Source of the DNA: Armatimonadota bacterium
GTDB taxonomy: Bacteria; Armatimonadota; Chthonomonadetes; Chthonomonadales; Chthonomonadaceae
Assembly (NCBI GenBank): GCA_028871815.1
Contig: JAGWMJ010000001.1
Span: 248,001-312,000, forward strand
Reading direction: 5' to 3'
Length of the DNA: 64,000 nucleotides
The stretch's first letter is position 1; every line of letters starts with the position of its first letter. The notes below the pieces were generated by a model. It searched no databases. It was not told the origin of the DNA and worked only from the letters and a program-made list of their open reading frames with translations. Positions 1 through 64,000 of the stretch are shown here, piece after piece. A program made the translations under genes and the position numbers.

Positions 1-79
1 CGGCTATACTTTACAGGTTCTGATCGTGGTCGTGCGCCGACTTCGGCGGGCGCACATCGCTCCTGGCCGCCTCTTCCTT

Positions 80-715
80 ATGCGCACCTTGCTGACCGGA
101 TATGGACCTTTCGGCGCTGTAGCCGCAAACCCCAGCCAGAGCCTGGTGGAGTGGTTTGATCTCACCGGCGCGCCCGGCCACGCGCTGACATGTCTTTCGC
201 TACCGGTGTCGTACACCCGCGCGATGGCGGTGCTGGAGGCCGCTTTGACGACCGGTGTGGATGGTCACCCGTATGATGCCGTGCTCTCATTGGGCGTGGC
301 TGCCGGCGAAACTGCCTGGCGGGTTGAGCGGCTGGCATTCAACCGCACCGGCCGACCCGATATAGATGGTTATGCACCATCTACGGGTTTGCTGGAGGAA
401 GCGGGCCCGCCGGAGTTGGAGGCGACACTGCCGTGCGAGATGCTTGCGCAGGCCATTGTAGCGCAAGGTTTGCCGGCCCGGATATCGGATTCTGCCGGCG
501 ATTATCTATGCAACGCCGCGCTCTACCGGTCGTTGCGGTACGCAGCGCAGGCGGGTGACAGCACGCGGTGCGGCTTCATCCACATCCCATCCGACGTAGC
601 GGGGAAAACCCGTGAGGATGAGCCAGCGTTCGAGTTTGCCGACCATGTGCGGGCTGTTGAGGCGGCGCTGGAGGCGATACGAAGCGCCATGGCGGCGGTG
701 GGGGCGACGGCGTGA
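80..715 (+). CDS. pcp: Pyroglutamyl-peptidase I (pyrrolidone carboxyl peptidase)
   Basis: Cytoplasmic cysteine peptidase of family C15 that removes N-terminal pyroglutamate from peptides. The 211-residue product opens with MRTLLTGYGPFG, the usual N-terminus of this family. The expected catalytic residues are in context: Glu in GETAWRVERLA, Cys in DYLCNAAL, and His in GFIHIPSD near the C-terminus. An in-frame start at 26 would add 18 arginine-rich residues with no family support, so ATG 80 is preferred. The stop overlaps the GTG of the next gene by four bases, which suggests translational coupling with the prenyl synthase although their functions are unrelated. Confidence 0.9.
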   Translation: MRTLLTGYGPFGAVAANPSQSLVEWFDLTGAPGHALTCLSLPVSYTRAMAVLEAALTTGVDGHPYDAVLSLGVAAGETAWRVERLAFNRTGRPDIDGYAPSTGLLEEAGPPELEATLPCEMLAQAIVAQGLPARISDSAGDYLCNAALYRSLRYAAQAGDSTRCGFIHIPSDVAGKTREDEPAFEFADHVRAVEAALEAIRSAMAAVGATA

Positions 716-1602
716 CCTTTGACCTGGGCAGCTACCTCACCGAACGGCGTACCGCTGTGGAAGCGGCCCTGGAGTTGCTTCTGCCACCGGTGGATCAGCC
801 GCCGCAGAAGCTTGCTGAGGCGGTGCGATACAGCGTGTTGGCGCCGGGAAAACGGTTAAGGCCCATCCTGGTTATCGCTGCGGCTGAGTGTATTGGCGGC
901 TCGGCAGAGGATGTTATGGAAACGGCATGCGCGCTGGAGTGCATACACGCCTTCAGCCTGATCCATGACGACTTGCCATGTATGGATAACGACGACTACC
1001 GGCGAGGCCGTCTTACAAACCACAAGGTCTTTGGCGAGGCGATGGCGCTGCTGGCCGGCGACGCCCTCCTGGCGCTGGCGTTTGAACTGATTGCACAGAA
1101 CTCCCGGCGAACGGAGGAGAGCCGGCTTATACCGGTCATCGGCCTTGTGGCGCGCGGGTCGGGGACGTGGGGAATGGTGGGCGGCCAGGTGGCGGATATG
1201 GAGGCGCAGGGACAGCCGGTTACTGCGGACCGGCTGCGGCGCATCCACGAGCGTAAAACCGGTGCGCTAATTACGGCGTCGGTGCTGGCGGGTGGGCTGC
1301 TCGCCGGCGCCAACGATGCCGAAGTGGATTGGCTGACCGACTACGGCAAACACGTTGGCCTGGCCTTTCAGATTGCCGACGACATTCTGGATGTGACCGG
1401 TGATGAGACCAAGTTGGGAAAGCCGGTCGGCAGCGATGAAGAGCGTGACAAGGCCACGTATCCCAAGGTGTTTGGTCTGGATGCCTCTCGCCGGATGGCC
1501 AGCGATGAGGCGGGGCGCGCCGTAGGTTCGCTGACGGGATTTGCGGAGCAGGCCGAGCCGCTTCGATGCATAGCGCGATATGTGGTGGAGCGCGACCTTT
1601 GA
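712..1602 (+). CDS. ispA: Farnesyl/geranylgeranyl diphosphate synthase, IspA type
   Basis: Trans-prenyltransferase that condenses isopentenyl diphosphate with allylic diphosphates to give C15 or C20 precursors of quinone tails, undecaprenyl phosphate or carotenoids. The first aspartate-rich motif reads IHDDLPCMDNDD followed by YRRG, and the second reads FQIADDILD; both bind Mg-diphosphate. The length, 296 residues, is typical. It starts at GTG 712, inside the stop of pcp (GTGA overlap). Product chain length cannot be read from sequence alone, so FPP versus GGPP is open. The end overlaps the probable TTG start of the following oxidase. Confidence 0.9.
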   Translation: MTFDLGSYLTERRTAVEAALELLLPPVDQPPQKLAEAVRYSVLAPGKRLRPILVIAAAECIGGSAEDVMETACALECIHAFSLIHDDLPCMDNDDYRRGRLTNHKVFGEAMALLAGDALLALAFELIAQNSRRTEESRLIPVIGLVARGSGTWGMVGGQVADMEAQGQPVTADRLRRIHERKTGALITASVLAGGLLAGANDAEVDWLTDYGKHVGLAFQIADDILDVTGDETKLGKPVGSDEERDKATYPKVFGLDASRRMASDEAGRAVGSLTGFAEQAEPLRCIARYVVERDL

Positions 1603-2756
1603 CGGCTCCCCACGTGCTGGTGGTGGGCTGTGGCGTGGTTGGAGCCATGGCAGCGTGGCGGCTGGCATTGGCCGGCGCCCGCGTAACGGTATTCGAACAG
1701 TTTCAGTTGGATCACTCCAAAGGAAGCTCGCATGGTGAGAGCCGCATCGTCCGCAATGCCTATCCGGAGCCGTTTTACACCGGCCTGATGCGGAGAGCCT
1801 GGGCGCTGTGGGATGAGTTTTGCGACGCCAATCCAACCGAGGAGCTGCTGGTGCGCTGTGGCGGCATAACGCTGGGCCCGCGAGATCATAGCGAAGTCCG
1901 ATCCACGACCGCGGCTCTGGCTGCGAACGGCGTGCAGCACGAAGTCTGGGATAGCCGAGCCGCTATGGCGCGATATCCGCTATTCCACCTTGACCGCGAC
2001 GAGGTTGCCGTGTACGACGCGGAAATGGGGTTTGTACGCGCCTCGGCCTGCGTGCGCGCTGCCAAGGCATGCGCGACGGCTCTTGGCGCAAAGTTTGTTT
2101 TTGGCGCGCGCGTCGACTCCGTCGCGGCAGCGCGTGGTGGTGTCCGGGCGGAAGTCTACGGACAGCAGCACATTGGCGATGCCGCCATTCTTGCGCCGGG
2201 CCCATGGCTGCAGCCGCTTCTGAATCGTGCCGGGCAATCTGCTCCGGTTCGGGTAACGCGTCAGGTGATCGCCTACTGTGCCCATTCGCGGTACCAGCAC
2301 GCGTGTGGCCCGGATGAGTTCCCCGTGTGGATCGACGCCGCCACACACTTTTACGGCTTTCCACACATCACGCATCCCGGGCTCAAGGTGGCGCACCACC
2401 GATTCGGAGAAGTTGCGGATGCCGACAGCGTGTACCGGCGTACGACCCGGAACGACCTCAAACCTCTGGCCGCCTATATATCGCGCCGGCTCACAGGCTT
2501 TACGCCGGTTTCCGGCAGCGGCGGGGTTTGCCTCTATACCGTGACGCCGGACGCCGATTTCATTGCCGATGGCCTACCCGGCGTACCGCGCGCCTTTGTG
2601 ATCGGCGGACTTTCGGGGCACGGCTTCAAGTTTGCGCCCCTGCTCGGTGAACTGGCGGCGTGCCGCGCCCTGGACAAACCACTTCCGTGCGACGTCGAGC
2701 GCTTCCGGTTGAGCAGGTTTGCAACGTCGCCGGCGATGGCTGGGACGCCGGCGTGA
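1599..2756 (+). CDS. FAD-dependent amine oxidase (monomeric sarcosine/N-methyltryptophan oxidase family, DAO fold)
   Basis: Flavin oxidoreductase likely to oxidise an N-methylated amino acid or related secondary amine. The N-terminus HVLVVGCGVVGAMAAWRLA is a Rossmann dinucleotide-binding motif (GxGxxG). SSHGESRIVRNAYPE is close to the conserved early segment of monomeric sarcosine oxidase and MTOX, and the C-terminal GGLSGHGFKFAPLLGE matches the flavin-binding end of that group. TTG 1599 overlaps the ispA stop (TTGA) and has GGTGGAG about nine bases upstream; an ATG at 1566 would overlap ispA further. The covalent-flavin cysteine cannot be assigned with certainty, and the substrate is unknown. 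Confidence 0.82.
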   Translation: MTAPHVLVVGCGVVGAMAAWRLALAGARVTVFEQFQLDHSKGSSHGESRIVRNAYPEPFYTGLMRRAWALWDEFCDANPTEELLVRCGGITLGPRDHSEVRSTTAALAANGVQHEVWDSRAAMARYPLFHLDRDEVAVYDAEMGFVRASACVRAAKACATALGAKFVFGARVDSVAAARGGVRAEVYGQQHIGDAAILAPGPWLQPLLNRAGQSAPVRVTRQVIAYCAHSRYQHACGPDEFPVWIDAATHFYGFPHITHPGLKVAHHRFGEVADADSVYRRTTRNDLKPLAAYISRRLTGFTPVSGSGGVCLYTVTPDADFIADGLPGVPRAFVIGGLSGHGFKFAPLLGELAACRALDKPLPCDVERFRLSRFATSPAMAGTPA

Positions 2757-5173
2757 GTAGAAACGTTCACCTGGCGCTCAAGTTCGCAAATGGCGCCTTC
2801 GCGCTTACCTTGCTGCTTATCTGTTCAGCCAGTTCGGTATCGGCCCAGTCCGACCCGTCGCCGCCAATTTCCAGCGTTTCATCGGCGCGGCAGGCCACCG
2901 TTGGCGTATGGAATCTGCCGCAGAGTTGCTCCGTGGATTTCAGCGGTACATTGCAGGCGCCGGCCGGCCAGCACGGCATGCTGCAGGTGGGGGCAGACGG
3001 TCATTTTGTGTTTGCCGATGGAACGCGAGCGCGGTTTTGGGGCATCAATGTCTCGAGCACCCGGCTGGATATTCCGGATGCCGAGATCGAGCACACGGTA
3101 CGGCTTTTCGCCGATACCGGCCTCAACCTGGTGCGGCTAGAGGCCGTAGACAACAGGAACTGCCTTCTGGGGCCGGCCGATGCTCGCACGTCGCGCCGCC
3201 TGGACCGCCGGTATCTGGACAAGCTGGATAGATGGATGGACGCGCTGAGACGGCACGGTATCTACTACTACCTGGACTTGCTGGATCTACGGACGTTCAA
3301 GTCTGGAGACGGCGTGGAGCACGCATCGGCTCTTCGGCGTGGCGCACGGCCGTACGCACTTTTCGATCCCACGCTGATCGCACTGCAGAAGCGGTACGCG
3401 CATCAGCTTTTAACCCATCGCAATCCCTATTCCGGGCTACGCCCTATCGATGACCCGGCTCTTGCCATGGTCGAAATCTGCAACGAGAACGGCTTCTTTT
3501 TGTATCCGGCGCGAACCGATGGCCTTATCGCTCCGTACGCGGATGAACTGCAGCAGCGCTGGAATGTATGGCTGCAAAAGAGATATGCTTCTCGCGACAA
3601 CCTTGTGGCGGCATGGACGGATGCAAGCGGCGCTCCCGGTCTGCAGGCAAGCGAGGACCCATGGCAGTTGACAACCGCACTGCCGCTGTTCGCGCCGGCG
3701 CAGGCGCCGGCGCCCGGCGCGGCTCAACCGGCTCCGGATCCGCGCCGTTCACAACTCCGGGTCAACGATGGCGTACGGTTTTTGTGCGACGTGCAGAGCG
3801 GATTCTTTGCCGATATGCGCTCTTACCTGCGGTCGATTGGGCTGCGCGTACCGGTCACCGGAGTGGTGTCGTCGGAGGTTCCGGCGGATATCGATTCCGT
3901 GGCGGCTTCGTGCGATTTCACGGCAGAGAACTGGTACGGAGATGCTGCTCAACCAGACCCCACGAACGCCGCCGTCGTCTACTATGGCGACCGGCAGTTT
4001 CTGGATGACGACAGCGCATACGGCTTTGCGCCGTACACTGCTGCGCTGCGGTGGGACAACAAGCCGGTGGTGGTTCGCGAGTGGGCGGTTCCGTGGCCGA
4101 ACGACTACCGCGCCGCTTCGGTTCCCGAGGTACTGGCGTATGCCTCGCTGCAGGATCTGGATGCCGTACTGTTGTTTGGGTATCAGACGAACCGCGCGCT
4201 GAACGGCGTGGATTGTGATGCCTTGAATGATCTGGCTTTTGAAGCGGATCCCACGGTCTGGGGGCAGTACGCCATCGCCGGACAGGCGTTTCTGCGAGGA
4301 GCAATCGCGCCCGCGAAGCGCCGGCTGACCATATGTTATCCGGCAGATAAGCTGTTTTCGTGGCCCAGCCACATGACCGACCTTCTGCGTGCCGCATGGT
4401 TCGTACGGGTCTACAACAGCGATGGTTCGGTCCAGGTGGGCGATACGCTTACACCCAGTTCGCCGGCCGTCGATGTGCAGACGCTGCACGAGTACGCCGA
4501 TCACGTCCATCGCCTGGGTGGGGCTGTAACCGCCGCGGCGGTGGAAGCCGGCATCTGGCGCAGCGATACCGGGCAGATCACGCTGGACACGCATGCGGGG
4601 AACCTGTTCATCAATACCCCAACGCTGCAGGTGTTCTGCGGAGTTTTCGAGCCGAAGCGGGTTTACCGATTGGGGCAGGGGCTGCGCTTCTCTACCGATA
4701 CTCCGTACGGCTCTCTGCTGGTATGGTCGCAGGATGGAGCGCCGATTTCGCAGAGCCAGCATCTGGTGGCCAAGATGGTTTCTCAGGCCGAGAACACAGG
4801 CCAACTGTTTGAGCCGGCTCCAAAGGGTGCGCCCGGCGGCTGGGTGCTGCGGCTGCCGGGCAGCGCGCCGGTGGTGACGGACGGGCAGACAACGCCAGGC
4901 GGAACATCACTGTGGATGGTCCGGACAGGCGCCGGGAGGAACGCTGTTGCCTCGCTCCTGAAAATCGGTTTGAAGAATGGCGCCTGGGAGCTTTCTACAA
5001 GCGGCCTAAACGCAAAACTTCTGTGCGATACGGCAGGCATAACGGGGAGCGCTCTTGGCATGGCCTTTGTTACTGCTGGAACGGGACGCGTCGCTGTTTC
5101 CAGAACTCCAGCCGGCGCGGCTCCGGCTGCAGCGGTCGCAGGCAGTTCCTCAGCGGATGGTGGCTTGCCGTGA
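2753..5173 (+). CDS. Secreted clan GH-A glycoside hydrolase-like protein
   Basis: Predicted exported carbohydrate-active enzyme of 806 residues. A signal peptide (ALTLLLICSASSVSA) leads the chain when GTG 2753 is used; that codon overlaps the upstream stop (GTGA). The N-terminal part carries RFWGINVSS and DTGLNLVRLEAVD, typical of TIM-barrel GH5/GH2-type enzymes. The motif MVEICNEN offers the acid/base Glu after Asn, and KPVVVREWAVPW offers a candidate nucleophile Glu at the end of a later strand. The last 250 residues look like beta-sandwich accessory modules. Family and substrate are not identifiable by eye; cellulase-like or beta-galactosidase-like are both possible. Confidence 0.72.
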   Translation: MSRNVHLALKFANGAFALTLLLICSASSVSAQSDPSPPISSVSSARQATVGVWNLPQSCSVDFSGTLQAPAGQHGMLQVGADGHFVFADGTRARFWGINVSSTRLDIPDAEIEHTVRLFADTGLNLVRLEAVDNRNCLLGPADARTSRRLDRRYLDKLDRWMDALRRHGIYYYLDLLDLRTFKSGDGVEHASALRRGARPYALFDPTLIALQKRYAHQLLTHRNPYSGLRPIDDPALAMVEICNENGFFLYPARTDGLIAPYADELQQRWNVWLQKRYASRDNLVAAWTDASGAPGLQASEDPWQLTTALPLFAPAQAPAPGAAQPAPDPRRSQLRVNDGVRFLCDVQSGFFADMRSYLRSIGLRVPVTGVVSSEVPADIDSVAASCDFTAENWYGDAAQPDPTNAAVVYYGDRQFLDDDSAYGFAPYTAALRWDNKPVVVREWAVPWPNDYRAASVPEVLAYASLQDLDAVLLFGYQTNRALNGVDCDALNDLAFEADPTVWGQYAIAGQAFLRGAIAPAKRRLTICYPADKLFSWPSHMTDLLRAAWFVRVYNSDGSVQVGDTLTPSSPAVDVQTLHEYADHVHRLGGAVTAAAVEAGIWRSDTGQITLDTHAGNLFINTPTLQVFCGVFEPKRVYRLGQGLRFSTDTPYGSLLVWSQDGAPISQSQHLVAKMVSQAENTGQLFEPAPKGAPGGWVLRLPGSAPVVTDGQTTPGGTSLWMVRTGAGRNAVASLLKIGLKNGAWELSTSGLNAKLLCDTAGITGSALGMAFVTAGTGRVAVSRTPAGAAPAAAVAGSSSADGGLP

Positions 5174-6066
5174 GCGACGTGGAGGCAGAGATGACCGCTG
5201 CGGACCACCCCGAGTTTGCCTCGCCCGTGCTGCGAACCGGCGCAGGCACGCCGTATTTGAGATCGCCTGGCGTGGCGCTGCTTGCGCGCCCCGCCGTGAG
5301 CCTTGCCGGGATGGCCGCATTCCTGAACGGGTTCGAAGGAGATCTGGGGTTTAGCGCGTACCTTTCGGATGAGACCGAACTGGCGCCTGGAGCTGCAATC
5401 TGCAAAGCGGCCGGACAGTTGTGTTATATGTCGTTTGGCCCGAAGCGCACAAAGAATGCCGACGCCGGCCGCTACCTTGCGAACATCAAGGAGAGCGGGC
5501 ACGGCTCGGTGCTGGAGCACGCAGCATATTCGATACTGCTATACGGCATCTCGCGGTCGGTAACGCATGAGCTGGTGCGCCACCGTGCCGGGTTTGCCTT
5601 TTCGCAGGTCTCTCAGCGATACGTTTCGGGCCGCGTTCTGCGGTTCGTAGAGCGTCCGGAGTTTGCCGCCGAAGCCGATCTCCACGCCGAATTTGAGTTG
5701 CGGATTGATCGGGCGGCAGCGGAGTATGCCAGGGTGGCGGCGAAACTGCTGACGCTTCAGCAGGATGGCGGCGCGATGCTGAGTGGTGAAGCCCGGACCG
5801 ATTTGCGGAAGAAGGTTCAGCAGGCGGCGCGGGCGGTGCTCCCGAACGAGACGGAAGCTCCGATTGTTGTAACAGCCAATGCGCGCGCGTGGCGCCACTT
5901 TATTGAGATGCGCGCCAACCGGCATGCCGAACTGGAAATCCGGAGGCTGGCGCTTCTGGTCTATCGCGTTTTGTTTCAAGCCGAGCCGATGTTGTTTGAG
6001 GATTACCGGGTGGTGGACTGCCCAGACGGCACGCCAGCCGTGGAGACCGACTTTGCCAAAGTGTAG
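5170..6066 (+). CDS. thyX: Flavin-dependent thymidylate synthase
   Basis: Makes dTMP from dUMP with FAD, NADPH and methylenetetrahydrofolate, and replaces ThyA. The 298-residue protein carries the ThyX signature region ELVRHRAGFAFSQVSQRYV. Counting residues gives RHR-X8-S rather than the common RHR-X7-S, a one-residue longer spacing that I believe occurs in a subset of the family. NGHGSVLEH-type sequence appears as SGHGSVLEHAAYS, and the C-terminal half has the NARAWRHFIEMRANRHAELEIR-like region (read in two parts) expected for substrate binding. GTG 5170 overlaps the previous stop; ATG 5191 is an alternative start. No thyA is seen in the window. Confidence 0.93.
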   Translation: MSDVEAEMTAADHPEFASPVLRTGAGTPYLRSPGVALLARPAVSLAGMAAFLNGFEGDLGFSAYLSDETELAPGAAICKAAGQLCYMSFGPKRTKNADAGRYLANIKESGHGSVLEHAAYSILLYGISRSVTHELVRHRAGFAFSQVSQRYVSGRVLRFVERPEFAAEADLHAEFELRIDRAAAEYARVAAKLLTLQQDGGAMLSGEARTDLRKKVQQAARAVLPNETEAPIVVTANARAWRHFIEMRANRHAELEIRRLALLVYRVLFQAEPMLFEDYRVVDCPDGTPAVETDFAKV

Positions 6067-6095
6067 CGCGCCTGCAAGTTCTGAGGCGTCCGTCG

Positions 6096-7793
6096 GTGGG
6101 TGATGAGCCGGTGGATGAGCCGGCGAAGTCGGTTGAGGATGGTGAGAACGGACGGCGTATAGCGTTTTGGTCCGTGGCGCGGCGCATTGCTGCCCAGTGC
6201 GCGATCTGCCTTTTGCTATTTGCAGCAGCAGTGGTATGGCGGTGGCACTTTACGCGAGGCGATTTGTGGCTGGATGAAGCGGATTACGCTACCGCAGCCA
6301 CGCGTTCGCTGGACGCGAACCGCTGGGACACTTCACACAATTCGGCCCGCGACAGCGCGCTGATAGCGCTGCGCCACTTTCACCCGCCTTTCGCTTCCGA
6401 GGTGCTGATGGTGGCGCTGAAGTTTGGCGCCGATGAGCGCACCCTGCGCATACCTGCCGTGGTTTTCGGCGCTCTTTCTGTGGTGTTAGTCTACTTGTGC
6501 GGCCTGGAAATCTTCCGCGGCCGGCGGATTCTGTCGTTCGCTTGCGCCGCTATTGTGATAGTTACTCCGGCATGTGTGCGCGCGGCATCGCACGCGCTTC
6601 CATGGTCATACATCACGTTTTGGCTGCTGCTGGATATTTGGGGGTTGGTTCGCTTTTGCCGAACCCCGAATGTAATAGCGATGGGTATTATCGGTGTTAG
6701 TTTGGGCGGCATGTTGTGCACCTCCGAAATGTTCTTTCCACAACTGTTGGGAACGGGCTTGGCCGCCCCGTTTGTGTTTGCGATTGCGTGGAGATCTGCC
6801 GGCGGACGGGCGGCCCTGGCCCGCGGACTGGCGCTCGGCGCACTGAGCTTCGTGCTGGTGTCTGCTGCATTGTTCCCCGCGGGACTTCTTGGTGGAACTT
6901 ACGCGATGCTGCATCACTACATGGTGATGGCGCACGACGAGTTCCCGGTTTCCGTTGGCCGTCGGGTTTATGACCGTGCTCCGAAGTGGAGTTACCTGTA
7001 CTGGTACTGGCACGGTTTCCGTTGGGAGTTTGTGTGGTACGTGGCTGCGATACCCGGCGCGTTAGTGCTGGCAGCCAGGCGCCGGCTCACGGCAGGCCAC
7101 GGCGCACTGGCCGCCATGGCGCTGACAATCCTCGGCACTTCGGAGGCAGCGCACATTCTTGGCCCGGAGTACTTGTGCCATGTGCTGCCGATGCTGACGC
7201 TGTTGGGCGGATTGCTTGTGGAAGCGGTGAGTGATTTGCAGGCTTACGTCGGCAGCGCTCTGGCGGTAGCCTGGATGGCGCTGTGCGCGGTGCAGCCGGG
7301 CAGCATGACCCTTGCGGGAATGGACGTGCGGTCACGAATGCCGCGCTGGGCCGCTGCGTCGCGATTCCTGGCTGCCCGATGGAAGCAGGGCGACTACATG
7401 CTGGCGCCGGCATATGCCAGCGTTGGCCGGTGGTACATGCTGCACTATGCCGGCGCAAAGGCGCAGGATTGGCAGATTGAGGCGCTGCCGAGCGGTCGCG
7501 CGCCGGCGCGGCTGCTTAGCGACATGAGGGATGGTCTTTACAAATATGCCGCGGTGGGAAGTACCTTCAGCGATACCTATACTGTGGATTGGCGGATCTC
7601 CATCCTGATGCGCCACTGGAAGGAGATATGGCACAGTGACGAACACGGAACCGGCATCAGCCGGTTGACCCTGTTTGAGATTCCGCCGGGCGTTTCGAGC
7701 CGTCACCCGCTGTGGCTGCCGCCTGTTCGAGCCAGGCGCCCGCTAACCCCAGCGGCTCCGCCCGCCGGCCTGCCGCCCATCATCTTCTTCTGA
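6096..7793 (+). CDS. GT39/ArnT-like integral membrane glycosyltransferase
   Basis: Multi-pass membrane protein of 565 residues, resembling the dolichyl/undecaprenyl-phosphate sugar glycosyltransferase superfamily (GT39/GT83). A first transmembrane helix (AQCAICLLLFAAAVVW) is followed by the acidic loop LWLDEADYA, the position and type of the catalytic acidic motif in this fold. About nine further hydrophobic segments lie between residues 115 and 405, followed by a soluble C-terminal part. GTG 6096 is 29 bases after thyX and is likely to be cotranscribed. Acceptor and donor are unknown, and the gene sits outside the exopolysaccharide operon on the other strand. Confidence 0.7.
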   Translation: MGDEPVDEPAKSVEDGENGRRIAFWSVARRIAAQCAICLLLFAAAVVWRWHFTRGDLWLDEADYATAATRSLDANRWDTSHNSARDSALIALRHFHPPFASEVLMVALKFGADERTLRIPAVVFGALSVVLVYLCGLEIFRGRRILSFACAAIVIVTPACVRAASHALPWSYITFWLLLDIWGLVRFCRTPNVIAMGIIGVSLGGMLCTSEMFFPQLLGTGLAAPFVFAIAWRSAGGRAALARGLALGALSFVLVSAALFPAGLLGGTYAMLHHYMVMAHDEFPVSVGRRVYDRAPKWSYLYWYWHGFRWEFVWYVAAIPGALVLAARRRLTAGHGALAAMALTILGTSEAAHILGPEYLCHVLPMLTLLGGLLVEAVSDLQAYVGSALAVAWMALCAVQPGSMTLAGMDVRSRMPRWAAASRFLAARWKQGDYMLAPAYASVGRWYMLHYAGAKAQDWQIEALPSGRAPARLLSDMRDGLYKYAAVGSTFSDTYTVDWRISILMRHWKEIWHSDEHGTGISRLTLFEIPPGVSSRHPLWLPPVRARRPLTPAAPPAGLPPIIFF

Positions 7794-7873
7794 TGCGCGG
7801 GCAGACAGGCGCCGCACCGGCATTCCCAAATGCCGTATACTGGCGGCAACCACAAGCACCTGCTGCTTGAGAA

Positions 7874-8914
7874 GTGACCGGAGGCAAGCTTATCGAGGAA
7901 GAAACTGAGGCTCGAGACCGGGCATCATCGGGGTTGGGACCGCTTGAAGAGGGGATTGTGCTTCGCGCGACGGCTGGCGAGTATACGGTTCAGGCACTGG
8001 ACCAATCGGCCGGCTGTGGTACCTGCCGCTGCACGCTTCGCGGCAACTTGAAGAAGGTATTCACGTACAGCGAAAGCACCGAAACGCCGCGCCGCGTGAC
8101 ACGGGCGCGCAGGCCGTTTATGCAGGATGCGGTTGCGGTTGGTGACCGCGTGCGCTTTGCCGTACTGAGGCCCGGTTTCGGCGTTGTCGAGGAGATATTG
8201 CCGCGCAGCAGCCGTTTTGCACGGTCGGCATTCCGCGGCCGCGACCAGACGCTGGTGAGCAACCTGGATCAGCTTGTGATCGTGTTTGCTTGCGCCGCTC
8301 CGCACCCCGACCTCTGGCGGATAGACCGGTGGCTTGCAATCGCCGAGTATTGCGAGTTATCCGCGGTGATTGTGGCGAACAAGCGCGAACTGATCGCGGA
8401 TTCTGAGTGGCCCGGTCCGTTCGCTGAGTACAGCCGGATGGGATACCGCGTGGTGGCAACCAGCGCAGTGACCGGATCGGGTGTCGCGACGTTGAAGCGG
8501 ATGCTCACCGATAAGGTCTCTGCGTTTACCGGACCATCGGGCGTTGGCAAAACCAGCCTGCTGAACCGCCTGCAGCCGGCGTTACGCGGCGAAACAGCCG
8601 CGGTTGGAGGCATCACGCACAAGGGCCGGCACACCACCACGATCCGTGAGCTGTACCCGCTGAGCGGTGGAGGCTGGCTGGCCGATACGCCCGGTTTGAG
8701 GCAGTTGAACCTGCCGCCGATGGGTCGCGATGCGCTCGGCGAGTGCTTTGTGGAGATTGCGGCTGCGCTGGAGGCCGGCTGCCGATTCGGCGACTGCACG
8801 CATGAAAGCGAGCCAGGCTGCTGCGTCACGGCTGCCGTCGAGCGCGGCGAGATCAGCCAGCGCCGGTACCGAAGCTACTTACAGATCGCAACGGAAGTGG
8901 CCCCGCGCGCTTAG
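7874..8914 (+). CDS. rsgA: Ribosome small-subunit biogenesis GTPase RsgA
   Basis: Circularly permuted GTPase that acts late in 30S subunit maturation. Domain order is the expected one: N-terminal OB fold, then G4 (VANKRE at about residue 166), G1 (GPSGVGKTSLLN at about 220), G3 (DTPGLRQL at about 270), and a C-terminal zinc site with Cys and His in CRFGDCTHESEPGC. Two oddities: G4 reads NKRE instead of NKxD, and the OB domain contains an extra cysteine cluster GCGTCRC at about residues 48-53. The GTG start at 7874 is the only one that preserves an N-terminal leader of about 25 residues; a later start is possible. Confidence 0.92.
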   Translation: MTGGKLIEEETEARDRASSGLGPLEEGIVLRATAGEYTVQALDQSAGCGTCRCTLRGNLKKVFTYSESTETPRRVTRARRPFMQDAVAVGDRVRFAVLRPGFGVVEEILPRSSRFARSAFRGRDQTLVSNLDQLVIVFACAAPHPDLWRIDRWLAIAEYCELSAVIVANKRELIADSEWPGPFAEYSRMGYRVVATSAVTGSGVATLKRMLTDKVSAFTGPSGVGKTSLLNRLQPALRGETAAVGGITHKGRHTTTIRELYPLSGGGWLADTPGLRQLNLPPMGRDALGECFVEIAAALEAGCRFGDCTHESEPGCCVTAAVERGEISQRRYRSYLQIATEVAPRA

Positions 8915-9005
8915 CGCGAGCCGTTGACTGCGCTCCAGCGGTTCGGCCGACGATATATCAGCCAGCCCGCGCCGGCTCGTACGGATTCTCGTGATTGTGC
9001 CAACC

Positions 9006-10004
9006 TCACCACGGCACGCCACTGGTGATGCGCGTCTGGAAGATTGCCTCGGAGATGTCGGGGGAGACCGGCAAACGCCGCACGTCGAATATGTCGGTAG
9101 CGCCACGCGGATTGCGTCCACCGTAGAAGCTGAACGCGGCTTCAAAGCCAGCTTCTTTGGCGGCCGCCTTGGACTGGCTGTTGAATGCTGCCGGCGTTCC
9201 CACGGGATAGGCCAGTGTCCTCGGCGCCCAGCCCAGCTGGCGCCTCAGGATATCGCGGCTCTGTTTCATCTCCGCCAACTGCTCCTCGACCGGCAGCGCC
9301 GAGAGTGTTGGATGGGAGTGGGTGTGAGCGCCGATGCCGTGGCCCATACCCCGAAACTGGCGAAGCTGCTCCCACGTCATGAACAGGTCGCGACCCGAAT
9401 CGGCGTCGCCTTGCACACCGGCGGCCTGTTCCAGGGCCTGTAAGAACAGCTCCTGCTGGGAGGCATCCACGGCTCGGTAGGCATGTATGAGGTTTCGCGC
9501 CGCAACGGCTTGTGTTTCACCAACCCGAACCTGGTAGACATTGTCGCCAACTCGAAACGAGATCGCAGAGCCGGCGGCCCGCTTCACGCTGCGAGCGATC
9601 CTGTCCCAGTAGGGGAGCACGCCCGACTCGATAAAACCGGTGGCGATGAAGAAGATGCCGGGCACGCCCAGCTCGGCCATGCGGCAAGCGGCCGCATAGT
9701 TATCGGCATAGCCATCGTCGAACGTTATCACCGCAACCGGCGCGCCGGGATCCGCCTCGCCACGGATCATACGCAGAGCTTCGTCCTCGTTCAGGATTGG
9801 TACGTGCGTTCTCAGCCACTGAAGCTGGCGTTCGAACTCCGCCGTTGATGCCGATATCACGCCGTCATCGAATGGAGTGGAGTCGATTACGCGGTGGTAG
9901 TTGAGGCATATCAGGTCGCGCTTGTGCAGCACCGGTCGAAGCGCGAATCCAACCGGCCAAAAGCGTAACAGGCGTGACACAGCTTCGCGTTTTGCAATCG
10001 GCAT
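9006..10004 (-). CDS. Polysaccharide deacetylase (NodB homology domain, CE4)
   Basis: Predicted metal-dependent deacetylase acting on N-acetylated sugars of the exopolysaccharide or envelope. Motif 1 is VITFDDGYADNY with the catalytic Asp and metal-binding Asp; motif 2 is IGAHTHSHPTLSAL with two metal-binding His. Near residue 45, ICLNYHRV matches the start of this subfamily, which is common in EPS loci. The 332-residue protein lacks an obvious cleavable signal peptide but has a hydrophobic N-terminal stretch. It is the last gene of the minus-strand polysaccharide operon, 28 bases after the ATP-grasp gene. Confidence 0.88.
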   Translation of the reverse strand: MPIAKREAVSRLLRFWPVGFALRPVLHKRDLICLNYHRVIDSTPFDDGVISASTAEFERQLQWLRTHVPILNEDEALRMIRGEADPGAPVAVITFDDGYADNYAAACRMAELGVPGIFFIATGFIESGVLPYWDRIARSVKRAAGSAISFRVGDNVYQVRVGETQAVAARNLIHAYRAVDASQQELFLQALEQAAGVQGDADSGRDLFMTWEQLRQFRGMGHGIGAHTHSHPTLSALPVEEQLAEMKQSRDILRRQLGWAPRTLAYPVGTPAAFNSQSKAAAKEAGFEAAFSFYGGRNPRGATDIFDVRRLPVSPDISEAIFQTRITSGVPW

Positions 10005-10032
10005 TTCGGGCGTTGGTACTCCGTGACAGGAT

Positions 10033-11154
10033 CTATTCGATGACGCGAGCGCGCACGATGCTGCTGAGAAACTCTATGGCATTCAACCTGCCATGCCTGG
10101 CGAGGTATGCCGACACGCGCAGATCTCGCTTCCAACTCCACCATACGATACCCGCGCGATAGCGGGAAGGCAGCGCAACGGGCCGCCCTATCGCGGCGCA
10201 CCACGCTCCGTAGAGCAGGTCGATACCGGCCCGCTGTGGCAGCTCCACCTGCGACCAGATGCGAGCATTCACCTCGATCACGCGCGGTGCACCGGCGGCA
10301 TCCGGCCGAAGTTCTATCTCGAAAATTCCCGGGGTACCGAGCGCGCGGCAAACCTGCTTCCCCGCCTCGAACACCTGGTGATCCATTGGGATGGTTTCCA
10401 CAGCCGTGCCGGCGCCCCAGGCAACCTGCCGCAGTTTAAGCGACAACACGGCGGATAAAATGTCGCCATCAGGCCCACACAGAACACAGAGTGACCACTG
10501 CCGGCTGCCGAATGCCGAGAGATCCTGCTGTGCCACCACATCCATATCGCGGCTGTGACAGCGCTTCACCATCTCCACCGCCTGATCACCATCTGCCGCC
10601 AGGAAGAGCTTGGCGCCGTCACTCACTTCCAGTTGGAACGTGTGCTGTGGCTTGATGATAACCGGCATCGGCAGTGCGCGCACCGCAAGGGGGTCGGATC
10701 CGCGCGGGATCAACAGCGAATCTGGAATGGGCAGCCTGCACTCCAGCGCCCACGCGGCGAACGCTGCCTTATCAATCACCATTGCCGCGACGTCCGGTGG
10801 CGGAGCCTCAACAACAAAGCGCGCATCCAGCAGCGGTCGCTGCCGCCCGATCGCCAGCAGCGCCCGATCGGTGCTTGGAAACAGCACAGACCGCGGTGCT
10901 TCGTGCGTACTGCTCCTCGTGGCCACGAGAGCCTCAACCCAGGCATGGTCGTCGCAGTGCTCGGAGTAGCTGGGACAGATCTGAAATGAAGCTCCAGCCG
11001 GCAGACGCGTACGAAGCGGCCCGTCGTGCACCACCGTCACGGGTATGCCGTGGCGCAGCAGCACTGCGGCCGCCGCGGCGCTAGGGCCGAAGATGACCGC
11101 CGGTACCCGTGATGTTGCAACGTGCGGGTCGGGCTGCTGCAGCGCTGTCACCAT
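10033..11154 (-). CDS. ATP-grasp family carboxylate-amine/thiol ligase-like protein
   Basis: Predicted ATP-dependent ligase of 373 residues. An N-terminal Rossmann-like preATP-grasp domain (PAVIFGPSAAAAAVLLRHG) precedes the ATP-grasp fold. MPVIIKPQH supplies the lysine-containing ATP-binding strand, and FEIELRPDAAGAPRVIEVNARIW contributes the acidic residues and Asn that hold Mg-ATP (given here as a 20-plus-residue region, key residues E, E, N). ATG 11154 lies 10 bases after the flippase stop; an upstream in-frame ATG at 11217 would overlap the flippase. In EPS loci such enzymes may add an amino acid or other acyl group to a sugar, but the substrate here is unknown. Confidence 0.75.
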   Translation of the reverse strand: MVTALQQPDPHVATSRVPAVIFGPSAAAAAVLLRHGIPVTVVHDGPLRTRLPAGASFQICPSYSEHCDDHAWVEALVATRSSTHEAPRSVLFPSTDRALLAIGRQRPLLDARFVVEAPPPDVAAMVIDKAAFAAWALECRLPIPDSLLIPRGSDPLAVRALPMPVIIKPQHTFQLEVSDGAKLFLAADGDQAVEMVKRCHSRDMDVVAQQDLSAFGSRQWSLCVLCGPDGDILSAVLSLKLRQVAWGAGTAVETIPMDHQVFEAGKQVCRALGTPGIFEIELRPDAAGAPRVIEVNARIWSQVELPQRAGIDLLYGAWCAAIGRPVALPSRYRAGIVWWSWKRDLRVSAYLARHGRLNAIEFLSSIVRARVIE

Positions 11155-11164
11155 GGCGGCATGC

Positions 11165-12625
11165 CTACTCGGCAGATGCGGGACGCATAAGGTCCAAAAG
11201 CGCCGGGATTTCCACAATCCTCAGCAGCAGCAGCGAAGCGACGTACGCCAGGGTGGAAACGACGCCGGCAGCCAGAAGCGCTTCGAGGGCAGGCAGTGTG
11301 CTTCGCGTGGCAAGGTGCAGGACGGCTGCCATAACGCCGCTGCAGATGGCGATACGTACTAGCGGCAGCTGCCTGAGCGTACCGGCGAAGTTGCGATGGA
11401 ATGGCGCCGATAGAAAGAGGACGGCCAGGGCGGTGCGTACTACCATACCCACAGCGGCGCCCGTTATACCAAACACCGCCATCAGCATAATGGCGATACA
11501 CCCTCCGGTAACAGTAGCCCACGCTGCGGCACGCGCACCAGCATCGTGCGCATGCACCGCGTTGAGGCCGCACCTCATGCTTTTGGACAGTCCAATCAGC
11601 GGTAGCGACCAGATGGTGATGCGAATAACCGTGGCGCACGGCTGCCAATGGGTGCGAAACAGAATAACGGCCATCGGCTTGGCCAGAAAAAAGCCCAGGA
11701 GCGCAATTGGAACGCACGTAACCAGCGAGACGGCCAGCAGATTCCGGGTCTGCTTGAGCGCGCCGTCCTTACTGGATGCGGCAGCCCGCGCGATGCCGGG
11801 GTAGAACGCCGTCTCCAACCCATCGGGAATTACGCCCAAGCGGTCGGAGGGCAGTGCGCCGGCGGCGTAGTACCCAAACGCAGTCACGCCGGCCAGTTTG
11901 GGCAGCACCAACTGCTCGGATCGATCCTGGATGGCGCCGAGGCAGCCTTGCCAGATCAGGGTTCTGGACTCAGACATCAGCGCCTTGAAGCGTGCGACCC
12001 GCCAGCGAATATGGATCGGCCCTATGTGGCGACGGACCACCCGCCACAGCGCCAACAGATTGACCACGGGGCTGGTGAGATATGCCGCCGACAGCGCTAC
12101 GGGGCCGCCGCCGCGAGCCGCAACCGCGACAGTAACCACCGTCACAAGGATTCCTGCGATGAAGCCTGCCGTGGAGAACTCGCGAATTCGATCCAGCGAC
12201 TGCAGAGCGTCCATAAAGCACGTTGCAACCACGTAGACCATCATGCTGCCGCACGATAGCAGCGCACAGTCGACAATAACCAAGGGATAGCGCAGTGCAA
12301 CGCAGGCGCTCAGGCACAACAGAACGGCGCCGGCTCCCAGGATCAGGCGGAGACCAATCTGCTCACCCAAGAGCTCAGGCAGGCGCGCCGGGTCCTGCGC
12401 GGCGGAGCGCACAAAGAGTGTTCGCAATCCGAGATTCGTGAGGAAACCCACGGTTGCGACCAGGCTGTAGGCAACCGCCCACTGTCCATAACCCAGCGGG
12501 CCCAGCTGCCGAATTATGAACGCGGTTGCGGGAATGCTGAGCGCATTCAGCGTAAGTGGCTGAAAAATCAGGTACGCGATGCCGGCAGCCCTGGATCGAT
12601 TGGCGGCTTTATCGGTAATGGGCAT
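11165..12625 (-). CDS. Wzx-type polysaccharide flippase (PST/MVF family)
   Basis: Integral membrane protein of 486 residues that probably flips lipid-linked repeat units across the inner membrane. It shows about 12 to 14 hydrophobic helices, with the N-terminal pattern AYLIFQPLTLNALSIPATAF and a first cytoplasmic loop RQLGPLGYGQWAVAYS typical of RfbX/Wzx proteins (YG-W-A motif). The ATG at 12625 overlaps the ligase stop by one base (TGATG), so the two are translationally coupled. Context between an O-antigen ligase/polymerase and an ATP-grasp gene supports the role. Confidence 0.85.
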   Translation of the reverse strand: MPITDKAANRSRAAGIAYLIFQPLTLNALSIPATAFIIRQLGPLGYGQWAVAYSLVATVGFLTNLGLRTLFVRSAAQDPARLPELLGEQIGLRLILGAGAVLLCLSACVALRYPLVIVDCALLSCGSMMVYVVATCFMDALQSLDRIREFSTAGFIAGILVTVVTVAVAARGGGPVALSAAYLTSPVVNLLALWRVVRRHIGPIHIRWRVARFKALMSESRTLIWQGCLGAIQDRSEQLVLPKLAGVTAFGYYAAGALPSDRLGVIPDGLETAFYPGIARAAASSKDGALKQTRNLLAVSLVTCVPIALLGFFLAKPMAVILFRTHWQPCATVIRITIWSLPLIGLSKSMRCGLNAVHAHDAGARAAAWATVTGGCIAIMLMAVFGITGAAVGMVVRTALAVLFLSAPFHRNFAGTLRQLPLVRIAICSGVMAAVLHLATRSTLPALEALLAAGVVSTLAYVASLLLLRIVEIPALLDLMRPASAE

Positions 12626-14064
12626 CAGGCGAAGTGGTGCGCCAGGAAGAAGATAAAGATGATGGAGCCAATGCAAATGCCACCGATGGAGCTGTAATCA
12701 CGAAACGTCTGACGCGGCGACAGCTTTACCATGTCGGATCGCGCGGCGTAGGCAAGTTGCGCGGCTACCGGAAGCGCAGCAAGCAGATACAGCACCGGAA
12801 CATACGTGCGCGATATCCAGAAAGCCGCGGCGAGGTAGCCGGTAAGCGCAAGACGCGAGCTGCGCATGTCGTTAGCAGCCTGTTCCTCCTCGCCCTCTGC
12901 GGCAGACCACCCGGGATAGTTGCGATAGCAGTAAAACAGACATCCGATGAAGAAGAAGTAGCCGAAAACGCCGAGTTCGGCGAGACATAGGACAAAGGTG
13001 TTGTGAGCGGTGTAGCCTTCGTTCAGGGCCGGAAACGCGCCATATCCCACGCCAAGCACCGGATTGTGCGTGGCGAGATAGATTCCATTCTCCCAGAAGT
13101 GGAAGCGGCTGTTTGCCGACGCGTCCTGCGTATCGAAATCGCGCATATGGGCCGAAGCCAGCATCACGATACCGAGTCCGATTGTAACGGCTGCCACAGC
13201 AGCCAGCACTTTGTGACGCGTGTAGCAGATGCCGAATCCCGCGAGCACCGTGATAAATGCCAGCAGACCACCCCGTGAGCCGGTAAGAAAGATAGAGAAC
13301 ACGATGAGCACGGTGAGCGCCGCATAGGTGGCACGCCGCCCCGTTGAGCCCCGCAACGTTTCGGGAATACAGAGCGCAAAGCCGGCGGTTAGCGCGGCAG
13401 CCAGGTCGTTGGGATCGCTGAAGATGCCGGTGGCTTGCGAGCGGAATGTGCCGTGCTCATCCATCGCCCCGCCCGTAAAATAGAGGAAGGCGGAGAATGC
13501 GGCAAGATAGGCGCTGCACCATATTACGGTGGCCTTAAGCGCTCGGTACCGCTCCGGTGTGTTGGCCAGATTTAGCGTGAGGATGACCAGCGCCACCAGC
13601 TTGGCGATTGCATCCACAGCATCCAATGCGGAACCGGACCGCATCGAGCCAAGGATAGCTACGAGACCAAAACAGCTGATCATCGTGATCTCGGGTGTTC
13701 GGAGCGGCCGTTCTCGATGCACAATGAGGTGAGCGATCCAGCCCAGTAGCGACGTTACGGCCAGCATCTCGAGCAAGTGCAGGCTCCGAAGTGAGTAGAT
13801 CATCTCCTCTGGCCGGATATAGAGCGCGGCGGCAAACGCCGTGATGCCATAGAACGGGCGCGCCAGGATGGTGAGGCCAACCGCCAGGGCAATGCACAGC
13901 CCCAGCGTTTTGAGGTCGCCAACCACTGCCACACTCAGCGCGACCACCAGCGGCAGCACGATGGTGATGGTGAGCAGGAACAGGAGGGAGCGGCGCGGAC
14001 GGAGGCGCAGGCGGCTGGCGGGACCGAGCACCAGTCGGGCGGCAGACCGGGCAGGCAGGTTCAT
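12625..14064 (-). CDS. O-antigen ligase / Wzy polymerase family membrane protein
   Basis: Polytopic membrane protein of 479 residues. It has about 12 hydrophobic segments and, between residues 320 and 360, the large periplasmic loop containing SRFHFWENGIYLATHNPVLG and then GYGAFPALNEGYTAHNTFV, which carries the Arg and His residues typical of the Wzy_C/WaaL family. It is likely to polymerise or ligate lipid-linked repeat units; polymerase and ligase cannot be told apart from sequence. ATG 14064 overlaps the stop of the sugar transferase (ATGA). An in-frame ATG at 14133 would extend back into that gene and is not preferred. Confidence 0.85.
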   Translation of the reverse strand: MNLPARSAARLVLGPASRLRLRPRRSLLFLLTITIVLPLVVALSVAVVGDLKTLGLCIALAVGLTILARPFYGITAFAAALYIRPEEMIYSLRSLHLLEMLAVTSLLGWIAHLIVHRERPLRTPEITMISCFGLVAILGSMRSGSALDAVDAIAKLVALVILTLNLANTPERYRALKATVIWCSAYLAAFSAFLYFTGGAMDEHGTFRSQATGIFSDPNDLAAALTAGFALCIPETLRGSTGRRATYAALTVLIVFSIFLTGSRGGLLAFITVLAGFGICYTRHKVLAAVAAVTIGLGIVMLASAHMRDFDTQDASANSRFHFWENGIYLATHNPVLGVGYGAFPALNEGYTAHNTFVLCLAELGVFGYFFFIGCLFYCYRNYPGWSAAEGEEEQAANDMRSSRLALTGYLAAAFWISRTYVPVLYLLAALPVAAQLAYAARSDMVKLSPRQTFRDYSSIGGICIGSIIFIFFLAHHFA

Positions 14065-15203
14065 TTGCTGCGGCGAGTGCCGCTTTTGCCAAGGCGGGCG
14101 AGGGTTTGAACCAGTATGCGCAGGTCCAGCCACAGTGACAGGTGTGAGATATAGAGGAGATCGAAGCGCAGCTTATCCTGCGCGCTGGAGTGGTATCCCG
14201 CGTAGACCTGCGCGAGTCCCGTCATTCCGGGCCGAATTGCGTGGCGGCGTGAGTACGACGGCAGAGTTGCTTCAAATTGTCGCACAAAGTGAGGTCGTTC
14301 CGGCCGCGGCCCCACCATGCTCATGTCGCCAATGATCACGTTCCACAGTTGAGGCAGCTCGTCAACGTGTGTTCGCCGCAGAATCGCGCCGAGCCCTGTG
14401 AGCCTGGGATCGCCCGGTCCCGTAGAGAGCACTGGACCTGTGTGCCGTTCGGCGTCTGCAACCATGGTCCTGAACTTGTAGATGTTGAACATGCGGCCAT
14501 CGAGGCCAATGCGCTCCTGCGAAAAAAGCGCCGGTCCGCGGGAGGTAAGGCGTATCGCCAGCGCTGCAAGCGCCATGGTCGGTGCGAAAACCACTGCTAT
14601 GGCGCCGGCGGCGGCGACATCGAACAGGCGCTTCACGGCCAGACGTACTTTCGCGGGTCGCTGGGTCAACGGTACCAGGGCAACATCGTTGATACTGGTG
14701 ACGCGGTGCAGGTGGCTGAGGACGGTTACCGGCGTCGGTATCGCGTGAACGGCGACGGATGGATTGGCCGCCATAAGATCTTCGGCCAGTTTCTCCTGCC
14801 AGGATGGGTTGAAAGCGAAAAACAGCTCGTCTGCGCCGTAGCGATGCAAGTCACCGGGCGTCATCTCTGGGCCGCCGAGTACCGGCCAGCGCGAGCTTCG
14901 CATAGGTCCGGCAGTTTCGTCGCCGACAAGCCCAATCACGTGGTAGCCGTGCTCCTCAAGGTCGCGAGCCAGGCGAAGGGCGACCGGCCCGCTGCCCACA
15001 ACTACGGCCCGGAGCGCGCTTGGCGCCGGCAGTTGGTCGTCGGCTTCCGCCACACGCTCGGCGACACCGGTAAGGTGGCTGGGAGCCGCCTGTGTAGCCA
15101 TCAGGCCAAGGCAACTCGCCAATGCGCCTGCGATCAGCATGGGTAATGCCGGTATGTGGGGCAGCAGCGCTGCGGCAAGGAAGGCGAGCGACTCAAACAT
15201 CAT
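14061..15203 (-). CDS. Undecaprenyl-phosphate sugar-1-phosphate transferase (WcaJ/ExoY-type)
   Basis: Initiates repeat-unit synthesis by moving a sugar-1-phosphate from a nucleotide sugar to undecaprenyl phosphate. The C-terminal catalytic domain is clear: VKRLFDVAAAG, LFSQERIGLDG, YKFRTMVADAE, HVDELPQLWNV and MVGPRPERPHF. In front is a CoA-binding-like Rossmann domain (LRAVVVGSGPVALRLARDLEE). At 380 residues it is shorter than the usual 450 to 480 because only about two N-terminal membrane helices remain instead of four or five. The start at 15203 has a second ATG next to it at 15200. It sits 13 bases after the Wzc-like gene. Confidence 0.9.
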   Translation of the reverse strand: MMFESLAFLAAALLPHIPALPMLIAGALASCLGLMATQAAPSHLTGVAERVAEADDQLPAPSALRAVVVGSGPVALRLARDLEEHGYHVIGLVGDETAGPMRSSRWPVLGGPEMTPGDLHRYGADELFFAFNPSWQEKLAEDLMAANPSVAVHAIPTPVTVLSHLHRVTSINDVALVPLTQRPAKVRLAVKRLFDVAAAGAIAVVFAPTMALAALAIRLTSRGPALFSQERIGLDGRMFNIYKFRTMVADAERHTGPVLSTGPGDPRLTGLGAILRRTHVDELPQLWNVIIGDMSMVGPRPERPHFVRQFEATLPSYSRRHAIRPGMTGLAQVYAGYHSSAQDKLRFDLLYISHLSLWLDLRILVQTLARLGKSGTRRSK

Positions 15204-15216
15204 GGGAGGTGACAGC

Positions 15217-17424
15217 CTATTCGTTTCCGGACCAGGTATCGGCAGCCGGTCGCTCCGGCATTGTGGGACCTGGGCTTACGTTGGATAGAATGCTGCCGAT
15301 TCCGCGTTCGTGCACCGCTTTGGCCTCTGCGGTGCGAGTGCGAGTAAGGCTTGGTGGGGCGTCGGTAAGTACAGTACCCAAAACGGCAACGCCGGATTCC
15401 TGCAGTGCTTCAGCCAGGCGCGGCTCTTCGCCGCTGGGCACATCCAGCGCGCGGGCGCAGATGATCGCCGCCTGCACCACGGGAGCCAGGAGCATGGCAT
15501 CGGTATATTCGATGGCGGGAGCGACATCGTAGACCACGAAATCGCTGGCACCTTGCAGGCTGTTGGCCAGCACCGGCAACCGCTCGCTGTTGAGCAGCGC
15601 CCAGCAGTTATCGGCCGACTTTCCTGCCGTGATAACCCGCAGTCCCACGATTGTGGTGGGACGAATCGCCCGCTGGATGGAGGCGCCACTTTCCGACAGG
15701 AGGTCCGAGAGGCCGAAATCGTTCTGCAGGTTGAAGGCGTTATGTACACCCGGCTTGCGGAGGTTGGCATCCACGAGCAGCACGCGATATCCTGCCTGCG
15801 CCAGGGTGATGGCGAGATTGCATGCGGTTCGGGTGCATCCCTGGCCGCTTCGGGTGGAGACCACGGTAAGTGCACGCGGCATGTTGCCCGTTATGCGCAT
15901 CAGATGTAGACCAAGGAATCGATAGGCTTCTGCATGCGGCGACTGCGGCAACAGCTCTGAGGCGCGGGCCATGGCAGCACTGGTTACCGAACCGCCGGCT
16001 TGCGGAATAGCCGTCAATATCGGCCCGGGGTAGGCGAGTTCGGCCTGTTCGAGGTTCAGCGCGCGCCGGTCCAGCGTATCGACGGCAACGCAGAGCGCCG
16101 AAGCGAGAACCAGCATGGCCAGCCCTGCGGCGATAATCCAGCGCAGCGCCCGTCCGGGCGTAGAGTTGATAACCGGATTGTACGGCGAAACCTTGTTCAG
16201 GATGACGACGGGGCTCTGGCGCGTGGCGGCATCCAGGCTCAGGCGGGCGCTGTGGAGGCGGCCGGCCACCGCGATGCGGTTTTGCAGCAGCTGCTGAACC
16301 TCGCCACTCACTACCTGCGTGCCGGTGTTGGCCGCTCCTAGCCGACGCACATCCGCAGCAGCCGATATCAAGGAATCCGAGATCTGCTGCACTTCAGCCC
16401 GGGATGCGGAGACCTGCTGCCGGAGCAGCGAGAGCTGCTGCTGCGCCTGCTGCCAGTTGGTTGCTGCGGCGGCGGCATCTCCCGGCGGTATCGCAGCGGC
16501 CAGCGGGTGGGCGGCCTCCTCCGTTGCTACGCGATTCTGCAGATCCTGAACAATGGCTAACTGCCGCTGGACGTCTGGATGGGCATCCGTCAGGGTTTTG
16601 CGCAGCGTGTCGAGCTGCAGTTCTGCCTGGGCGAGCTCGGTCTGTAGTGTCCCGAGGATCGGATCCGAAGCCAGTGGCGCGCCGGATGTTCCGCGGCGTG
16701 TGCTCCTGTGCCCCCTGGCGGTTCTTGGCGGCGTTTGCCCACGCATCGAAGCCGTGAGGGTGCTGAGTTGCGCCTGCAGTGCCGCGGCGTGCGCCACCGC
16801 AGAATCGTGCTGTTCGCGCAGATTATAGAGCCGTGTGAGCGCGGGCTCCAAACGTGGGTCCGGTGTGGCATTGCCGGAGTGGACGGCCACATCCAGCGCC
16901 CGAGCGGAGGCGAGCTTCACGTCGGTATCGTGCAGCGCTGCCTCCAGCAGATGTACAAGCTTAGCGTCTTGACTCTGGTTCAGCTCGCGGGCACGAGCCA
17001 CAAAGCTGTCGGCGATGGCGTTCGCCATAAGTCCGGCGCGTACCGGGCTGGAATCGGCAACCTGAAGCTCGTATGTGTCGCGGCCAACGGCCTGCAGCAC
17101 AATATTCTTCAGCAGGTCGTTGGGCAGCGCGGACTCTTGCAGGCTCGCCAGTGCCGGCGCCAGAACCTCGGTGCTTTTTACAATTTCGTCGTAGGCCGCA
17201 GCTTGTGACTTGGCGACCACCGGATCGGTGGAGCTGTATTCGTTGCCGTTCTGCTGCGTATCCGAGAAGTTCTGCTGCGGTATCGTCATCAGCGACACCG
17301 TGGCCAACCAGCGCGAGCCGACCTTACGCGTGAGCGCAAATGTAAGCACCATTGCAAGCAGGGAGCTGAGGCCGATTGCCCATGCCCTACGCCGGACGAT
17401 TGTCAATGCCTTCAAAAAATCCAT
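15217..17424 (-). CDS. Wzc-like polysaccharide copolymerase with degenerate tyrosine-kinase domain
   Basis: Chain-length/export protein of 735 residues with an N-terminal Wzz domain (first helix after RRRAWAIGL, second near residue 432), a long periplasmic coiled-coil region with repeated Gln/Ala helices, and a C-terminal BY-kinase-like ATPase domain. That domain retains Walker A' (VLLVDANLRKP), but the Walker A position reads STRSGQGCTRTA: the invariant lysine of GxGKST is replaced by cysteine. The Walker B region is DFVVYDVAPAIEYTDA. The C-terminal tail has no tyrosine cluster. It therefore probably works as a structural copolymerase, not as an active autokinase. It is the second gene of the EPS operon. 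Confidence 0.85.
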   Translation of the reverse strand: MDFLKALTIVRRRAWAIGLSSLLAMVLTFALTRKVGSRWLATVSLMTIPQQNFSDTQQNGNEYSSTDPVVAKSQAAAYDEIVKSTEVLAPALASLQESALPNDLLKNIVLQAVGRDTYELQVADSSPVRAGLMANAIADSFVARARELNQSQDAKLVHLLEAALHDTDVKLASARALDVAVHSGNATPDPRLEPALTRLYNLREQHDSAVAHAAALQAQLSTLTASMRGQTPPRTARGHRSTRRGTSGAPLASDPILGTLQTELAQAELQLDTLRKTLTDAHPDVQRQLAIVQDLQNRVATEEAAHPLAAAIPPGDAAAAATNWQQAQQQLSLLRQQVSASRAEVQQISDSLISAAADVRRLGAANTGTQVVSGEVQQLLQNRIAVAGRLHSARLSLDAATRQSPVVILNKVSPYNPVINSTPGRALRWIIAAGLAMLVLASALCVAVDTLDRRALNLEQAELAYPGPILTAIPQAGGSVTSAAMARASELLPQSPHAEAYRFLGLHLMRITGNMPRALTVVSTRSGQGCTRTACNLAITLAQAGYRVLLVDANLRKPGVHNAFNLQNDFGLSDLLSESGASIQRAIRPTTIVGLRVITAGKSADNCWALLNSERLPVLANSLQGASDFVVYDVAPAIEYTDAMLLAPVVQAAIICARALDVPSGEEPRLAEALQESGVAVLGTVLTDAPPSLTRTRTAEAKAVHERGIGSILSNVSPGPTMPERPAADTWSGNE

Positions 17425-17516
17425 AGAGCTCTCGTTCTACGCCCGGTTGTCGCGCGGTTCTCCTTAAAGGTTTGTCGTATTTCGGTTTCGCAGTCGGGCG
17501 TAGCCCAACTGCACGG

Positions 17517-18338
17517 CTAGCCGGTTCGCCGCCGGCGTCGTACAGTGGCCAAACCGGCGATTCCGCCGCAGCTGATGAGGCCGGCCAGGAACAGGTAGAT
17601 GGTGTCGGATTCCGGCGCCACCGACGGCTTGTGCCCGCCACCGCCGCCAGAACCAAAGATGCCGCCCAGCACCGGCAGAAGCCAGATCGGGGATACGCCG
17701 CCATGGGCGCCGGCTACGGGCACCTGCGACCGGTAGACTCCGCCAAAGGGTACTGCGCCAGCCGGTATGATCCCGGGCGACGAGCCAACAAAGTTCGCCA
17801 CGTCCACCGGCGTTTCGGGCTGTGGCAGCACGGCAGCCGCCACTTGCTGAGGCTGCATCGTGATCGACTCACCGCTGAGGAGCGGCCGTGGCATCATTGC
17901 CACGCCTTTCAGAACGGTGCACGGATTGCCGCACATCTTGATCAGCACCGGATTGCCGGCGGCGTCCAGCCAAACCAGCGTGCCTCTCTTCACTGTGTAG
18001 CCCCGGTGCGCAATATGGTTGCCCGGATGGATGAAGTAGACATCCATTACACGATCTGCCGGCAACTTCGCCAGTCGGAGTTCGCTCAGCTTGACCAGCA
18101 CGTTGTGCGCTGAGAGGTGGAAAACCGCCTCAAAGCGATGCATCTCCACGGGACTGTTTCGCACCTGATTCACCAGCTGCTGCCGCGAAAGTGCAGGGCG
18201 GAGCAGAAATGATCCGGTAGGCATGCGCACGGGCCGTTGCGACGCTGCACCTTGCAGCGCCAGAGAACCGAATACGCAAAAGAGAACAAGTTGCAGGGCG
18301 CGCGCACCGAGCGAGCCCCGAGCCTTCGATAACGTCAT
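17517..18338 (-). CDS. PEP-CTERM-like exported protein heading the exopolysaccharide operon
   Basis: Exported protein of 273 residues with a signal peptide (LQLVLFCVFGSLALQGAAS). The middle is an unrecognised globular domain containing LVWLDAAGNPVLIKMCGNPC, then a low-complexity GGGGGHK linker. The C-terminus has APESDT, a hydrophobic helix (IYLFLAGLISCGGIAGLA) and TVRRRRRTG. That tripartite end matches the layout of PEP-CTERM sorting signals, in which a Pro-Glu motif, a helix and an arginine cluster direct processing by exosortase. No exosortase gene lies in the window. The start is backed by AGGGA nine bases upstream. PEP-CTERM proteins commonly accompany EPS loci, as here. Confidence 0.68.
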   Translation of the reverse strand: MTLSKARGSLGARALQLVLFCVFGSLALQGAASQRPVRMPTGSFLLRPALSRQQLVNQVRNSPVEMHRFEAVFHLSAHNVLVKLSELRLAKLPADRVMDVYFIHPGNHIAHRGYTVKRGTLVWLDAAGNPVLIKMCGNPCTVLKGVAMMPRPLLSGESITMQPQQVAAAVLPQPETPVDVANFVGSSPGIIPAGAVPFGGVYRSQVPVAGAHGGVSPIWLLPVLGGIFGSGGGGGHKPSVAPESDTIYLFLAGLISCGGIAGLATVRRRRRTG

Positions 18339-18610
18339 TTTGGTAATTCCCTAGCTGCCTGCTCGCGATGTAGGGCGGCCAACTCGGCCGGGCTATGTCG
18401 GCAGACTACCGTGGTGGCGTGCAAACGGAACGAAACAGCGTTATGAGTGCCGTCATGCATCCAGTGCTCCCTAAGGGCCTGTACGTGCAAAAAGGGGACC
18501 GATTTGCCACGTCGGTTCTGCCCGCAACGGACAGTGGCAGTATACTCTTTGCCACCACGGCCCGGTTTTGGGCAAAACCGGGTCGAGTCACTCCGCTGAG
18601 TTCGCCGAGG

Positions 18611-19174
18611 ATGATCCTGAATCGCGTAATTGCTGTAGTGGGCATGACGGGTTCCGGAAAGAGCCTGTTGTGCCGTGAACTGGCCCGTCGCGGATGCCCG
18701 GTGATCTACTTTGGCGGCATCGTGCTTCATGAGGTGCAGGCGCGCGGACTGGCGCTTACTCCGGAGAACGAAAGGCGCGTAAGGGAGGAACTGCGCGCAG
18801 CCGAGGGGATGGACGTCTGTGCGGTGCGCGCGCTGCCGGAGATCCACGAACTGCTGGAAGCAAATCGCAACGTGGTGGTTGATGGCCTGTACAGCTTTTC
18901 CGAGTATCGAACCCTTTATGCGGCGCTCGGCGGACGGCTGATCGTGGCCGCCGTATGCTCTCCACGCGCGATGCGCTACCGGCGGCTCGCTGAGCGGCCA
19001 GAGCGCCCTCTGACCGCGGCTGAGGCCGAAGCGCGTGATATCGCCGAGATTGAGAAGATTGAGAAGGGCGGTCCCATCGCGATGGCCGATATCACGTTTT
19101 TGAACGACGCCGGCCCCGAGCAGATGGCGGACGCGGCCGATCGCCTGATTGCGATCGCCTTGTCCGAGGCGTAG
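18611..19174 (+). CDS. UPF0200-like P-loop nucleotide kinase (dephospho-CoA kinase fold)
   Basis: Small P-loop kinase of 187 residues. It starts VIAVVGMTGSGKS with Walker A, has a middle strand VVVDGLYSFSEY, and a lid with CSPRAMRYRRLAERPER. The overall layout (LTPEN, REELR, DG-S-E) resembles the UPF0200 family of putative nucleotide kinases better than true CoaE. The substrate is not known. ATG 18611 is preceded by GCCGAGG. The frame stays open upstream to 18395 but the extra 72 residues show no conserved character. It is transcribed divergently from the EPS operon. Confidence 0.7.
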   Translation: MILNRVIAVVGMTGSGKSLLCRELARRGCPVIYFGGIVLHEVQARGLALTPENERRVREELRAAEGMDVCAVRALPEIHELLEANRNVVVDGLYSFSEYRTLYAALGGRLIVAAVCSPRAMRYRRLAERPERPLTAAEAEARDIAEIEKIEKGGPIAMADITFLNDAGPEQMADAADRLIAIALSEA

Positions 19175-19410
19175 CGCGGTCCCGGCTTCCGGATACAGCA
19201 AGCGCCGTGCGAGTAGTGGTTGTGCCGCGGATAGAGACATCCAGTATAAGACGCCAACAAGCACTACGGCTGTTCACGATAATCTACAGCGAGCGACGTA
19301 TTTAACAGCGACGACGGCCAGACGATGGTCTGGAGTGTGAGGAGCCGTCGCACCAGTCGGTTCATCGGTGCATTGGTTGGATCCAGAGGGCAGCGAGTTA
19401 CCAAACGCTT

Positions 19411-21045
19411 ATGCTTTCCCACGTACTCTCCAGCGCAGTTCTGGGCGTCGATGCCTACGAAGTCGATGTCGAGGTAGATGTTTCCAGCGGCATGGCCGGC
19501 AGCATCAATCTGGTGGGCCTTCCGGATGCCGCCGTAAAAGAGAGCGTCGACCGCGTTCGGAGTGCAATCCGCAACTCCGGTATGCACTTCCCCTACGATA
19601 AGCGGATCACGATCAATCTGGCGCCGGCCGATATCCGCAAGGCCGGGCCCAGCTTTGATCTGCCGATCGCTATAGGTCTGTTGGCTGCAACCGGCCAGAT
19701 ACCTGAGGACTACCTTGCGGGAGCGGTGATCATCGGTGAGCTGTCACTGGATGGCGCGGTGCGTCCGGTGAATGGCGCGCTGCCCGTAGCCATGGGCGCC
19801 CGGGAGCGGCAGCGAACCCGTCTGTTTGTACCGGCGGCCAATGCGCGCGAGGCCTCTGTGGTGGAGGGATTGGACGTGTATCCGGTGCAGTCGCTGCCAC
19901 AGTTGGCAACGGCGCTCGCCCTTCCCGATACTTTGGAACCACTACCTTACGACCCACAAGTACTCAACATTGAAGCCCTCGAGTATCCGCTGGATTTTGC
20001 CGACGTAAAAGGGCAGGCGCATGTGAAGCGAGCGTTGGAGGTTGCCGCTGCGGGCGGGCATAACGTGCTGCTGATCGGCCCACCCGGATCCGGAAAGACC
20101 ATGATGGCGAGCCGCCTGCCGGGCATATTGCCGCCCATGACCTCGGATGAAGCGCTGGCCGCAACGCGGCTCTACTCCGTAGCCGGGCTTCTCTCTGCCG
20201 AGGTGTCACTGGTTACCACGCGGCCGTACCGCAAACCGCACCACACCGTTTCTACGGCAGCGCTGGCCGGCGGCGGCACCATTCCGCGACCAGGCGAAGT
20301 AAGCCTTGCTCATCATGGCGTGTTGTTTCTGGACGAGCTGCCGGAGTTCGGTCGCGACGCCCTGGAGGTTTTGCGGCAGCCGCTTGAAGACGGTGTGGTG
20401 AGCGTTGCACGGGTTTCGGCCTCCTACACGTTTCCGGCCAGCTTTACCCTGATTGCCGCGATGAATCCGTGTCCATGCGGCTACTATGGCGACGCCTTTC
20501 GGCAGTGCATCTGCAGTCAGGGCGCAGTAGCCAAGTACCAGAAGCGCATCAGCGGACCGCTGCTGGATCGCATCGACCTGCACATCGATGTACCGAGAGT
20601 GCCGGAGGAAGACCTGCTGCACCATACCGTTAGCGAGGGTACGGCCGCAATCCGCCAGCGCGTTTGCCGCGCCCGTCACCAGCAGGCTGCCCGTTTCGCA
20701 AGTCATCTGCCGACGGAGCCGGACACATCAGATCCGGCTTCGGCAGCGGAAAACATACGTGAAGAAGGCGGGCAGCAGCCATTTCACCCACACCGTCGCC
20801 GCCTGTTTTGCAACGCACAGATGGGCCCGAAGGAGATCCGCGCCTACTGCAAAACCACCGAGCCTGTGCGCAACCTGCTGCGCGCCGCAATTCAACAGTT
20901 GGGACTCTCGGCTCGTGCCTATGATCGGCTTCTGAAGGTTGGCCGTACGATTGCGGATCTCGATGGATGTGAGCAGATAGCGCCACAGCACATCGCCGAA
21001 GCGATTCAGTACCGCAGCCTGGACCGAAAGTTGTGGGGCGCCTGA
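19411..21045 (+). CDS. comM: YifB/ComM family Mg-chelatase-like AAA+ ATPase
   Basis: AAA+ helicase-like ATPase; the ComM homologue promotes branch migration during natural transformation. The N-terminus has the family's S5-like (Lon-like) fold (GMAGSINLVGLPDAAVKESVDRVRSA region, residues 28-52). Walker A is GPPGSGKTM, Walker B is LFLDELPEF, and NPCPCGYYGD is the conserved cysteine motif. At 544 residues it is longer than the usual 500 or so, mainly because of a low-complexity segment between FASHLPTE and CNAQMGPKE (about 20700-20820). The start at 19411 gives the family's expected N-terminus MLSHVLSSAVLGVDAY. Confidence 0.92.
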   Translation: MLSHVLSSAVLGVDAYEVDVEVDVSSGMAGSINLVGLPDAAVKESVDRVRSAIRNSGMHFPYDKRITINLAPADIRKAGPSFDLPIAIGLLAATGQIPEDYLAGAVIIGELSLDGAVRPVNGALPVAMGARERQRTRLFVPAANAREASVVEGLDVYPVQSLPQLATALALPDTLEPLPYDPQVLNIEALEYPLDFADVKGQAHVKRALEVAAAGGHNVLLIGPPGSGKTMMASRLPGILPPMTSDEALAATRLYSVAGLLSAEVSLVTTRPYRKPHHTVSTAALAGGGTIPRPGEVSLAHHGVLFLDELPEFGRDALEVLRQPLEDGVVSVARVSASYTFPASFTLIAAMNPCPCGYYGDAFRQCICSQGAVAKYQKRISGPLLDRIDLHIDVPRVPEEDLLHHTVSEGTAAIRQRVCRARHQQAARFASHLPTEPDTSDPASAAENIREEGGQQPFHPHRRRLFCNAQMGPKEIRAYCKTTEPVRNLLRAAIQQLGLSARAYDRLLKVGRTIADLDGCEQIAPQHIAEAIQYRSLDRKLWGA

Positions 21046-21085
21046 CGCCGGCGGGGCCGGCACGTACAGAGCCCGATGCGGCAGG

Positions 21086-22735
21086 CTACCGGTGCGGTTC
21101 GCCTGCGGCCGGTTCGCCCGCCATCAGCCGCTGCCCCGCCGGCGGGCCCCAGGTGCCGGCGGCATAGTTTGGGAAGAGCGGGCAACTGAGGTGCTGCCAG
21201 GCGTGCAGAACCGGCGTTATCAGTGACCATGCCGCTTCCACTTCATCATTGCGGGCGTAGAGCGATGCGTCACCACGTATTGCGTCGAGCAGCAGGCGCT
21301 CGTAGGCTTCCGGGATCGGCTGATTGAAGCTGGAGCCATACCGGAAATCCATGCGGACGGGTTCCACCTGCATGTCGGGACCGGGCATCTTGCTGCCTAT
21401 TTCGAGCCAGGCGCCTTCATCGGGCTGAATTCGGATTGTGAGGCGGTTTGCCGGTACTGCCGTGCAACTGAGCCGCGCAAACAGCACGTTTGGAATTGCC
21501 CGAAAGCGAATCTCGATTTCGGTCTTCCGTTCCGGCAGTCGCTTACCGGCCTGCATAAAGAACGGAACGCCGGCCCATCGCCAGTTATCCACAGCGAACT
21601 GGAACGCCGCATACGTCTCGGTGTTGGAGTCGGCCGCAACGCCGGGTTCATCGCGGTATGCCGGCGCCCCGGGCTCGGTTCCCTCCGCCTTGCCGGCCGC
21701 ATACTGTCCGCGGACGGTGAAGTGCTCACAATCTGCCGGTGTAAAAGGACGGATAGAGCGTAGGACCTTCACTTTTTCGTCGCGGATCGCATCGGCTTCC
21801 AGCGAGGTTGGCGGCTCCATCGCCACCAGGGTGAGCACTTGCAGCCCATGGTTTTGAACGATGTCGCGCGTAATGCCGGCGTGGTCAAAATAGGGACCCC
21901 GGCCCTCCATGCCAAGCGTCTCGGCTACTGTAATCCGCACCGAGTCGACGTACTTCTGGTTCCAGAGCGGCTCGAATATCTGGTTGGCGAACCGCAGCAC
22001 CAGGATGTTCTGCACGGTCTCTTTGCCGAGATAGTGGTCGATACGATAGATTTGGTCCTCTGTGAAAATGGAAGCAAGCTCGCGATTCAGGTCGCGCGCC
22101 GTGTCGAGGTCGATACCAAACGGCTTCTCCACGATCAGACGCACCCACGCGTGAGGGCCCGCTTCATGGTTCAGACCGGCCGCGCCGATCTGGCGAGCGA
22201 TAGGTGCGAACTGATCGGGCGGTGTGGCCAGGTAGATTAGCCTGGCGCCCGGCAGGTGGTGACTCCGTTCGAGTTGGCGAAGGCGCTCGGAGAGCGCCTG
22301 GTATGAGGCCGGGTCATCCAGGTCGCCGCGCACGTAGTAGACGCGGCTCGAGAACGTGTGCCACTCTTCCGCCGTCCATGCGGCATCCGAACCGAATTCG
22401 GTTAGAGACTGGCAAACGTCGTCACGAAATTGGCCATCATCCTTGGGCCGGCGGGCAAACGCCACGATGATGAAGCGCTCCGGCATCAATTTGCGCTGCG
22501 CCAACCGGAAGAGCGCGGGAATGATCTTGCGTCGCGTCAGGTCGCCGGTAGCGCCAAAGAGCACAAACGTACAGGGCTCTGGAGCATGGGTTTCGGTTTG
22601 CACTCTCTCAGCGCTCTCTCCGGCCGCGCAGGCGACTGTTGCGGGATCCGCACACGACAACGAGTCGGATTGTACCCCTACCGGCGTGCCGGTATCCGGC
22701 CCTCTTGCCGATACCCGCACTGTTAACTGCATCAT
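21086..22735 (-). CDS. zwf: Glucose-6-phosphate 1-dehydrogenase
   Basis: First enzyme of the oxidative pentose phosphate pathway, producing NADPH and 6-phosphogluconolactone. FVLFGATGDLTRRK is the NADP-binding motif and RIDHYLGKE contains the catalytic His and substrate Lys. From ATGATG at 22735 the protein has 549 residues, about 40 more at the N-terminus than usual. An internal GTG at 22603, preceded by GAGAGA, would give a standard-length enzyme and may be the true start. No gnd, pgl or opcA lies next to it. It is divergent from the subtilase. Confidence 0.92.
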   Translation of the reverse strand: MMQLTVRVSARGPDTGTPVGVQSDSLSCADPATVACAAGESAERVQTETHAPEPCTFVLFGATGDLTRRKIIPALFRLAQRKLMPERFIIVAFARRPKDDGQFRDDVCQSLTEFGSDAAWTAEEWHTFSSRVYYVRGDLDDPASYQALSERLRQLERSHHLPGARLIYLATPPDQFAPIARQIGAAGLNHEAGPHAWVRLIVEKPFGIDLDTARDLNRELASIFTEDQIYRIDHYLGKETVQNILVLRFANQIFEPLWNQKYVDSVRITVAETLGMEGRGPYFDHAGITRDIVQNHGLQVLTLVAMEPPTSLEADAIRDEKVKVLRSIRPFTPADCEHFTVRGQYAAGKAEGTEPGAPAYRDEPGVAADSNTETYAAFQFAVDNWRWAGVPFFMQAGKRLPERKTEIEIRFRAIPNVLFARLSCTAVPANRLTIRIQPDEGAWLEIGSKMPGPDMQVEPVRMDFRYGSSFNQPIPEAYERLLLDAIRGDASLYARNDEVEAAWSLITPVLHAWQHLSCPLFPNYAAGTWGPPAGQRLMAGEPAAGEPHR

Positions 22736-22851
22736 GATAACGGTGTTGACAATGTTGCAGGAATCGTTGTGTCTGTGCGCGAAGTGGCTGTTGTACCAGT
22801 GGCGGTGCTCGCAGCCGTGAGCGCCAATCTTGAGAGCGGAGGGTTACTACA

Positions 22852-25374
22852 ATGGGACATAAGCCCCATGGAGCTGCTACAGCCGGACGACAGCTCCGGC
22901 CAATTCTCATGACTTTCGGGAGGGTCGCGGTGCTGCTGCTCGTGCTCAGCGGCGCCTCGGCGGTGCGATCTGCAGCGCAGATACCGCCGCTGGTACGTGG
23001 CTTTGCGCCGGGCTCGCCGCCCGAGCGGCCGATAACGCAAGTGATGGTCAAGCTGGCGCCCGGCGCCAATCCGTTGCTGTTTGCGGCGCAATTCTCTGCG
23101 GTGGCAGCGCGGCTCACAGGTGCGAACCACACCGCGGTGTCTCAACTGGCCTACAAAAGCTCCATACCGAACCTTGACTGGCACGTCTTCCGGCTGGCTC
23201 AGCCCTCCGCGCTGAATGCGACGGTAGCGGCGCTGAAGAGGATGCCGGGCGTTTTGTTTGCCGAGCCCGACTGGCACATACGCGCCGAAACCCTGCCTCC
23301 GCCGAACGATACGTACTGGGCCCTGGAGGATTGGGAGCAGTTGATCGTGGTGCTAAGCGGCCTTGACTCTACCGACGCCGATGCCCGACAAGACGATTCG
23401 GCATTCTGGACCTACACCTGGAACCTGGAGGAGATCAACTCACTCGGCGCCTGGAACACCTTCCCCGGCCACTACTACACCGCGGCGGAGCGGAAGAACC
23501 TTGCGGCAAACGACCCGGCAAAACTGCCGCTTGTTGCCGTTATTGACAGCGGGATTGACTTTTCTCACGCCGACTTCGCTTACGTAGCGGATGTCTCTAC
23601 GAATCCCAACCAATCGACGCAGACCGACATCTCCGACGGCGGCCAGATCAATACGGCGCTGGCGCGCAACTTTGTGTTTGGCAACCGCAACCCGAACCCG
23701 ATGTTGGCGCAAGACGACCTGGGACATGGCACCAGCGTCTCCGGTATCATTGCGGCCGCTGCGAACAACGGCACGGGCATCCCCGGTCTTGGATTTGTGG
23801 CGCAACTGGTCCCACTCAAGGTAATCGACAGCACGGGCAGTGGCGACGACTCGGACCTCGTCTACGCCCTGGAGTACGCAGCAGCCAATCACTGCGTCGT
23901 TTGCAATGTAAGCCTGGACCTGGATACCACCACTTATCCTCAGGCGTTGGCCGACGCCGTGGATTACGACTGGAAGCATGGCACCCTGGTGGTGGCGGCC
24001 GCCGGCAATGACGGCGACCCAACACACCCATCCGACGGCGAAATCCGCCGCTACCCCGCATCTCTTGTTCATGTGCTCGCCGTGGCTGCTACGGCATATG
24101 GCGGCGACACGGTGATCGGCGGTGAGCAGCTCGCGTCGTACAGCAACTACGGCTACGAACTCGGCGTTGCGGCGCCTGGCGGCGATATCACCACGTTTGT
24201 AAACAACGCGCCGAATGCCGATACTCTCGGGCTCAATCCAACCCAGGAGTACGTGCTGATCTGGTCGACAGCTCCTACTTACACCGTATCGCTGTCGGAC
24301 CCCACGAACCCCGCTCTGGGCGAGTATGCGCAGCTGGGGCTGTACGGGTTGAACTATGGATCGCTGCCCGGCACATCGCTGGCCACGCCACACGTTACCG
24401 CGCTCGCGGCTCTGTACGCGGCGGAGCACGGATACAGCCAGGTTCACGGGTTGCCTCAAAAGCTGATCAACGCGATTGAGCGTGGCGCACATCAGATGAA
24501 CGCGAGGCCGGATGGTGGCTGGGACAACGTGTTCGGGTACGGACGAATCGATGCGGCAGAGACGATTGCAGACGCAAATCCGCGGGCAGCATGGAAGGGC
24601 GGCGTCGTCGGCAGGATCACGTTCGGCACCACGCCGGTTGGCGATGTGAATGTGGTGGCGACCTCACTGAAGAGGCTGCACCAGTACTCCAACTCCACGT
24701 ACCCGGATGGCATCTACCATATCGTCAACTGCTCCACGGATTGGTATGTGGTACGGGCGACCGTGTTCGGCAATACCGACGCCTTTTTGGCGCCGATCGA
24801 CGCGGGCTGCGACTACCAGGGCGCTTCAATGCCGCTCGACTTCAATCAGGTGACCATAACGCCAAACGCCTATGTACACTACGGCGCCAGCATCCAGTTC
24901 AGCGCAACCGTCACCGGACCCAGCAACACGAACGTGATCTGGAGTCTTCCCTACCATCCAAAGAGCGCTTCGCTGAGCAGCACCGGCCTTCTGAAGGCGC
25001 CGACGGCGTTCACCAACGAACGGGCGGTGGTTGAAGCGCAGAGTGCGGCAGATCCGGCTCGCGATGATATGGCCATCGTTACGTTTGTGCCAAGCGTGAC
25101 GGCGGTTTCGGTTCAGCCCGGCAGCGTTACCGGCGGCACCTCGGCCACCGGCACCGTTACGCTAGACTACCCAGCGTCGTATTTTGGTGCGACTGTGACG
25201 CTAAGCAGCGACAATTCCAACGCCGGAGTCCCGGCCACAGTTACGGTTGCTCCGGGCGCAAAACAAGCGACGTTCACGGTTACCACAAAGAGCGTAACAT
25301 CAACCGCAACAGCGAACATCAAGGCGACGTACTACGGCACCTCGGCTTCGGGCGCGCTGACGATAAATCCCTGA
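22852..25374 (+). CDS. Secreted subtilisin-like serine protease (S8) with C-terminal beta-sandwich domains
   Basis: Exported endopeptidase of 840 residues. A signal peptide (VAVLLLVLSGASAVRSAAQ) is followed by a propeptide-like region (residues 40-140), then the catalytic domain with Asp in VIDSGIDFSHADF (about 229), His in DLGHGTSVSG (about 292) and Ser in GTSLATPHVTALA (about 508). Residues after 580 look like Ig-like/BIG-type modules with SVQPGSVTGGTSATGTV near the end. No PEP-CTERM or other anchor is present, so it is probably released. GGAGGG sits just upstream of ATG 22852. A long insertion in the catalytic domain carries WSTAPTYTVSLSDP. Confidence 0.88.
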   Translation: MGHKPHGAATAGRQLRPILMTFGRVAVLLLVLSGASAVRSAAQIPPLVRGFAPGSPPERPITQVMVKLAPGANPLLFAAQFSAVAARLTGANHTAVSQLAYKSSIPNLDWHVFRLAQPSALNATVAALKRMPGVLFAEPDWHIRAETLPPPNDTYWALEDWEQLIVVLSGLDSTDADARQDDSAFWTYTWNLEEINSLGAWNTFPGHYYTAAERKNLAANDPAKLPLVAVIDSGIDFSHADFAYVADVSTNPNQSTQTDISDGGQINTALARNFVFGNRNPNPMLAQDDLGHGTSVSGIIAAAANNGTGIPGLGFVAQLVPLKVIDSTGSGDDSDLVYALEYAAANHCVVCNVSLDLDTTTYPQALADAVDYDWKHGTLVVAAAGNDGDPTHPSDGEIRRYPASLVHVLAVAATAYGGDTVIGGEQLASYSNYGYELGVAAPGGDITTFVNNAPNADTLGLNPTQEYVLIWSTAPTYTVSLSDPTNPALGEYAQLGLYGLNYGSLPGTSLATPHVTALAALYAAEHGYSQVHGLPQKLINAIERGAHQMNARPDGGWDNVFGYGRIDAAETIADANPRAAWKGGVVGRITFGTTPVGDVNVVATSLKRLHQYSNSTYPDGIYHIVNCSTDWYVVRATVFGNTDAFLAPIDAGCDYQGASMPLDFNQVTITPNAYVHYGASIQFSATVTGPSNTNVIWSLPYHPKSASLSSTGLLKAPTAFTNERAVVEAQSAADPARDDMAIVTFVPSVTAVSVQPGSVTGGTSATGTVTLDYPASYFGATVTLSSDNSNAGVPATVTVAPGAKQATFTVTTKSVTSTATANIKATYYGTSASGALTINP

Positions 25375-25385
25375 CCGCTCGATCC

Positions 25386-26789
25386 TCAGCGTGGCAATTC
25401 TCCCACGCGTGAGAGAAGGTGAGCGCAGTGCAGCGTGCCGAGCTCAAAATCGTCGAGCCTTACGTTTTCATTCGGCGAGTGCGCCCGCAGCCCCGGGTAT
25501 TCGATGCCCGGCGTTGCGATGGGTAGGCCGAGGTGATGTGCGAACCACCACATAGGCCCGGATGAGCCCAACATGGGGGCTATCGCAGCCTGCTGCTGAT
25601 AGACCTGTTCGCCGGTCTCGGCAGCAAGCCGCACCCACGGGTGGTCGGGATCCACTCGAGCTGGCCGCTGTCCGTTGAGATAGACCGACTCAACATCCTC
25701 AAACCCGAGCCTATCCAGATGCTCCCTTAACAAGCGACCCACGGTTGCCGGATCTTGATCTGGCACCAGCCGGAAGTCGATCTTGGCGCGGGCGTCGGCC
25801 GGAAGCACCGTTTTTGAACCGGGTCCCTGCCAGCCTGCGTCAAGCCCATTGATTGTCAGAGAGGGTTCAAACACGGCTCGCCGGTGATACTCCAGCCCAT
25901 CGGTCTGGCGACCGCCGAGGAAGCCGGAATCCGGGAGAACGTAGCGGTTTCGTACCTCGGCTGCATCATTCGGAAGAGCGCTGAGCAGCTGGAGGTCGCG
26001 GATCGTTGGTAGTACAGCGGTATCGTAGTGACCGAAAATCGCGATCCGCTCATCCTGGCTCTTGAGGCTTGCCAGCGCCCACGCCAACCTCCAGGCGGCG
26101 TTGGGCAGAATGCTGCCGCCGAAGCCGCTGTGGGCATCGTGTGAAATGGTATGGCAGCGCAGTTCAAAGCAGGCGATGCCGCGCATGCCGCAGTAGAGCA
26201 GTGGCGCTCCCTCCGGGGTGACCATCCCCTCTTCCCAGATGCAGGCATCCGCGGCCAGCAGCCCGGGATGGGCCAGGATCCAGTCACCAAGGTGGGGACT
26301 GCCGATCTCCTCTTCACCCTCAACAAGAAACTTGACGTTGAACGGCAATTCACCGGTGACGGCACGCAGGGCATCCAGCGTGAGCAGTCGCGATGTAATG
26401 TGGCCTTTGTCATCGCCAACGCCGCGACCGAATGCCACCCCCGAACGGATCGTCAGTTCGAACGGCGGCGACTCCCATAGGTCCAGCGGTTCCGGCGGCT
26501 GAACGTCGTAGTGGTTGTAGAGGAGTATGGTCGGTGCGTCGGGCTGCCGGCCGGCGAGCGAGCCGAAGACGATAGGCGGTCCGCCGGCGGTCGGCATGAC
26601 TTCGGCTTGCAGTCCGTGCTCGCGCATTTGCGCGGCAACCAGTTCCGCGCACGGCTCCAGGGCTTCGGATCTTGCCGAGACGCTGGGAATGGCGCAGAGA
26701 GCGGCCAACTCACCGAGAGCGCTGTCAAGTTGCCCGCGTATGGCGAGGCGCACTGCGGTGGAATCGACCTGCGAGGGCTTAGTGTCCAA
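25386..26789 (-). CDS. M20 family metallopeptidase (dipeptidase/ArgE-DapE type)
   Basis: Zinc-dependent hydrolase of 467 residues, in the group often annotated as M20/M25/M40 dipeptidase. Metal ligands appear in YNHYDVQPPEPLDLW, GRGVGDDKG and EGEEEIGS, in the usual order. A dimerisation lid lies between residues 190 and 350. The reading frame is open far upstream but crosses two tRNA genes, so translation must start later: TTG 26789 or GTG 26753 both give a normal N-terminus ahead of LAALCAIPSVSA. It begins only about 28 bases after tRNA-Cys, so it may share the tRNA promoter. Its substrate is unknown. Confidence 0.85.
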   Translation of the reverse strand: MDTKPSQVDSTAVRLAIRGQLDSALGELAALCAIPSVSARSEALEPCAELVAAQMREHGLQAEVMPTAGGPPIVFGSLAGRQPDAPTILLYNHYDVQPPEPLDLWESPPFELTIRSGVAFGRGVGDDKGHITSRLLTLDALRAVTGELPFNVKFLVEGEEEIGSPHLGDWILAHPGLLAADACIWEEGMVTPEGAPLLYCGMRGIACFELRCHTISHDAHSGFGGSILPNAAWRLAWALASLKSQDERIAIFGHYDTAVLPTIRDLQLLSALPNDAAEVRNRYVLPDSGFLGGRQTDGLEYHRRAVFEPSLTINGLDAGWQGPGSKTVLPADARAKIDFRLVPDQDPATVGRLLREHLDRLGFEDVESVYLNGQRPARVDPDHPWVRLAAETGEQVYQQQAAIAPMLGSSGPMWWFAHHLGLPIATPGIEYPGLRAHSPNENVRLDDFELGTLHCAHLLSRVGELPR

Positions 26790-26816
26790 GGGTAACGTTG
26801 AGGCGGACCGGGGAGT

Positions 26817-26891
26817 TGGAGGCGCCGACCAGAATCGAACTGGTGATAACGGTTTTGCAGACCGCTCCCTTAGCCACTTGGGTACGGCGCC
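26817..26891 (-). tRNA. tRNA-Cys (GCA)
   Basis: The minus strand folds as a cloverleaf: acceptor stem GGCGCCG/CGGCGCC, anticodon arm CGGT-CTGCAAA-ACCG with anticodon GCA, and T arm with GTTCGATTC. The discriminator base is U, as expected for tRNA-Cys, and CCA is encoded at 26817-26819. Confidence 0.95.
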
Positions 26892-26963
26892 TGGATGGAT
26901 CCAGCCGGCTGGTGTTCGGACCGCAAACGCCGGCCCGAAGAACACCGCCATGCGGAGGCTGGA

Positions 26964-27035
26964 AGCGGGAGACGAGACTCGAACTCGCGATATCCAGCTT
27001 GGGAAGCTGGCGTTCTACCACTGAACTACTCCCGC
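26964..27035 (-). tRNA. tRNA-Gly (CCC)
   Basis: The minus strand gives acceptor stem GCGGGAG/CTCCCGC, D arm with AGTTCAGTGGTAGAAC, anticodon arm CCAGC-TTCCCAA-GCTGG with anticodon CCC, and T arm with GAGTTCGAGTCTC. The discriminator is U and the next three bases are TCC, so CCA is added after transcription. It lies directly upstream of tRNA-Cys and shares a promoter. Confidence 0.94.
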
Positions 27036-27047
27036 ACTGCGGGCTTC

Positions 27048-27076
27048 ATTATGTGGCACGGCGAGAGCAATGTCAA
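27048..27076 (-). promoter_or_regulatory. Sigma-70 promoter for tRNA-Gly/tRNA-Cys
   Basis: Minus strand: -35 TTGACA (27071-27076), 17-base spacer, -10 CATAAT (27048-27053). The expected transcription start is about 27041, six bases before tRNA-Gly. Confidence 0.78.
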
Positions 27077-27457
27077 GGCGGCGCGTGGCCTCACGACAGA
27101 ACCTGAGCGCAGTAGAACCGTTGCTCCGGGGAAACAGCAGCGCTGAACGCGGCGGCGCAATCCGGCAGCTCCGGAGCCGGAAGCGGAACCCGAACCATTA
27201 ACTGCCGATCCCTCGGCTTCGCTCGGGATGCCCACTTGAGGTTGGTTGACGACCGGAGGCCCAGACGACGGAAGGTATACGTCTTCGGGGCAGAGGCGCC
27301 ACTATGCCTGGCCGGCGGATGCGAAAACAGCGCAGAACCAAGCGGAATAGGCAGTGTGCGTCTCACGCATGATGTAACCGCAGCTGCCGGAATCGGCTGG
27401 ATCGGTCGCAGATTCCAGGCTTGCGAACACCTGGGTATCGGGCCGGGGCGGTGGGCC
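27077..27457. other. Intergenic region with one REP-like palindrome
   Basis: About 380 bases between the adaptor gene stop and the tRNA promoter. I see no supported gene. It contains an imperfect palindrome at 27206-27233 (GATCCCTCGGCTTCGCTCGG and following) that recurs near 50320 and, inverted, near 45215. Open frames here lack family features and have atypical composition. Confidence 0.6.
27185..27233. repeat. REP-like palindromic element
   Basis: Shares a core of about 45 bases with 50298-50338, with scattered mismatches, in the same orientation. Confidence 0.6.
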
Positions 27458-28984
27458 TCAGTTGGCAGGCGCCACTTGTGCCGCACTGACGGGAACCTCG
27501 GTTGCAGCCAGATGGTCGCCTGGTTGGACCTGTGCCTGTCCGATGATGATGAGTTTCTCGCCCGGCTGGAGACCGGACCGGATTTCGGTGAACTGGGAGT
27601 CAGTGAATCCGAGTGTTACTGCGCGCCTGGCTGCTATAGCGTCGCGATCCACAAACACGTGCGCAGCCGTCCCACTGTCCGGAAGAATGGCAGGCGTCGG
27701 CGCGACCACGGCATTACGATGCATGGCGAGAACTATGGTGGCGCGAGCAAACATCTGTGGGCGCAGAACATTGCCGTCATTTCGCAGTGAAATGCGGAGC
27801 GTAAATGCGCGCCCGGCGGCAGAGGCAACCGGATAGATCCGAGTTATAGTTCCTTGAAATACCCGGCCGTTCAGCGCATCCACATTCACGCCTACGGGCA
27901 TCCCGGTGTGGACAAACGCGAACTGATTCTCCGGAAGCTGCGCATCCATGTAGATGCTGTTCAGGTTGACGATCCGCATCACGTTTGGCTTGGTGATGGC
28001 CGCCTCCATACCGGGATCGATGTCGCGCTCGGCTACCACACCACTAATTGGAGAGCGGATGGAGGCATCGCTGAGCGCCTGTTGGGCGATACGCACAGCC
28101 GCCTCCTGCTGGCGCACGGCTGCCAGGGCTGATACTATTCCGGCGTTGGCGGTCGCAACATCCTCCTGCCGCAGCCGCACCTGCTGGCGGTTGCCGATGG
28201 CGGCTGCAAGCTCCTGTTGAGCCTGAACAACGGCGTCCTGAGCGCGGCGCACATCCTGGGGGCGGTTCCCGGCACGCAGCAAGCTGTATGCCTGAAACGC
28301 AGAGTTGTACTGAGCATCGGCCGAGTCCGCCACCGATTGCGCCTGATCCAACTGCTGGGCGGATATAGCCTCTTCACGATAGAGCTCCTGGTACCGCTTC
28401 AGATCGGACCGCGCCTGCGTTCGGCTGGAGGCGGCAGCCTGAACGTTTGCCTGCGCCTGCTTCAGCTCTTGTGGACGCGCACCTTCTCGCGTAACGGACG
28501 CCTGCTCACGGGCCGCGGCCAGCGCCGCCACGTCCTGCCTGATTGCGGCCTCCGTCTGTACCTGCGTGAGGGCCACGGTGGTCCTGGCGTTGGTAAGGGT
28601 CGTCTGGGCCTGCGTTACCCGGCTTTCGGCAGCAAGCAGGTTTGCCTGCTCCGCTGCCAGGCTGTTCCTCAAGTCCGACGTATCCTGCTGGGCGACGATC
28701 TCGCCGGCATGCACCACGTCGCCTTCCCGCGCGTAGACGGCCACGATCTTCCCTGCCGCCTTCACGGCCACGATCACATCGTTGAGGCTCGCGAGGGCGC
28801 CGGTTACCTGAACGGTATCGGAGATGTCGCGCCTTTCAACGGGCCACACCGAGACCTGTACCGGCACTACGGTTTGTGCCGCGGGCGTACCAACTGGCTG
28901 TTTGCCCGGCTTGCTGCAGCCAACCATACCGACCAGAATCGCCAATGCAATTAACGGAATGCGCTTCGTCATCGGCTGGTTCAC
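27458..28984 (-). CDS. RND/ABC efflux periplasmic adaptor lipoprotein (MFP/HlyD family)
   Basis: Periplasmic adaptor of 508 residues that bridges an inner-membrane pump and an outer-membrane channel. The N-terminus MTKRIPLIALAILVGMVGC is a lipoprotein signal with Cys after Met-Val-Gly. Domains follow in MFP order: barrel-sandwich half (VAVYAREGDVVHAGEIVAQQD), a long alpha-helical hairpin rich in Ala and Gln (residues 120-300), second half motif (SPISGVVAERDIDPGMEA), then beta-barrel. The hairpin is unusually long, roughly 180 residues. ATG 28984 overlaps the upstream stop (ATGA), which supports this start over ATG 28972. No pump gene adjoins. Confidence 0.87.
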   Translation of the reverse strand: MNQPMTKRIPLIALAILVGMVGCSKPGKQPVGTPAAQTVVPVQVSVWPVERRDISDTVQVTGALASLNDVIVAVKAAGKIVAVYAREGDVVHAGEIVAQQDTSDLRNSLAAEQANLLAAESRVTQAQTTLTNARTTVALTQVQTEAAIRQDVAALAAAREQASVTREGARPQELKQAQANVQAAASSRTQARSDLKRYQELYREEAISAQQLDQAQSVADSADAQYNSAFQAYSLLRAGNRPQDVRRAQDAVVQAQQELAAAIGNRQQVRLRQEDVATANAGIVSALAAVRQQEAAVRIAQQALSDASIRSPISGVVAERDIDPGMEAAITKPNVMRIVNLNSIYMDAQLPENQFAFVHTGMPVGVNVDALNGRVFQGTITRIYPVASAAGRAFTLRISLRNDGNVLRPQMFARATIVLAMHRNAVVAPTPAILPDSGTAAHVFVDRDAIAARRAVTLGFTDSQFTEIRSGLQPGEKLIIIGQAQVQPGDHLAATEVPVSAAQVAPAN

Positions 28985-30561
28985 TTCGCAGGCGCCGCTG
29001 CGCCGACTGCCGCAGGCGGCGGCGGCGCGGGAAACCCTGCGCCGGCAGGAAGGTACGCAAACCGCCCGGCGGCGTGATCGAGCGCCGCGCGCGCGGAGTT
29101 GAAGTCGTAGAGAGCGTTCACCTGATTATCCTCCGCCTGAGCCAGCGCAGACTGTGCGTTGCTCACTTCCAATAAAGGCGAGATGCCCGCCTGGGCGGCC
29201 ACGCCGGCATTGTAGCGCACACGCGCCAGGCGGTATTGATCACGTGCCTCCTTGAGTGCCGCATCGGCAACACGGACTCGCTCGGCAGCCTGAACGACGT
29301 TGAGCCATGCCGTGCGCACATCTAACGTGACCTGGTCGGTGACGACACGAAGAGCGTTTTCAGCTACGGCGACTCCGGCCCGCGCCTCTTTGAGGCGTGC
29401 TTTGGCAAACCCGCCCTCGAAGATCGGCATAGAAAGCTGAGCCACAAAAGCCCCATTGGTGGTAATGGGCGTAAAGCCGGCTGCATTCGGATTGTAATTG
29501 GCCGTAATCGAAAGGCCGAGCGATGGAAGCTGGCTCCGTTCTGCCAACAGAATGCCCTTGCGAGCGGCAGCCAGGGCAGCATCGCCTTCAAGTATTTCTG
29601 GCCGGTCGTTCAGCGCCTGCGCCAGATCGGCGCGATAGTCGCTGCCCAGGTCGAGCGCGTCGAACCCGGTGCTTGTCGCAGGCGCAGTGACCGTAGCGGC
29701 TGTGGGCGGATTCAGGACTGCGCCATCGGCTGAAACCTGCAGCGGCGTATCGATGTTGAGCCCGATGGCGCTGTTTAGCGCGGCAACAGCAAGGCTTACC
29801 GAACTTCGGGCCGATATAAGTTGCTGCTGTGCGTTGGCCACGTTGGTTTCGGCGCTGATCACATCAAACTGCGCCACGGTACCGGCACGGAGCTTCTTCC
29901 GCGCGTCATCCAGCTGCAGCTGATTGTCGCGGACGTTCTCGGAGGCCACGGTAACGGTAGCTTCGGCGCGCAGAAGGCTGTAGAAGGCCGACTTGACGCT
30001 AAGAACGAGGTCGTTTTGCGCGCGGTTTATGTCGAGGCGGCTGCTGATCTGTTGGAATTCGGCCTGGGTTTTGGCGGCTCGCAACTCGCCGACGATATCA
30101 ATCGGCAGAGTTGCTTGAAGGCCCAACACCGGCTGATCGGGATTCGCAAGCACAATGGTCTGTCCGTTGAACTTTGCTGATTGTCCCTGATTAAGCCGGG
30201 TGTATGTAAAGGTGCTGCTAAGCGTTGGATTGAAGGCGGCGCCGGCTTCGGCCGTGTGGCCTTGTGCCTGTACGAGCGCCTCCTGTGCCGCCACGAGTGT
30301 TGGGTTGACGCGCAGCGCCATGGAGACCGCCTGCGCGAGGGAGAGAGGCGCGCCGTTAGCGCCAGGTGAAGCCTCCAGGCCGGGCGACTTGTTCAGCGCC
30401 GGTGTTTGAGCCTGGGCATGCGCGGCCGGCGGTGCGACGAGCGCGATTACGGCCGCAGTCGCTGAGATCAGGGAACAGCGGCTCCGGCGATCGGATGGTC
30501 GGCGGCGAACTGGAAAAAGCTTCATGGGCATGAACTTTTGTGTAACGAAGGAATTATTCAT
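28981..30561 (-). CDS. TolC-type outer membrane efflux factor
   Basis: Outer-membrane channel of 526 residues. A signal peptide (ATAAVIALVAPPAAHAQ) is followed by two repeated coiled-coil halves. Each has the TolC family pattern: LSLAQAVSMALRVNPTLVAA in the first and DLAQALNDRPEILEGDAAL in the second, ending with ISPLLEVSNAQSALAQAEDN. ATG 30561, 30531 and 30525 are all in frame ahead of the signal peptide. It is coupled by ATGA overlap to the adaptor gene downstream. A terminator-like hairpin lies just upstream, which separates it from rpoD, so it needs its own promoter; none with a good -35 was seen. Confidence 0.88.
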   Translation of the reverse strand: MNNSFVTQKFMPMKLFPVRRRPSDRRSRCSLISATAAVIALVAPPAAHAQAQTPALNKSPGLEASPGANGAPLSLAQAVSMALRVNPTLVAAQEALVQAQGHTAEAGAAFNPTLSSTFTYTRLNQGQSAKFNGQTIVLANPDQPVLGLQATLPIDIVGELRAAKTQAEFQQISSRLDINRAQNDLVLSVKSAFYSLLRAEATVTVASENVRDNQLQLDDARKKLRAGTVAQFDVISAETNVANAQQQLISARSSVSLAVAALNSAIGLNIDTPLQVSADGAVLNPPTAATVTAPATSTGFDALDLGSDYRADLAQALNDRPEILEGDAALAAARKGILLAERSQLPSLGLSITANYNPNAAGFTPITTNGAFVAQLSMPIFEGGFAKARLKEARAGVAVAENALRVVTDQVTLDVRTAWLNVVQAAERVRVADAALKEARDQYRLARVRYNAGVAAQAGISPLLEVSNAQSALAQAEDNQVNALYDFNSARAALDHAAGRFAYLPAGAGFPAPPPPAAVGAAAPAK

Positions 30562-30565
30562 AAGA

Positions 30566-30597
30566 ACGGGCGGACGCCTGAGGATGCGCCCGCCCGT
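30566..30597 (-). terminator. Hairpin after rpoD
   Basis: Eight-base perfect stem ACGGGCGG/CCGCCCGT (30566-30573 with 30590-30597), extended inward by near-complementary GCGC/GCGT. On the minus strand it is followed by TTCTT, a short T-rich run. It sits between the sigma factor stop and the efflux gene. Confidence 0.55.
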
Positions 30598-30632
30598 GTT
30601 ACGCCTTGTGACCGTGCCAGGCCGCGCGCGGC

Positions 30633-31739
30633 CTAGTGACGACTGAGCTCAGCCGGCCCGATATGCCGCAGCTTCTTAAGGGCGCGGAGTTCAATCTGCC
30701 GGACACGCTCACGCGTCACGTCGAGGCGGCGACCCACCTCTTCCAGTGTGTGCGCGTGCCCATCCTCCAGACCGAACCGCATCCGGAGAACCTCGCGCTC
30801 CCGCGCGGTAAGTTTGTCGAGCACATCCTCGATCTGTTCGCGGCGGATCAGGTTGAGCGTAGCTTCGGCGGGAGATACGGCCGTCTGGCTCTGAATAAAG
30901 TCGGCCAGCTGGCTGTTATCCTTCTCGCCGACCGGGGTCTCCAGCGAGAGCGGTTCCAGGGCTATGCGCATGATCTCGTTGACGCGCTCCACGGGAACTT
31001 CGAGCTCACGCGCGATCTCTTCCACGGTAGGATCGCGAAGGAGCTGCTGCCGCAGCCTGCCGGACGCCTTTACCACCTTGTGGATGATTTCGGCAACATA
31101 GACTGGGATGCGGATCGTGCGTCCCTGGTTGATGATAGCGCGCGCGATCGCCCGCCGGATCCACCAGGTGGCGTACGTGCTAAAGCGGTAACCCTTGCTG
31201 GGGTCAAACTTCTCCACGGCGCGTATCAGCCCGATATTGCCTTCCTGAATCAGGTCGGGAAGCGGGATACCACGAACGCTGTACTTCTTGGCGATGGATA
31301 CCACAAGCCGCAGGTTGGCTTCGGTGAGCTTGTCTTTGGCGACCTTGTCGCCGTTCTGCACGGCGCGCGCGAGGCGGATCTCTTCATCGGCCGTGAGGAG
31401 TTGCGCGCCTTTCGCGCGGCTCATCCAAAGGTGGAGCGTTTCGTCGTGGCGACTGTGGTCGGTCTCCTCCGAGGCACGCGTACGAGGCGCACGGTGGTGC
31501 GTTACGGTTGGTTCCGGAACAGGGATAGGCTCCGCTACGTGCGCCACGGCCGGCTCGAAGGCCGCTTCGGCCGACGCCGCACCAGCTTCATACAGGTGCA
31601 GGATCTCCTCGTTGGGCTCTTCGCCAAACGTCTCTTCCACATCCTCTTCGGGCAATTCCGCCGCTGCTTTGGAGCGATGCCGCGGCGTCGGCGCCTTCCG
31701 CACGCGCGACTCTTCAAGTGCCACGGTTTCGGTGCTCAT
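30633..31739 (-). CDS. rpoD: Primary RNA polymerase sigma factor (RpoD/SigA)
   Basis: Principal sigma-70 factor of 368 residues. Region 1.2 starts at [18 protein letters not shown]; region 2 contains [29 protein letters not shown] and [14 protein letters not shown] (2.3/2.4); region 3 lies near [18 protein letters not shown]; region 4 has [19 protein letters not shown] with the -35-reading helix. The N-terminal 100 residues are acidic, low complexity and without region 1.1, as in many short primary sigma factors. AGGAG lies nine bases before ATG 31739. Transcription likely starts at the consensus promoter at 32086-32114, which leaves a leader of about 340 bases. Confidence 0.95.
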
Positions 31740-32079
31740 TGGAACTTTCTCCTCTGGTCGTTGCGCAGCGGAATCGCCGCGGCGCAGTAAGTGATATTTT
31801 TCACAGGATGAGCAGAACCTACAACCGGCATCACGGCCGCGCTCAACGTTATCTTTCTACTCATTTCCAAGTCGGTGTGGACTTTTCCTCCCACAATTCG
31901 CCGTGCTGCTACCGTATTCCTCGCTGAGCCGCTCTCGCAGCACCACTCTCTCGCGGGGTTCGACCTTCCGAGCGTGCACGGCACAGATAGGTGTTTTGCC
32001 CGGCGGCCCGCCAATTGACGGGCGGCTCGTTATTTTCTTCACAAACTCGAATCAGGAAACTGAATCGTCACGCCACAGT
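31740..32079 (-). other. Long 5' leader of rpoD
   Basis: Predicted untranslated leader between the consensus promoter and the sigma factor start. It holds a hairpin GCCCG-(8)-CGGGC near 32006-32025 and a small open frame starting ATG at 32042 (61 codons) without a clear ribosome site or family match. No known riboswitch fold was recognised. Confidence 0.45.
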
Positions 32080-32085
32080 TTCCTT

Positions 32086-32114
32086 ATTATAAGAGACCAG
32101 CTTTCCTTTGTCAA
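32086..32114 (-). promoter_or_regulatory. Full-consensus sigma-70 promoter of rpoD
   Basis: Minus strand: -35 TTGACA (32109-32114), exactly 17 bases, -10 TATAAT (32086-32091). Both hexamers match consensus 6/6. The surroundings are AT-rich in a GC-rich genome. The next gene in this orientation is the sigma factor. Confidence 0.88.
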
Positions 32115-32185
32115 GTTATTTTGCGATGCTCTGATTTAAACGCTTCTGGTCTCGCTCTGTTGCATGCTGTTGCAGAATTAACACT

Positions 32186-33343
32186 CTACAGGGGAGCGTG
32201 CAGGCTGCTTCGGGCGGGGCGCAACTCGGCAACTGCGCTTGCGACCGCGATCGCTGCCTCACGCACTGCCGTCTCCGTCGTGCCGCGGCCCAGCGTCAGG
32301 CGCAGCCCGCATCGGGCCAGCTCCGGCGACAATCCCATTGCCAGCAGCACGTGCGAGGGATCGGTGCTCCCAGCCGAGCATGCAGCGCCGGCTGAGGCCC
32401 GTATCCCCCTGGCGTCCAGCGCCAGCACCATAGCGGCGCCGTCGACGCCGGGTATGCAGAAGTGGACGTTACCCGGCAGTCGATCCGCCCTCGGTCCGGT
32501 CAGGATTGCGTCCGGGACAGCGAGTTGTATCTGCTCGATCAGCGCCTCCCGCAGGGCCGTCGTCCGCCTGGCTTCCAGCTCAACGCGATCCATTGCAGAA
32601 GACACAGCGCTACCGAATCCTACGATTCCTGCCACATTCGTGGTTCCTCCACGGCGGCCGCGTTCCTGGCCTCCGCCCGTAACCGCCGGGCGCCAGGCGA
32701 TGCCGCTCCGAATGTAGAGCGCGCCGACGCCTTGAGGTCCATAGAGTTTATGGCTTGAGACGCTGAGCAGATCGACTTCCATGCGCCGCACATCTATCGG
32801 CAATACGCCAAAGGTCTGGACGGCGTCGATGTGCAGCGGCACGCGGTGACGCCGGCAGATCCGTGCGATCTCGCCAACGGGCTGCACCGATCCAACCTCG
32901 TTGTTGGCATGCATTACAGAGACGATACGGGTATCGGCCCGGATGAGGCGGGCGACCTCCTCAACGCGCACGATGCCTTCCGCATCCACAGGCGCCAGGT
33001 CCGTACGAAGGTGGCGCCAGACGGCGCAAGCCTGAAGCGCAGATTCGTGCTCGATGCGGGTTGTGAGTAGTGTGCCGGATGTGCAGTCAATTGCAACACC
33101 TGCGATTGCCATCCAGATCGATTCGGTGCCGCCGCTGGTAAACACAATCTCCTCTGCCTGTGCCCCGACGGCAGCCGCCACACGCTCCCGAGCCTCTTCG
33201 ATGGCGGCAGCAGCGGTTTGGGCCGACTCATAGAGGGCCGAGGCGTTGGCGAACTGTGGACCCAGCCACGGAAGCATGGCTTCCAGGGCAGCGGGATCAA
33301 GCGGCGTGGTCGCGGCGTAGTCGAAGTATCTGGCGGCCGTCAT
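32186..33343 (-). CDS. Cysteine desulfurase (NifS/IscS family)
   Basis: PLP enzyme that takes sulfur from cysteine for Fe-S clusters or thio-modified tRNA. The 385-residue protein begins RYFDYAATTPLDPAALEAM, typical of class V aminotransferases. PLP-binding motifs include FTSGGTESIW, HIDAVQTFG and SSHKLYGPQG, whose lysine forms the Schiff base. The active cysteine lies in SAGAACSAGSTDPSHV. No iscU, mnmA or sufS partner is adjacent, so its exact route is unclear. It is followed upstream in the same strand by a pterin dehydratase gene only ten bases away. Confidence 0.92.
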   Translation of the reverse strand: MTAARYFDYAATTPLDPAALEAMLPWLGPQFANASALYESAQTAAAAIEEARERVAAAVGAQAEEIVFTSGGTESIWMAIAGVAIDCTSGTLLTTRIEHESALQACAVWRHLRTDLAPVDAEGIVRVEEVARLIRADTRIVSVMHANNEVGSVQPVGEIARICRRHRVPLHIDAVQTFGVLPIDVRRMEVDLLSVSSHKLYGPQGVGALYIRSGIAWRPAVTGGGQERGRRGGTTNVAGIVGFGSAVSSAMDRVELEARRTTALREALIEQIQLAVPDAILTGPRADRLPGNVHFCIPGVDGAAMVLALDARGIRASAGAACSAGSTDPSHVLLAMGLSPELARCGLRLTLGRGTTETAVREAAIAVASAVAELRPARSSLHAPL

Positions 33344-33352
33344 GCTGGGTCG

Positions 33353-33646
33353 TCAGCCGATCTCCAGCTGTTCGATCTGCGTCGCGAGCGCGATATCCAT
33401 GCCGGTGATGCCGCCGGCCGAGTGTGTGGAAAGCGAGATTTCCACGCGGTTATACACGTTGCGCCAATCGGGATGGTGGTCCATCTGCTGGGCAAGCAGC
33501 GCAACGCGTGACATGAAGCCCCACGCCGTTACAAAGTCTGCAAACTGAAACGACTTGCAGATCGCACCATCTACAATGTTCCAGCCATTCAGGGAGGCCA
33601 GCTGCCGCGTCTGTTCCTCGGGAGATAGCAGCGTGCGTGACGCCAT
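33353..33646 (-). CDS. Pterin-4a-carbinolamine dehydratase
   Basis: Small enzyme of 97 residues that recycles 4a-hydroxytetrahydrobiopterin or acts in pterin metabolism. The diagnostic motif QQMDHHPDWRNVYNRVEISLSTH (residues 53-75) contains the catalytic His pair, and LNGW near the N-terminus is also typical. ATG 33646 fits the family length. No aromatic amino acid hydroxylase lies nearby. Its placement beside a cysteine desulfurase has no evident functional link. A 12-base gap separates it from the J-domain-like gene upstream. Confidence 0.92.
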   Translation of the reverse strand: MASRTLLSPEEQTRQLASLNGWNIVDGAICKSFQFADFVTAWGFMSRVALLAQQMDHHPDWRNVYNRVEISLSTHSAGGITGMDIALATQIEQLEIG

Positions 33647-33658
33647 AATCGCGGAACC

Positions 33659-34207
33659 TCAGGAAGAGGCCGGCCGCGCCACATCCGGCGCAGCGTCAAA
33701 CTCCAGCATATCGAAACGACGTGTTGTGGGGTCCAGGGCGTCCCGCAGGACCTGGAACGATGCGTCCAGCCTCCGGCGGATTTCCGCCGCCTGCCGCGCC
33801 TCATCGGACTCAGCGGCAAACCGGCTGCTGTCACACCGAATCACGAGCCTCTGATATGCCGAAGTTACCGCGGCAAAGTCGCTGCCGGGCTCAACCCCAA
33901 GAAGCCGGTAGTGGTAGTTCAACGGATCACTGTCGGCCAGCACGGGCGCCAGAGGGGCGGCATCCTGCTCTACCGTGCGGGCGGCGCCTGGTGGCAAGCC
34001 GGCAGCAATCTCTTGTGGCGTGCGGCGCGGCGCGGAGGCAGCGGCGGCATTTGCCCGGCGCTCGGGGTCGAGCGCCTCGCTCAGTTCGGCCCGGGCCGCG
34101 GTCTCCGCGTCGCGGTGACTGTATTCCGAATCAACCCTGTCGAAGCGGTCTTTAATCTCGTCAAGCTTGCCCTTGGCAATGCGGTATATGCGATCTGGAA
34201 GGCTCAT
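33659..34207 (-). CDS. Degenerate J-domain-like protein downstream of pspA
   Basis: Cytoplasmic protein of 182 residues. Residues 95-165 resemble a J-domain (YRLLGVEPGSDFAAVTSAYQ, then FQVLRDALDPTTRRFDML), but the HPD tripeptide needed to stimulate DnaK is absent; that loop reads RCDSSRF. The first 90 residues are charged and low complexity. It follows pspA by 18 bases on the same strand and may be a partner of the PspA membrane-repair system, by position only. The J-domain call rests on pattern, not on an alignment. Confidence 0.62.
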   Translation of the reverse strand: MSLPDRIYRIAKGKLDEIKDRFDRVDSEYSHRDAETAARAELSEALDPERRANAAAASAPRRTPQEIAAGLPPGAARTVEQDAAPLAPVLADSDPLNYHYRLLGVEPGSDFAAVTSAYQRLVIRCDSSRFAAESDEARQAAEIRRRLDASFQVLRDALDPTTRRFDMLEFDAAPDVARPASS

Positions 34208-34225
34208 TTAAGCACCTTGAGCGGT

Positions 34226-35056
34226 CTACTTCTGGCCCCCCAGCTTCGACTCAAGCTCCCTCAACTGGCGGTCGATCTCCGATTCTACCGGGGAAGCTGC
34301 GCCGTTGCCTGCCGTAGCGGATGAGCCGGCGCCTACGGACTGAGTCTGCTGCTGCTGGCTGGTGGTGTAGGCCGCAGCAGGATTGCCCCCGAGCGACATC
34401 TTGGCTTCGAGCTCAGCAAGTTGGCGGTCTGCCTCGGCATCCATGCCCGCCATCTCCATCTGCTGCACTTTGGAATCCATACTCGTGCTGGTGACTTCTG
34501 CACGAGCTGTAGCTTCGGACTGCATGGATTGGATGCGATCCTGTACGGCCGACCAGTTGTTCGCGTTGTCGCTGAAAACCATTCCTTCCATCGCCTTGTT
34601 GAGGCGAATCTGGATCTGTGCCTGCTTCAAGTTGGCCTTCATTGCGAGCGCTTCCGACGTCTTGGCCCGGATTTGCTGCTCTTCTTGCTGAATAGCCTGT
34701 TTAACCTTTTCGGCCGATTCGATTGCCGAAGCCAGGTTCTGGCGCATCGATACCAGCGTCTGCTCCTGGATGGCCTTCTCCTTCATGAATTGGCGCGCCA
34801 GTTCGCGGTTACCGGTTTGAAGCGCCTGCATCGCCTTCTTCTCGCAATCGGCCACCAGACGTTCGCTCCGGTCAACTTCCGCCTGCAGATTGTGCTTCTG
34901 GGTAACCGCCTGAACCGCGAGCTCGCGGTTCTTGATCTGGTTCTCCTTCATCTCGCGCACGGCTTCGCTCAGGATGATTTCGGGATCTTCCCATTCATCC
35001 ATTTTCCCCATGATCAGGGCCCGCAGGTAGCGGATCATTCGTTTTAGCGGTCCCAT
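34226..35056 (-). CDS. pspA: Phage shock protein A / IM30 (Vipp1) family
   Basis: ESCRT-III-like membrane-remodelling protein of 276 residues. The N-terminal amphipathic helix MIRYLRALIMGKMDEWEDPE is followed by long coiled-coil helices with the family motifs ILSEAVREMKENQIKNRE and LVADCEKKAMQALQTGNRELA (read across residues 20-90). A low-complexity Gln/Ser linker separates a last helix EIDRQLRELESKLGGQK, a C-terminal extension more like Vipp1 than PspA. ATG 35056 is the natural start; the frame is open to 35125 without conservation. A good promoter lies about 70 bases upstream. Confidence 0.92.
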   Translation of the reverse strand: MGPLKRMIRYLRALIMGKMDEWEDPEIILSEAVREMKENQIKNRELAVQAVTQKHNLQAEVDRSERLVADCEKKAMQALQTGNRELARQFMKEKAIQEQTLVSMRQNLASAIESAEKVKQAIQQEEQQIRAKTSEALAMKANLKQAQIQIRLNKAMEGMVFSDNANNWSAVQDRIQSMQSEATARAEVTSTSMDSKVQQMEMAGMDAEADRQLAELEAKMSLGGNPAAAYTTSQQQQTQSVGAGSSATAGNGAASPVESEIDRQLRELESKLGGQK

Positions 35057-35133
35057 TGCGGGCCTTCTCCTTCTGCCGGTGAAACTGGCGGCGACGACAG
35101 AGTGCGCTGGCAGGCACTCTCCCACAGGATGGT

Positions 35134-35162
35134 ATTATCACACGATTCACGGGAGATGTCAA
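35134..35162 (-). promoter_or_regulatory. Sigma-70 promoter of pspA
   Basis: Minus strand: -35 TTGACA (35157-35162), 17-base spacer, -10 GATAAT (35134-35139). It reads towards pspA. A housekeeping-type promoter here differs from the sigma-54 control known for enterobacterial psp. Confidence 0.75.
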
Positions 35163-35190
35163 CGCAGAGCACCGGGAGGTTGAGAGACCG

Positions 35191-36390
35191 ATGAGAGAAA
35201 GGCAAGACGGTGGCGCGGCGCCGACGAGCGACGCGCCGGGCGCGGCCGCACCGGCTGTGCTTCGCGTTACTCCTGAGCGATGGCGAGCGCTATTGATGGC
35301 GTGCATGGCCATATTGGCTGTGGGGGCTATCCTGGCTGCGCTTGAATGGTTGCTGCAGCAGATCCATCACACGGTGCTGATATTCGCGGTTGCGTCACTG
35401 CTGGCGTATGCGTTGGACCCGGTGGTGGAGTTTGCCCGCCGCCGTGCCCGCGGACGCCGCGCAAGCAGAGCGGCCGGTGTTGCCACCGTAACGCTTGTAA
35501 TCCTGCTGGCGCTTGGCGTATCGGTTTGGGTACTCGGCGCCGAGGCGGCAATTCAGGGGCGGTCGCTCGCCCGCCAGGGCCCCGCGATCCGGCAGCATGC
35601 GCTCGCCCACCTTCACCTCACCGATCTGTGGCTGCGGCACCACGGAATACCGCTCAGCCTGGCCCATATAGCCCGGCACCCGCCTCCTTCCGTGCGTGAC
35701 TGGGTGACCACGGCGACGCCGGGCTTCGTCTCATCGGCGCGCCGGTTTACCCGGAGCGCATTCGAGACGTTTCTGGCGTGCCTGGTCACGCTCTACCTGC
35801 TGATCTACGGTACGGCCCTGCGAGAAGGGCTCGCACACCGCCTGCCGGAGTGGCTTGCGCCGCACTTCCATGCCTGGCAATCCGACGCAAATGCCCTGCT
35901 TAGCGGCTATGTGCGGGGGCAGCTGGCTCTGGCCATCCTGACGGGCGTTGCTGCCGCGGTGGCTTGCGCAGTTCTTGGCGTCCGCTTCTGGCTGCTGATC
36001 GGCGCATTCGTCGCGGTTGCCGCTCTGGTGCCGGTGTTTGGCGCCTATGTCGGCGCGGCGCCGGCACTGATTGCCGCCGGACTCTCACCGCCAGGTCCGC
36101 TGCTTTCGCCGGTCGGAAAGATTGTGGTGCTGATCGTGGTGTTTGTGGCGCTCAACGAGTTCGGCTCCAAGGTGCTCTTCCCAAAACTGGTGGGGAAGGC
36201 GCTCGGCCTGCATGAGGTCGTTGTGCTGTTTGTGATCCTGGCCGGATTGGAGGTTGGCGGCGTGTGGGGCGTGCTGTTCGCCGCGCCCGTCGCTTCTCTG
36301 GTGCTGGTTACTGCGGCCCATGCGATGGATCTATGGCTCGGACGGGCTGCCGGCGACACCTTGGGCTCGATGCCACCACGCAAGACGTAG
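35191..36390 (+). CDS. AI-2E family transporter (PerM/UPF0118)
   Basis: Polytopic inner-membrane protein of 399 residues. Seven to eight hydrophobic segments are visible. The first is preceded by the paired helices LMACMAILAVGAILAALEWL and VLIFAVASLLAYALDPVVEF. The family's conserved C-terminal region is present (LNEFGSKVLFPKLVGKALGL, then HEVVVLFVILAGLEVGGVWG). Members are implicated in AI-2 export or Na+/H+ exchange; the substrate here is unknown. GGGAGG lies 14 bases before ATG 35191. The gene ends before a bidirectional terminator hairpin. Confidence 0.9.
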   Translation: MRERQDGGAAPTSDAPGAAAPAVLRVTPERWRALLMACMAILAVGAILAALEWLLQQIHHTVLIFAVASLLAYALDPVVEFARRRARGRRASRAAGVATVTLVILLALGVSVWVLGAEAAIQGRSLARQGPAIRQHALAHLHLTDLWLRHHGIPLSLAHIARHPPPSVRDWVTTATPGFVSSARRFTRSAFETFLACLVTLYLLIYGTALREGLAHRLPEWLAPHFHAWQSDANALLSGYVRGQLALAILTGVAAAVACAVLGVRFWLLIGAFVAVAALVPVFGAYVGAAPALIAAGLSPPGPLLSPVGKIVVLIVVFVALNEFGSKVLFPKLVGKALGLHEVVVLFVILAGLEVGGVWGVLFAAPVASLVLVTAAHAMDLWLGRAAGDTLGSMPPRKT

Positions 36391-36413
36391 AGCGGAACGA
36401 TGCGGCAGACATG

Positions 36414-36451
36414 GAAACGGCTCCGGGGGCATCAGCCTCCGGAGCCGTTTC
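36414..36451. terminator. Bidirectional intrinsic terminator
   Basis: Perfect 13-base stem GAAACGGCTCCGG/CCGGAGCCGTTTC (36414-36426 with 36439-36451) with a 12-base loop. It lies between two convergent genes, and the flanking A/T bases provide T runs in both directions. Confidence 0.82.
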
Positions 36452-36479
36452 GGTGTACGCAAACTGTGCCGGTGGCTGG

Positions 36480-37481
36480 CTACTTGCCGGATGCCGTCGC
36501 CACGTCCACCTGCGGCGCGAGGTAGGTTATGGCTCCGCCGCCAATTGCCACGCTCTTGATTGGGTCACCGCTCATGGTCCACGCCCGTGCCTGCTTGTCG
36601 GCGCCGCCGGAGACGAGCATCTGGCCGTCCGGGGAGACCATCAGGGCGGTAACGCCACCAGGATGAGCGGCAGCGATGGTTGTTAGCACCTTGTGCGTCA
36701 TAGCGTCCCATACCTTGATGGATCCATCTGCGCCGCCTGTGATAACCGTCTTGCCATCTCTCGCAGCCGTCATGCAGGTTATGGCGCTGCCCTGCGTGCC
36801 GATATATGCGCCCTGCCCGGTTTCACCATAGTAGTGCACCAAACCCGCTGTGTCGCCCGTGTAGATCAACTGCAGCTTGAAATTGCCCGACATGCACTTG
36901 ATGCCGGTATCGCCGGTGGGGATGTCGAACATGCTGGTGCCATCGGTGCCCCACATTTTGAGGTGGCCGTCGGCATCCAGCGTGATTATCATCGTGCTTC
37001 CGGCGCCGCCCGGGGCCGGGACGTCGTAGATACCAAGCACGGGACCGGCGCCGACGACAAACGAAGCAGTGGATTTGCCGGTGGCCAGGTCCCAGACACG
37101 CAGGCGGTGCCCGGCGCTGCCCGTAAGCAGCTGCTTGTCGTCCATGGTGAACGCCAGCGCCGTAACGCCGTTATCGGATGCCGCGATTGTGCGAACCGGC
37201 GTAAGGCTGGGATACTGCCACACCATCACCTTCTTATCGGCTCCGGTGGTAGCAAGCAGTTTGCCGTCGAAGCTGAGCAGGGCCAGGGAGATTCCGCCGG
37301 CGTTGGCGGTAACGGTCTTGATGAGGTCCCCGGTGGTTGACCAGACGCGTATTTTCCCATCCATTGATGTTGAAACGATTGTGTCGGCGCGGCTTGCTAC
37401 AGGCAGCGCAGATGCCGCAAGCGACAGGAACAGCACCGCTACTATTCCAACTGGCGCAACGGATCGACGGAGTGCAGGCAT
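36480..37481 (-). CDS. Exported WD40 repeat protein
   Basis: Predicted exported beta-propeller of 333 residues. A signal peptide (VAVLFLSLAASALPVASRA) precedes about seven WD40 blades. Blades show DGKIRVWSTTGDLIKTV, DKKVMVWQYPSLTPVRTI, GHRLRVWDLATGKSTASF, DGHLKMWGTDGTS, DGSIKVWDAMTHKVL and DKQARAWTMSGDPIKSV. It has no catalytic domain. GGAGGA lies five bases before ATG 37481, so that start is chosen over upstream ATGs at 37493 and 37538. It probably serves as a binding scaffold in the periplasm or at the surface; no partner is suggested by neighbours. Confidence 0.85.
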   Translation of the reverse strand: MPALRRSVAPVGIVAVLFLSLAASALPVASRADTIVSTSMDGKIRVWSTTGDLIKTVTANAGGISLALLSFDGKLLATTGADKKVMVWQYPSLTPVRTIAASDNGVTALAFTMDDKQLLTGSAGHRLRVWDLATGKSTASFVVGAGPVLGIYDVPAPGGAGSTMIITLDADGHLKMWGTDGTSMFDIPTGDTGIKCMSGNFKLQLIYTGDTAGLVHYYGETGQGAYIGTQGSAITCMTAARDGKTVITGGADGSIKVWDAMTHKVLTTIAAAHPGGVTALMVSPDGQMLVSGGADKQARAWTMSGDPIKSVAIGGGAITYLAPQVDVATASGK

Positions 37482-37731
37482 GGTCTCCTCCATGTGAAAA
37501 TGAAAAGCGAACTGTTGGATGCCGGTTCGGCGGCGCATACCGGGCCAAAGGCCGGCGTATGGCTACTGCGTGCCAGAATGTAGGTTGAGGCGGCAACCGG
37601 GCCGCAGATATTCTACACTACGCGCGATATTGGCCCAGAGGTTCGCCAATCTGTGTGTTGCGGCTGCGACCACCCGTAACTTCACCGGTGCTTGACCCGG
37701 CATCGGCAATTGATCCTTGAAAGGTTGAACG

Positions 37732-38889
37732 ATGCAGACATTTGGCGCGCGCCCGCACGGCGGTGTGCTTGTCGATCGGCTGGCTGCGACCGGAGAACGC
37801 GAGGCTTTGGCGCATGAAGCGGCCGGCCTACGCCAGGTCGAGCTGACGGCCCGGCAGGCGGCCGATCTGGAGATACTTGCCATCGGCGCTGCGAGCCCGC
37901 TGGATGGCTTTATGCGTGAGTCGGACTACCGCTCGGTGGTCGACAGCATGCGGCTGGCGAATGGATTGGTATGGACGCTGCCGATAACGCTGGCCCCTGC
38001 CTTGCGCCAGGATGAAATGCCGGAAGTGGGTACCAGGGTTGCGCTGGTGGACGCCGGCGGGCCACTAGCCGTGATGGACGTGGAGAGCATCTACGCTCGG
38101 AACAAGGTTGAGGAGGCGGAGTCCGTCTTCGCCACGGCTGACCCGAGCCATCCCGGTGTTGCGGGCCTCTTTGCCGAAGGCGATACGCTCTTTGGTGGAG
38201 CGCTGCATGTAATCAGACTGCCGGGCCATGCCGAATTCGTGGACTATTACTTAACTCCCAGGCAGACGCGAGCCGTATTCGCGGATCGTGGATGGAGAAC
38301 CGTGGTTGGCTTCCAAACGCGCAACCCCGTTCACCGCGCCCACGAGTATCTGCAGAAGTGCGCATTGGAGATGGTTGATGGATTGTTGCTTCATCCACTG
38401 GTGGGCGAAACCAAGGGCGACGACATTCCTGCTGCCGTAAGGATGCAATGCTATCAGGCGCTGCTGAAGGGCTACTATCCACCAGAGCGCGTGCTGCTTT
38501 CGGTGAATCCCGCGTTTATGCGCTATGCCGGACCGCGAGAAGCCGTGTTTCACGCATTGATCCGTAAGAACTACGGCTGTACGCACTTCATAGTTGGCCG
38601 CGACCATGCCGGTGTTGGCAACTGGTATGGAACCTACGACGCACAGGCAATCTTCGACCGGTTCTCATCCGAGGAGTTGGGAATAGTGCCCCTCAAATTT
38701 GAGCACAGCTTCTGGTGCCGCGCGTGCGGCGGCATGGCCTCTCCCAAGACATGCCCGCACGGTTCCGAGACCCGCACCACACTCTCGGGAACGCGGGTTC
38801 GCGAGATGCTGGCTGCCGGCGAGCCGCTGCCAACGGAGTTTACGCGAGCGGAGGTTGCCGCTGTTCTCAGCGAGTACAGCCGGGGCTAG
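37732..38889 (+). CDS. sat: Sulfate adenylyltransferase (ATP sulfurylase), homo-oligomeric type
   Basis: Forms adenosine 5'-phosphosulfate from ATP and sulfate. The 385-residue protein carries VGFQTRNPVHRAHEYLQK with the QTRNPxHRAHE motif, GRDHAGVGNWYG, and a C-terminal SGTRVREMLAAGE. CRACGGMASPKTCPH contains three cysteines and a histidine that could bind zinc, as in some bacterial and archaeal Sat proteins. ATG 37732 has AAAGG upstream. No APS kinase, APS/PAPS reductase or sulfite reductase gene flanks it, so assimilatory or dissimilatory use is not shown here. Confidence 0.94.
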   Translation: MQTFGARPHGGVLVDRLAATGEREALAHEAAGLRQVELTARQAADLEILAIGAASPLDGFMRESDYRSVVDSMRLANGLVWTLPITLAPALRQDEMPEVGTRVALVDAGGPLAVMDVESIYARNKVEEAESVFATADPSHPGVAGLFAEGDTLFGGALHVIRLPGHAEFVDYYLTPRQTRAVFADRGWRTVVGFQTRNPVHRAHEYLQKCALEMVDGLLLHPLVGETKGDDIPAAVRMQCYQALLKGYYPPERVLLSVNPAFMRYAGPREAVFHALIRKNYGCTHFIVGRDHAGVGNWYGTYDAQAIFDRFSSEELGIVPLKFEHSFWCRACGGMASPKTCPHGSETRTTLSGTRVREMLAAGEPLPTEFTRAEVAAVLSEYSRG

Positions 38890-41618
38890 CGTGCCCGTAA
38901 GCCAATCGGGATCCGCCCAGCGAGCTGTGGTGCTGCTGGCTCGGAGAGAGCGGGGTCGCCACTCACCTGCACCTTTTGAGACTGCGAGATTTGGCCAACC
39001 TTGAGCGTGACCGTGTATTCGCCAGGGCGCACCCAGGCTGGCGGCGCTCCACCGGGGCCACCGCCGCCACCACCGAAGCGGCGACGCGGCGGCGCGCCGC
39101 TGCCGCGCCGCAGGTCCCACGTTACGGTTTTCAGGCCGGCGAACACATCGGAACTGAGAGTGGCCACGTTGTGTCCGCGCGCGTCCGCTATCGTCAGATT
39201 GGGCGCTGATGCTGCCTGCGACTGCATCCAGAACACGATGGGTATTCCGGCCTCGCGGTTTTGGGCGGTGAAGACGCGCGGCTCGTTGCCGAACCCACCG
39301 AACACGGGCAGATACTCATCGCCGGGCGTAAGCGGGAAGAGCATTACGGAAGCCGCCTTGGTATCGGCGGTTATTGCTTCCAATGGCGCGATGTTATCGA
39401 TAACCCAGACGCTGCGTCCGTGCGTTGCCGCAATCAGGGCATGCATTCGCGGCTGAATGACGATGTCATCCACCGCAACCGTGGGCAGATTGGCGCCGAG
39501 CTTATGCCAGCGAGCGCCGCGATCAAACGAAACCCATGCACCAAACTCCGTTCCGGCAAAGAGCAGGTCGGGATTAACCGGATCTTCGCAGATCGCCTGG
39601 ACCACACCCTCACTGGGTAGATTGCCGGTGATATTACGCCAGGTGGCGCCGTAGTCATCGGTTGTGAACGCGTAGGGCCGCATGTTATCGCTGCGGTGAC
39701 CATCCACGGCAATGTAGGCCCGACCCGGATAGTAGCGTGACGCGACTATTGCGTTAAGCCAATAGCGCTGTGCCTGCTCAGGCAGGCTGGTGCTTACTTT
39801 GGTCCAGTTCGTGCCATCGTCTCGGGTAACCCAGACGTTGCCGTCATCGGTCCCGGCCCAGATCAGACCCTTCTTGATGGGTGATTCGGCGATGGCCGTG
39901 ATGGTTCCGTACGTTTCGGCGCCGGAGCCCTGTCCGGTTATGCGCGGTCCGATCTGCCGGCTGAGGTCCGGGCTGATAACCGTCCACTCCGTGCCGGCCT
40001 TTGTGTACTTGAAGAGGCGGTTGCCTGCCAGATAGACCGTGTCGTGGTCGAAGTGAGAAATGGCAAGCGGCGAGTTCCAGTTGAATCGGTATGCCTGATC
40101 GCCCTCCGGTGGCATTGGATGCAGCGACACCCGCTTGTGCGTGCTGAGATCCACGCGTGACACGTCGGCCCCCTGGCCTTCGGCGTATACAATATTGTTG
40201 TTGGTGGGATCTACGGCCACAAACGAACCGTCGCTGTCTTCCAGCATCTTCCAGTCGGAGTTGTCGGGCCCGGCGAAACCCTGCTTGGCGCTGGGTCCGT
40301 ACCAGGACCCGTTATCCTGCAGGCCCCCGTAGATGTTATAGGGCGTCTGGTCATCGACCACGGCATGGTAGAACTCGCCCATTGGGAAGTTGTTGATGAA
40401 GTCCCAGGTTTTGCACTGATCCTTGGAGATGTAGAGGCCGCCATCGGTGCCCAGCATCAGGTGTTGCGGATGGCGCGGATCGATCCAGAGCGCGTGCAGA
40501 TCAGAGTGAACTCCCGGGGAGCCGTTGCCGGCGAAGGTTTTACCGCCGTCGGTGGATACGGAGAGATTGAAGCCGAGGACGTACACACGGTTGGGATCGG
40601 TGGGATCGACACGGATCTGCGAGAAGTAGAAGGGGCGCGGGTCGGTTCCACTCACGCGCTTGAAGGTATCGCCGGCGTCATCCGAGCGAAACACGCCACC
40701 GTGCTTGCTGTTGATATCAAACAGGTCGGTGGCGCCGCCGGCGTCGGATTCCACAACGGCATAAACGATTTTGGGATTGCTGGCGGCGACGGCGATGCCT
40801 ATTCGCCCAAGTGGCGAAGGCGGTAAACCGGCGGTCACCCGCTTCCACGTGGCGCCGCTATCGGTTGACTTCCAGATGCCGGACTGATCGCCCAGCCCTT
40901 CATAATCCCACGGATGGCGGATGCGCTGATAGGTGGCGGCATACACGATGTGGCTGCCCGGCGCGCCCAGCGCAATGTCGGTGCATCCGGTTTCGGGTCC
41001 GGGCGCCAGCGTCAGATCCCAGGTTTTACCGCCGTTGCGGGTTACGTAGAGGCCGCGCTCCTTGTTGGTTCCCCAGAGATGACCCATTGCGGCCACGTAA
41101 ACCAGATTCGGATCGTTGGGGTCTATAACCACCCGCGCGATCTCCTGAGTCTCTTTCAACCCCATGTTGACCCAGGTAGCCCCACCATCGGTGGATTTGT
41201 ACACGCCATCGCCCCAGGAGGAGCTGTTGCGGTTGTTGGCTTCTCCTGTGCCGACCCATATCAGCTTGCTATCGGACGGCGCGACGGCCACCGCACCCAC
41301 AGAGCCAACCGGTTCGTGGGTAAACACGGGCGTCCAGGAGGCGCCGTCGTTCTCGGTTTTAATGAGTCCGCCGGTGGCCATGGCCACATAGAAGGTGAAC
41401 GGATTGCCCGGGTCTCGCGCAATGTCGGCGATGCGGCCACCCATGCTGGCCGGCCCAACACTTCGCCAGTGGACATTTTTGAGAACGGCCGACTGCATGT
41501 TTGCCGGTCCAGCCTTGCGATGTCGCGGCGGCGCGGCGGCCTGAGCCGTTGAGGTGAGCGCGAGAAGAGCGATGCAGGTTATCAGCGAACGCGAACGTGG
41601 GCTGTAGTATGGCGTCAT
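38886..41618 (-). CDS. Large exported BNR/sortilin-like beta-propeller protein
   Basis: Exported protein of 910 residues with signal peptide LITCIALLALTSTAQA. Most of it consists of repeated BNR/VPS10-type blades with Ser-x-Asp-x-Gly-x-Thr-Trp boxes: TENDGASWTPVF, STDGGATWVNMG, TRNGGKTWDL, STDSGATWKRV, STDGGKTF, SKDQCKTWDF, TRDDGTNWTKV and TTDDYGATWRN. The last 130 residues form a separate module, VTWDLRRGSGAPP, then a GGGGGG linker and VRPGEYTVTLKVG, an Ig-like strand set. Similar proteins are annotated as sialidase-like or glycosyl hydrolase, but no catalytic residues are certain. ATG 41618 gives the best signal peptide; ATG 41639 is also possible. Confidence 0.8.
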   Translation of the reverse strand: MTPYYSPRSRSLITCIALLALTSTAQAAAPPRHRKAGPANMQSAVLKNVHWRSVGPASMGGRIADIARDPGNPFTFYVAMATGGLIKTENDGASWTPVFTHEPVGSVGAVAVAPSDSKLIWVGTGEANNRNSSSWGDGVYKSTDGGATWVNMGLKETQEIARVVIDPNDPNLVYVAAMGHLWGTNKERGLYVTRNGGKTWDLTLAPGPETGCTDIALGAPGSHIVYAATYQRIRHPWDYEGLGDQSGIWKSTDSGATWKRVTAGLPPSPLGRIGIAVAASNPKIVYAVVESDAGGATDLFDINSKHGGVFRSDDAGDTFKRVSGTDPRPFYFSQIRVDPTDPNRVYVLGFNLSVSTDGGKTFAGNGSPGVHSDLHALWIDPRHPQHLMLGTDGGLYISKDQCKTWDFINNFPMGEFYHAVVDDQTPYNIYGGLQDNGSWYGPSAKQGFAGPDNSDWKMLEDSDGSFVAVDPTNNNIVYAEGQGADVSRVDLSTHKRVSLHPMPPEGDQAYRFNWNSPLAISHFDHDTVYLAGNRLFKYTKAGTEWTVISPDLSRQIGPRITGQGSGAETYGTITAIAESPIKKGLIWAGTDDGNVWVTRDDGTNWTKVSTSLPEQAQRYWLNAIVASRYYPGRAYIAVDGHRSDNMRPYAFTTDDYGATWRNITGNLPSEGVVQAICEDPVNPDLLFAGTEFGAWVSFDRGARWHKLGANLPTVAVDDIVIQPRMHALIAATHGRSVWVIDNIAPLEAITADTKAASVMLFPLTPGDEYLPVFGGFGNEPRVFTAQNREAGIPIVFWMQSQAASAPNLTIADARGHNVATLSSDVFAGLKTVTWDLRRGSGAPPRRRFGGGGGGPGGAPPAWVRPGEYTVTLKVGQISQSQKVQVSGDPALSEPAAPQLAGRIPIGLRAR

Positions 41619-41766
41619 TATCTCTTTATCCCTGTACAACGTGGAGCACCCCGATACGTCTCAAAGACACGAACAGGTTGCTCGGCATCCGGATCTGAAT
41701 GCGAGAGACCGGGCAATTTGCTGCGTATTCCACATTGCCGGCCAAGGTTCCTTGTATCGGCGCGCT

Positions 41767-41795
41767 TTGCATTATTCTAGTGGCTGGTGTACAAT
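41767..41795 (+). promoter_or_regulatory. Promoter of tRNA-Ser
   Basis: TTGCAT (41767-41772), 17-base spacer, TACAAT (41790-41795). The tRNA begins 13 bases beyond the -10. Confidence 0.65.
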
Positions 41796-41807
41796 GGTTG
41801 GTGGTAG

Positions 41808-41898
41808 GGAGAGATGGCTGAGTGGTCGAAAGCGGCTGCCTGCTAAGCAGTTGTAGTGCTATACGGCGCTACCCCGGGTTCGAATCCCGGTCTCTCCG
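41808..41898 (+). tRNA. tRNA-Ser (GCT)
   Basis: Class II cloverleaf with acceptor stem GGAGAGA/TCTCTCC, anticodon arm CTGC-CTGCTAA-GCAG giving anticodon GCT, a long variable arm (about TTGTAGTGCTATACGGCGCT) and T arm GGGTTCGAATCCC. The discriminator is G, as required for serine, and CCA is not encoded. Confidence 0.95.
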
Positions 41899-41944
41899 CT
41901 GAGAAGCACTGGCCGGCCCGGCAACCCCTGCAGGCAGCACCCGC

Positions 41945-43027
41945 TTGAGAATCCTTCGCACCAGCTTTGCAATTCTGATCGCGCTCGCCTGCGCTTCTTT
42001 TGCGGTTGCGCGTGAGGACCCCGGCACGAGTTATATCCATCTGCGGCATGAACTCGGCTGCAACCGGTCCCTTACGTATTCCCGCATCCAGTTGGACCCG
42101 CAAGAGTATGCGGGCCGCGTGATAGAGCTGCGCGGTACGCTGAACGGATCGGTTCAGACAGCCGGGGGCGGCGAGAGCATCATGCTGGTGCTATCCGATG
42201 GCAGTGGCGTGATGCTGACAGGTGTTTCCCACGGGATGCTGGCAGGCCTATCCGGTTACAGTGCGCCGATGGTGCGCGTTTTGGCGCGGGTGGGTGGCGG
42301 AGCGCTTGGCAATGTGCCGCCGCTGAAGGTGCTTGCCGTAGTTCACGACAGCATCGTAAGCGCCGCCGAGCGGCAGATGGCGGAGCGCAAGCAGGCTGCG
42401 CTGCAGCAACTCCGATCTGCCGAGATGCGGCGGGCCGGCTTTCGTAACGCACTGCGGCGCGGGATGCCGGGTGGCGTGCAGCTTGCTTCACGGGGCGGTT
42501 ATGCCCGCCTTTCACCGGCCACAGCCGAGCAGGCGATGGCCAACCTCGGCCCGCGTGTGAGTGGCATTTTTCCCGCCTACTACGCCTTCATCGCGCGTCA
42601 GAACCCACGCCTTACCGAGGAGCAGGCCGTATCGATTGCGTTCAACCTGCTGCGGTTTTCGGATCAGTACAACGTGGATCCGCGCCTGGTTGTGGCGATG
42701 ATCATCTGCGAGTCGAACTTTGACCCACAGGCTGTATCGCGGACCGGCGCTGTTGGCCTTGGGCAATTGATGCCCGGTACTGCGAGGGAACTCGGCCTGA
42801 GCAATCCGTTCGACCCGGTACAGAATCTGGAAGGCTCTATCTCGTACCTTTCCAGCCGCCTCGCCACATTCGGCGGCCTCCAGAACGCCTACCTGGCCAT
42901 TGCGGCCTACAACGCCGGCGTGGGCGCGGTAAAGAAGTACGCCGGGGTACCGCCGTATCGCGAAACGCAGAACTATGTGAAGCGTGTGATCGGCATCTAC
43001 AATGCGCTGTGTGGCGGCCACCCATAG
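41945..43027 (+). CDS. Exported lytic transglycosylase (SLT) with N-terminal OB-fold-like domain
   Basis: Peptidoglycan-cleaving enzyme of 360 residues. A signal peptide (FAILIALACASFAVA) leads an N-terminal beta-rich domain (RIQLDPQEYAGRVIELRGTL) that resembles an OB fold. The SLT domain occupies residues 210-355: IICESNFDPQAVSRTGAVG holds the catalytic Glu, followed by GLGQLMPGTA, and AIAAYNAGVGAV with the AYNAG motif. The gene starts at TTG 41945, because no ATG or GTG lies between the tRNA-Ser and the signal peptide. It follows the tRNA by 46 bases. Confidence 0.87.
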   Translation: MRILRTSFAILIALACASFAVAREDPGTSYIHLRHELGCNRSLTYSRIQLDPQEYAGRVIELRGTLNGSVQTAGGGESIMLVLSDGSGVMLTGVSHGMLAGLSGYSAPMVRVLARVGGGALGNVPPLKVLAVVHDSIVSAAERQMAERKQAALQQLRSAEMRRAGFRNALRRGMPGGVQLASRGGYARLSPATAEQAMANLGPRVSGIFPAYYAFIARQNPRLTEEQAVSIAFNLLRFSDQYNVDPRLVVAMIICESNFDPQAVSRTGAVGLGQLMPGTARELGLSNPFDPVQNLEGSISYLSSRLATFGGLQNAYLAIAAYNAGVGAVKKYAGVPPYRETQNYVKRVIGIYNALCGGHP

Positions 43028-43042
43028 GTTGGCCGAACCGGC

Positions 43043-45076
43043 CTACAGCGCAAAAACCAGTTTGACCACGAGGCGATTCACGAACTTTGGCGCGTTCGGG
43101 TCGCCGTAGATGATGTAGGTTTCCATGCCCTTGTTGCCGGAGTGTTGGTAGAAGAAGTAGAAGTTCGTGCCGCCAGTCTGATCCACAACCCTTCCACCCA
43201 CCGCCTGGGTTGGCGAGAACTGGTAGTTGGCCGTGAGCACGTGCTGAAACACGGTGCCGTCGCGGTTCTGGATCTCGCCATTGTAGGCTACATCCAGGTG
43301 CCTGAACAGCCGGTATGAAAAGAGCGGGTTGAGGAAGGTGGTCGGGCGGCTGCCGAGCAACCCGGTTTGCAGAATAATGCCCCATTGGTGAAACCGGTCG
43401 CTTACACCGCGGGCAATGGTGAACCCCACCGTGGCATCGGTCTGGTCGTCAAACTTGGTGTAGTCCAAACTGCCGCCAAACTGCCAATCGGCCCGGGTGA
43501 AGAACTGCGCCGACGTGGTGCCACCGCGCTGAAACCGGCGGCCATCAAAGTGGTAATTGAAATTGAGGTCTGAGCTTACGTTATATCCGCGCCACGTTCC
43601 CTTGCGCCAGTCTCCACTCCAAACGTCGTACAGCTCGAGACCGCGCCGGTCCACATACGGGATGTAACCATCGATGTCGGCGAAATCGGGCGCCACCTCC
43701 ACGTAGGCCAGTGAAGCCTGGTTCAGCTTGTCGTTATAGTTCAGGGCGGTTGCGAGCGAGTGGCCGCCGGCTGTGTTTCCGCCCGTCAGAGCGAACTGCG
43801 TGTCCTCTTCAAACTTGCCGTGGCGCACATCTTGCTCCACTTCTCCAATCGTATTGTTGTTACCGGCCTGGCTTACCTGTCCAAAGTAGAATGCCAGGTT
43901 GCTGCTTCTATTGAAGTCGTGCCGGTAGCGGCTGATAAAGTCGTTTCTTCCGTTTGCCCCGGGCGTCCATGCATCCATCACGCCCAGTGTATCCAGATCG
44001 CTCAATTTGCCGTAGGTTTTGAGCCCGCCGATGAAGCCCGGCATGTTGGGAGTATAGAGGTATTCACCTACAAAGTTGATATGAATATGATTGAGGTAGC
44101 TGCTGCCCTCCTGGAAAAACGGGCGCTCTTCGGCCACGTAGCGCTCGGTTCGTGAGAACTGGACTCCCTGAACCGCATTCTCCACATCGCCAAAGTCGGG
44201 GTTCAGGCTGCCCACCGCCGTCATCTGAGGCGAAATGGCGTAGCGGAGGTCGGCTCCGGTACGCAGGTTCATGGTTCCCCTCGTCTCGCCTGCCAGTACG
44301 TACGGCAGTACGGAGACCGTCGGGTGAAACTCCTTCTGCGGTACCTTGACGCCGGTCCACATGCCTTCCAGATTGAGGAATGTGTTGGGACCCTCCGGGC
44401 TCCATTCGCTGAGAATCTGTGTGCGGAGTTGAAACCGGCGGAACTCGATTCCAAACGTGACCGGTCCCGCCTTGACGGGATAGTTGAGCATCTTCCACGG
44501 TATGCTGATCTCCGCGCTCCAGCCGGTTTTGGTGCGTCGGGCGGCTGCGTGCCACAACCCCTCCCACTCCAGCTTGCTTCCTCGGCCACCACCGAGTTGA
44601 GCCGACGGCGTCCCGATTGCGTTTACGCTGAAGCTGGAGATATCCTGTGCGCGGTGCGAAAAGAACGGGTCTATCGAGACCTCAACGTTGTCCTCATTGT
44701 TGTTAACCGTATAGGTGTTGGGGTACTTGTTGTCGCGGACGGTCTCCCGGGCTGAGATGGTGCTGGGCTTGCTGTCGAGGCAGTTAAATGCCACATAGAT
44801 GTACTTGCTGTCGTAGAGGACCCGCGCCACCGTTTGATCGGCCACGGGGTTCCCGTTCTGCACATCCACAAAGGTGGTGGCCTCCGGCGCAGCCTTCCAT
44901 GCCGGATCGGAAAGATCGCCGTCGATGACCGGCGCGTGCGTTGTGACTTGGGCCGACAGGCTTCTGGGTGCTGGATGCTGTGCGGCGAGAGATTCAGAGC
45001 AGCCGAGCGAACAAATCAACATCCAGGCTGCCGCAGCGTGCCGCACCGGGCCTTGCTTCAATGCGGATCTCTCCAT
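43043..45076 (-). CDS. DUF5916 protein with N-terminal CBM9-like domain (copy 1)
   Basis: Exported protein of 677 residues. A signal peptide ends near SESLAAQ. Residues 40-230 form a CBM9-like beta-sandwich beginning PVIDGDLSDPAWKAA, with ARVLYDSKYIYVAFNCLDS and NNNEDNVEVSIDPF. The remainder matches the DUF5916 layout: VTFGIEFRRFQLRTQ, RYAISPQMTAVGSLNPDFGDVENAVQ, then alternating beta strands ending VVKLVFAL, like an outer-membrane barrel with a terminal aromatic/hydrophobic strand. Function of the family is not known to me. It is paralogous to the gene at 50671. ATG 45112 is an alternative start; a promoter lies at 45164-45192. Confidence 0.83.
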   Translation of the reverse strand: MERSALKQGPVRHAAAAWMLICSLGCSESLAAQHPAPRSLSAQVTTHAPVIDGDLSDPAWKAAPEATTFVDVQNGNPVADQTVARVLYDSKYIYVAFNCLDSKPSTISARETVRDNKYPNTYTVNNNEDNVEVSIDPFFSHRAQDISSFSVNAIGTPSAQLGGGRGSKLEWEGLWHAAARRTKTGWSAEISIPWKMLNYPVKAGPVTFGIEFRRFQLRTQILSEWSPEGPNTFLNLEGMWTGVKVPQKEFHPTVSVLPYVLAGETRGTMNLRTGADLRYAISPQMTAVGSLNPDFGDVENAVQGVQFSRTERYVAEERPFFQEGSSYLNHIHINFVGEYLYTPNMPGFIGGLKTYGKLSDLDTLGVMDAWTPGANGRNDFISRYRHDFNRSSNLAFYFGQVSQAGNNNTIGEVEQDVRHGKFEEDTQFALTGGNTAGGHSLATALNYNDKLNQASLAYVEVAPDFADIDGYIPYVDRRGLELYDVWSGDWRKGTWRGYNVSSDLNFNYHFDGRRFQRGGTTSAQFFTRADWQFGGSLDYTKFDDQTDATVGFTIARGVSDRFHQWGIILQTGLLGSRPTTFLNPLFSYRLFRHLDVAYNGEIQNRDGTVFQHVLTANYQFSPTQAVGGRVVDQTGGTNFYFFYQHSGNKGMETYIIYGDPNAPKFVNRLVVKLVFAL

Positions 45077-45112
45077 GCAGGCTGGTTTAGCAACGCGCGC
45101 AGCAGCCACCAT

Positions 45113-45461
45113 ATTGCGTCGTGGCGGCCGGGCGAAATCAACTCGCAGCCGGTACCTATCGTAAGTTTAGCAAATCGCCCGCTCGCTGTCAACCGGCGTG
45201 TGGCTTCGGCTGTCTTCCTGAGCGAAGCGAGGGGTACTTATGGCTCAGATGGCGCGGGTCTAGGCCGGGAACGTTACGGCGCGCTACCGTTGCCGTAAAA
45301 CTGCCCCGCCTGTCGCACAGGCGTTCGGGCCGTCATCCCAACCGAAGTAGAGCAACAGGCAGTTGACGGTACGGTCGTCGCTCTTCACCAGACTGCAGCG
45401 CACTCACGCAGCGCTGCGTGGCGACGGAAACGCGCCCCCGCGCCGATCACGCCGTACCGCA
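45113..45461. other. Intergenic region between DUF5916 gene and RHS array
   Basis: About 350 bases. It contains the minus-strand promoter at 45164-45192 and a REP-like sequence at 45213-45236 (TTCCTGAGCGAAGCGAGGGG), an inverted relative of the palindromes at 27206 and 50316. No supported gene. Confidence 0.55.
45164..45192 (-). promoter_or_regulatory. Promoter of DUF5916 gene copy 1
   Basis: Minus strand: -35 TTGACA (45187-45192), 17-base spacer, -10 TAAACT (45164-45169). The predicted start is about 80 bases before ATG 45076. The -10 matches consensus at four of six positions. Confidence 0.6.
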
Positions 45462-45893
45462 TCACCTCACCAAAAGTTGCCCCAGCGTAATAATCCAGAA
45501 GACGACGCAGGCGGCGTGAAAGACCAGGCACCCCACCATCAGCGTGCGGATGAATGCATTCCAGGCTGGGATACCGGGCCAGCGCCGCGCCAGTAATCGA
45601 ATCGGCGGCACAAAATACCCCCACACGTCAGGCTTAGACCTATGATAAACGTAACCCATGACAAACCACATTGGTGTACCGACCAGCCATGAAACTCCTA
45701 TTCTCCACTCAACACCGGTAAATGAACGTTGGCTGCGATGCATCCACGCATCCACCCCGGTCATTACACCCAGCATGGGCATACAATAGAATGCGTCGGC
45801 TAGCGCCGAGACCAGGCGTTCTCGACTGCTGCGCGGCGGGCCAGCGGCCTGAGCGGGGAACCGGCTCCGGCGACGGCGCTCCGTACCGGTCAA
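45462..45893 (-). CDS. Small membrane protein coupled to RHS cassette C (candidate immunity protein)
   Basis: Protein of 143 residues with about three membrane segments: FYCMPMLGVMTGVDAW, GVSWLVGTPMWFVMGYVY and LMVGCLVFHAACVVFWIITL. The N-terminal 30 residues are basic. ATG 45893 overlaps the stop of the cassette C C-terminal frame by four bases (ATGA), the arrangement expected for coupled translation. I recognise no family. An immunity role is inferred from position only: it directly follows a variable RHS C-terminal segment, as do unrelated membrane proteins after cassettes A and B. Confidence 0.62.
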   Translation of the reverse strand: MTGTERRRRSRFPAQAAGPPRSSRERLVSALADAFYCMPMLGVMTGVDAWMHRSQRSFTGVEWRIGVSWLVGTPMWFVMGYVYHRSKPDVWGYFVPPIRLLARRWPGIPAWNAFIRTLMVGCLVFHAACVVFWIITLGQLLVR

Positions 45894-46776
45894 TGGGTCC
45901 AGTCCCAGACGGCGGCCGCCGCGATAAACCCGACACCAGCGCCGATGGCTCCGCCTATCAGGGGGCCCTCAGGTCCGAGGAATACGCCTACCTCCGCGCC
46001 TTCTTCCGCCCCACCGACGAGGCCAGCTATAACCTCTCCGCCCTCTCCGATCTCAACCTCTGTACCGACACCTATTTCGGGGCCCGGGTCGTCCGCCACG
46101 GGAGGCCTTGGGCCAGCCTTCGGATTGAGCAACCTCCACCACGGCCGGCCAGGGAACCATCTCCTCCCGCCGATCGTTGCGCCGATTGCACCTCCCCAGC
46201 TACCGCTGATGACGGTGGCGACAGTTTCAAACCCGCACTGAAAATCAGCGGTCCAGTCAGTCGCCTTCCGTCCGCTGGGATCCACGAAGTCTGTCGGCTC
46301 ACCCCCCAATACGCGTACGGCATTTGGTCCAGCATGCTGTCGCGGCTGGCGAACCGCCCGACCTGCGGGTCGTAATAGCGCGCTCCTGCGTGCTGCAGTC
46401 CGGCGTCGCCATCGCTCTGGTAGGCCCAGTCGCCGGCGAAGTTGTACGGACTCGATGTTGAGCCACTGCTCGCGATCGTGTTGCCAAACGCATCGAAATC
46501 CTGCGTGGCCGTGGCCGTGCCGGAGCTGTTCGTCTCGGCACGGGCGGAACCCAGCCCATCGAATGCCGGGTACTCGCGGTTGCGACGGAGCAGGTCGCCG
46601 TCCTGGTTGAAGCCGGTGCTGGCGGCGCCCGTCGTCTCACGGGCCGCCGCGGGTAATCGCCATCGCAACACAGGCGCTTTATGGCGCGCGGGCGGGCGCC
46701 GACGCTGGCGGGCCCGGTCCCCCAGCGTGGCCGGAAGAGTATTTGCCGAGAACCGACTCCATCTGGCAGACACCAT
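45890..46776 (-). pseudogene. RHS tip cassette C, frameshifted at a C6 tract
   Basis: A shortened RHS tip: from about DLLRRNREYPAFDGLGSARA through ARYYDPQVGRFASRDSMLDQ and PYAYW in one frame (ATG 46776), then GGEPTDFVDPSG and a unique C-terminus in another. The switch occurs at a run of six C at 46302-46307, where cassettes A and B have sequence one base longer. Reading on without the shift ends at 46072 in an arginine-rich tail. The post-DPSG segment is about 125 residues, glycine-rich, acidic in the middle (EVEIGEGGEVIAGLVGGAEE) and hydrophobic at the end. Only about 340 bases of RHS homology remain (46270-46612). The C-terminal part could also be made from TTG 46309. Confidence 0.72.
46270..46612 (-). 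repeat. RHS tip repeat, copy C (shortened)
   Basis: Covers only the segment from LLRRN to DPSG of the tip. It is more diverged from A and B than they are from each other. Confidence 0.75.
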
Positions 46777-46796
46777 TGCTGAGCGTTCCACGCCAG

Positions 46797-47108
46797 TCAC
46801 GGCTTCGGCGCGCGCGTCCGGCGAACGAGCCACGATAAAGCCGCCAATGTCCAACCCATGCCTTCCACGATCGTGAGGAGATCCGATAGCCACGATGGTG
46901 TCAAGATAAAACGCGCCAGAAGCCAGCGCAAACCAACAACGCTCATCAACAGGCCGAGCAGGGCCGCTGGAAAGCCGGTGCGACACCTCACCTCGCGGAC
47001 CGCCTCCGATCGCGGCGTTGCAATAGCAGCTACCGTGAGCCAAACGCCGGCGGAAAGCATGGCTAGCCCCAACACGGCATGTATCTGATCAGCGGCTGCT
47101 GCCATCAC
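46797..47108 (-). CDS. Small membrane protein after RHS cassette B (candidate immunity protein)
   Basis: Protein of 103 residues with three predicted membrane helices: VLGLAMLSAGVWLTVAAIA, ALLGLLMSVVGLRWLLARFI and DLLTIVEGMGWTLAALSWLV. Two adjacent ATG codons begin the frame. It starts 135 bases after the stop of cassette B and ends 20 bases before ATG 46776 of cassette C. No family is recognised. As with the partners of A and C, an immunity role is a positional inference; the larger gap makes this pair weaker. Confidence 0.55.
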   Translation of the reverse strand: MMAAAADQIHAVLGLAMLSAGVWLTVAAIATPRSEAVREVRCRTGFPAALLGLLMSVVGLRWLLARFILTPSWLSDLLTIVEGMGWTLAALSWLVRRTRAPKP

Positions 47109-47243
47109 AACCTAAATCATGGCCAAGATCGTGGCGCGGCGGCCGCCGCGAGGCCGAAGCGCACCGACGCGCGACGGCCATACGGCTCGACTGCCCACGG
47201 GGGCGGGGCTGTTTACAGTGCAACGCGATGGCCAGATGCGGGT

Positions 47244-48248
47244 TCATAGGTCGCGCCGCAACGCCGCGATTCCGTGAGCGACTTGGTCGCCGCCGCCAAA
47301 GAGCGCAATGGCACCAATAATGAGCATAGCAGGAACGGTCACTTCGGGTCCCAGGAGCCCGATACCTACGACGATCCATCCTGCCCCGCCAACAATCTGG
47401 CCTATGTCGCCAAGCCATGGAAGCCCGAGGTGCTGCCCGGCTTCCCCAAGCCCAAGGCCGATCGGGCCCAGGCCCGTACCGCCGTCGGCGATATCCGGAT
47501 TGACTGGCGTGGACTCCGCCCCGAGACGCTTCAGAAGGCTCCAGACGAGTCCTCGCCCGCTCGGATCCACGAAATCGTTCGGTTCGCCACCGCAATAGGC
47601 GTACGGAATCTGGTCCAGCATGCTGTCGCGGCTGGCGAACCGCCCGACCTGCGGGTCGTAGTAGCGCGCTCCTACGTGCTGCAGCCCGGCGTCGCCGTTG
47701 CTCTGGTAGGCCCAATCGCCGACAAAGTTGTAGGGACTGCCGCTGCTGCCGCTGGAGGCGATCGTGTTTCCAAACGCATCGAAATCCTGCGTGGCCGTGG
47801 CCGTGCCGGAGCTGTTCGTTTCGGCGCGGGCCGAGCCGAGGCCATCGAACGCCGGATACTCGCCGTTACGCCGGAGCAGGTCGTTACCGACGGTGTAAGC
47901 TGCCGTGAACGTGCTGCCCTGCATTTCGGTTACCGGCGCGCCGCCGGCATACTGCGTGGAGGTGGTTGTGCCTGAAACGGCGCGGCTCACGCGCCGGCCT
48001 AGGGCGTCGTAGCCGAAACCGGTCACCGCCGTACCCTGCGTAATCGACTTGAGTTGCCCGTCGTAGTCGAAGGCGAGGGTGTATGCCGTGCCGGCCAGCG
48101 TGCGTCCGGTCTGTTCGCCGTTGGCGTTATACGAATAGCTGTTCGCGAATCCGCCGCTGGTCGACGTAAGCTCATCGTCGTTATCCATCGTGAAGCTTGT
48201 AGAGGTGCTTCCCACCGTTTCGCCGGTGTGGTTTCCTACCGGATCCAC
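47244..48248 (-). CDS. RHS tip cassette B with unique glycine-rich C-terminus
   Basis: RHS/YD-repeat tip of 334 residues. Repeats include FANSYSYNANGEQTGRTL, LAFDYDGQLKSITQGTAV and FGYDALGRRVSRAV; the core end has ARYYDPQVGRFASRDSMLDQ and VDPSG. After that come about 102 residues unlike cassette A: LGPIGLGLGEAGQHLGLPWL, GDIGQIVGGAGWIVVGIGLL and MLIIGAIALFGGGDQVAHG. No ATG is available; GTG 48248 is the first plausible start, although the frame is open back to the TGA at 48297 that ends the previous gene, and encodes another RHS-like stretch (RTGSNSYSISYT). It may lack its own start and be a silent cassette. Confidence 0.75.
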   Translation of the reverse strand: MDPVGNHTGETVGSTSTSFTMDNDDELTSTSGGFANSYSYNANGEQTGRTLAGTAYTLAFDYDGQLKSITQGTAVTGFGYDALGRRVSRAVSGTTTSTQYAGGAPVTEMQGSTFTAAYTVGNDLLRRNGEYPAFDGLGSARAETNSSGTATATQDFDAFGNTIASSGSSGSPYNFVGDWAYQSNGDAGLQHVGARYYDPQVGRFASRDSMLDQIPYAYCGGEPNDFVDPSGRGLVWSLLKRLGAESTPVNPDIADGGTGLGPIGLGLGEAGQHLGLPWLGDIGQIVGGAGWIVVGIGLLGPEVTVPAMLIIGAIALFGGGDQVAHGIAALRRDL

Positions 48249-48258
48249 CGTATACGAA
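47551..48258 (-). repeat. RHS tip repeat, copy B
   Basis: About 705 bases homologous to 49395-50099. The C-terminal-proximal part (47596-47986 against 49440-49830) differs at only about four positions by eye, whereas the rest differs more often. Confidence 0.85.
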
Positions 48259-48296
48259 ATGGAGTACGAGTTTGAGCCGGTCCGCGTTTCTGAACG

Positions 48297-49061
48297 TCAG
48301 GGACCGATGCTCGACTCCAGGCTTACCAGTGGCGGCGCCAACTGTGGCTCCGGCGCGCTAGCGCGCAGGAGGCCGTCCGATCTTCCAAGGTCGAGTCCGC
48401 CGGGGCGCAGCATCTCGGTATCGTGTCCAGCTGAGGTAACGGCAACCGCGCGAAGGCTCTGCTGCGCCAGTTGGGCAGCGGCCGCTGCCTCCGCCAATAT
48501 GGCGTCAGCGCTGCTGATTGCGGTAGCAAGATCGGGCATGTCGCGCCACCCTCCAACGGCGACACGTCGTCCGAGTTGTCGTCGTGCCCGTGCCAACTCC
48601 GCGGGGCTCCCGCCTAGCGACAGCGCGCGGGCCGCCGCTGCCACCGCCGTGCTGTCATGCGCCCCGAGGAGGCGGCCGATCACGTCGGGATAGCGAACAA
48701 CGAATTCCGCGCACTGCTCTGCTTCCATGGGCATCAGTTGTCGCGAAACTGCGAGGAGCGTCGGTCCGGCGCGCCCCGAGCGGAACCTTGCTCGCCGGGC
48801 GATCACCGCGAGCCCGGCTACATCAACGCTCGACGCGATCAAGCGGTCGACTTTGCGCTGTGCCCATCGCCCGATCGCTACCACTGCCACCATTTCCGCG
48901 ATGAATATGCACGGCTCTCCAACGCACATCCGTGCCAGCCAGGCGCGGCCGGGCAACTGCATGGCACACGCAAGCAGCCAGGCAATAATGCCTATCGGGA
49001 CTATGCGAACCCAGGCCGCATCGTTGACGCGATCCACTTTGCGTACGAGGTCGCTTTCCAT
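48297..49061 (-). CDS. Two-helix membrane protein after RHS cassette A (candidate immunity protein)
   Basis: Protein of 254 residues with two N-terminal membrane helices, RIVPIGIIAWLLACAMQL and CIFIAEMVAVVAIGRWA, then a soluble alanine-rich helical domain of about 190 residues (AQCAEFVVRYPDVIGRLLGAHD and LARARRQLGRRVAVGG). ATG 49061 follows the cassette A stop by five bases; a GTG at 49085 would overlap it. Its own stop (TGA, 48297-48299) is also where the RHS frame of cassette B opens. No family is recognised; the immunity role is positional inference. Confidence 0.6.
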   Translation of the reverse strand: MESDLVRKVDRVNDAAWVRIVPIGIIAWLLACAMQLPGRAWLARMCVGEPCIFIAEMVAVVAIGRWAQRKVDRLIASSVDVAGLAVIARRARFRSGRAGPTLLAVSRQLMPMEAEQCAEFVVRYPDVIGRLLGAHDSTAVAAAARALSLGGSPAELARARRQLGRRVAVGGWRDMPDLATAISSADAILAEAAAAAQLAQQSLRAVAVTSAGHDTEMLRPGGLDLGRSDGLLRASAPEPQLAPPLVSLESSIGP

Positions 49062-49066
49062 GGCTA

Positions 49067-50116
49067 TTAGAGCTTCTTGTACCACGCGGGCACTGGCTCG
49101 GTCCAGCCCGGCTTAGGCTTGATGTCGGGGTACAGGTCGCGATTCGTCTCGTATTCCATCTCTGCTGAGAAACGATGATCGCCACCGTCTGGAAACGGCA
49201 TCCCAATTCGCCGGTCAGCCTGTTGCTGACCTATGTCGAAGATGCCCCGGACGATATCAACGCAGCCGATAACAATAAGGGCGCCGCCCGCGATCGGGAA
49301 CCAAGCTGGCGCAGTTGTAATTACCAAAGGTGCACCGATCAATATGCCGCCAACTCCAAAACAGGCAAGGTCACCCATCCAGATAGGCGCCGTCCCGCTG
49401 GGATCCACGAAGTCTGTCGGTTCGCCACCGCAATAGGCGTACGGAATCTGGTCCAGCATGCTGTCGCGGCTGGCGAACCGCCCGACCTGCGGGTCGAAGT
49501 AGCGCGCTCCTACGTGCTGCAGCCCGGCGTCGCCGTTGCTCTGGTAGGCCCAATCGCCGGCAAAGTTGTAGGGACTGCCGCTGCTGCCGCTGGAGGCGAT
49601 CGTGTTTCCAAACGCATCGAAATCCTGCGTGGCCGTGGCCGTGCCGGAGCTGTTCGTTTCGGCGCGGGCCGAGCCGAGGCCATCTAACGCCGGATACTCG
49701 CTGTTACGCCGGAGCAGGTCGTTACCGACGGTGTAAGCTGCCGTGAACGTGCTGCCCTGCATTTCGGTTACCGGCGCGCCGCCGGCATACTGCGTGGAGG
49801 TGGTTGTGCCTGAAACGGCGCGGCTCACGCGGCGGCCCAGAGCGTCATAGCCGAAACCGGTCACCGCGGTACCCTGCGTGATCGACTTGAGCTGGCCATC
49901 GTAATCGAAGGCGAGGGTGTACGCCGTGCCGGCCAGCGTCCGGCCGGTCTGTTCGCCGTTTGCATTGTACGAGTAACTGTTCGCGAATCCGCCGCTGGTC
50001 GACGTAAGCTCATCGTCGTTATCCATCGTGAAGCTCGTAGAGGTGCTTCCCACCGTTTCGCCGGTGCGGTTTCCTACCGGATCCACCGTATACGAAATCG
50101 AAACCAAAGTTATCAT
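49067..50116 (-). CDS. RHS tip cassette A with unique hydrophobic C-terminus
   Basis: RHS/YD-repeat tip of 349 residues. Repeats and core end are as in cassette B (VGRFASRDSMLDQIPYAYCG, then VDPSG). The unique C-terminus of about 108 residues has two hydrophobic, glycine-rich stretches (GVGGILIGAPLVITTAPAW and AGGALIVIGCVDIVRGIFDI) and a charged tail (DGGDHRFSAEMEYETNRDLY). ATG 50116 lies inside the -10 element of a promoter, so the mRNA may begin after it; GTG 50086 is the next good start. Upstream RHS core is missing: homology to B breaks at 50099 and unrelated AT-rich sequence begins. A full RHS protein is usually well over 1000 residues. Confidence 0.75.
   Translation of the reverse strand: MITLVSISYTVDPVGNRTGETVGSTSTSFTMDNDDELTSTSGGFANSYSYNANGEQTGRTLAGTAYTLAFDYDGQLKSITQGTAVTGFGYDALGRRVSRAVSGTTTSTQYAGGAPVTEMQGSTFTAAYTVGNDLLRRNSEYPALDGLGSARAETNSSGTATATQDFDAFGNTIASSGSSGSPYNFAGDWAYQSNGDAGLQHVGARYFDPQVGRFASRDSMLDQIPYAYCGGEPTDFVDPSGTAPIWMGDLACFGVGGILIGAPLVITTAPAWFPIAGGALIVIGCVDIVRGIFDIGQQQADRRIGMPFPDGGDHRFSAEMEYETNRDLYPDIKPKPGWTEPVPAWYKKL
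49395..50099 (-). repeat. RHS tip repeat, copy A
   Basis: Homologous to 47551-48258 (copy B) and, in part, to 46270-46612 (copy C, roughly 90 percent alike by eye). The right boundary is abrupt, just after TACGAAAT. Confidence 0.85.
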
Positions 50117-50140
50117 AATCTAACAGAACAAGCCTGTCAA
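50112..50140 (-). promoter_or_regulatory. Promoter overlapping the start of RHS cassette A
   Basis: Minus strand: -35 TTGACA (50135-50140), 17-base spacer, -10 TATGAT (50112-50117). The -10 includes the only ATG of cassette A. Transcription would start near 50105, ahead of a GGTGGATCC-containing GTG at 50086. Confidence 0.7.
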
Positions 50141-50670
50141 GGAGTATACGACCTTTATCTGAAAATGTTCGCACGCACGCGGCCTTTAAAACGTTAAGCG
50201 AGTTTTTGGGGCGAAAAAGTTCCATCCGCGCGACTTCTTTTTGTTCTTTTTGACGTTTAAGAACGGAAATGCCTGGCAGCGAGCGCCGGCTGCCGGAACC
50301 GGAACCATCAACAGCCGATCCTTCGGCGTTGCTCGGGAACCGGCGCTGGAGGGGTCCGGAATGACGAAGCGGGGCAGGATGCCAGAACGCGGCGTGGTTG
50401 ATTCCGCGGCCCGAGCTGCAGGGCCTCATCCTGAGGCGAGATTCGTCAATCTCCGAGCCGACTTCGGCCAGTGGCCCGATAGGTACCACTGGCTTTATGG
50501 CGCGGGCCTGTAGGCCACAGCCGCACCGCAGCCGGCCCAGGATGGTACCAATAATGCCTGCGGCCCGTATGGCATGCGCCAGAGGCCGTTGAGGTTCTGG
50601 GGGTGATTGACAGAGCGATATGCGAACTGTGGCTGGCGGCTGCGCCTACACTGCACGACATCGGCGGCGG
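50141..50670. other. Intergenic region between DUF5916 copy 2 and the RHS array
   Basis: About 530 bases without a supported gene. The left part (50141-50275) is clearly more AT-rich than its surroundings and has T-rich tracts near 50236-50260. A REP-like palindrome lies at 50281-50350, bounded by GCGCCGG and CCGGCGC. No RHS homology is visible. Confidence 0.55.
50281..50350. repeat. REP-like palindromic element
   Basis: Contains GGAACCATCAACAGCCGATC followed by CTTCGGCGTTGCTCGGGA. A close relative at 27185-27233 reads GAACCATTAACTGCCGATCC followed by CTCGGCTTCGCTCGGGA. Both are palindromic and intergenic. A third, inverted, partial copy lies at 45213-45236. Confidence 0.6.
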
Positions 50671-52689
50671 TTAGAGTGCAAATACCAGCTTCACTGCAAC
50701 CAGATTTGTCCATCGCTGCGCGTTGGGATCGCCGAGGATGATGTAGGTCTCGGTGCCCTTACCGCCGGAGTGCCTGTAGAACAGAAAGCCATTGGTGCCG
50801 CCGGTTTGCGCTACCAGGCGGCCACCGAAGGCCACCGTGGGCGATACCTGATAGTTCAAAGACACCACGTGCTGTTGGGTGCGGCCATCCCGGTACAGAA
50901 GCGCGCCGGCGTACGTGATGTCCAGCTTGTGCAGGAAGCGGTATGAGAACGAAGGCTGCACGAATGTGGAGGGTCGACTGCCCTGCAGGCCGTGAAGTAT
51001 GGATATGCCCCAGGTATGAAACCGGTCCAGCACGCCGCGCGTCACCGATAGCATCATGGTAGCGTCGGTTTGCGTATCAAACTTGTCGTAATTGATTTCG
51101 CCGCCCAACTGCCAGTTCGATTGGGTTACAAACTGAAACGCCGTATCAATGCCGCGCTGATACGGTGCACCGCTGTAGTGCCAACCGAATTGAGGAATCG
51201 ACTGCACATTGAACGATCGCCACGGTCCATGCCTCCAGGCGGCCGCCCAGTTCTCGAACAGAACTACCGAGCGCTCATCGTTAAATGGCACGTAGCCATC
51301 TTCATCGACAAAGTCCGGCGCCACGTCGGTGAGACCGATGCCGGTTGTATTCAGCTTGTCCTCATACACCTCGAAGGTCTGGAAGGAGTGGCCGCCGGCG
51401 GTGTTTCCACCGCTGATGCCCAGCTGCGTATCGGCCTCCAGTTTCCCCCACCGTTGGTCATGCTCCAGCAGGCCGACGGTGTTGTTATCGCCTGGGGCGG
51501 TTCGCTGCACCAGCGTCAAGGCGAGATTCGCGGTCGGTGAAAAGTCGTGCCGGATCCGCGTGGCCAGGTCGGATCTGCTGCCGGGGGTCTCGGTTTCGAG
51601 GGCAACCAGCGTATCACTGTGCGTCACATTGCCATACACCTTGCCGCCCAGAATGAAGCCTGGTATGCGCTGGGAGTAGAAATAGTTTCCAATAAGATTG
51701 AAGTTGTTGTTGCCGAATAGCTCGTTACCTTCAACGAAGAAGGGGCGCTGGTCCTGAAGGAAAAGCTCCGAGTGAGAGAACTGAATCCCCTGCACCGCGC
51801 CTTCCACCGTTCCAAAATCGGGATTCAGTGCTGCCACAGCCGTGAGCTGTGGTGAGATGGGGTAGCGCGCATCCATGCCGATCCGCAGGCTCATCGCGCC
51901 AGCCCGTTCAGCCGGCAAAAGGTAGGGCAGCAGCGAGAGACGAGGCTTGAACCTGCCGGCCGGCGGTACGACGCCGGTCCAGATCCCCTCGCGGGCGGTG
52001 AACACCTGCGGACCCAGATTGCTCCATTCGCTCAAGAGCGCGGTGCGCGTCTGGAACCGCGTGAAGTTGATGCCAAAATCGATAGGCTTGTTGGATTTTG
52101 GGTAGTTGAGGATCCGCCACGGGATCCGGAACTCCGCCTGCCAACCCGTTGGCGTCCGCTTTACCGCTGCCTGCCATAACCCCTCCCACTCCACCTTGGC
52201 GGCTCGCCCGCCTCCCAGGAGCGCCGACGGCGTGCCGATTGCATTTACCGAGAAGCGTGAGATGTCGCTGTCGCGGTGGGAGAGGAAGGGGTCGAGCCTT
52301 ACTTCCACGTTGTCTTCGGTATCGTAGGAGCCGTTGTTCTGGTTCTGATATTTGCTGTCGCGGACTGTTTCACGGGCGGTGATGGAGGCCGGCTGGTTGT
52401 CGGTACAGCGGAATGCAACATAGATGCAGCGGCTGTCGTACACAACCATGGCGACGGTTTGATCCGGCGCTGGCCGATCGTTCTGCTCGTCGGTAAACAT
52501 CCTGGCCGTGGGCGCTGATTTCCAGCATGGATCAGACAGGTCGCCATCAATCACCGGTGGAGTGGCCGTGCGAACCGCTGCGATATGGCGGCTTCCATTG
52601 GCCTGGGCGCTTGCGGGCGAGCCGTACACGGTCGGTGGTGCGACCACGAGCAGGACGGCCGTAATGAATCGCGTATTCGAGTTGTGCAT
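50671..52689 (-). CDS. DUF5916 protein with N-terminal CBM9-like domain (copy 2)
   Basis: Exported protein of 672 residues, paralogous along its length to the gene at 43043. Signal peptide ITAVLLVVAPPTVYGSPASA; CBM9-like start PVIDGDLSDPCWKSAP and SRCIYVAFRCTDNQP; then RYPISPQLTAVAALNPDFG (copy 1 has RYAISPQMTAVGSLNPDFG), and the same ending VKLVFAL. These blocks suggest a beta-barrel whose substrate or partner is unknown. The two copies flank the RHS array and share its strand. ATG 52689 gives a clean signal peptide. It is divergent from mlaE across a region with an inverted repeat. Confidence 0.83.
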   Translation of the reverse strand: MHNSNTRFITAVLLVVAPPTVYGSPASAQANGSRHIAAVRTATPPVIDGDLSDPCWKSAPTARMFTDEQNDRPAPDQTVAMVVYDSRCIYVAFRCTDNQPASITARETVRDSKYQNQNNGSYDTEDNVEVRLDPFLSHRDSDISRFSVNAIGTPSALLGGGRAAKVEWEGLWQAAVKRTPTGWQAEFRIPWRILNYPKSNKPIDFGINFTRFQTRTALLSEWSNLGPQVFTAREGIWTGVVPPAGRFKPRLSLLPYLLPAERAGAMSLRIGMDARYPISPQLTAVAALNPDFGTVEGAVQGIQFSHSELFLQDQRPFFVEGNELFGNNNFNLIGNYFYSQRIPGFILGGKVYGNVTHSDTLVALETETPGSRSDLATRIRHDFSPTANLALTLVQRTAPGDNNTVGLLEHDQRWGKLEADTQLGISGGNTAGGHSFQTFEVYEDKLNTTGIGLTDVAPDFVDEDGYVPFNDERSVVLFENWAAAWRHGPWRSFNVQSIPQFGWHYSGAPYQRGIDTAFQFVTQSNWQLGGEINYDKFDTQTDATMMLSVTRGVLDRFHTWGISILHGLQGSRPSTFVQPSFSYRFLHKLDITYAGALLYRDGRTQQHVVSLNYQVSPTVAFGGRLVAQTGGTNGFLFYRHSGGKGTETYIILGDPNAQRWTNLVAVKLVFAL

Positions 52690-52779
52690 AGAGTTGCGGT
52701 GGGAAGGCTGCGGAATCCGGGAGCGGTTGACGAGCGACGATCCGCACGACGCACTTTGTAGACACGAGGTTTCAGAAAT

Positions 52780-52831
52780 GCATCTTTACGCGCCTGGCGA
52801 ACGGCTTTCGCGTTGACGGTTGTAAAGATGC
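52780..52831. promoter_or_regulatory. Inverted repeat flanking the mlaE -35 (possible operator)
   Basis: Perfect 10-base arms GCATCTTTAC (52780-52789) and GTAAAGATGC (52822-52831), separated by 32 bases. The arms bracket the -35 at 52813-52818. They could bind a dimeric regulator or form a hairpin. Confidence 0.45.
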
Positions 52832-52842
52832 GCTTGTATACT
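52813..52842 (+). promoter_or_regulatory. Promoter of mlaE, possibly giving a leaderless mRNA
   Basis: TTGACG (52813-52818), 18-base spacer, TATACT (52837-52842). The expected start falls at about 52849-52850, on or next to the ATG of mlaE. Confidence 0.65.
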
Positions 52843-52849
52843 CTCTGCC

Positions 52850-53662
52850 ATGGCTGAGCAGGCAGCAGATGCTGGGCAGGCAGCGGCAGGTTCACGCGTA
52901 CCGCGCATTACGGGTGCGGGCCCCCTACAGCTTATTGCCGGCGTAGTTGGGCTCGCATGGCAGACCGTCGTCGCCGCCGCCGGTGAAGGCATACCTGTGC
53001 GGCAGCTTGTGGACCAGATGGCCGCGGTCGGCGCGGATTCGATCTGGATAGTTTTGATCATTACTGGTGCCACCGGCGCTGTTTTTGCCTATTACGTAAC
53101 GCAACTGTCGCAACAGGTAGGCGTCAGCCAGCTGGTGGGCGGCACCCTGGCATACGGGCTGTTTAACGAGCTTGGCCCGGTGCTGAGCGGGGTAGCGCTG
53201 GCTGCGCGGGCCGGCGCCGCCATTGCAGCAGAGCTCGCCACCATGGTTGTAACCGAGCAGGTAGACGCAATGCGGTCGATGGCGGTTTCGCCTGTGCGGT
53301 ACCTGGTGGCGCCACGCATTGCAGCGGCGCTCATCATGCTGCCGTTATTGACGGCGATCGCCGACTGTGCAGGCTTGTATGGCGGCTACCTTTTTGCGCG
53401 CATGGCCGGCATTACCGGTCCGGTGTTCTTTGAATCGGTTCGGACCTGGGCTCACACGGTGGATCTGGAACGAGGTCTGATCAAGGCGGTTGTGTTCGGC
53501 GCAATTACCGGCCTGATCGCCTGCCATCAGGGCCTTTCTACTCGCCGTGGCGCTACCGGCGTCGGTCGGGCCACAACCGGTTCCGTGGTGCTTTGCGTAA
53601 TCTCAATCTTCCTGGCGGATTTGGCGCTTACGCCCTTTCTGCGGCACCTGGCGTTACGGTGA
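52850..53662 (+). CDS. mlaE: MlaE-type ABC transporter permease
   Basis: Inner-membrane permease of the MCE/Mla lipid transport system, 270 residues. Typical MlaE features: ITGATGAVFAYYVTQLSQQV, then LGPVLSGVALAARAGAAIAAELATM (split by the conserved LGPVL and ARxG/AxxAxE motifs) and EQVDAMRSMAVSPVRYL. Five to six membrane helices. The start is ATG 52850 with no Shine-Dalgarno site and a -10 box only seven bases upstream. It is followed by mlaF with GTGA overlap. The system moves phospholipids between the two membranes. Confidence 0.92.
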   Translation: MAEQAADAGQAAAGSRVPRITGAGPLQLIAGVVGLAWQTVVAAAGEGIPVRQLVDQMAAVGADSIWIVLIITGATGAVFAYYVTQLSQQVGVSQLVGGTLAYGLFNELGPVLSGVALAARAGAAIAAELATMVVTEQVDAMRSMAVSPVRYLVAPRIAAALIMLPLLTAIADCAGLYGGYLFARMAGITGPVFFESVRTWAHTVDLERGLIKAVVFGAITGLIACHQGLSTRRGATGVGRATTGSVVLCVISIFLADLALTPFLRHLALR

Positions 53663-54426
53663 CCGCGCCCGCGATAGAGTTGCGCGACGTGGTGTATGCC
53701 ATCGGCGGGCGGCAGGTGCTGTGCGGCATCAGCATGCAGATTATGCCTGGCGAGATTGTTTCAGTGATGGGCGCCTCGGGCAGCGGCAAAACCACCATCC
53801 TGAAACTGATGACCGGCCTGATCCGCGCCACCAGTGGAGAGATCCTGATCGAGGAAGCCGATATAACCCGGATGCCTGAGGATGAATTGGGCCACGTGCG
53901 CCTCAAGATGGGCCTTGTGTTTCAGTACGCAGCCTTGTTTGACTCGATGACCGTTTATGACAACATTCTGTTTGGGGTTACCCAGCACCGGCGCGGATTG
54001 AAGCGGAACGAACGTGACGCGATTGTTACGCGACGGCTGGCGCAGGTGGACCTGGACGGTGTGGAACGGCTCTATCCGGACGAACTCTCCGGAGGTATGC
54101 AGAAACGCGTAGGTCTTGCCCGTGCGCTCGCAATGGAGCCGAGCATCGTTTTTTACGACGAGCCAACCAGCGGTCTGGACCCGATTACCAGCCGGACAAT
54201 TGACGAGTTGATTGTTGCAACGCGTGACGCCACCGGTGTAACATCGGTCATCGTTTCGCACGACATCGGATCGGTATTCCGCATCTCGGACCGCGTAGCG
54301 ATGCTGCACGGGGGAGAGCTTGTGATATTCGACACGCCGGATGCGGTGCGTCGCAGCACGATTTCGGCAGTGCGCGAGTTTGTATCGACGGCGGAGTTGG
54401 CGCCCGCCGGCGTCGGAGGACACTGA
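53659..54426 (+). CDS. mlaF: MlaF-type ABC transporter ATPase
   Basis: ATP-binding subunit of the lipid transporter, 255 residues. Walker A GASGSGKTT, Q-loop LVFQYAALFDSMTV, signature LSGGMQKRVGLARA, Walker B IVFYDEPTSGLDP, and H-loop IVSHD. FDSMTVYDN is typical of MlaF. GTG 53659 overlaps the mlaE stop; upstream in-frame codons lie inside mlaE. It is followed two bases later by mlaD. Confidence 0.93.
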   Translation: MTAPAIELRDVVYAIGGRQVLCGISMQIMPGEIVSVMGASGSGKTTILKLMTGLIRATSGEILIEEADITRMPEDELGHVRLKMGLVFQYAALFDSMTVYDNILFGVTQHRRGLKRNERDAIVTRRLAQVDLDGVERLYPDELSGGMQKRVGLARALAMEPSIVFYDEPTSGLDPITSRTIDELIVATRDATGVTSVIVSHDIGSVFRISDRVAMLHGGELVIFDTPDAVRRSTISAVREFVSTAELAPAGVGGH

Positions 54427-54428
54427 CC

Positions 54429-55856
54429 ATGGCGGCAAAACCTGCTCTGCGTACGGCGCTGGTCGGACTGGTAGCGCTTGTCGTGGGCGTTTCGCTCTAT
54501 CTGTATCTGGCACATTTGAATCCCAATTCCTACCTGGTGCATGTGTCGTTTGCAGATACGCAGGGCGTTGAGGCACAAAGCCCGGTCCGCATGGATGGTG
54601 TACAAATTGGTGAGGTGCGAAGCGTGGAGTTGGACACACGGCTTCGGCCGCCAATGCCAGTGGTAACCCTGTCTATACGCGATCGATACCAGATTCCTGC
54701 CGATTCCAGGTTCGAAATTGCAGCCGGGCTGCTGATATCCAACCCGCAACTCCACGTGGTTCCAGGCGTATCCACGGCAAGCTTGCCTCAAGACGGGTCG
54801 GCGCGGGTTACCGGCGCGCCGCCGACCGCTACGGCGCAGGAACTGGTCGGCAAGGCGAACCGTCAGTTTGACGCCATTAGCGGCGAGTTCAAGACGGCGG
54901 CGAAGCGCATCAACACGATTCTTGCGTCGGCACAAACGATGATGCAGACGGCCAACAAGGCGGCCAGTTCTACCGCGAGCTTGCTGGACGACCAGGGCAT
55001 GCGAAACTCGCTGCTGCAAACCGTTTCGAATTTCCGCGACGTTTCCGCACAAGCAAAGGTCACGTCGCAGCAGCTCAGCCGGCAGCTAATCGCGGTGGTG
55101 AAAACCGGAAACGGATCGGTAACCAAAATCACCGGCCGTCTTAGTGACATTCTGGCGCAGCTGGATAACACCATTGAGGATGCCAACTCTGTGGTCAAGA
55201 AGCTGACCGAGCAGGTGACCGACCCACGGCTGGTGCAGTCGCTGCAGGATACCGCCGAACTGGCGCGCGCGACGCTCTCGCGATTCAACCAGATTGCGTC
55301 AGACCTGGACCAACTGGTGGGTGACCCCGCCTTGCAGAGTAACCTGAAGAGCACCGTGAGCAACCTGAGCGGGGTAACCCGGAGCGGGGAGCAGACGCTG
55401 ACCAAAGTGAACACGCTGCTCGATCGGCTGATGAGCGTACATAAGCCCACGATAAAGCTGCCGCCGACTTCGTTGATTGCCAACGTTGCCCAGCAGTTCA
55501 ATCCGGGCCATTTACGGCTGGACTTGGATGCCCAGGTGCATGTTGGCAAGAGCGACCTGGTAGACATTGGCCTTTACGATCTGGGCCAAACCACAAGATG
55601 GAACCTGCAGTACGGCAAAGGCGTTTCACCAACGACCACATTCCGCTTTGGCGTACACGCCAGCCAGCCCGGCGTTGGGCTGGACTGGGCTCCCTCATTC
55701 GGCAACGGCATCCAGGCCGACCTGTACGACACGCGCCATCCCAAACTTGACTTGAGGGGGCTGTTGCGGGTAAACAGATACTCCTCAATCTGGCTGGGAA
55801 GTTACGACCTGCTGGATCATCCGGCGCCCGCGATTGGTCTCCGAATAGTGCGGTAG
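54429..55856 (+). CDS. mlaD: MlaD-type MCE domain protein
   Basis: Membrane-anchored substrate-binding protein of 475 residues. An N-terminal helix (LVGLVALVVGVSLYLYLAHL) precedes one MCE domain (VSFADTQGVEAQSPVRMDGVQ, then VRSVELDTRLRPPMPVVTLS). A long helical region follows (residues 135-350) with many Ser/Thr/Gln, similar to the extended tails of larger MCE proteins that may form a periplasmic tunnel. The last 120 residues look beta-rich (RLDLDAQVHVGKSDLVDIGL). MlaB and MlaC are absent here, so the long tail might span what MlaC covers elsewhere. That is inference. Confidence 0.88.
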   Translation: MAAKPALRTALVGLVALVVGVSLYLYLAHLNPNSYLVHVSFADTQGVEAQSPVRMDGVQIGEVRSVELDTRLRPPMPVVTLSIRDRYQIPADSRFEIAAGLLISNPQLHVVPGVSTASLPQDGSARVTGAPPTATAQELVGKANRQFDAISGEFKTAAKRINTILASAQTMMQTANKAASSTASLLDDQGMRNSLLQTVSNFRDVSAQAKVTSQQLSRQLIAVVKTGNGSVTKITGRLSDILAQLDNTIEDANSVVKKLTEQVTDPRLVQSLQDTAELARATLSRFNQIASDLDQLVGDPALQSNLKSTVSNLSGVTRSGEQTLTKVNTLLDRLMSVHKPTIKLPPTSLIANVAQQFNPGHLRLDLDAQVHVGKSDLVDIGLYDLGQTTRWNLQYGKGVSPTTTFRFGVHASQPGVGLDWAPSFGNGIQADLYDTRHPKLDLRGLLRVNRYSSIWLGSYDLLDHPAPAIGLRIVR

Positions 55857-55948
55857 CCTGCATGTGTGTGCGACCACCCAAAACGTGGTGCTGAAGTCTC
55901 AGGCTCACCGGCGCCGGCGGAAGCGTCAGCAGGGAAGAGAGGTTTGTT

Positions 55949-56551
55949 ATGAAAGTAATGCTAACGCGCGATGTACCCAAGGTGGGCATCGACGGCGAGA
56001 TTGTAACGGTTGCCGGCGGATTCGCGCGGAACTACCTGCTGCCGCGTCGGCTTGCCCTGGTAGCTAACAGCAGCGTGATGAAGCAGTACCAGGACAAGCT
56101 GGCGAAACTTGCAGCGTTGGAAGCCAACAAGGCGACTTCCGCTCGCAGCGCCGCCGATCGCATCGAGGGCGTGGTGCTTCAGTTTGTGGTGCGGGCAAAC
56201 GCGCATACCGGCCGGCTTTTCGGCGCCGTTACCGAAGCCGATGTAGCCGCCAAACTTGGCGAAGCTGCGGGCGTGGAGGTCGATCGGCGCAAGCTCGGTC
56301 ACTTTGACGCGATCAAGACGACCGGGGCATACAGCCTTTCAATTCGGCTGCACAGTGAGGTTACTGCCAGCTTCAAGGTAGATGTTGCCACTCAGGAGCA
56401 GCTGGAAGCGCGTGAAAAAGCGCGGCTCGCCGCCGAGTTGCTGCCTGTTGTCGCGACTGAGGCGGCGTCCGATCCGGCTGTCGCTGCGGAAACGCCGGCG
56501 ATGGAAGATGCGCCGGTAGACGAGGCCGTGCCCGAACCTTCTGTGGAATGA
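55949..56551 (+). CDS. rplI: 50S ribosomal protein L9 with acidic C-terminal extension
   Basis: Large-subunit protein bL9, 200 residues against the usual 150 or so. The N-terminal domain is standard: MKVMLTRDVPKVGIDGEIVTV, then GFARNYLLPRRLA, followed by the long connecting helix. The extra 50 residues at the end are rich in Ala, Glu and Pro (SDPAVAAETPAMEDAPVDEA). A strong site GGAAGAGAGG precedes ATG 55949. dnaB follows after 31 bases, a common pairing. Confidence 0.95.
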   Translation: MKVMLTRDVPKVGIDGEIVTVAGGFARNYLLPRRLALVANSSVMKQYQDKLAKLAALEANKATSARSAADRIEGVVLQFVVRANAHTGRLFGAVTEADVAAKLGEAAGVEVDRRKLGHFDAIKTTGAYSLSIRLHSEVTASFKVDVATQEQLEAREKARLAAELLPVVATEAASDPAVAAETPAMEDAPVDEAVPEPSVE

Positions 56552-56582
56552 GCGCCAGGGGAGTAACGGCCGCGCCACCGCC

Positions 56583-58022
56583 ATGAATCTGCCAAACGCG
56601 GCGCGGAACGACCCCGTTCCTCCTCAGAATCTGGAGGCCGAACAGGCCATCCTTGGCGCGATGCTCCTCGATCAGCGTGCCGTAGAAGAAGCGACTGAGG
56701 TGCTGAGCTCCGCCGATTTCTACTTCGACCGGCACCGGGTGATTTTCGGCGCCATGCTTGAGTTGGCGGAAAGCCACAAGCCGATCGACCTTGTGAGCCT
56801 CACCGAAACGCTGCAAGCGCTCGGCAAGTTGGACGAGAGTGGCGGCGCCAGCTACTTAAATGAGTTGATGACGGTGCCGTCTACGGCGGCGAATGCGCCC
56901 TATTATGCCGACCTTGTTGCCGATAAGGCGATCCTCCGCTCCCTGCTTCGCTGTGGCTCCGAGATCCAGGCCCTTGCGCTAAATGGACAGCTCTCGGGCG
57001 CCGATGCCGCCGATCGGGCTGAGGAGCTGGTTTTCGGTGTCGCTGATCAACGCAGCCGTCGTGGCCTCACGCCGGTCAGCGCCTACATCGAGAACGTTTG
57101 GGATTCGATGGAAAGAGCCAGCGAGGCTGGAGGGCCGGCGGAGTACCTGACACATCTGAAGGACTTGAACACTCAACTCACGAGCCTTCAGCCTGCCGAT
57201 CTGATTGTGATTGCCGCGCGGCCGAGCGTGGGTAAGACCGCGCTCGCCGTTCAGATTGGTACGCATCTGGCGAAAGTCGAGAGAAAGACTGTCGCGATAT
57301 TCAGCCTGGAGATGGCTGCTGAGCAGTTAGTGAAGCGCATGCTGTGCTCGGAAGGACAAATCAATGGCCAACGGTTGAACACAGGTGATTTGGACGATGC
57401 CGAGGTTTCACGGCTGACGTCCGCCATGCAAACGGTTGGGCAGGCTCCGATCTTCATCGATGACACCTCCGACTCCAGCGTGCTGGAAATCCGTGGAAAG
57501 TGTCGCCGCTTGAAGGCAGGAAGCGGATTGCATTTGGTGATTGTGGATTACCTGCAACTGATGCGCTCTACGGTAAGGTCCGAGAACCGAAATCAGGAAG
57601 TCTCTGCCATGATTCGCGGTTTGAAGTCGCTTGCGCGCGAGTTGGGTGTTCCGGTTGTTGTGCTCTCGCAGCTATCTCGAGGCAGCGAGGATCGCGGATC
57701 ACGCAAACCGCTGCTTTCCGACCTGCGTGATTCCGGTGCAATTGAAGCAGAAGCCGATGTGGTGATTCTGATATACCGCAAGGGTTATCACGATTATAAG
57801 CAGGCGCGCGCGGGTCGATCAGGCCGAGGCAGAAGCGACGACGGCGACAGCGACCTCGGCGAGCCGGATGGCGCGTTGGTGGATGACGACGGCACTACAG
57901 AATTGATTGTGGCCAAACACCGCAACGGCCCAACCGGCACCGTGTTGGTGACGTTTCGGAAGGAGTACGCGAAATTCAGCGACTGGGCGCCAGATTCTGC
58001 AGTCGGAGGCAAGGGCGCCTAG
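56583..58022 (+). CDS. dnaB: Replicative DNA helicase DnaB
   Basis: Hexameric 5'-3' helicase, 479 residues. The N-terminal domain starts PPQNLEAEQAILGAMLLDQ. The RecA-like domain has Walker A ARPSVGKTA (about residue 216), Walker B LHLVIVDYLQLM, and SDLRDSGAIEAEADVV with the DnaB signature. In place of the usual short loop before the C-terminal IVAKHRNGPTG there are about 30 residues rich in Arg, Gly and Asp (57810-57900). No intein is present. ATG 56583 is well placed after rplI. Confidence 0.95.
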   Translation: MNLPNAARNDPVPPQNLEAEQAILGAMLLDQRAVEEATEVLSSADFYFDRHRVIFGAMLELAESHKPIDLVSLTETLQALGKLDESGGASYLNELMTVPSTAANAPYYADLVADKAILRSLLRCGSEIQALALNGQLSGADAADRAEELVFGVADQRSRRGLTPVSAYIENVWDSMERASEAGGPAEYLTHLKDLNTQLTSLQPADLIVIAARPSVGKTALAVQIGTHLAKVERKTVAIFSLEMAAEQLVKRMLCSEGQINGQRLNTGDLDDAEVSRLTSAMQTVGQAPIFIDDTSDSSVLEIRGKCRRLKAGSGLHLVIVDYLQLMRSTVRSENRNQEVSAMIRGLKSLARELGVPVVVLSQLSRGSEDRGSRKPLLSDLRDSGAIEAEADVVILIYRKGYHDYKQARAGRSGRGRSDDGDSDLGEPDGALVDDDGTTELIVAKHRNGPTGTVLVTFRKEYAKFSDWAPDSAVGGKGA

Positions 58023-58037
58023 GGGGCCGCGGTATCG

Positions 58038-59342
58038 ATGCGCATCCTCATTATTGGAGGCGGAGGGCGCGAACACGCTCTAGCGTGGGCGCTTTCGCGC
58101 AGCAGCCACAAGCCGCACCTGTTTGCCGCTCCGGGTAACCCCGGTATTGCTTCTCTCGCCGACCTGGTGCCACTGTCAACTCTCGATCTGGACGCGCTGG
58201 CGAGCTTTGCGGAACGTGAGCTGGTTGATCTGACGGTAGTTGGCCCTGAGGCGCCACTTATTGCCGGAATTGTGGACCGCTTTGAGGCCCGCGGCCTGCG
58301 GATATTTGGCCCTTCTGCGGACCCAGCGAAACTGGAGGGCAGCAAGGCATTTGCAAAGCGGTTGATGGAGGATGCGAACATACCTACGGCCGCATTCCGA
58401 ATCTGCGAAACAGCCGCAGAAGCGCACGAGGCTGCGGCCGGCCACTTCGGCGAGAATCCCGGAAGCACCGGCCTGGTGGTAAAGGCCGATGGGCTGGCTG
58501 CCGGCAAGGGCGTACTTGTTACCGATACCGAACAGCAGGCGCACGAAGCTGTCTCGCGGATGATGGAGTCTCGGGATTTCGGCGATTCGGGAATGCGTGT
58601 CATCCTGGAGGAGCGACTCGCGGGCGAGGAAGCCTCATTGATGGCAGTCTCCGATGGTGAGACGGTGCTGCCACTTCTGCCGGCACAAGACCATAAGCGA
58701 CTGCTTGAGAACGACGATGGCCCCAATACAGGTGGCATGGGAGCGTACTCGCCGGTTCCAATCATGCCGCCGGCGCTTGTTGACGAGGCGATGGACACGG
58801 TGGTACGTCCGGCGATACGGGCTATTGCGGAGTATGGCATTCCATACAAAGGCTTGCTTTACGCCGGACTCATGCTCACATCTGATGGTATAAAGGCGAT
58901 TGAGTTCAACTGCAGATTCGGGGACCCCGAGGCGCAAACCGTGCTGCCGCTGATGGAGAGTGATCTGGTGGACCTGCTTCTTGGCGCTGCCGAATGCCGG
59001 ATGCCTTCCAGCCTGAAGTGGCGTGCAGGCACGTCGGTGTGCGTCGTGGCCGCTTCCGCCGGGTATCCGGGCGCTGTCCGTACCGGTATACCGATTTCCG
59101 GCATTGCCGATGCCGCGGAATCCGAAGGGTGTTTGGTGTTTGAGGCCGGTACACGGTATGGTTCGGATGGGCGTATAGAAACCTCGGGTGGCCGTGTACT
59201 GAGTGTTACCGGATTGGGCGCCGACCTGATTACCGCAACAGCAAGAGCCTATGTGGGAATGAGTCACATCCAGTTTGATGGGTTACAATACCGGCGGGAT
59301 ATAGCGGGCCGGGCATTGCGAGCGCCGGCTACCGGCGAGTAG
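58038..59342 (+). CDS. purD: Phosphoribosylamine-glycine ligase (GAR synthetase)
   Basis: Second step of de novo purine synthesis, ATP-dependent. 434 residues. N-terminus MRILIIGGGGREHALAWAL is diagnostic; VVGPEAPLIAGIVDRFE and IFGPSADPAKLEGSKAFAK follow. ATP-grasp motifs include LVVKADGLAAGKGV, PNTGGMGAYSPVP and IEFNCRFGDPEAQ. It begins 15 bases after dnaB and is probably cotranscribed. Other pur genes are not in the window. Confidence 0.95.
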   Translation: MRILIIGGGGREHALAWALSRSSHKPHLFAAPGNPGIASLADLVPLSTLDLDALASFAERELVDLTVVGPEAPLIAGIVDRFEARGLRIFGPSADPAKLEGSKAFAKRLMEDANIPTAAFRICETAAEAHEAAAGHFGENPGSTGLVVKADGLAAGKGVLVTDTEQQAHEAVSRMMESRDFGDSGMRVILEERLAGEEASLMAVSDGETVLPLLPAQDHKRLLENDDGPNTGGMGAYSPVPIMPPALVDEAMDTVVRPAIRAIAEYGIPYKGLLYAGLMLTSDGIKAIEFNCRFGDPEAQTVLPLMESDLVDLLLGAAECRMPSSLKWRAGTSVCVVAASAGYPGAVRTGIPISGIADAAESEGCLVFEAGTRYGSDGRIETSGGRVLSVTGLGADLITATARAYVGMSHIQFDGLQYRRDIAGRALRAPATGE

Positions 59343-59370
59343 CTGGTAGCCTGCTGAACGTGAAACAACT

Positions 59371-60519
59371 ATGACGATTGCAGAGCGAGCGCCGCTCATA
59401 AGAGGGCGCGGCATCGACGATATCGCGAGCAAGGTGATATCCGGCGGGCGCGTAGATGGTGACGAGGCGATACGCCTGTTCGCACACCCCAACCTGCCCG
59501 AACTGGCGTGGTTGGCCAACCTGGTGCGTGAGCGACTGCATCCGGACACCAACAACCTGGTGACATACGTTGTGGGTCGCAACGTGAACTACACCAACGT
59601 CTGCTGGGTTCGATGCAAGTTTTGCGCCTTCTACCGCGTTCCCGGCCATGAGGAAGGTTACGTTTTAAGCCGCGAGGAGATTTACGCTAAAGTCCAGCAG
59701 ATGGTGGATGTGGGCGGCATCGAGATCCTGATGCAGGGCGGGCTCAATCCCAAGCTGAAAATCGAGTGGTATGAGGACCTGCTGTCGGGCATCAAGGCGC
59801 GCTTTGGAGAGTACGGCGTTATTTTGCACGCGTTTTCCCCGGCAGAGTTGATCTACCTGGCGCGCATAAGCAAGTTGACCCAGGCCGAGATGTTTGCCAG
59901 GCTTAAAAAGGCCGGGCTGGACAGCGTGCCGGGCGGTGGTGCAGAGATACTGACGGACCGCGTGCGTGAAACCATCTCACCGTACAAAGATACGGCAGAT
60001 GAGTGGTTGGACTGCATGCGCGAGGCACATCGCGCCGGGCTGCGCACCTCGGTAACGATGATGTACGGCTCGGTCGACACGGTTGAAGACCGGGTAGAGC
60101 ATTTGATACGGGCGCGCGATCTGCAGGATGAGACCGGCGGCTTTACCGCGTTTATACCGTGGTCGTTTCAACCGGACGGCACCGAACTTACCGGCGAGCG
60201 GGCATCAGCATTCGATTACCTTCGCACCGTCGCGGCGAGCCGAATTGTATTGGACAACATCCCGCACATGCAGGCATCGTGGGTGACGCAGGGCCCAAAG
60301 GTGGCCCAGGTGGCGCTGCGGTACGGTTTGAACGACTTTGGCAGCACCATGATGGAAGAGAATGTGGTCTCCTCGGCCGGCTGTGCGTTTACCATGCCGA
60401 TTGAAGAGATGGAGCGGCTGATCCGCGATGCCGGCTATACGCCGATGCGGCGCACCACGCAGTACGAACTGCTGCCGCACGGCGTGCCGGATGGCTCACC
60501 GCTGCTCCGCGGGCACTGA
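59371..60519 (+). CDS. mqnC: Cyclic dehypoxanthinyl futalosine synthase (MqnC)
   Basis: Radical SAM enzyme of the futalosine pathway to menaquinone, 382 residues. The cluster motif sits in NYTNVCWVRCKFCAFYRV (CxxxCxxC), and the following GYVLSREEIYAKVQQMVDVGG and EILMQGGLNPKL are closer to MqnC than to MqnE. The C-terminal FGSTMMEENVVSSAG is also typical of this family. ATG 59371 is 28 bases after purD. Other mqn genes are not seen in the window. Confidence 0.93.
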   Translation: MTIAERAPLIRGRGIDDIASKVISGGRVDGDEAIRLFAHPNLPELAWLANLVRERLHPDTNNLVTYVVGRNVNYTNVCWVRCKFCAFYRVPGHEEGYVLSREEIYAKVQQMVDVGGIEILMQGGLNPKLKIEWYEDLLSGIKARFGEYGVILHAFSPAELIYLARISKLTQAEMFARLKKAGLDSVPGGGAEILTDRVRETISPYKDTADEWLDCMREAHRAGLRTSVTMMYGSVDTVEDRVEHLIRARDLQDETGGFTAFIPWSFQPDGTELTGERASAFDYLRTVAASRIVLDNIPHMQASWVTQGPKVAQVALRYGLNDFGSTMMEENVVSSAGCAFTMPIEEMERLIRDAGYTPMRRTTQYELLPHGVPDGSPLLRGH

Positions 60520-60539
60520 CGCAGGTTTTGCTGCCTGCG
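60520..60539. terminator. Weak hairpin between mqnC and the LptF/G gene
   Basis: CGCAGG/CCTGCG stem with an eight-base loop containing TTTTG, between convergent genes. A flanking GGGC/GCCC could extend it with mismatches. No long T run. Confidence 0.35.
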
Positions 60540-60543
60540 CCCG

Positions 60544-61683
60544 CTATTCCGAACGTTTGAGCAGCCACAAGCCCGCAGCGGCGAAGATTACATTCTGAGT
60601 CCAGGCCGCGATTGCCGGAGGTAGAATCGGCGCGCTTCCGGCGGCGCCGGGCGAACCGAGGATCCGCATCGCAAGCAGCGTGTTCCAGTAGACGAAGACG
60701 AGGCAGATGGAGAGCAGCACCCCCATAAACCCGCCGCCACGGCCAAAACGGAGGGCCATCGGCGGACAGCAGAGCGCCATGACCAGGCATGAGAACGGCA
60801 CCGAGAGCTTGAAGTGGTAGTCGAGAATGGCATACGGGTCATCGATGTGCTCGGTCCGGTTGCGCGCGATATTCTGGCCTAACTGCCGGAATGTGAGCGT
60901 GGAGTTTTGCGCCATCTGACCAAGCGGAAGCTGCAGCAGAAAGTTGCTCTCGATGGCGCTTGGGTCAACAGGGGCGTTTACTTTGATCTGCGCAACGTGC
61001 CCTTTGGCGAGTACTTTGCCATCCAGCGAATACGAAATCACCAGCGGGTGCATGAGCGTCAGCACGCCGTTCTGGTAGGTTGCGTGCTGCGCGATGAATA
61101 TCCTGGGCTGGGCCTGGCCCGACAGGACCCGGCGCAGACCGACGATAAACTGCACGCCCTGCATATCCAGATAACCGTGTCGCTGAACCACGCTCTGCAC
61201 ATAAAAGATGCTGCCCTGATCGAAGGTGACATACACCTGCTTCGGGTTGGGTATCAGGTTTGGAATGTGCGCCGGCATGGAGCTAACCACGTTGTCAAAC
61301 CGGTCCATCGCCGCCGGAACGACGTACTCGCCGAAGTAGAAGTCACCGATGCTGAGTATAAGTCCCGCTACGATCACAGGCAAGAAGATTCGCGCGAGGC
61401 TCGCGCCTCCGGCGCGCATGACCGTGATCTCGGAGTCTCGCGTCAGCCGGCTAACCGTCAACGACGCGGCAACGGCCGCAGCCACCGGCATGGTCATGTG
61501 GACCAGAAATGGTACGAAGTAGAGCACCATCTGCGCCACATCGGCCCATGGCACCTGATGCTCCAACAGGACGTTGGCGTTGTTGTAGAGCACCGTACCG
61601 ATAAGCATCAGCACGATTGCGCCCTGCCCGATGAGGAACGGCACGCGCATCTCAGCCAGGATGTAGCGATCCAGGGTTTTCAT
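60544..61683 (-). CDS. LptF/LptG family permease (YjgP/YjgQ)
   Basis: Inner-membrane permease subunit of LPS-type export, 379 residues. N-terminal ILAEMRVPFLIGQGAIVLML is typical, with three helices before and three after a large periplasmic domain (residues 130-285, beta-jellyroll-like with VYVTFDQGSIFYVQSVVQRHG). LDYHFKLSVPFSCLVMALCC begins the C-terminal helices. A single copy is seen; whether it is LptF or LptG is undetermined, and no lptB is nearby. ATG 61683 follows a TATACT-like box. Confidence 0.87.
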   Translation of the reverse strand: MKTLDRYILAEMRVPFLIGQGAIVLMLIGTVLYNNANVLLEHQVPWADVAQMVLYFVPFLVHMTMPVAAAVAASLTVSRLTRDSEITVMRAGGASLARIFLPVIVAGLILSIGDFYFGEYVVPAAMDRFDNVVSSMPAHIPNLIPNPKQVYVTFDQGSIFYVQSVVQRHGYLDMQGVQFIVGLRRVLSGQAQPRIFIAQHATYQNGVLTLMHPLVISYSLDGKVLAKGHVAQIKVNAPVDPSAIESNFLLQLPLGQMAQNSTLTFRQLGQNIARNRTEHIDDPYAILDYHFKLSVPFSCLVMALCCPPMALRFGRGGGFMGVLLSICLVFVYWNTLLAMRILGSPGAAGSAPILPPAIAAWTQNVIFAAAGLWLLKRSE

Positions 61684-61797
61684 ACGCGCGCGCGGCGGCC
61701 CAACACGGCAACAGTATAGCGCGCCCGTATTCCCGGCGCTCCGGACCAGCGGTCAGACGAAACCGTGCGCACCCAAAGCGGTGGCGCCGGCGGCGAT

Positions 61798-62847
61798 CTA
61801 CGCGTTAACGCGCTTCAGCAGCGTGATGCGGCCATGGGATACCCACTCGACTACAAGGATGTCTCCGTTGTGGAGAAACTTGGCGCCGTGCGGATGAATA
61901 AACTTGCCGGGTATGAACTGACTTCTGGGCGCATCGGTAAGGTTAGTCGGGAAGCCATCACCCAGCTGCTCCAGCACCTGGTTGTTGCCATCCAGGATGG
62001 TGACAACGCTATCCAAATCGGGCACCACCATCAGTTCACCGCGCGTATGGAAATGGCACGGTTCCCGCATGCCGTTCGTCACCTCAGAAACTACCTTGCC
62101 ATCCAGCGTAAAGTACTGAATTCGCCGGTTGGACCGGTCGGTGATGACGAGGTTGTGGGGTTTTTTGCGCGTATCCAGGATGAGCCCGTGTGGTGTGCGA
62201 AACTTGCCAAGCTCAGTGCCGGTGCCGCCAAAGGTGCGAATGTAGTCGCCATTGAGCGCAAACTGATGAATCCAGTTGGAGCCGTAGCCATCGGCAACGT
62301 AGAAGTCCCCGTTCGGCGCAAACGCGGTGTTGGTTGGGACAAACGGGTCGTTAGGACCATAGACACCGGACTCGGCCGGTAGGCCCTTTTGCCAGATCAC
62401 CTTGCCATCCAGCGTGGTTTTGGCGTAGACGCGGTGCGCGATGTCGGTGTGGTAGAGGAACTCTTCGCGCCCCTCCTTGCGCAGGTCCAATCCGTGTGCG
62501 CCGCCAACCCACTGACTGCCCCAAGAGGTGATGTACTTGCCATTATGGTCATATACTACAATGGTGTTGGAGGATGGGCTGTGCTCACGGACGGTGTGCG
62601 CAATATAGATTCGTCCATGGCTATCCTGCGTGACGCCATGCGTGTCGCCCCAAAGCAGATTCGCCGGAGGCTGGAGCCAATCGTGCCAGCACTCGTACGC
62701 GTGGTCTCCCTTTCCCAGGATGATGCGCTTCGGCAGAGTCTTTTGTGCCCTCGAAGCGGAACTGCGGGCCGCGAAAGCGGCGCCGGCGATTGTGGACGCT
62801 GCCCCGGCAATAAATCGGCGGCGGGTCGTGCGATTGGGATTCGGCAT
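61798..62847 (-). CDS. Tat-exported NHL-repeat beta-propeller protein
   Basis: Exported six-bladed propeller of 349 residues. The N-terminus TTRRRFIAGAASTIAGAAFA is a twin-arginine signal. NHL-type repeats include GDTHGVTQDSHGRIYIAHTV, GGAHGLDLRKEGREEFLYHT, VPTNTAFAPNGDFYVADGYG, KFRTPHGLILDTRKK and FIHPHGAKFLHNGDILVVEW. Enzymes with this fold include peptidyl-alpha-hydroxyglycine lyase and SMP-30, but no catalytic set was identified. It is divergent from the nicotinate phosphoribosyltransferase. Confidence 0.84.
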   Translation of the reverse strand: MPNPNRTTRRRFIAGAASTIAGAAFAARSSASRAQKTLPKRIILGKGDHAYECWHDWLQPPANLLWGDTHGVTQDSHGRIYIAHTVREHSPSSNTIVVYDHNGKYITSWGSQWVGGAHGLDLRKEGREEFLYHTDIAHRVYAKTTLDGKVIWQKGLPAESGVYGPNDPFVPTNTAFAPNGDFYVADGYGSNWIHQFALNGDYIRTFGGTGTELGKFRTPHGLILDTRKKPHNLVITDRSNRRIQYFTLDGKVVSEVTNGMREPCHFHTRGELMVVPDLDSVVTILDGNNQVLEQLGDGFPTNLTDAPRSQFIPGKFIHPHGAKFLHNGDILVVEWVSHGRITLLKRVNA

Positions 62848-62995
62848 AGGTTTGGGCTCCTGACTGGGAGCAGTTCCCTGATCGCCATCGATTCTCCTGC
62901 ACCGGGCGGCGACTTTGCGTCAGCGCCACCACACGATGCGCTTGCGGTAACCTGTAGGCACGGCGGCCCGGCTGTGGGCCGCACAGGAACTTCAG

Positions 62996-64000
62996 TTGCC
63001 GGAACGATCGCGAGCACTTTATACCGACCTGTACCAGCTCACGATGGCGTGCGGCTACTGGATGCGAGCCATGGCGGAACGCGAGGCGGTGTTCTGCCTC
63101 TATTTCCGCTCGAATCCGTTTGGAAGCGGTTATACACTGGCAGGCGGACTGGCAAGCACGCTCGAGTATCTGGAGCGGCTGCGCTTCGACAGCGATGATC
63201 TGGCCTATCTGGCGGCGCTGCCGGGCGCTGATGGAACATCGCTGTTTCCCGCCGGATTCCTGGACTACCTCGCGGCGTTCCGCTTCCGCTGCGATGTGGA
63301 CGCCGCGCCGGAAGGATCCGTGGTCTTCCCAAACGAGCCAATCGTGCGTGTGCGGGGACCGGTTCTCCAGGCACAGATGGTCGAGACGGCTATTCTCAAC
63401 CAGATCAATTTCCAGTCGCTGATCGCAACCAAGGCCGCACGCGTGTGCCAGGCTGCGGCCGGTCGGCCGGTCATCGAATTTGGCCTGCGCCGCGCTCAGG
63501 GTTGGGATGGTGGCCTTACCGCGAGCCGCGCCGCCTACATAGGTGGATGCGCAGCCACCTCGAACCTTGCGGCCGGCCGGGAGTATGGTATCCCGGTTCG
63601 AGGCACACACGCGCACAGCTGGGTGATGATGTTTCCCGACGAACTTCAGGCGTTTGAGGCATGGGCCGAAGCGATGCCGAACAACTGCGTCTTCCTGGTG
63701 GATACGCGCGACACACTGCAGGGCGTTCAGAACGCCATTCGCGCGTCGGCTGCGCTCCCGGCCGATGGCCGTCAACCAATCGGCATCCGACTGGATTCCG
63801 GTGACCTTGCCAGGCTCAGCATCCAGGCTCGGGCAATGCTCGATGGTGCCGGGCTGAAGGATGCCACGATAATCGCGAGTAACGATATGGACGAGACGGT
63901 CATCAGTGCCCTGCTGGCGCAGGGAGCGCGCATCGATGCGTGGGGTGTAGGCACGCGCCTGGTAACCGGTTGGGACCAACCCGCGCTGGGCGGCGTGTAC
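62996..64000 (+). CDS. pncB: Nicotinate phosphoribosyltransferase, C-terminally truncated by window end
   Basis: NAD salvage enzyme; 335 codons are present and the frame runs off the window. Family features: ALYTDLYQLTMACGYW near the start, FRSNPFGSGYTLAGGL, FPNEPIVRVRGPVLQAQMVET, IEFGLRRAQGWDGGLTASRA, GTHAHSWVMMFPDE (the active-site His) and GIRLDSGDLARLS. No ATG precedes this block; TTG 62996, with ACAGGAAC about eight bases before it, gives MPERSRALYTDLYQL. The N-terminus is therefore slightly uncertain. Confidence 0.92.
   Translation, partial: MPERSRALYTDLYQLTMACGYWMRAMAEREAVFCLYFRSNPFGSGYTLAGGLASTLEYLERLRFDSDDLAYLAALPGADGTSLFPAGFLDYLAAFRFRCDVDAAPEGSVVFPNEPIVRVRGPVLQAQMVETAILNQINFQSLIATKAARVCQAAAGRPVIEFGLRRAQGWDGGLTASRAAYIGGCAATSNLAAGREYGIPVRGTHAHSWVMMFPDELQAFEAWAEAMPNNCVFLVDTRDTLQGVQNAIRASAALPADGRQPIGIRLDSGDLARLSIQARAMLDGAGLKDATIIASNDMDETVISALLAQGARIDAWGVGTRLVTGWDQPALGGVY

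What the first reader, a model, noticed from the sequence alone, without database searches (positions are those of the whole stretch)
45462..50116. Array of three RHS-tip cassettes, each with a different hydrophobic C-terminus and a different membrane-protein partner
The same RHS tip ending in DPSG occurs three times on one strand. Each is followed by an unrelated segment of about 100-125 residues that is glycine-rich and hydrophobic, and then by an unrelated small membrane protein. A constant tip, variable end and variable partner is the logic of polymorphic toxin/immunity modules. None of these ends looks like the nuclease, deaminase or peptidase toxins common in RHS proteins; membrane-active ends paired with membrane-embedded partners would be a less described type. 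Toxin and immunity roles are not shown by sequence.
Basis: partly seen in the sequence, partly recalled or inferred. Interest (0 to 1): 0.8.

Follow-up and report, generated by a model that had tools for sequence, protein, structure and literature searches.

The report
Mini-Rhs toxin cassettes with membrane tails
A bacterium of the Armatimonadota carries about two dozen shortened Rhs toxin genes in arrays; each array's first gene is complete and kept by selection, and most end in a different membrane-seeking tail followed by what looks like its own protective protein, although no full-length delivery protein for them was found.

Summary
Three near-identical Rhs tips lie on the minus strand; identity drops from 83-97% to chance exactly at DPSG, and each is followed by a different hydrophobic tail (CT) and a different membrane-protein gene. 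Corrections: tip 3 is N-truncated and frameshifted, and the first partner is a 254-aa two-TM protein, not a small one. The window holds one of eight such arrays (24 cassettes) in a 3.7-Mb Chthonomonadaceae-like (Armatimonadota) genome. Seven arrays start with a 'head' gene that has its own conserved leader and ATG, a tip under strong purifying selection (dN/dS 0.08) and no indels. Followers ('tails') lack the leader and most are broken. Tail and partner recur as linked pairs in separate arrays, and CT-A recurs in another genus. Neither a full-length parent, a T6SS sheath nor a contractile-injection baseplate was found. Best reading: orphan Rhs polymorphic toxin/immunity cassettes with mostly membrane-active toxins. 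Both ideas are known separately (orphan rhsCT/rhsI; Tse5/Tsi5; CDI ionophores). New here are free-standing, selected mini-Rhs genes with a dedicated leader, replicated over seven loci without a parent. Toxicity, immunity and delivery are not shown.

The parts
50117..50345 (-). Leader of the head cassette; proximal 110 bp (50117-50225) strongly conserved; holds TTGACA-17-TATGAT (50140-50112, 11/12), which overlaps the start codon
   Evidence: Seven-way alignment; occurs only at the seven heads in the genome apart from one 37-nt partial match; proximal JC distance 0.17 vs 0.45 distal and dS 0.68 in the adjoining tip; promoter scan
49394..50116 (-). Head cassette A, Rhs tip (residues 1-241, ATG start, ends DPSG)
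   Evidence: TIGR03696 5.5e-14; substitutions in codons 1-10 of seven heads by codon position [12,0,90]; head tips dN/dS 0.08 over the last 110 codons
49067..49393 (-). CT-A: 108-aa tail, helical hairpin (two TM-like segments) plus polar C-terminal part
   Evidence: KD segments 9-27 and 34-52; AF2 helices 6-24 and 31-62, pLDDT about 70-76 there, low overall; dN/dS 0.26; homologue in G006
48297..49061 (-). Partner A, 254 aa: two TM segments and a helical C-terminal domain; putative immunity protein
   Evidence: KD; linked homologue in the C9 array, 70% id; dN/dS 0.61; G006 neighbour: shuffle z 4.45, hhalign not significant
47556..48296 (-). Tail cassette B: Rhs tip with an open frame but no leader; upstream remnant of an older Rhs repeat (ETRTGSNSYSI)
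   Evidence: 97% identical to tip A; upstream alignment
47244..47555 (-). CT-B: 103-aa hydrophobic tail
   Evidence: KD max 1.94; no relative in the fetched loci of related genomes
46797..47108 (-). Partner B, 103 aa, three TM-like segments
   Evidence: KD; no family match above cut-off
46271..46640 (-). Tail cassette C: N-truncated Rhs tip with a frameshift near 46300-46312
   Evidence: tblastn frame change; ORF list
45890..46270 (-). CT-C: 126-aa glycine-zipper-rich tail
   Evidence: six GxxxGxxxG, TM-like segments; in-frame copy on the C1-end head, 83% id, dN/dS 0.31
45462..45893 (-). Partner C, 143 aa, three TM-like segments; start overlaps the CT-C stop
   Evidence: KD; linked homologue in the C1-end array, 82% id, dN/dS 0.37

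Best explanation
The region is an array of orphan Rhs polymorphic toxin/immunity cassettes. A constant 240-residue Rhs tip is joined at DPSG to one of many tails; most tails are predicted to insert into membranes and, by analogy, to form pores or ion leaks. Each tail is followed by its own, mostly membrane-embedded, neutralising protein. The first cassette of an array is a complete stand-alone mini-Rhs gene expressed from a conserved leader. The following cassettes are mostly silent, decaying copies that keep tail and partner together and can serve as stored toxin/immunity variants, brought behind the expressed leader and tip by recombination across the shared tip. Shown by sequence: the constant/variable boundary, head/tail asymmetry, selection on head tips and leader, linked recurrence of tail-partner pairs. 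Inferred: toxicity, immunity, membrane action, recombinational switching, and that the product acts inside the producing cell (toxin-antitoxin-like) or is exported by an unknown route.
For: Sharp boundary at DPSG. Pairs A, C, D and E recur as units. CT-A on the same tip family in genus g3. Seven heads share the leader. Heads are translated from the ATG. 7/7 heads vs 1/17 tails have an intact tip (Fisher p 2e-5). dN/dS of tips 0.08 in heads, 0.15 in tails (label permutation p 0.03), no indels in heads. Proximal leader distance 0.17 vs dS 0.68. 12/17 CTs have TM-strength segments in frame vs 2/85 off frame. Precedents: orphan rhs/cdi modules (PMC3150448), Rhs toxins driven by internal promoters (PMC7043789), Tse5/Tsi5 (PMC9637101), CDI ionophores (PMC11630599).
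Against: No experiment. CT-B and partner B have no relative in the loci compared, and CT-C none outside this genome among 291 Armatimonadota genomes. Some CTs (C9 t2, C8 t1) are not hydrophobic. The head protein has no signal peptide visible by eye, and no delivery system was found, so an intercellular role lacks a route. Partner-A homology across genera is weak. The promoter-like hexamers overlap the start codon, so the true promoter is unresolved. Pairwise NG86 dN/dS is crude at dS 0.7.
Confidence: 0.68

Rival explanations
1. Classic orphan reservoir: the cassettes were displaced from a full-length secreted Rhs gene that still exists but lies in an assembly gap; heads are fragments and delivery is by the parent.
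For: Tails keep older upstream Rhs repeat sequence. Relatives have full-length Rhs of 1.0-1.8 kaa with Sec- or Tat-like N-termini. Several contig ends fall inside Rhs tips.
Against: A full-length 1321-aa Rhs query finds its N-terminal 900 residues at one place only in the genome (C5, a Tat-type singleton), while the other hits cover only roughly residues 850-1169. Heads have their own conserved leader and start, which displaced fragments lack (PMC3150448).
Confidence: 0.2
2. Decaying debris: remnants of duplicated Rhs genes without function.
For: Most tails are truncated or frameshifted, including cassette C. Tip dN/dS is higher in tails. Several lone tip remnants.
Against: Heads: dN/dS 0.08 at dS 0.68 without indels. 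CTs and partners of A and C have dN/dS 0.26-0.61. The leader is constrained.
Confidence: 0.06
3. The hydrophobic tails are translocation or anchoring segments rather than the toxic principle: the glycine-zipper hairpin inserts the protein into a membrane and a polar part (for example the invariant end of CT-A) does the work.
For: CT-A: the polar end is far better conserved (87% aa, dN/dS 0.14) than the hairpin (54%, 0.36). A glycine zipper acts in translocation of Tde1 (title and abstract of PMC10240207).
Against: Several CTs are almost entirely hydrophobic (C8_2, C20_3, C2_2). Partners are mostly membrane proteins, and partner A diverges most in its TM half, as does CT-A.
Confidence: 0.2
4. 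Immunity reservoir: the selected product is the partner; the head leader serves to express protection against relatives' toxins.
For: Orphan CdiI is expressed while orphan CdiA-CT is not in E. coli EC93 (PMC3150448). Partner frames stay open behind broken tips, for example cassette C.
Against: Head tip and CT are under stronger purifying selection than partner A (0.08 and 0.26 vs 0.61).
Confidence: 0.12

Closest known systems
Orphan rhsCT/rhsI and cdiA-CT/cdiI modules (PMC3150448; PMC3967940)
   Same: Tandem fragments with a constant region, polymorphic C-terminus and cognate downstream gene; tails lack starts and keep variable lengths of upstream core
   Different: There they follow a full-length delivery gene; here seven arrays are headed by a complete mini-gene with its own leader and ATG, and no parent was found
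Salmonella Rhs toxins expressed from the internal P2 promoter as TA modules (PMC7043789)
   Same: A conserved promoter before the DPxG boundary drives many different Rhs CTs in the producing cell
   Different: There the promoter lies within an rhs reading frame next to a full-length gene and T6SS; here the leader lies outside the Rhs reading frame and is conserved over seven loci
Tse5/Tsi5, pore-forming Rhs effector of Pseudomonas aeruginosa (PMC9637101, PMC10684867)
   Same: Rhs tip with DPxG boundary, membrane-inserting CT, TM immunity protein; [quoted passage not shown]
   Different: Full-length T6SS-delivered Rhs protein; here a 350-aa protein without N-terminal part and no VipB in the genome. 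No sequence similarity of the CTs was looked for directly
CDI ionophore toxins and hydrophobic CdiI proteins (PMC11630599)
   Same: Many polymorphic membrane toxins with polymorphic small membrane immunity proteins
   Different: Delivered on CdiA; five-helix bundles with two-helix immunity; here CTs look like hairpins or glycine zippers on Rhs tips

Membership tests
Rhs/YD-repeat proteins | Rhs-associated core domain ending in DPxG | tested here: met
   TIGR03696 E 5.5e-14 and 6.5e-14, above cut-off; the usual L after DPxG is absent
Rhs/YD-repeat proteins | Long N-terminal shell and delivery region | tested here: not met
   Heads start at residue about 914 of a 1321-aa relative; TAG stop two codons upstream of the ATG
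Polymorphic toxin/immunity systems | Constant N-part, variable CT, linked cognate downstream gene | tested here: met
Polymorphic toxin/immunity systems | CT toxic and neutralised specifically by its partner | not testable with these tools
   Needs expression assays
Orphan rhsCT/rhsI modules | Truncated copies lacking translation start, downstream of a full-length gene | tested here: inconclusive
   Tails fit; heads have leader and start; no parent found, assembly gaps remain
Membrane-active Rhs/CDI toxins (Tse5, CDI ionophores) | CT inserts into membrane and dissipates potential | tested here: inconclusive
   Hydropathy and AF2 hairpin only; activity untested
T6SS or contractile-injection Rhs effectors | T6SS sheath or baseplate in the genome | tested here: not met
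   PF05943 and PF04865 absent from a 98%-complete genome
Type II-like toxin-antitoxin (internal Rhs toxin) | Both genes expressed in the producing cell | not testable with these tools
   Leader and codon evidence suggest expression of the head; no transcript data

The most novel reading that the evidence does not exclude
A dispersed family of free-standing mini-Rhs genes, each with a dedicated conserved leader, works without any full-length Rhs parent or known injection system: an intracellular membrane-targeting toxin-antitoxin or defence family whose arrays act as switchable cassette stores.
Probability: 0.3. Interest if true: 0.75.

Novelty: new variant of a known kind. Interest (0 to 1): 0.58.

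Why it matters
Orphan Rhs tips are usually treated as spare parts of a delivered toxin. Here the shortened gene itself is the conserved unit: leader and tip are under purifying selection at seven loci while followers decay, and no delivery protein was found. That makes a concrete question testable: do orphan Rhs toxins have a life of their own as intracellular toxin-antitoxin, defence or addiction modules? It also gives a sizeable set of candidate membrane toxins and matching membrane immunity proteins from a phylum for which the paper library returned no polymorphic-toxin study.

Tried and rejected
Pfam and NCBIfam scans of all CTs and partners of the window, and Pfam scans of partners in the other arrays: nothing above cut-off except the Rhs core; sub-cut-off TPR and aspartyl-protease hits in other arrays. 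PDB sequence search of CT-A and partner A: nothing. Rfam: nothing. A conserved upstream ORF in the leader was tested and rejected as coding (dN/dS 0.91; differences spread over codon positions). RNA structure of the leader: no useful covariation. Shared right end of arrays, which would make them a transposon: none found. Leader in the fetched arrays of relatives: not found. The G265 hit to CT-A is a chance match in an unrelated SIS-like protein. Genome-contig scan with the tip: none confirmed. AF2 of partner A: low confidence, pLDDT 51, so no fold search was made. In one search the comparison with CTs on other tips of relatives is not used as evidence: that set was picked by hand and leaves out multi-TM arrays. 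TEN_YD-shell profile search was uninformative (it rings below cut-off in only one control genome).
Full report
What is there. On the minus strand between 50345 and 45462 lie three cassettes, each an Rhs tip, a tail (CT) and a downstream gene. Tips A and B match the Rhs-associated core model; tip C aligns at 81%. Identity between cassettes with unrelated tails stays at 0.83-0.97 up to DPSG in most pairs tested and falls to background in the next 30 nt. Cassette A (349 aa) is intact. B has an open tip frame but no leader. C is N-truncated and frameshifted just before DPSG, so its tail is no longer in frame with its tip. Partner A is a 254-aa protein with two TM segments and a helical domain; partners B and C are 3-TM proteins of 103 and 143 aa.

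Genome context. The window belongs to a 3.68-Mb, 22-contig, 98%-complete genome. The closest named relative of a window housekeeping protein (sulfate adenylyltransferase) is a Chthonomonadaceae bacterium at 65%, so I place it in or near that family (Armatimonadota); this is a single-gene placement. The same tip family occurs 24 times in eight arrays, plus two lone remnants.

Head and tail cassettes. Seven arrays begin with a cassette carrying the same leader; a genome-wide DNA search finds the leader only there, apart from one 37-nt partial match. For two of the seven, head half and tail half lie on different contigs (C4/C5 and C1/C20), broken inside the repeated tip. Differences among the seven heads in codons 1-10 fall 12, 0 and 90 on codon positions 1, 2 and 3, with an in-frame TAG just upstream, so the gene starts at that ATG (MITLVSISYT). 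Heads have no indels in the last 110 tip codons and dN/dS 0.08 at dS 0.68; tails have 0.15 (label permutation p 0.03) and many indels. By manual classification, 7/7 heads but 1/17 tails have an intact tip (p 2e-5, or 3e-4 if the C9 head with an in-frame deletion is counted as broken). The proximal 110 bp of the leader differ at JC distance 0.17, against 0.45 for the distal part and a synonymous 0.68 next door. So leader and head are maintained and tails decay. The best promoter match in the region (TTGACA-17-TATGAT, 11/12) overlaps the start codon and is therefore not necessarily the one used.

Pairs. CT and partner travel together. Pair A recurs as C9 cassette 3, and pair C as the C1-end head. 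In pair D, C1-end cassettes 2 and 3 have related CTs and related partners; in pair E, related partners follow C9 cassette 1 (two copies) and C1-end cassette 4. dN/dS: CT-A 0.26, partner A 0.61, CT-C 0.31, partner C 0.37, partner E 0.23-0.33, CT-D 0.84 and partner D 0.58. CT-A and partner A both diverge most in their TM halves. In genus g3 (G006) a CT-A homologue sits on the same tip family, followed by a protein with the same two-TM-plus-helical layout and weak but non-random similarity to partner A (shuffle z 4.45, 0/1000; hhalign not significant). CT-B and partner B were not found in the fetched relatives, and CT-C was not found in 290 other Armatimonadota genomes.

Nature of the tails. Of 17 CTs tested, 12 have a TM-strength segment in the true frame; only 2 of 85 other-frame readings do. 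Several carry glycine zippers. AF2 gives CT-A a two-helix hairpin at moderate confidence, with a disordered polar end.

Delivery. No VipB/T6SS sheath and no Baseplate_J. A full-length secreted Rhs from a relative (1321 aa) matches its N-terminal 900 residues at one locus only (C5, a Tat-type singleton), while the other hits cover only roughly residues 850-1169, the tip region. Relatives do have full-length Rhs genes with apparent Sec- or Tat-type N-termini. A lost or gapped parent cannot be excluded because contigs break in these repeats.

Mechanism. Most likely these are orphan Rhs polymorphic toxin/immunity cassettes with mostly membrane-active toxins. The head is made in the cell and would need its partner, as Rhs toxins expressed from internal promoters act as toxin-antitoxin pairs in Salmonella (PMC7043789) and as Tse5-CT is toxic from the cytoplasm (PMC9637101). 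Tails would be a store of CT/partner pairs, as proposed for CDI and Rhs orphans (PMC3150448). The sequence supports structure, pairing and selection; activity, protection and use are inference.

Novelty. Orphan arrays and membrane-active Rhs or CDI toxins are known. The variant here is a free-standing mini-Rhs head with a dedicated conserved leader, replicated at seven loci and maintained by selection without a detectable parent or injection system.

Noticed in passing
window 43043-45112 and 50671-52689: The array lies between two related same-strand genes (66% nt identity over 794 nt) that look like DUF5916-type carbohydrate-binding outer-membrane proteins (family name from memory, not searched).
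   Followed up: no
L022 (C9 array, cassette 2) and L023 (C1 end): One non-hydrophobic CT is paired with a large retropepsin-like partner (Asp_protease_2, E 0.014, below cut-off) in which I could not see the catalytic D-T/S-G; a relative of this partner lies in the C1-end array.
   Followed up: partly
L035, L039: The same genome has arrays of a second Rhs tip family (RYYDPAEGRFVNRDPIGMAGGVNVYGY) with soluble ends, one resembling an L,D-transpeptidase-type toxin by eye (L035 7799-8419).
   Followed up: no
L072, L075 (G005 C51, G006 C587): Two related species carry arrays on another Rhs tip family whose ends look like multi-TM proteins, one of them (REWKRPDL...) shared between the two species.
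   Followed up: no
L022 oriented 6499-7667: The C9 head is followed by two tandem, 60% identical copies of its partner gene, as if immunity had been duplicated.
   Followed up: partly
G000 contigs C1 end, C4 start, C5 end, C7 end, C13 start, C20 start: Many contig ends of this assembly fall inside Rhs tips, so the number of arrays and cassettes is probably a minimum.
   Followed up: partly
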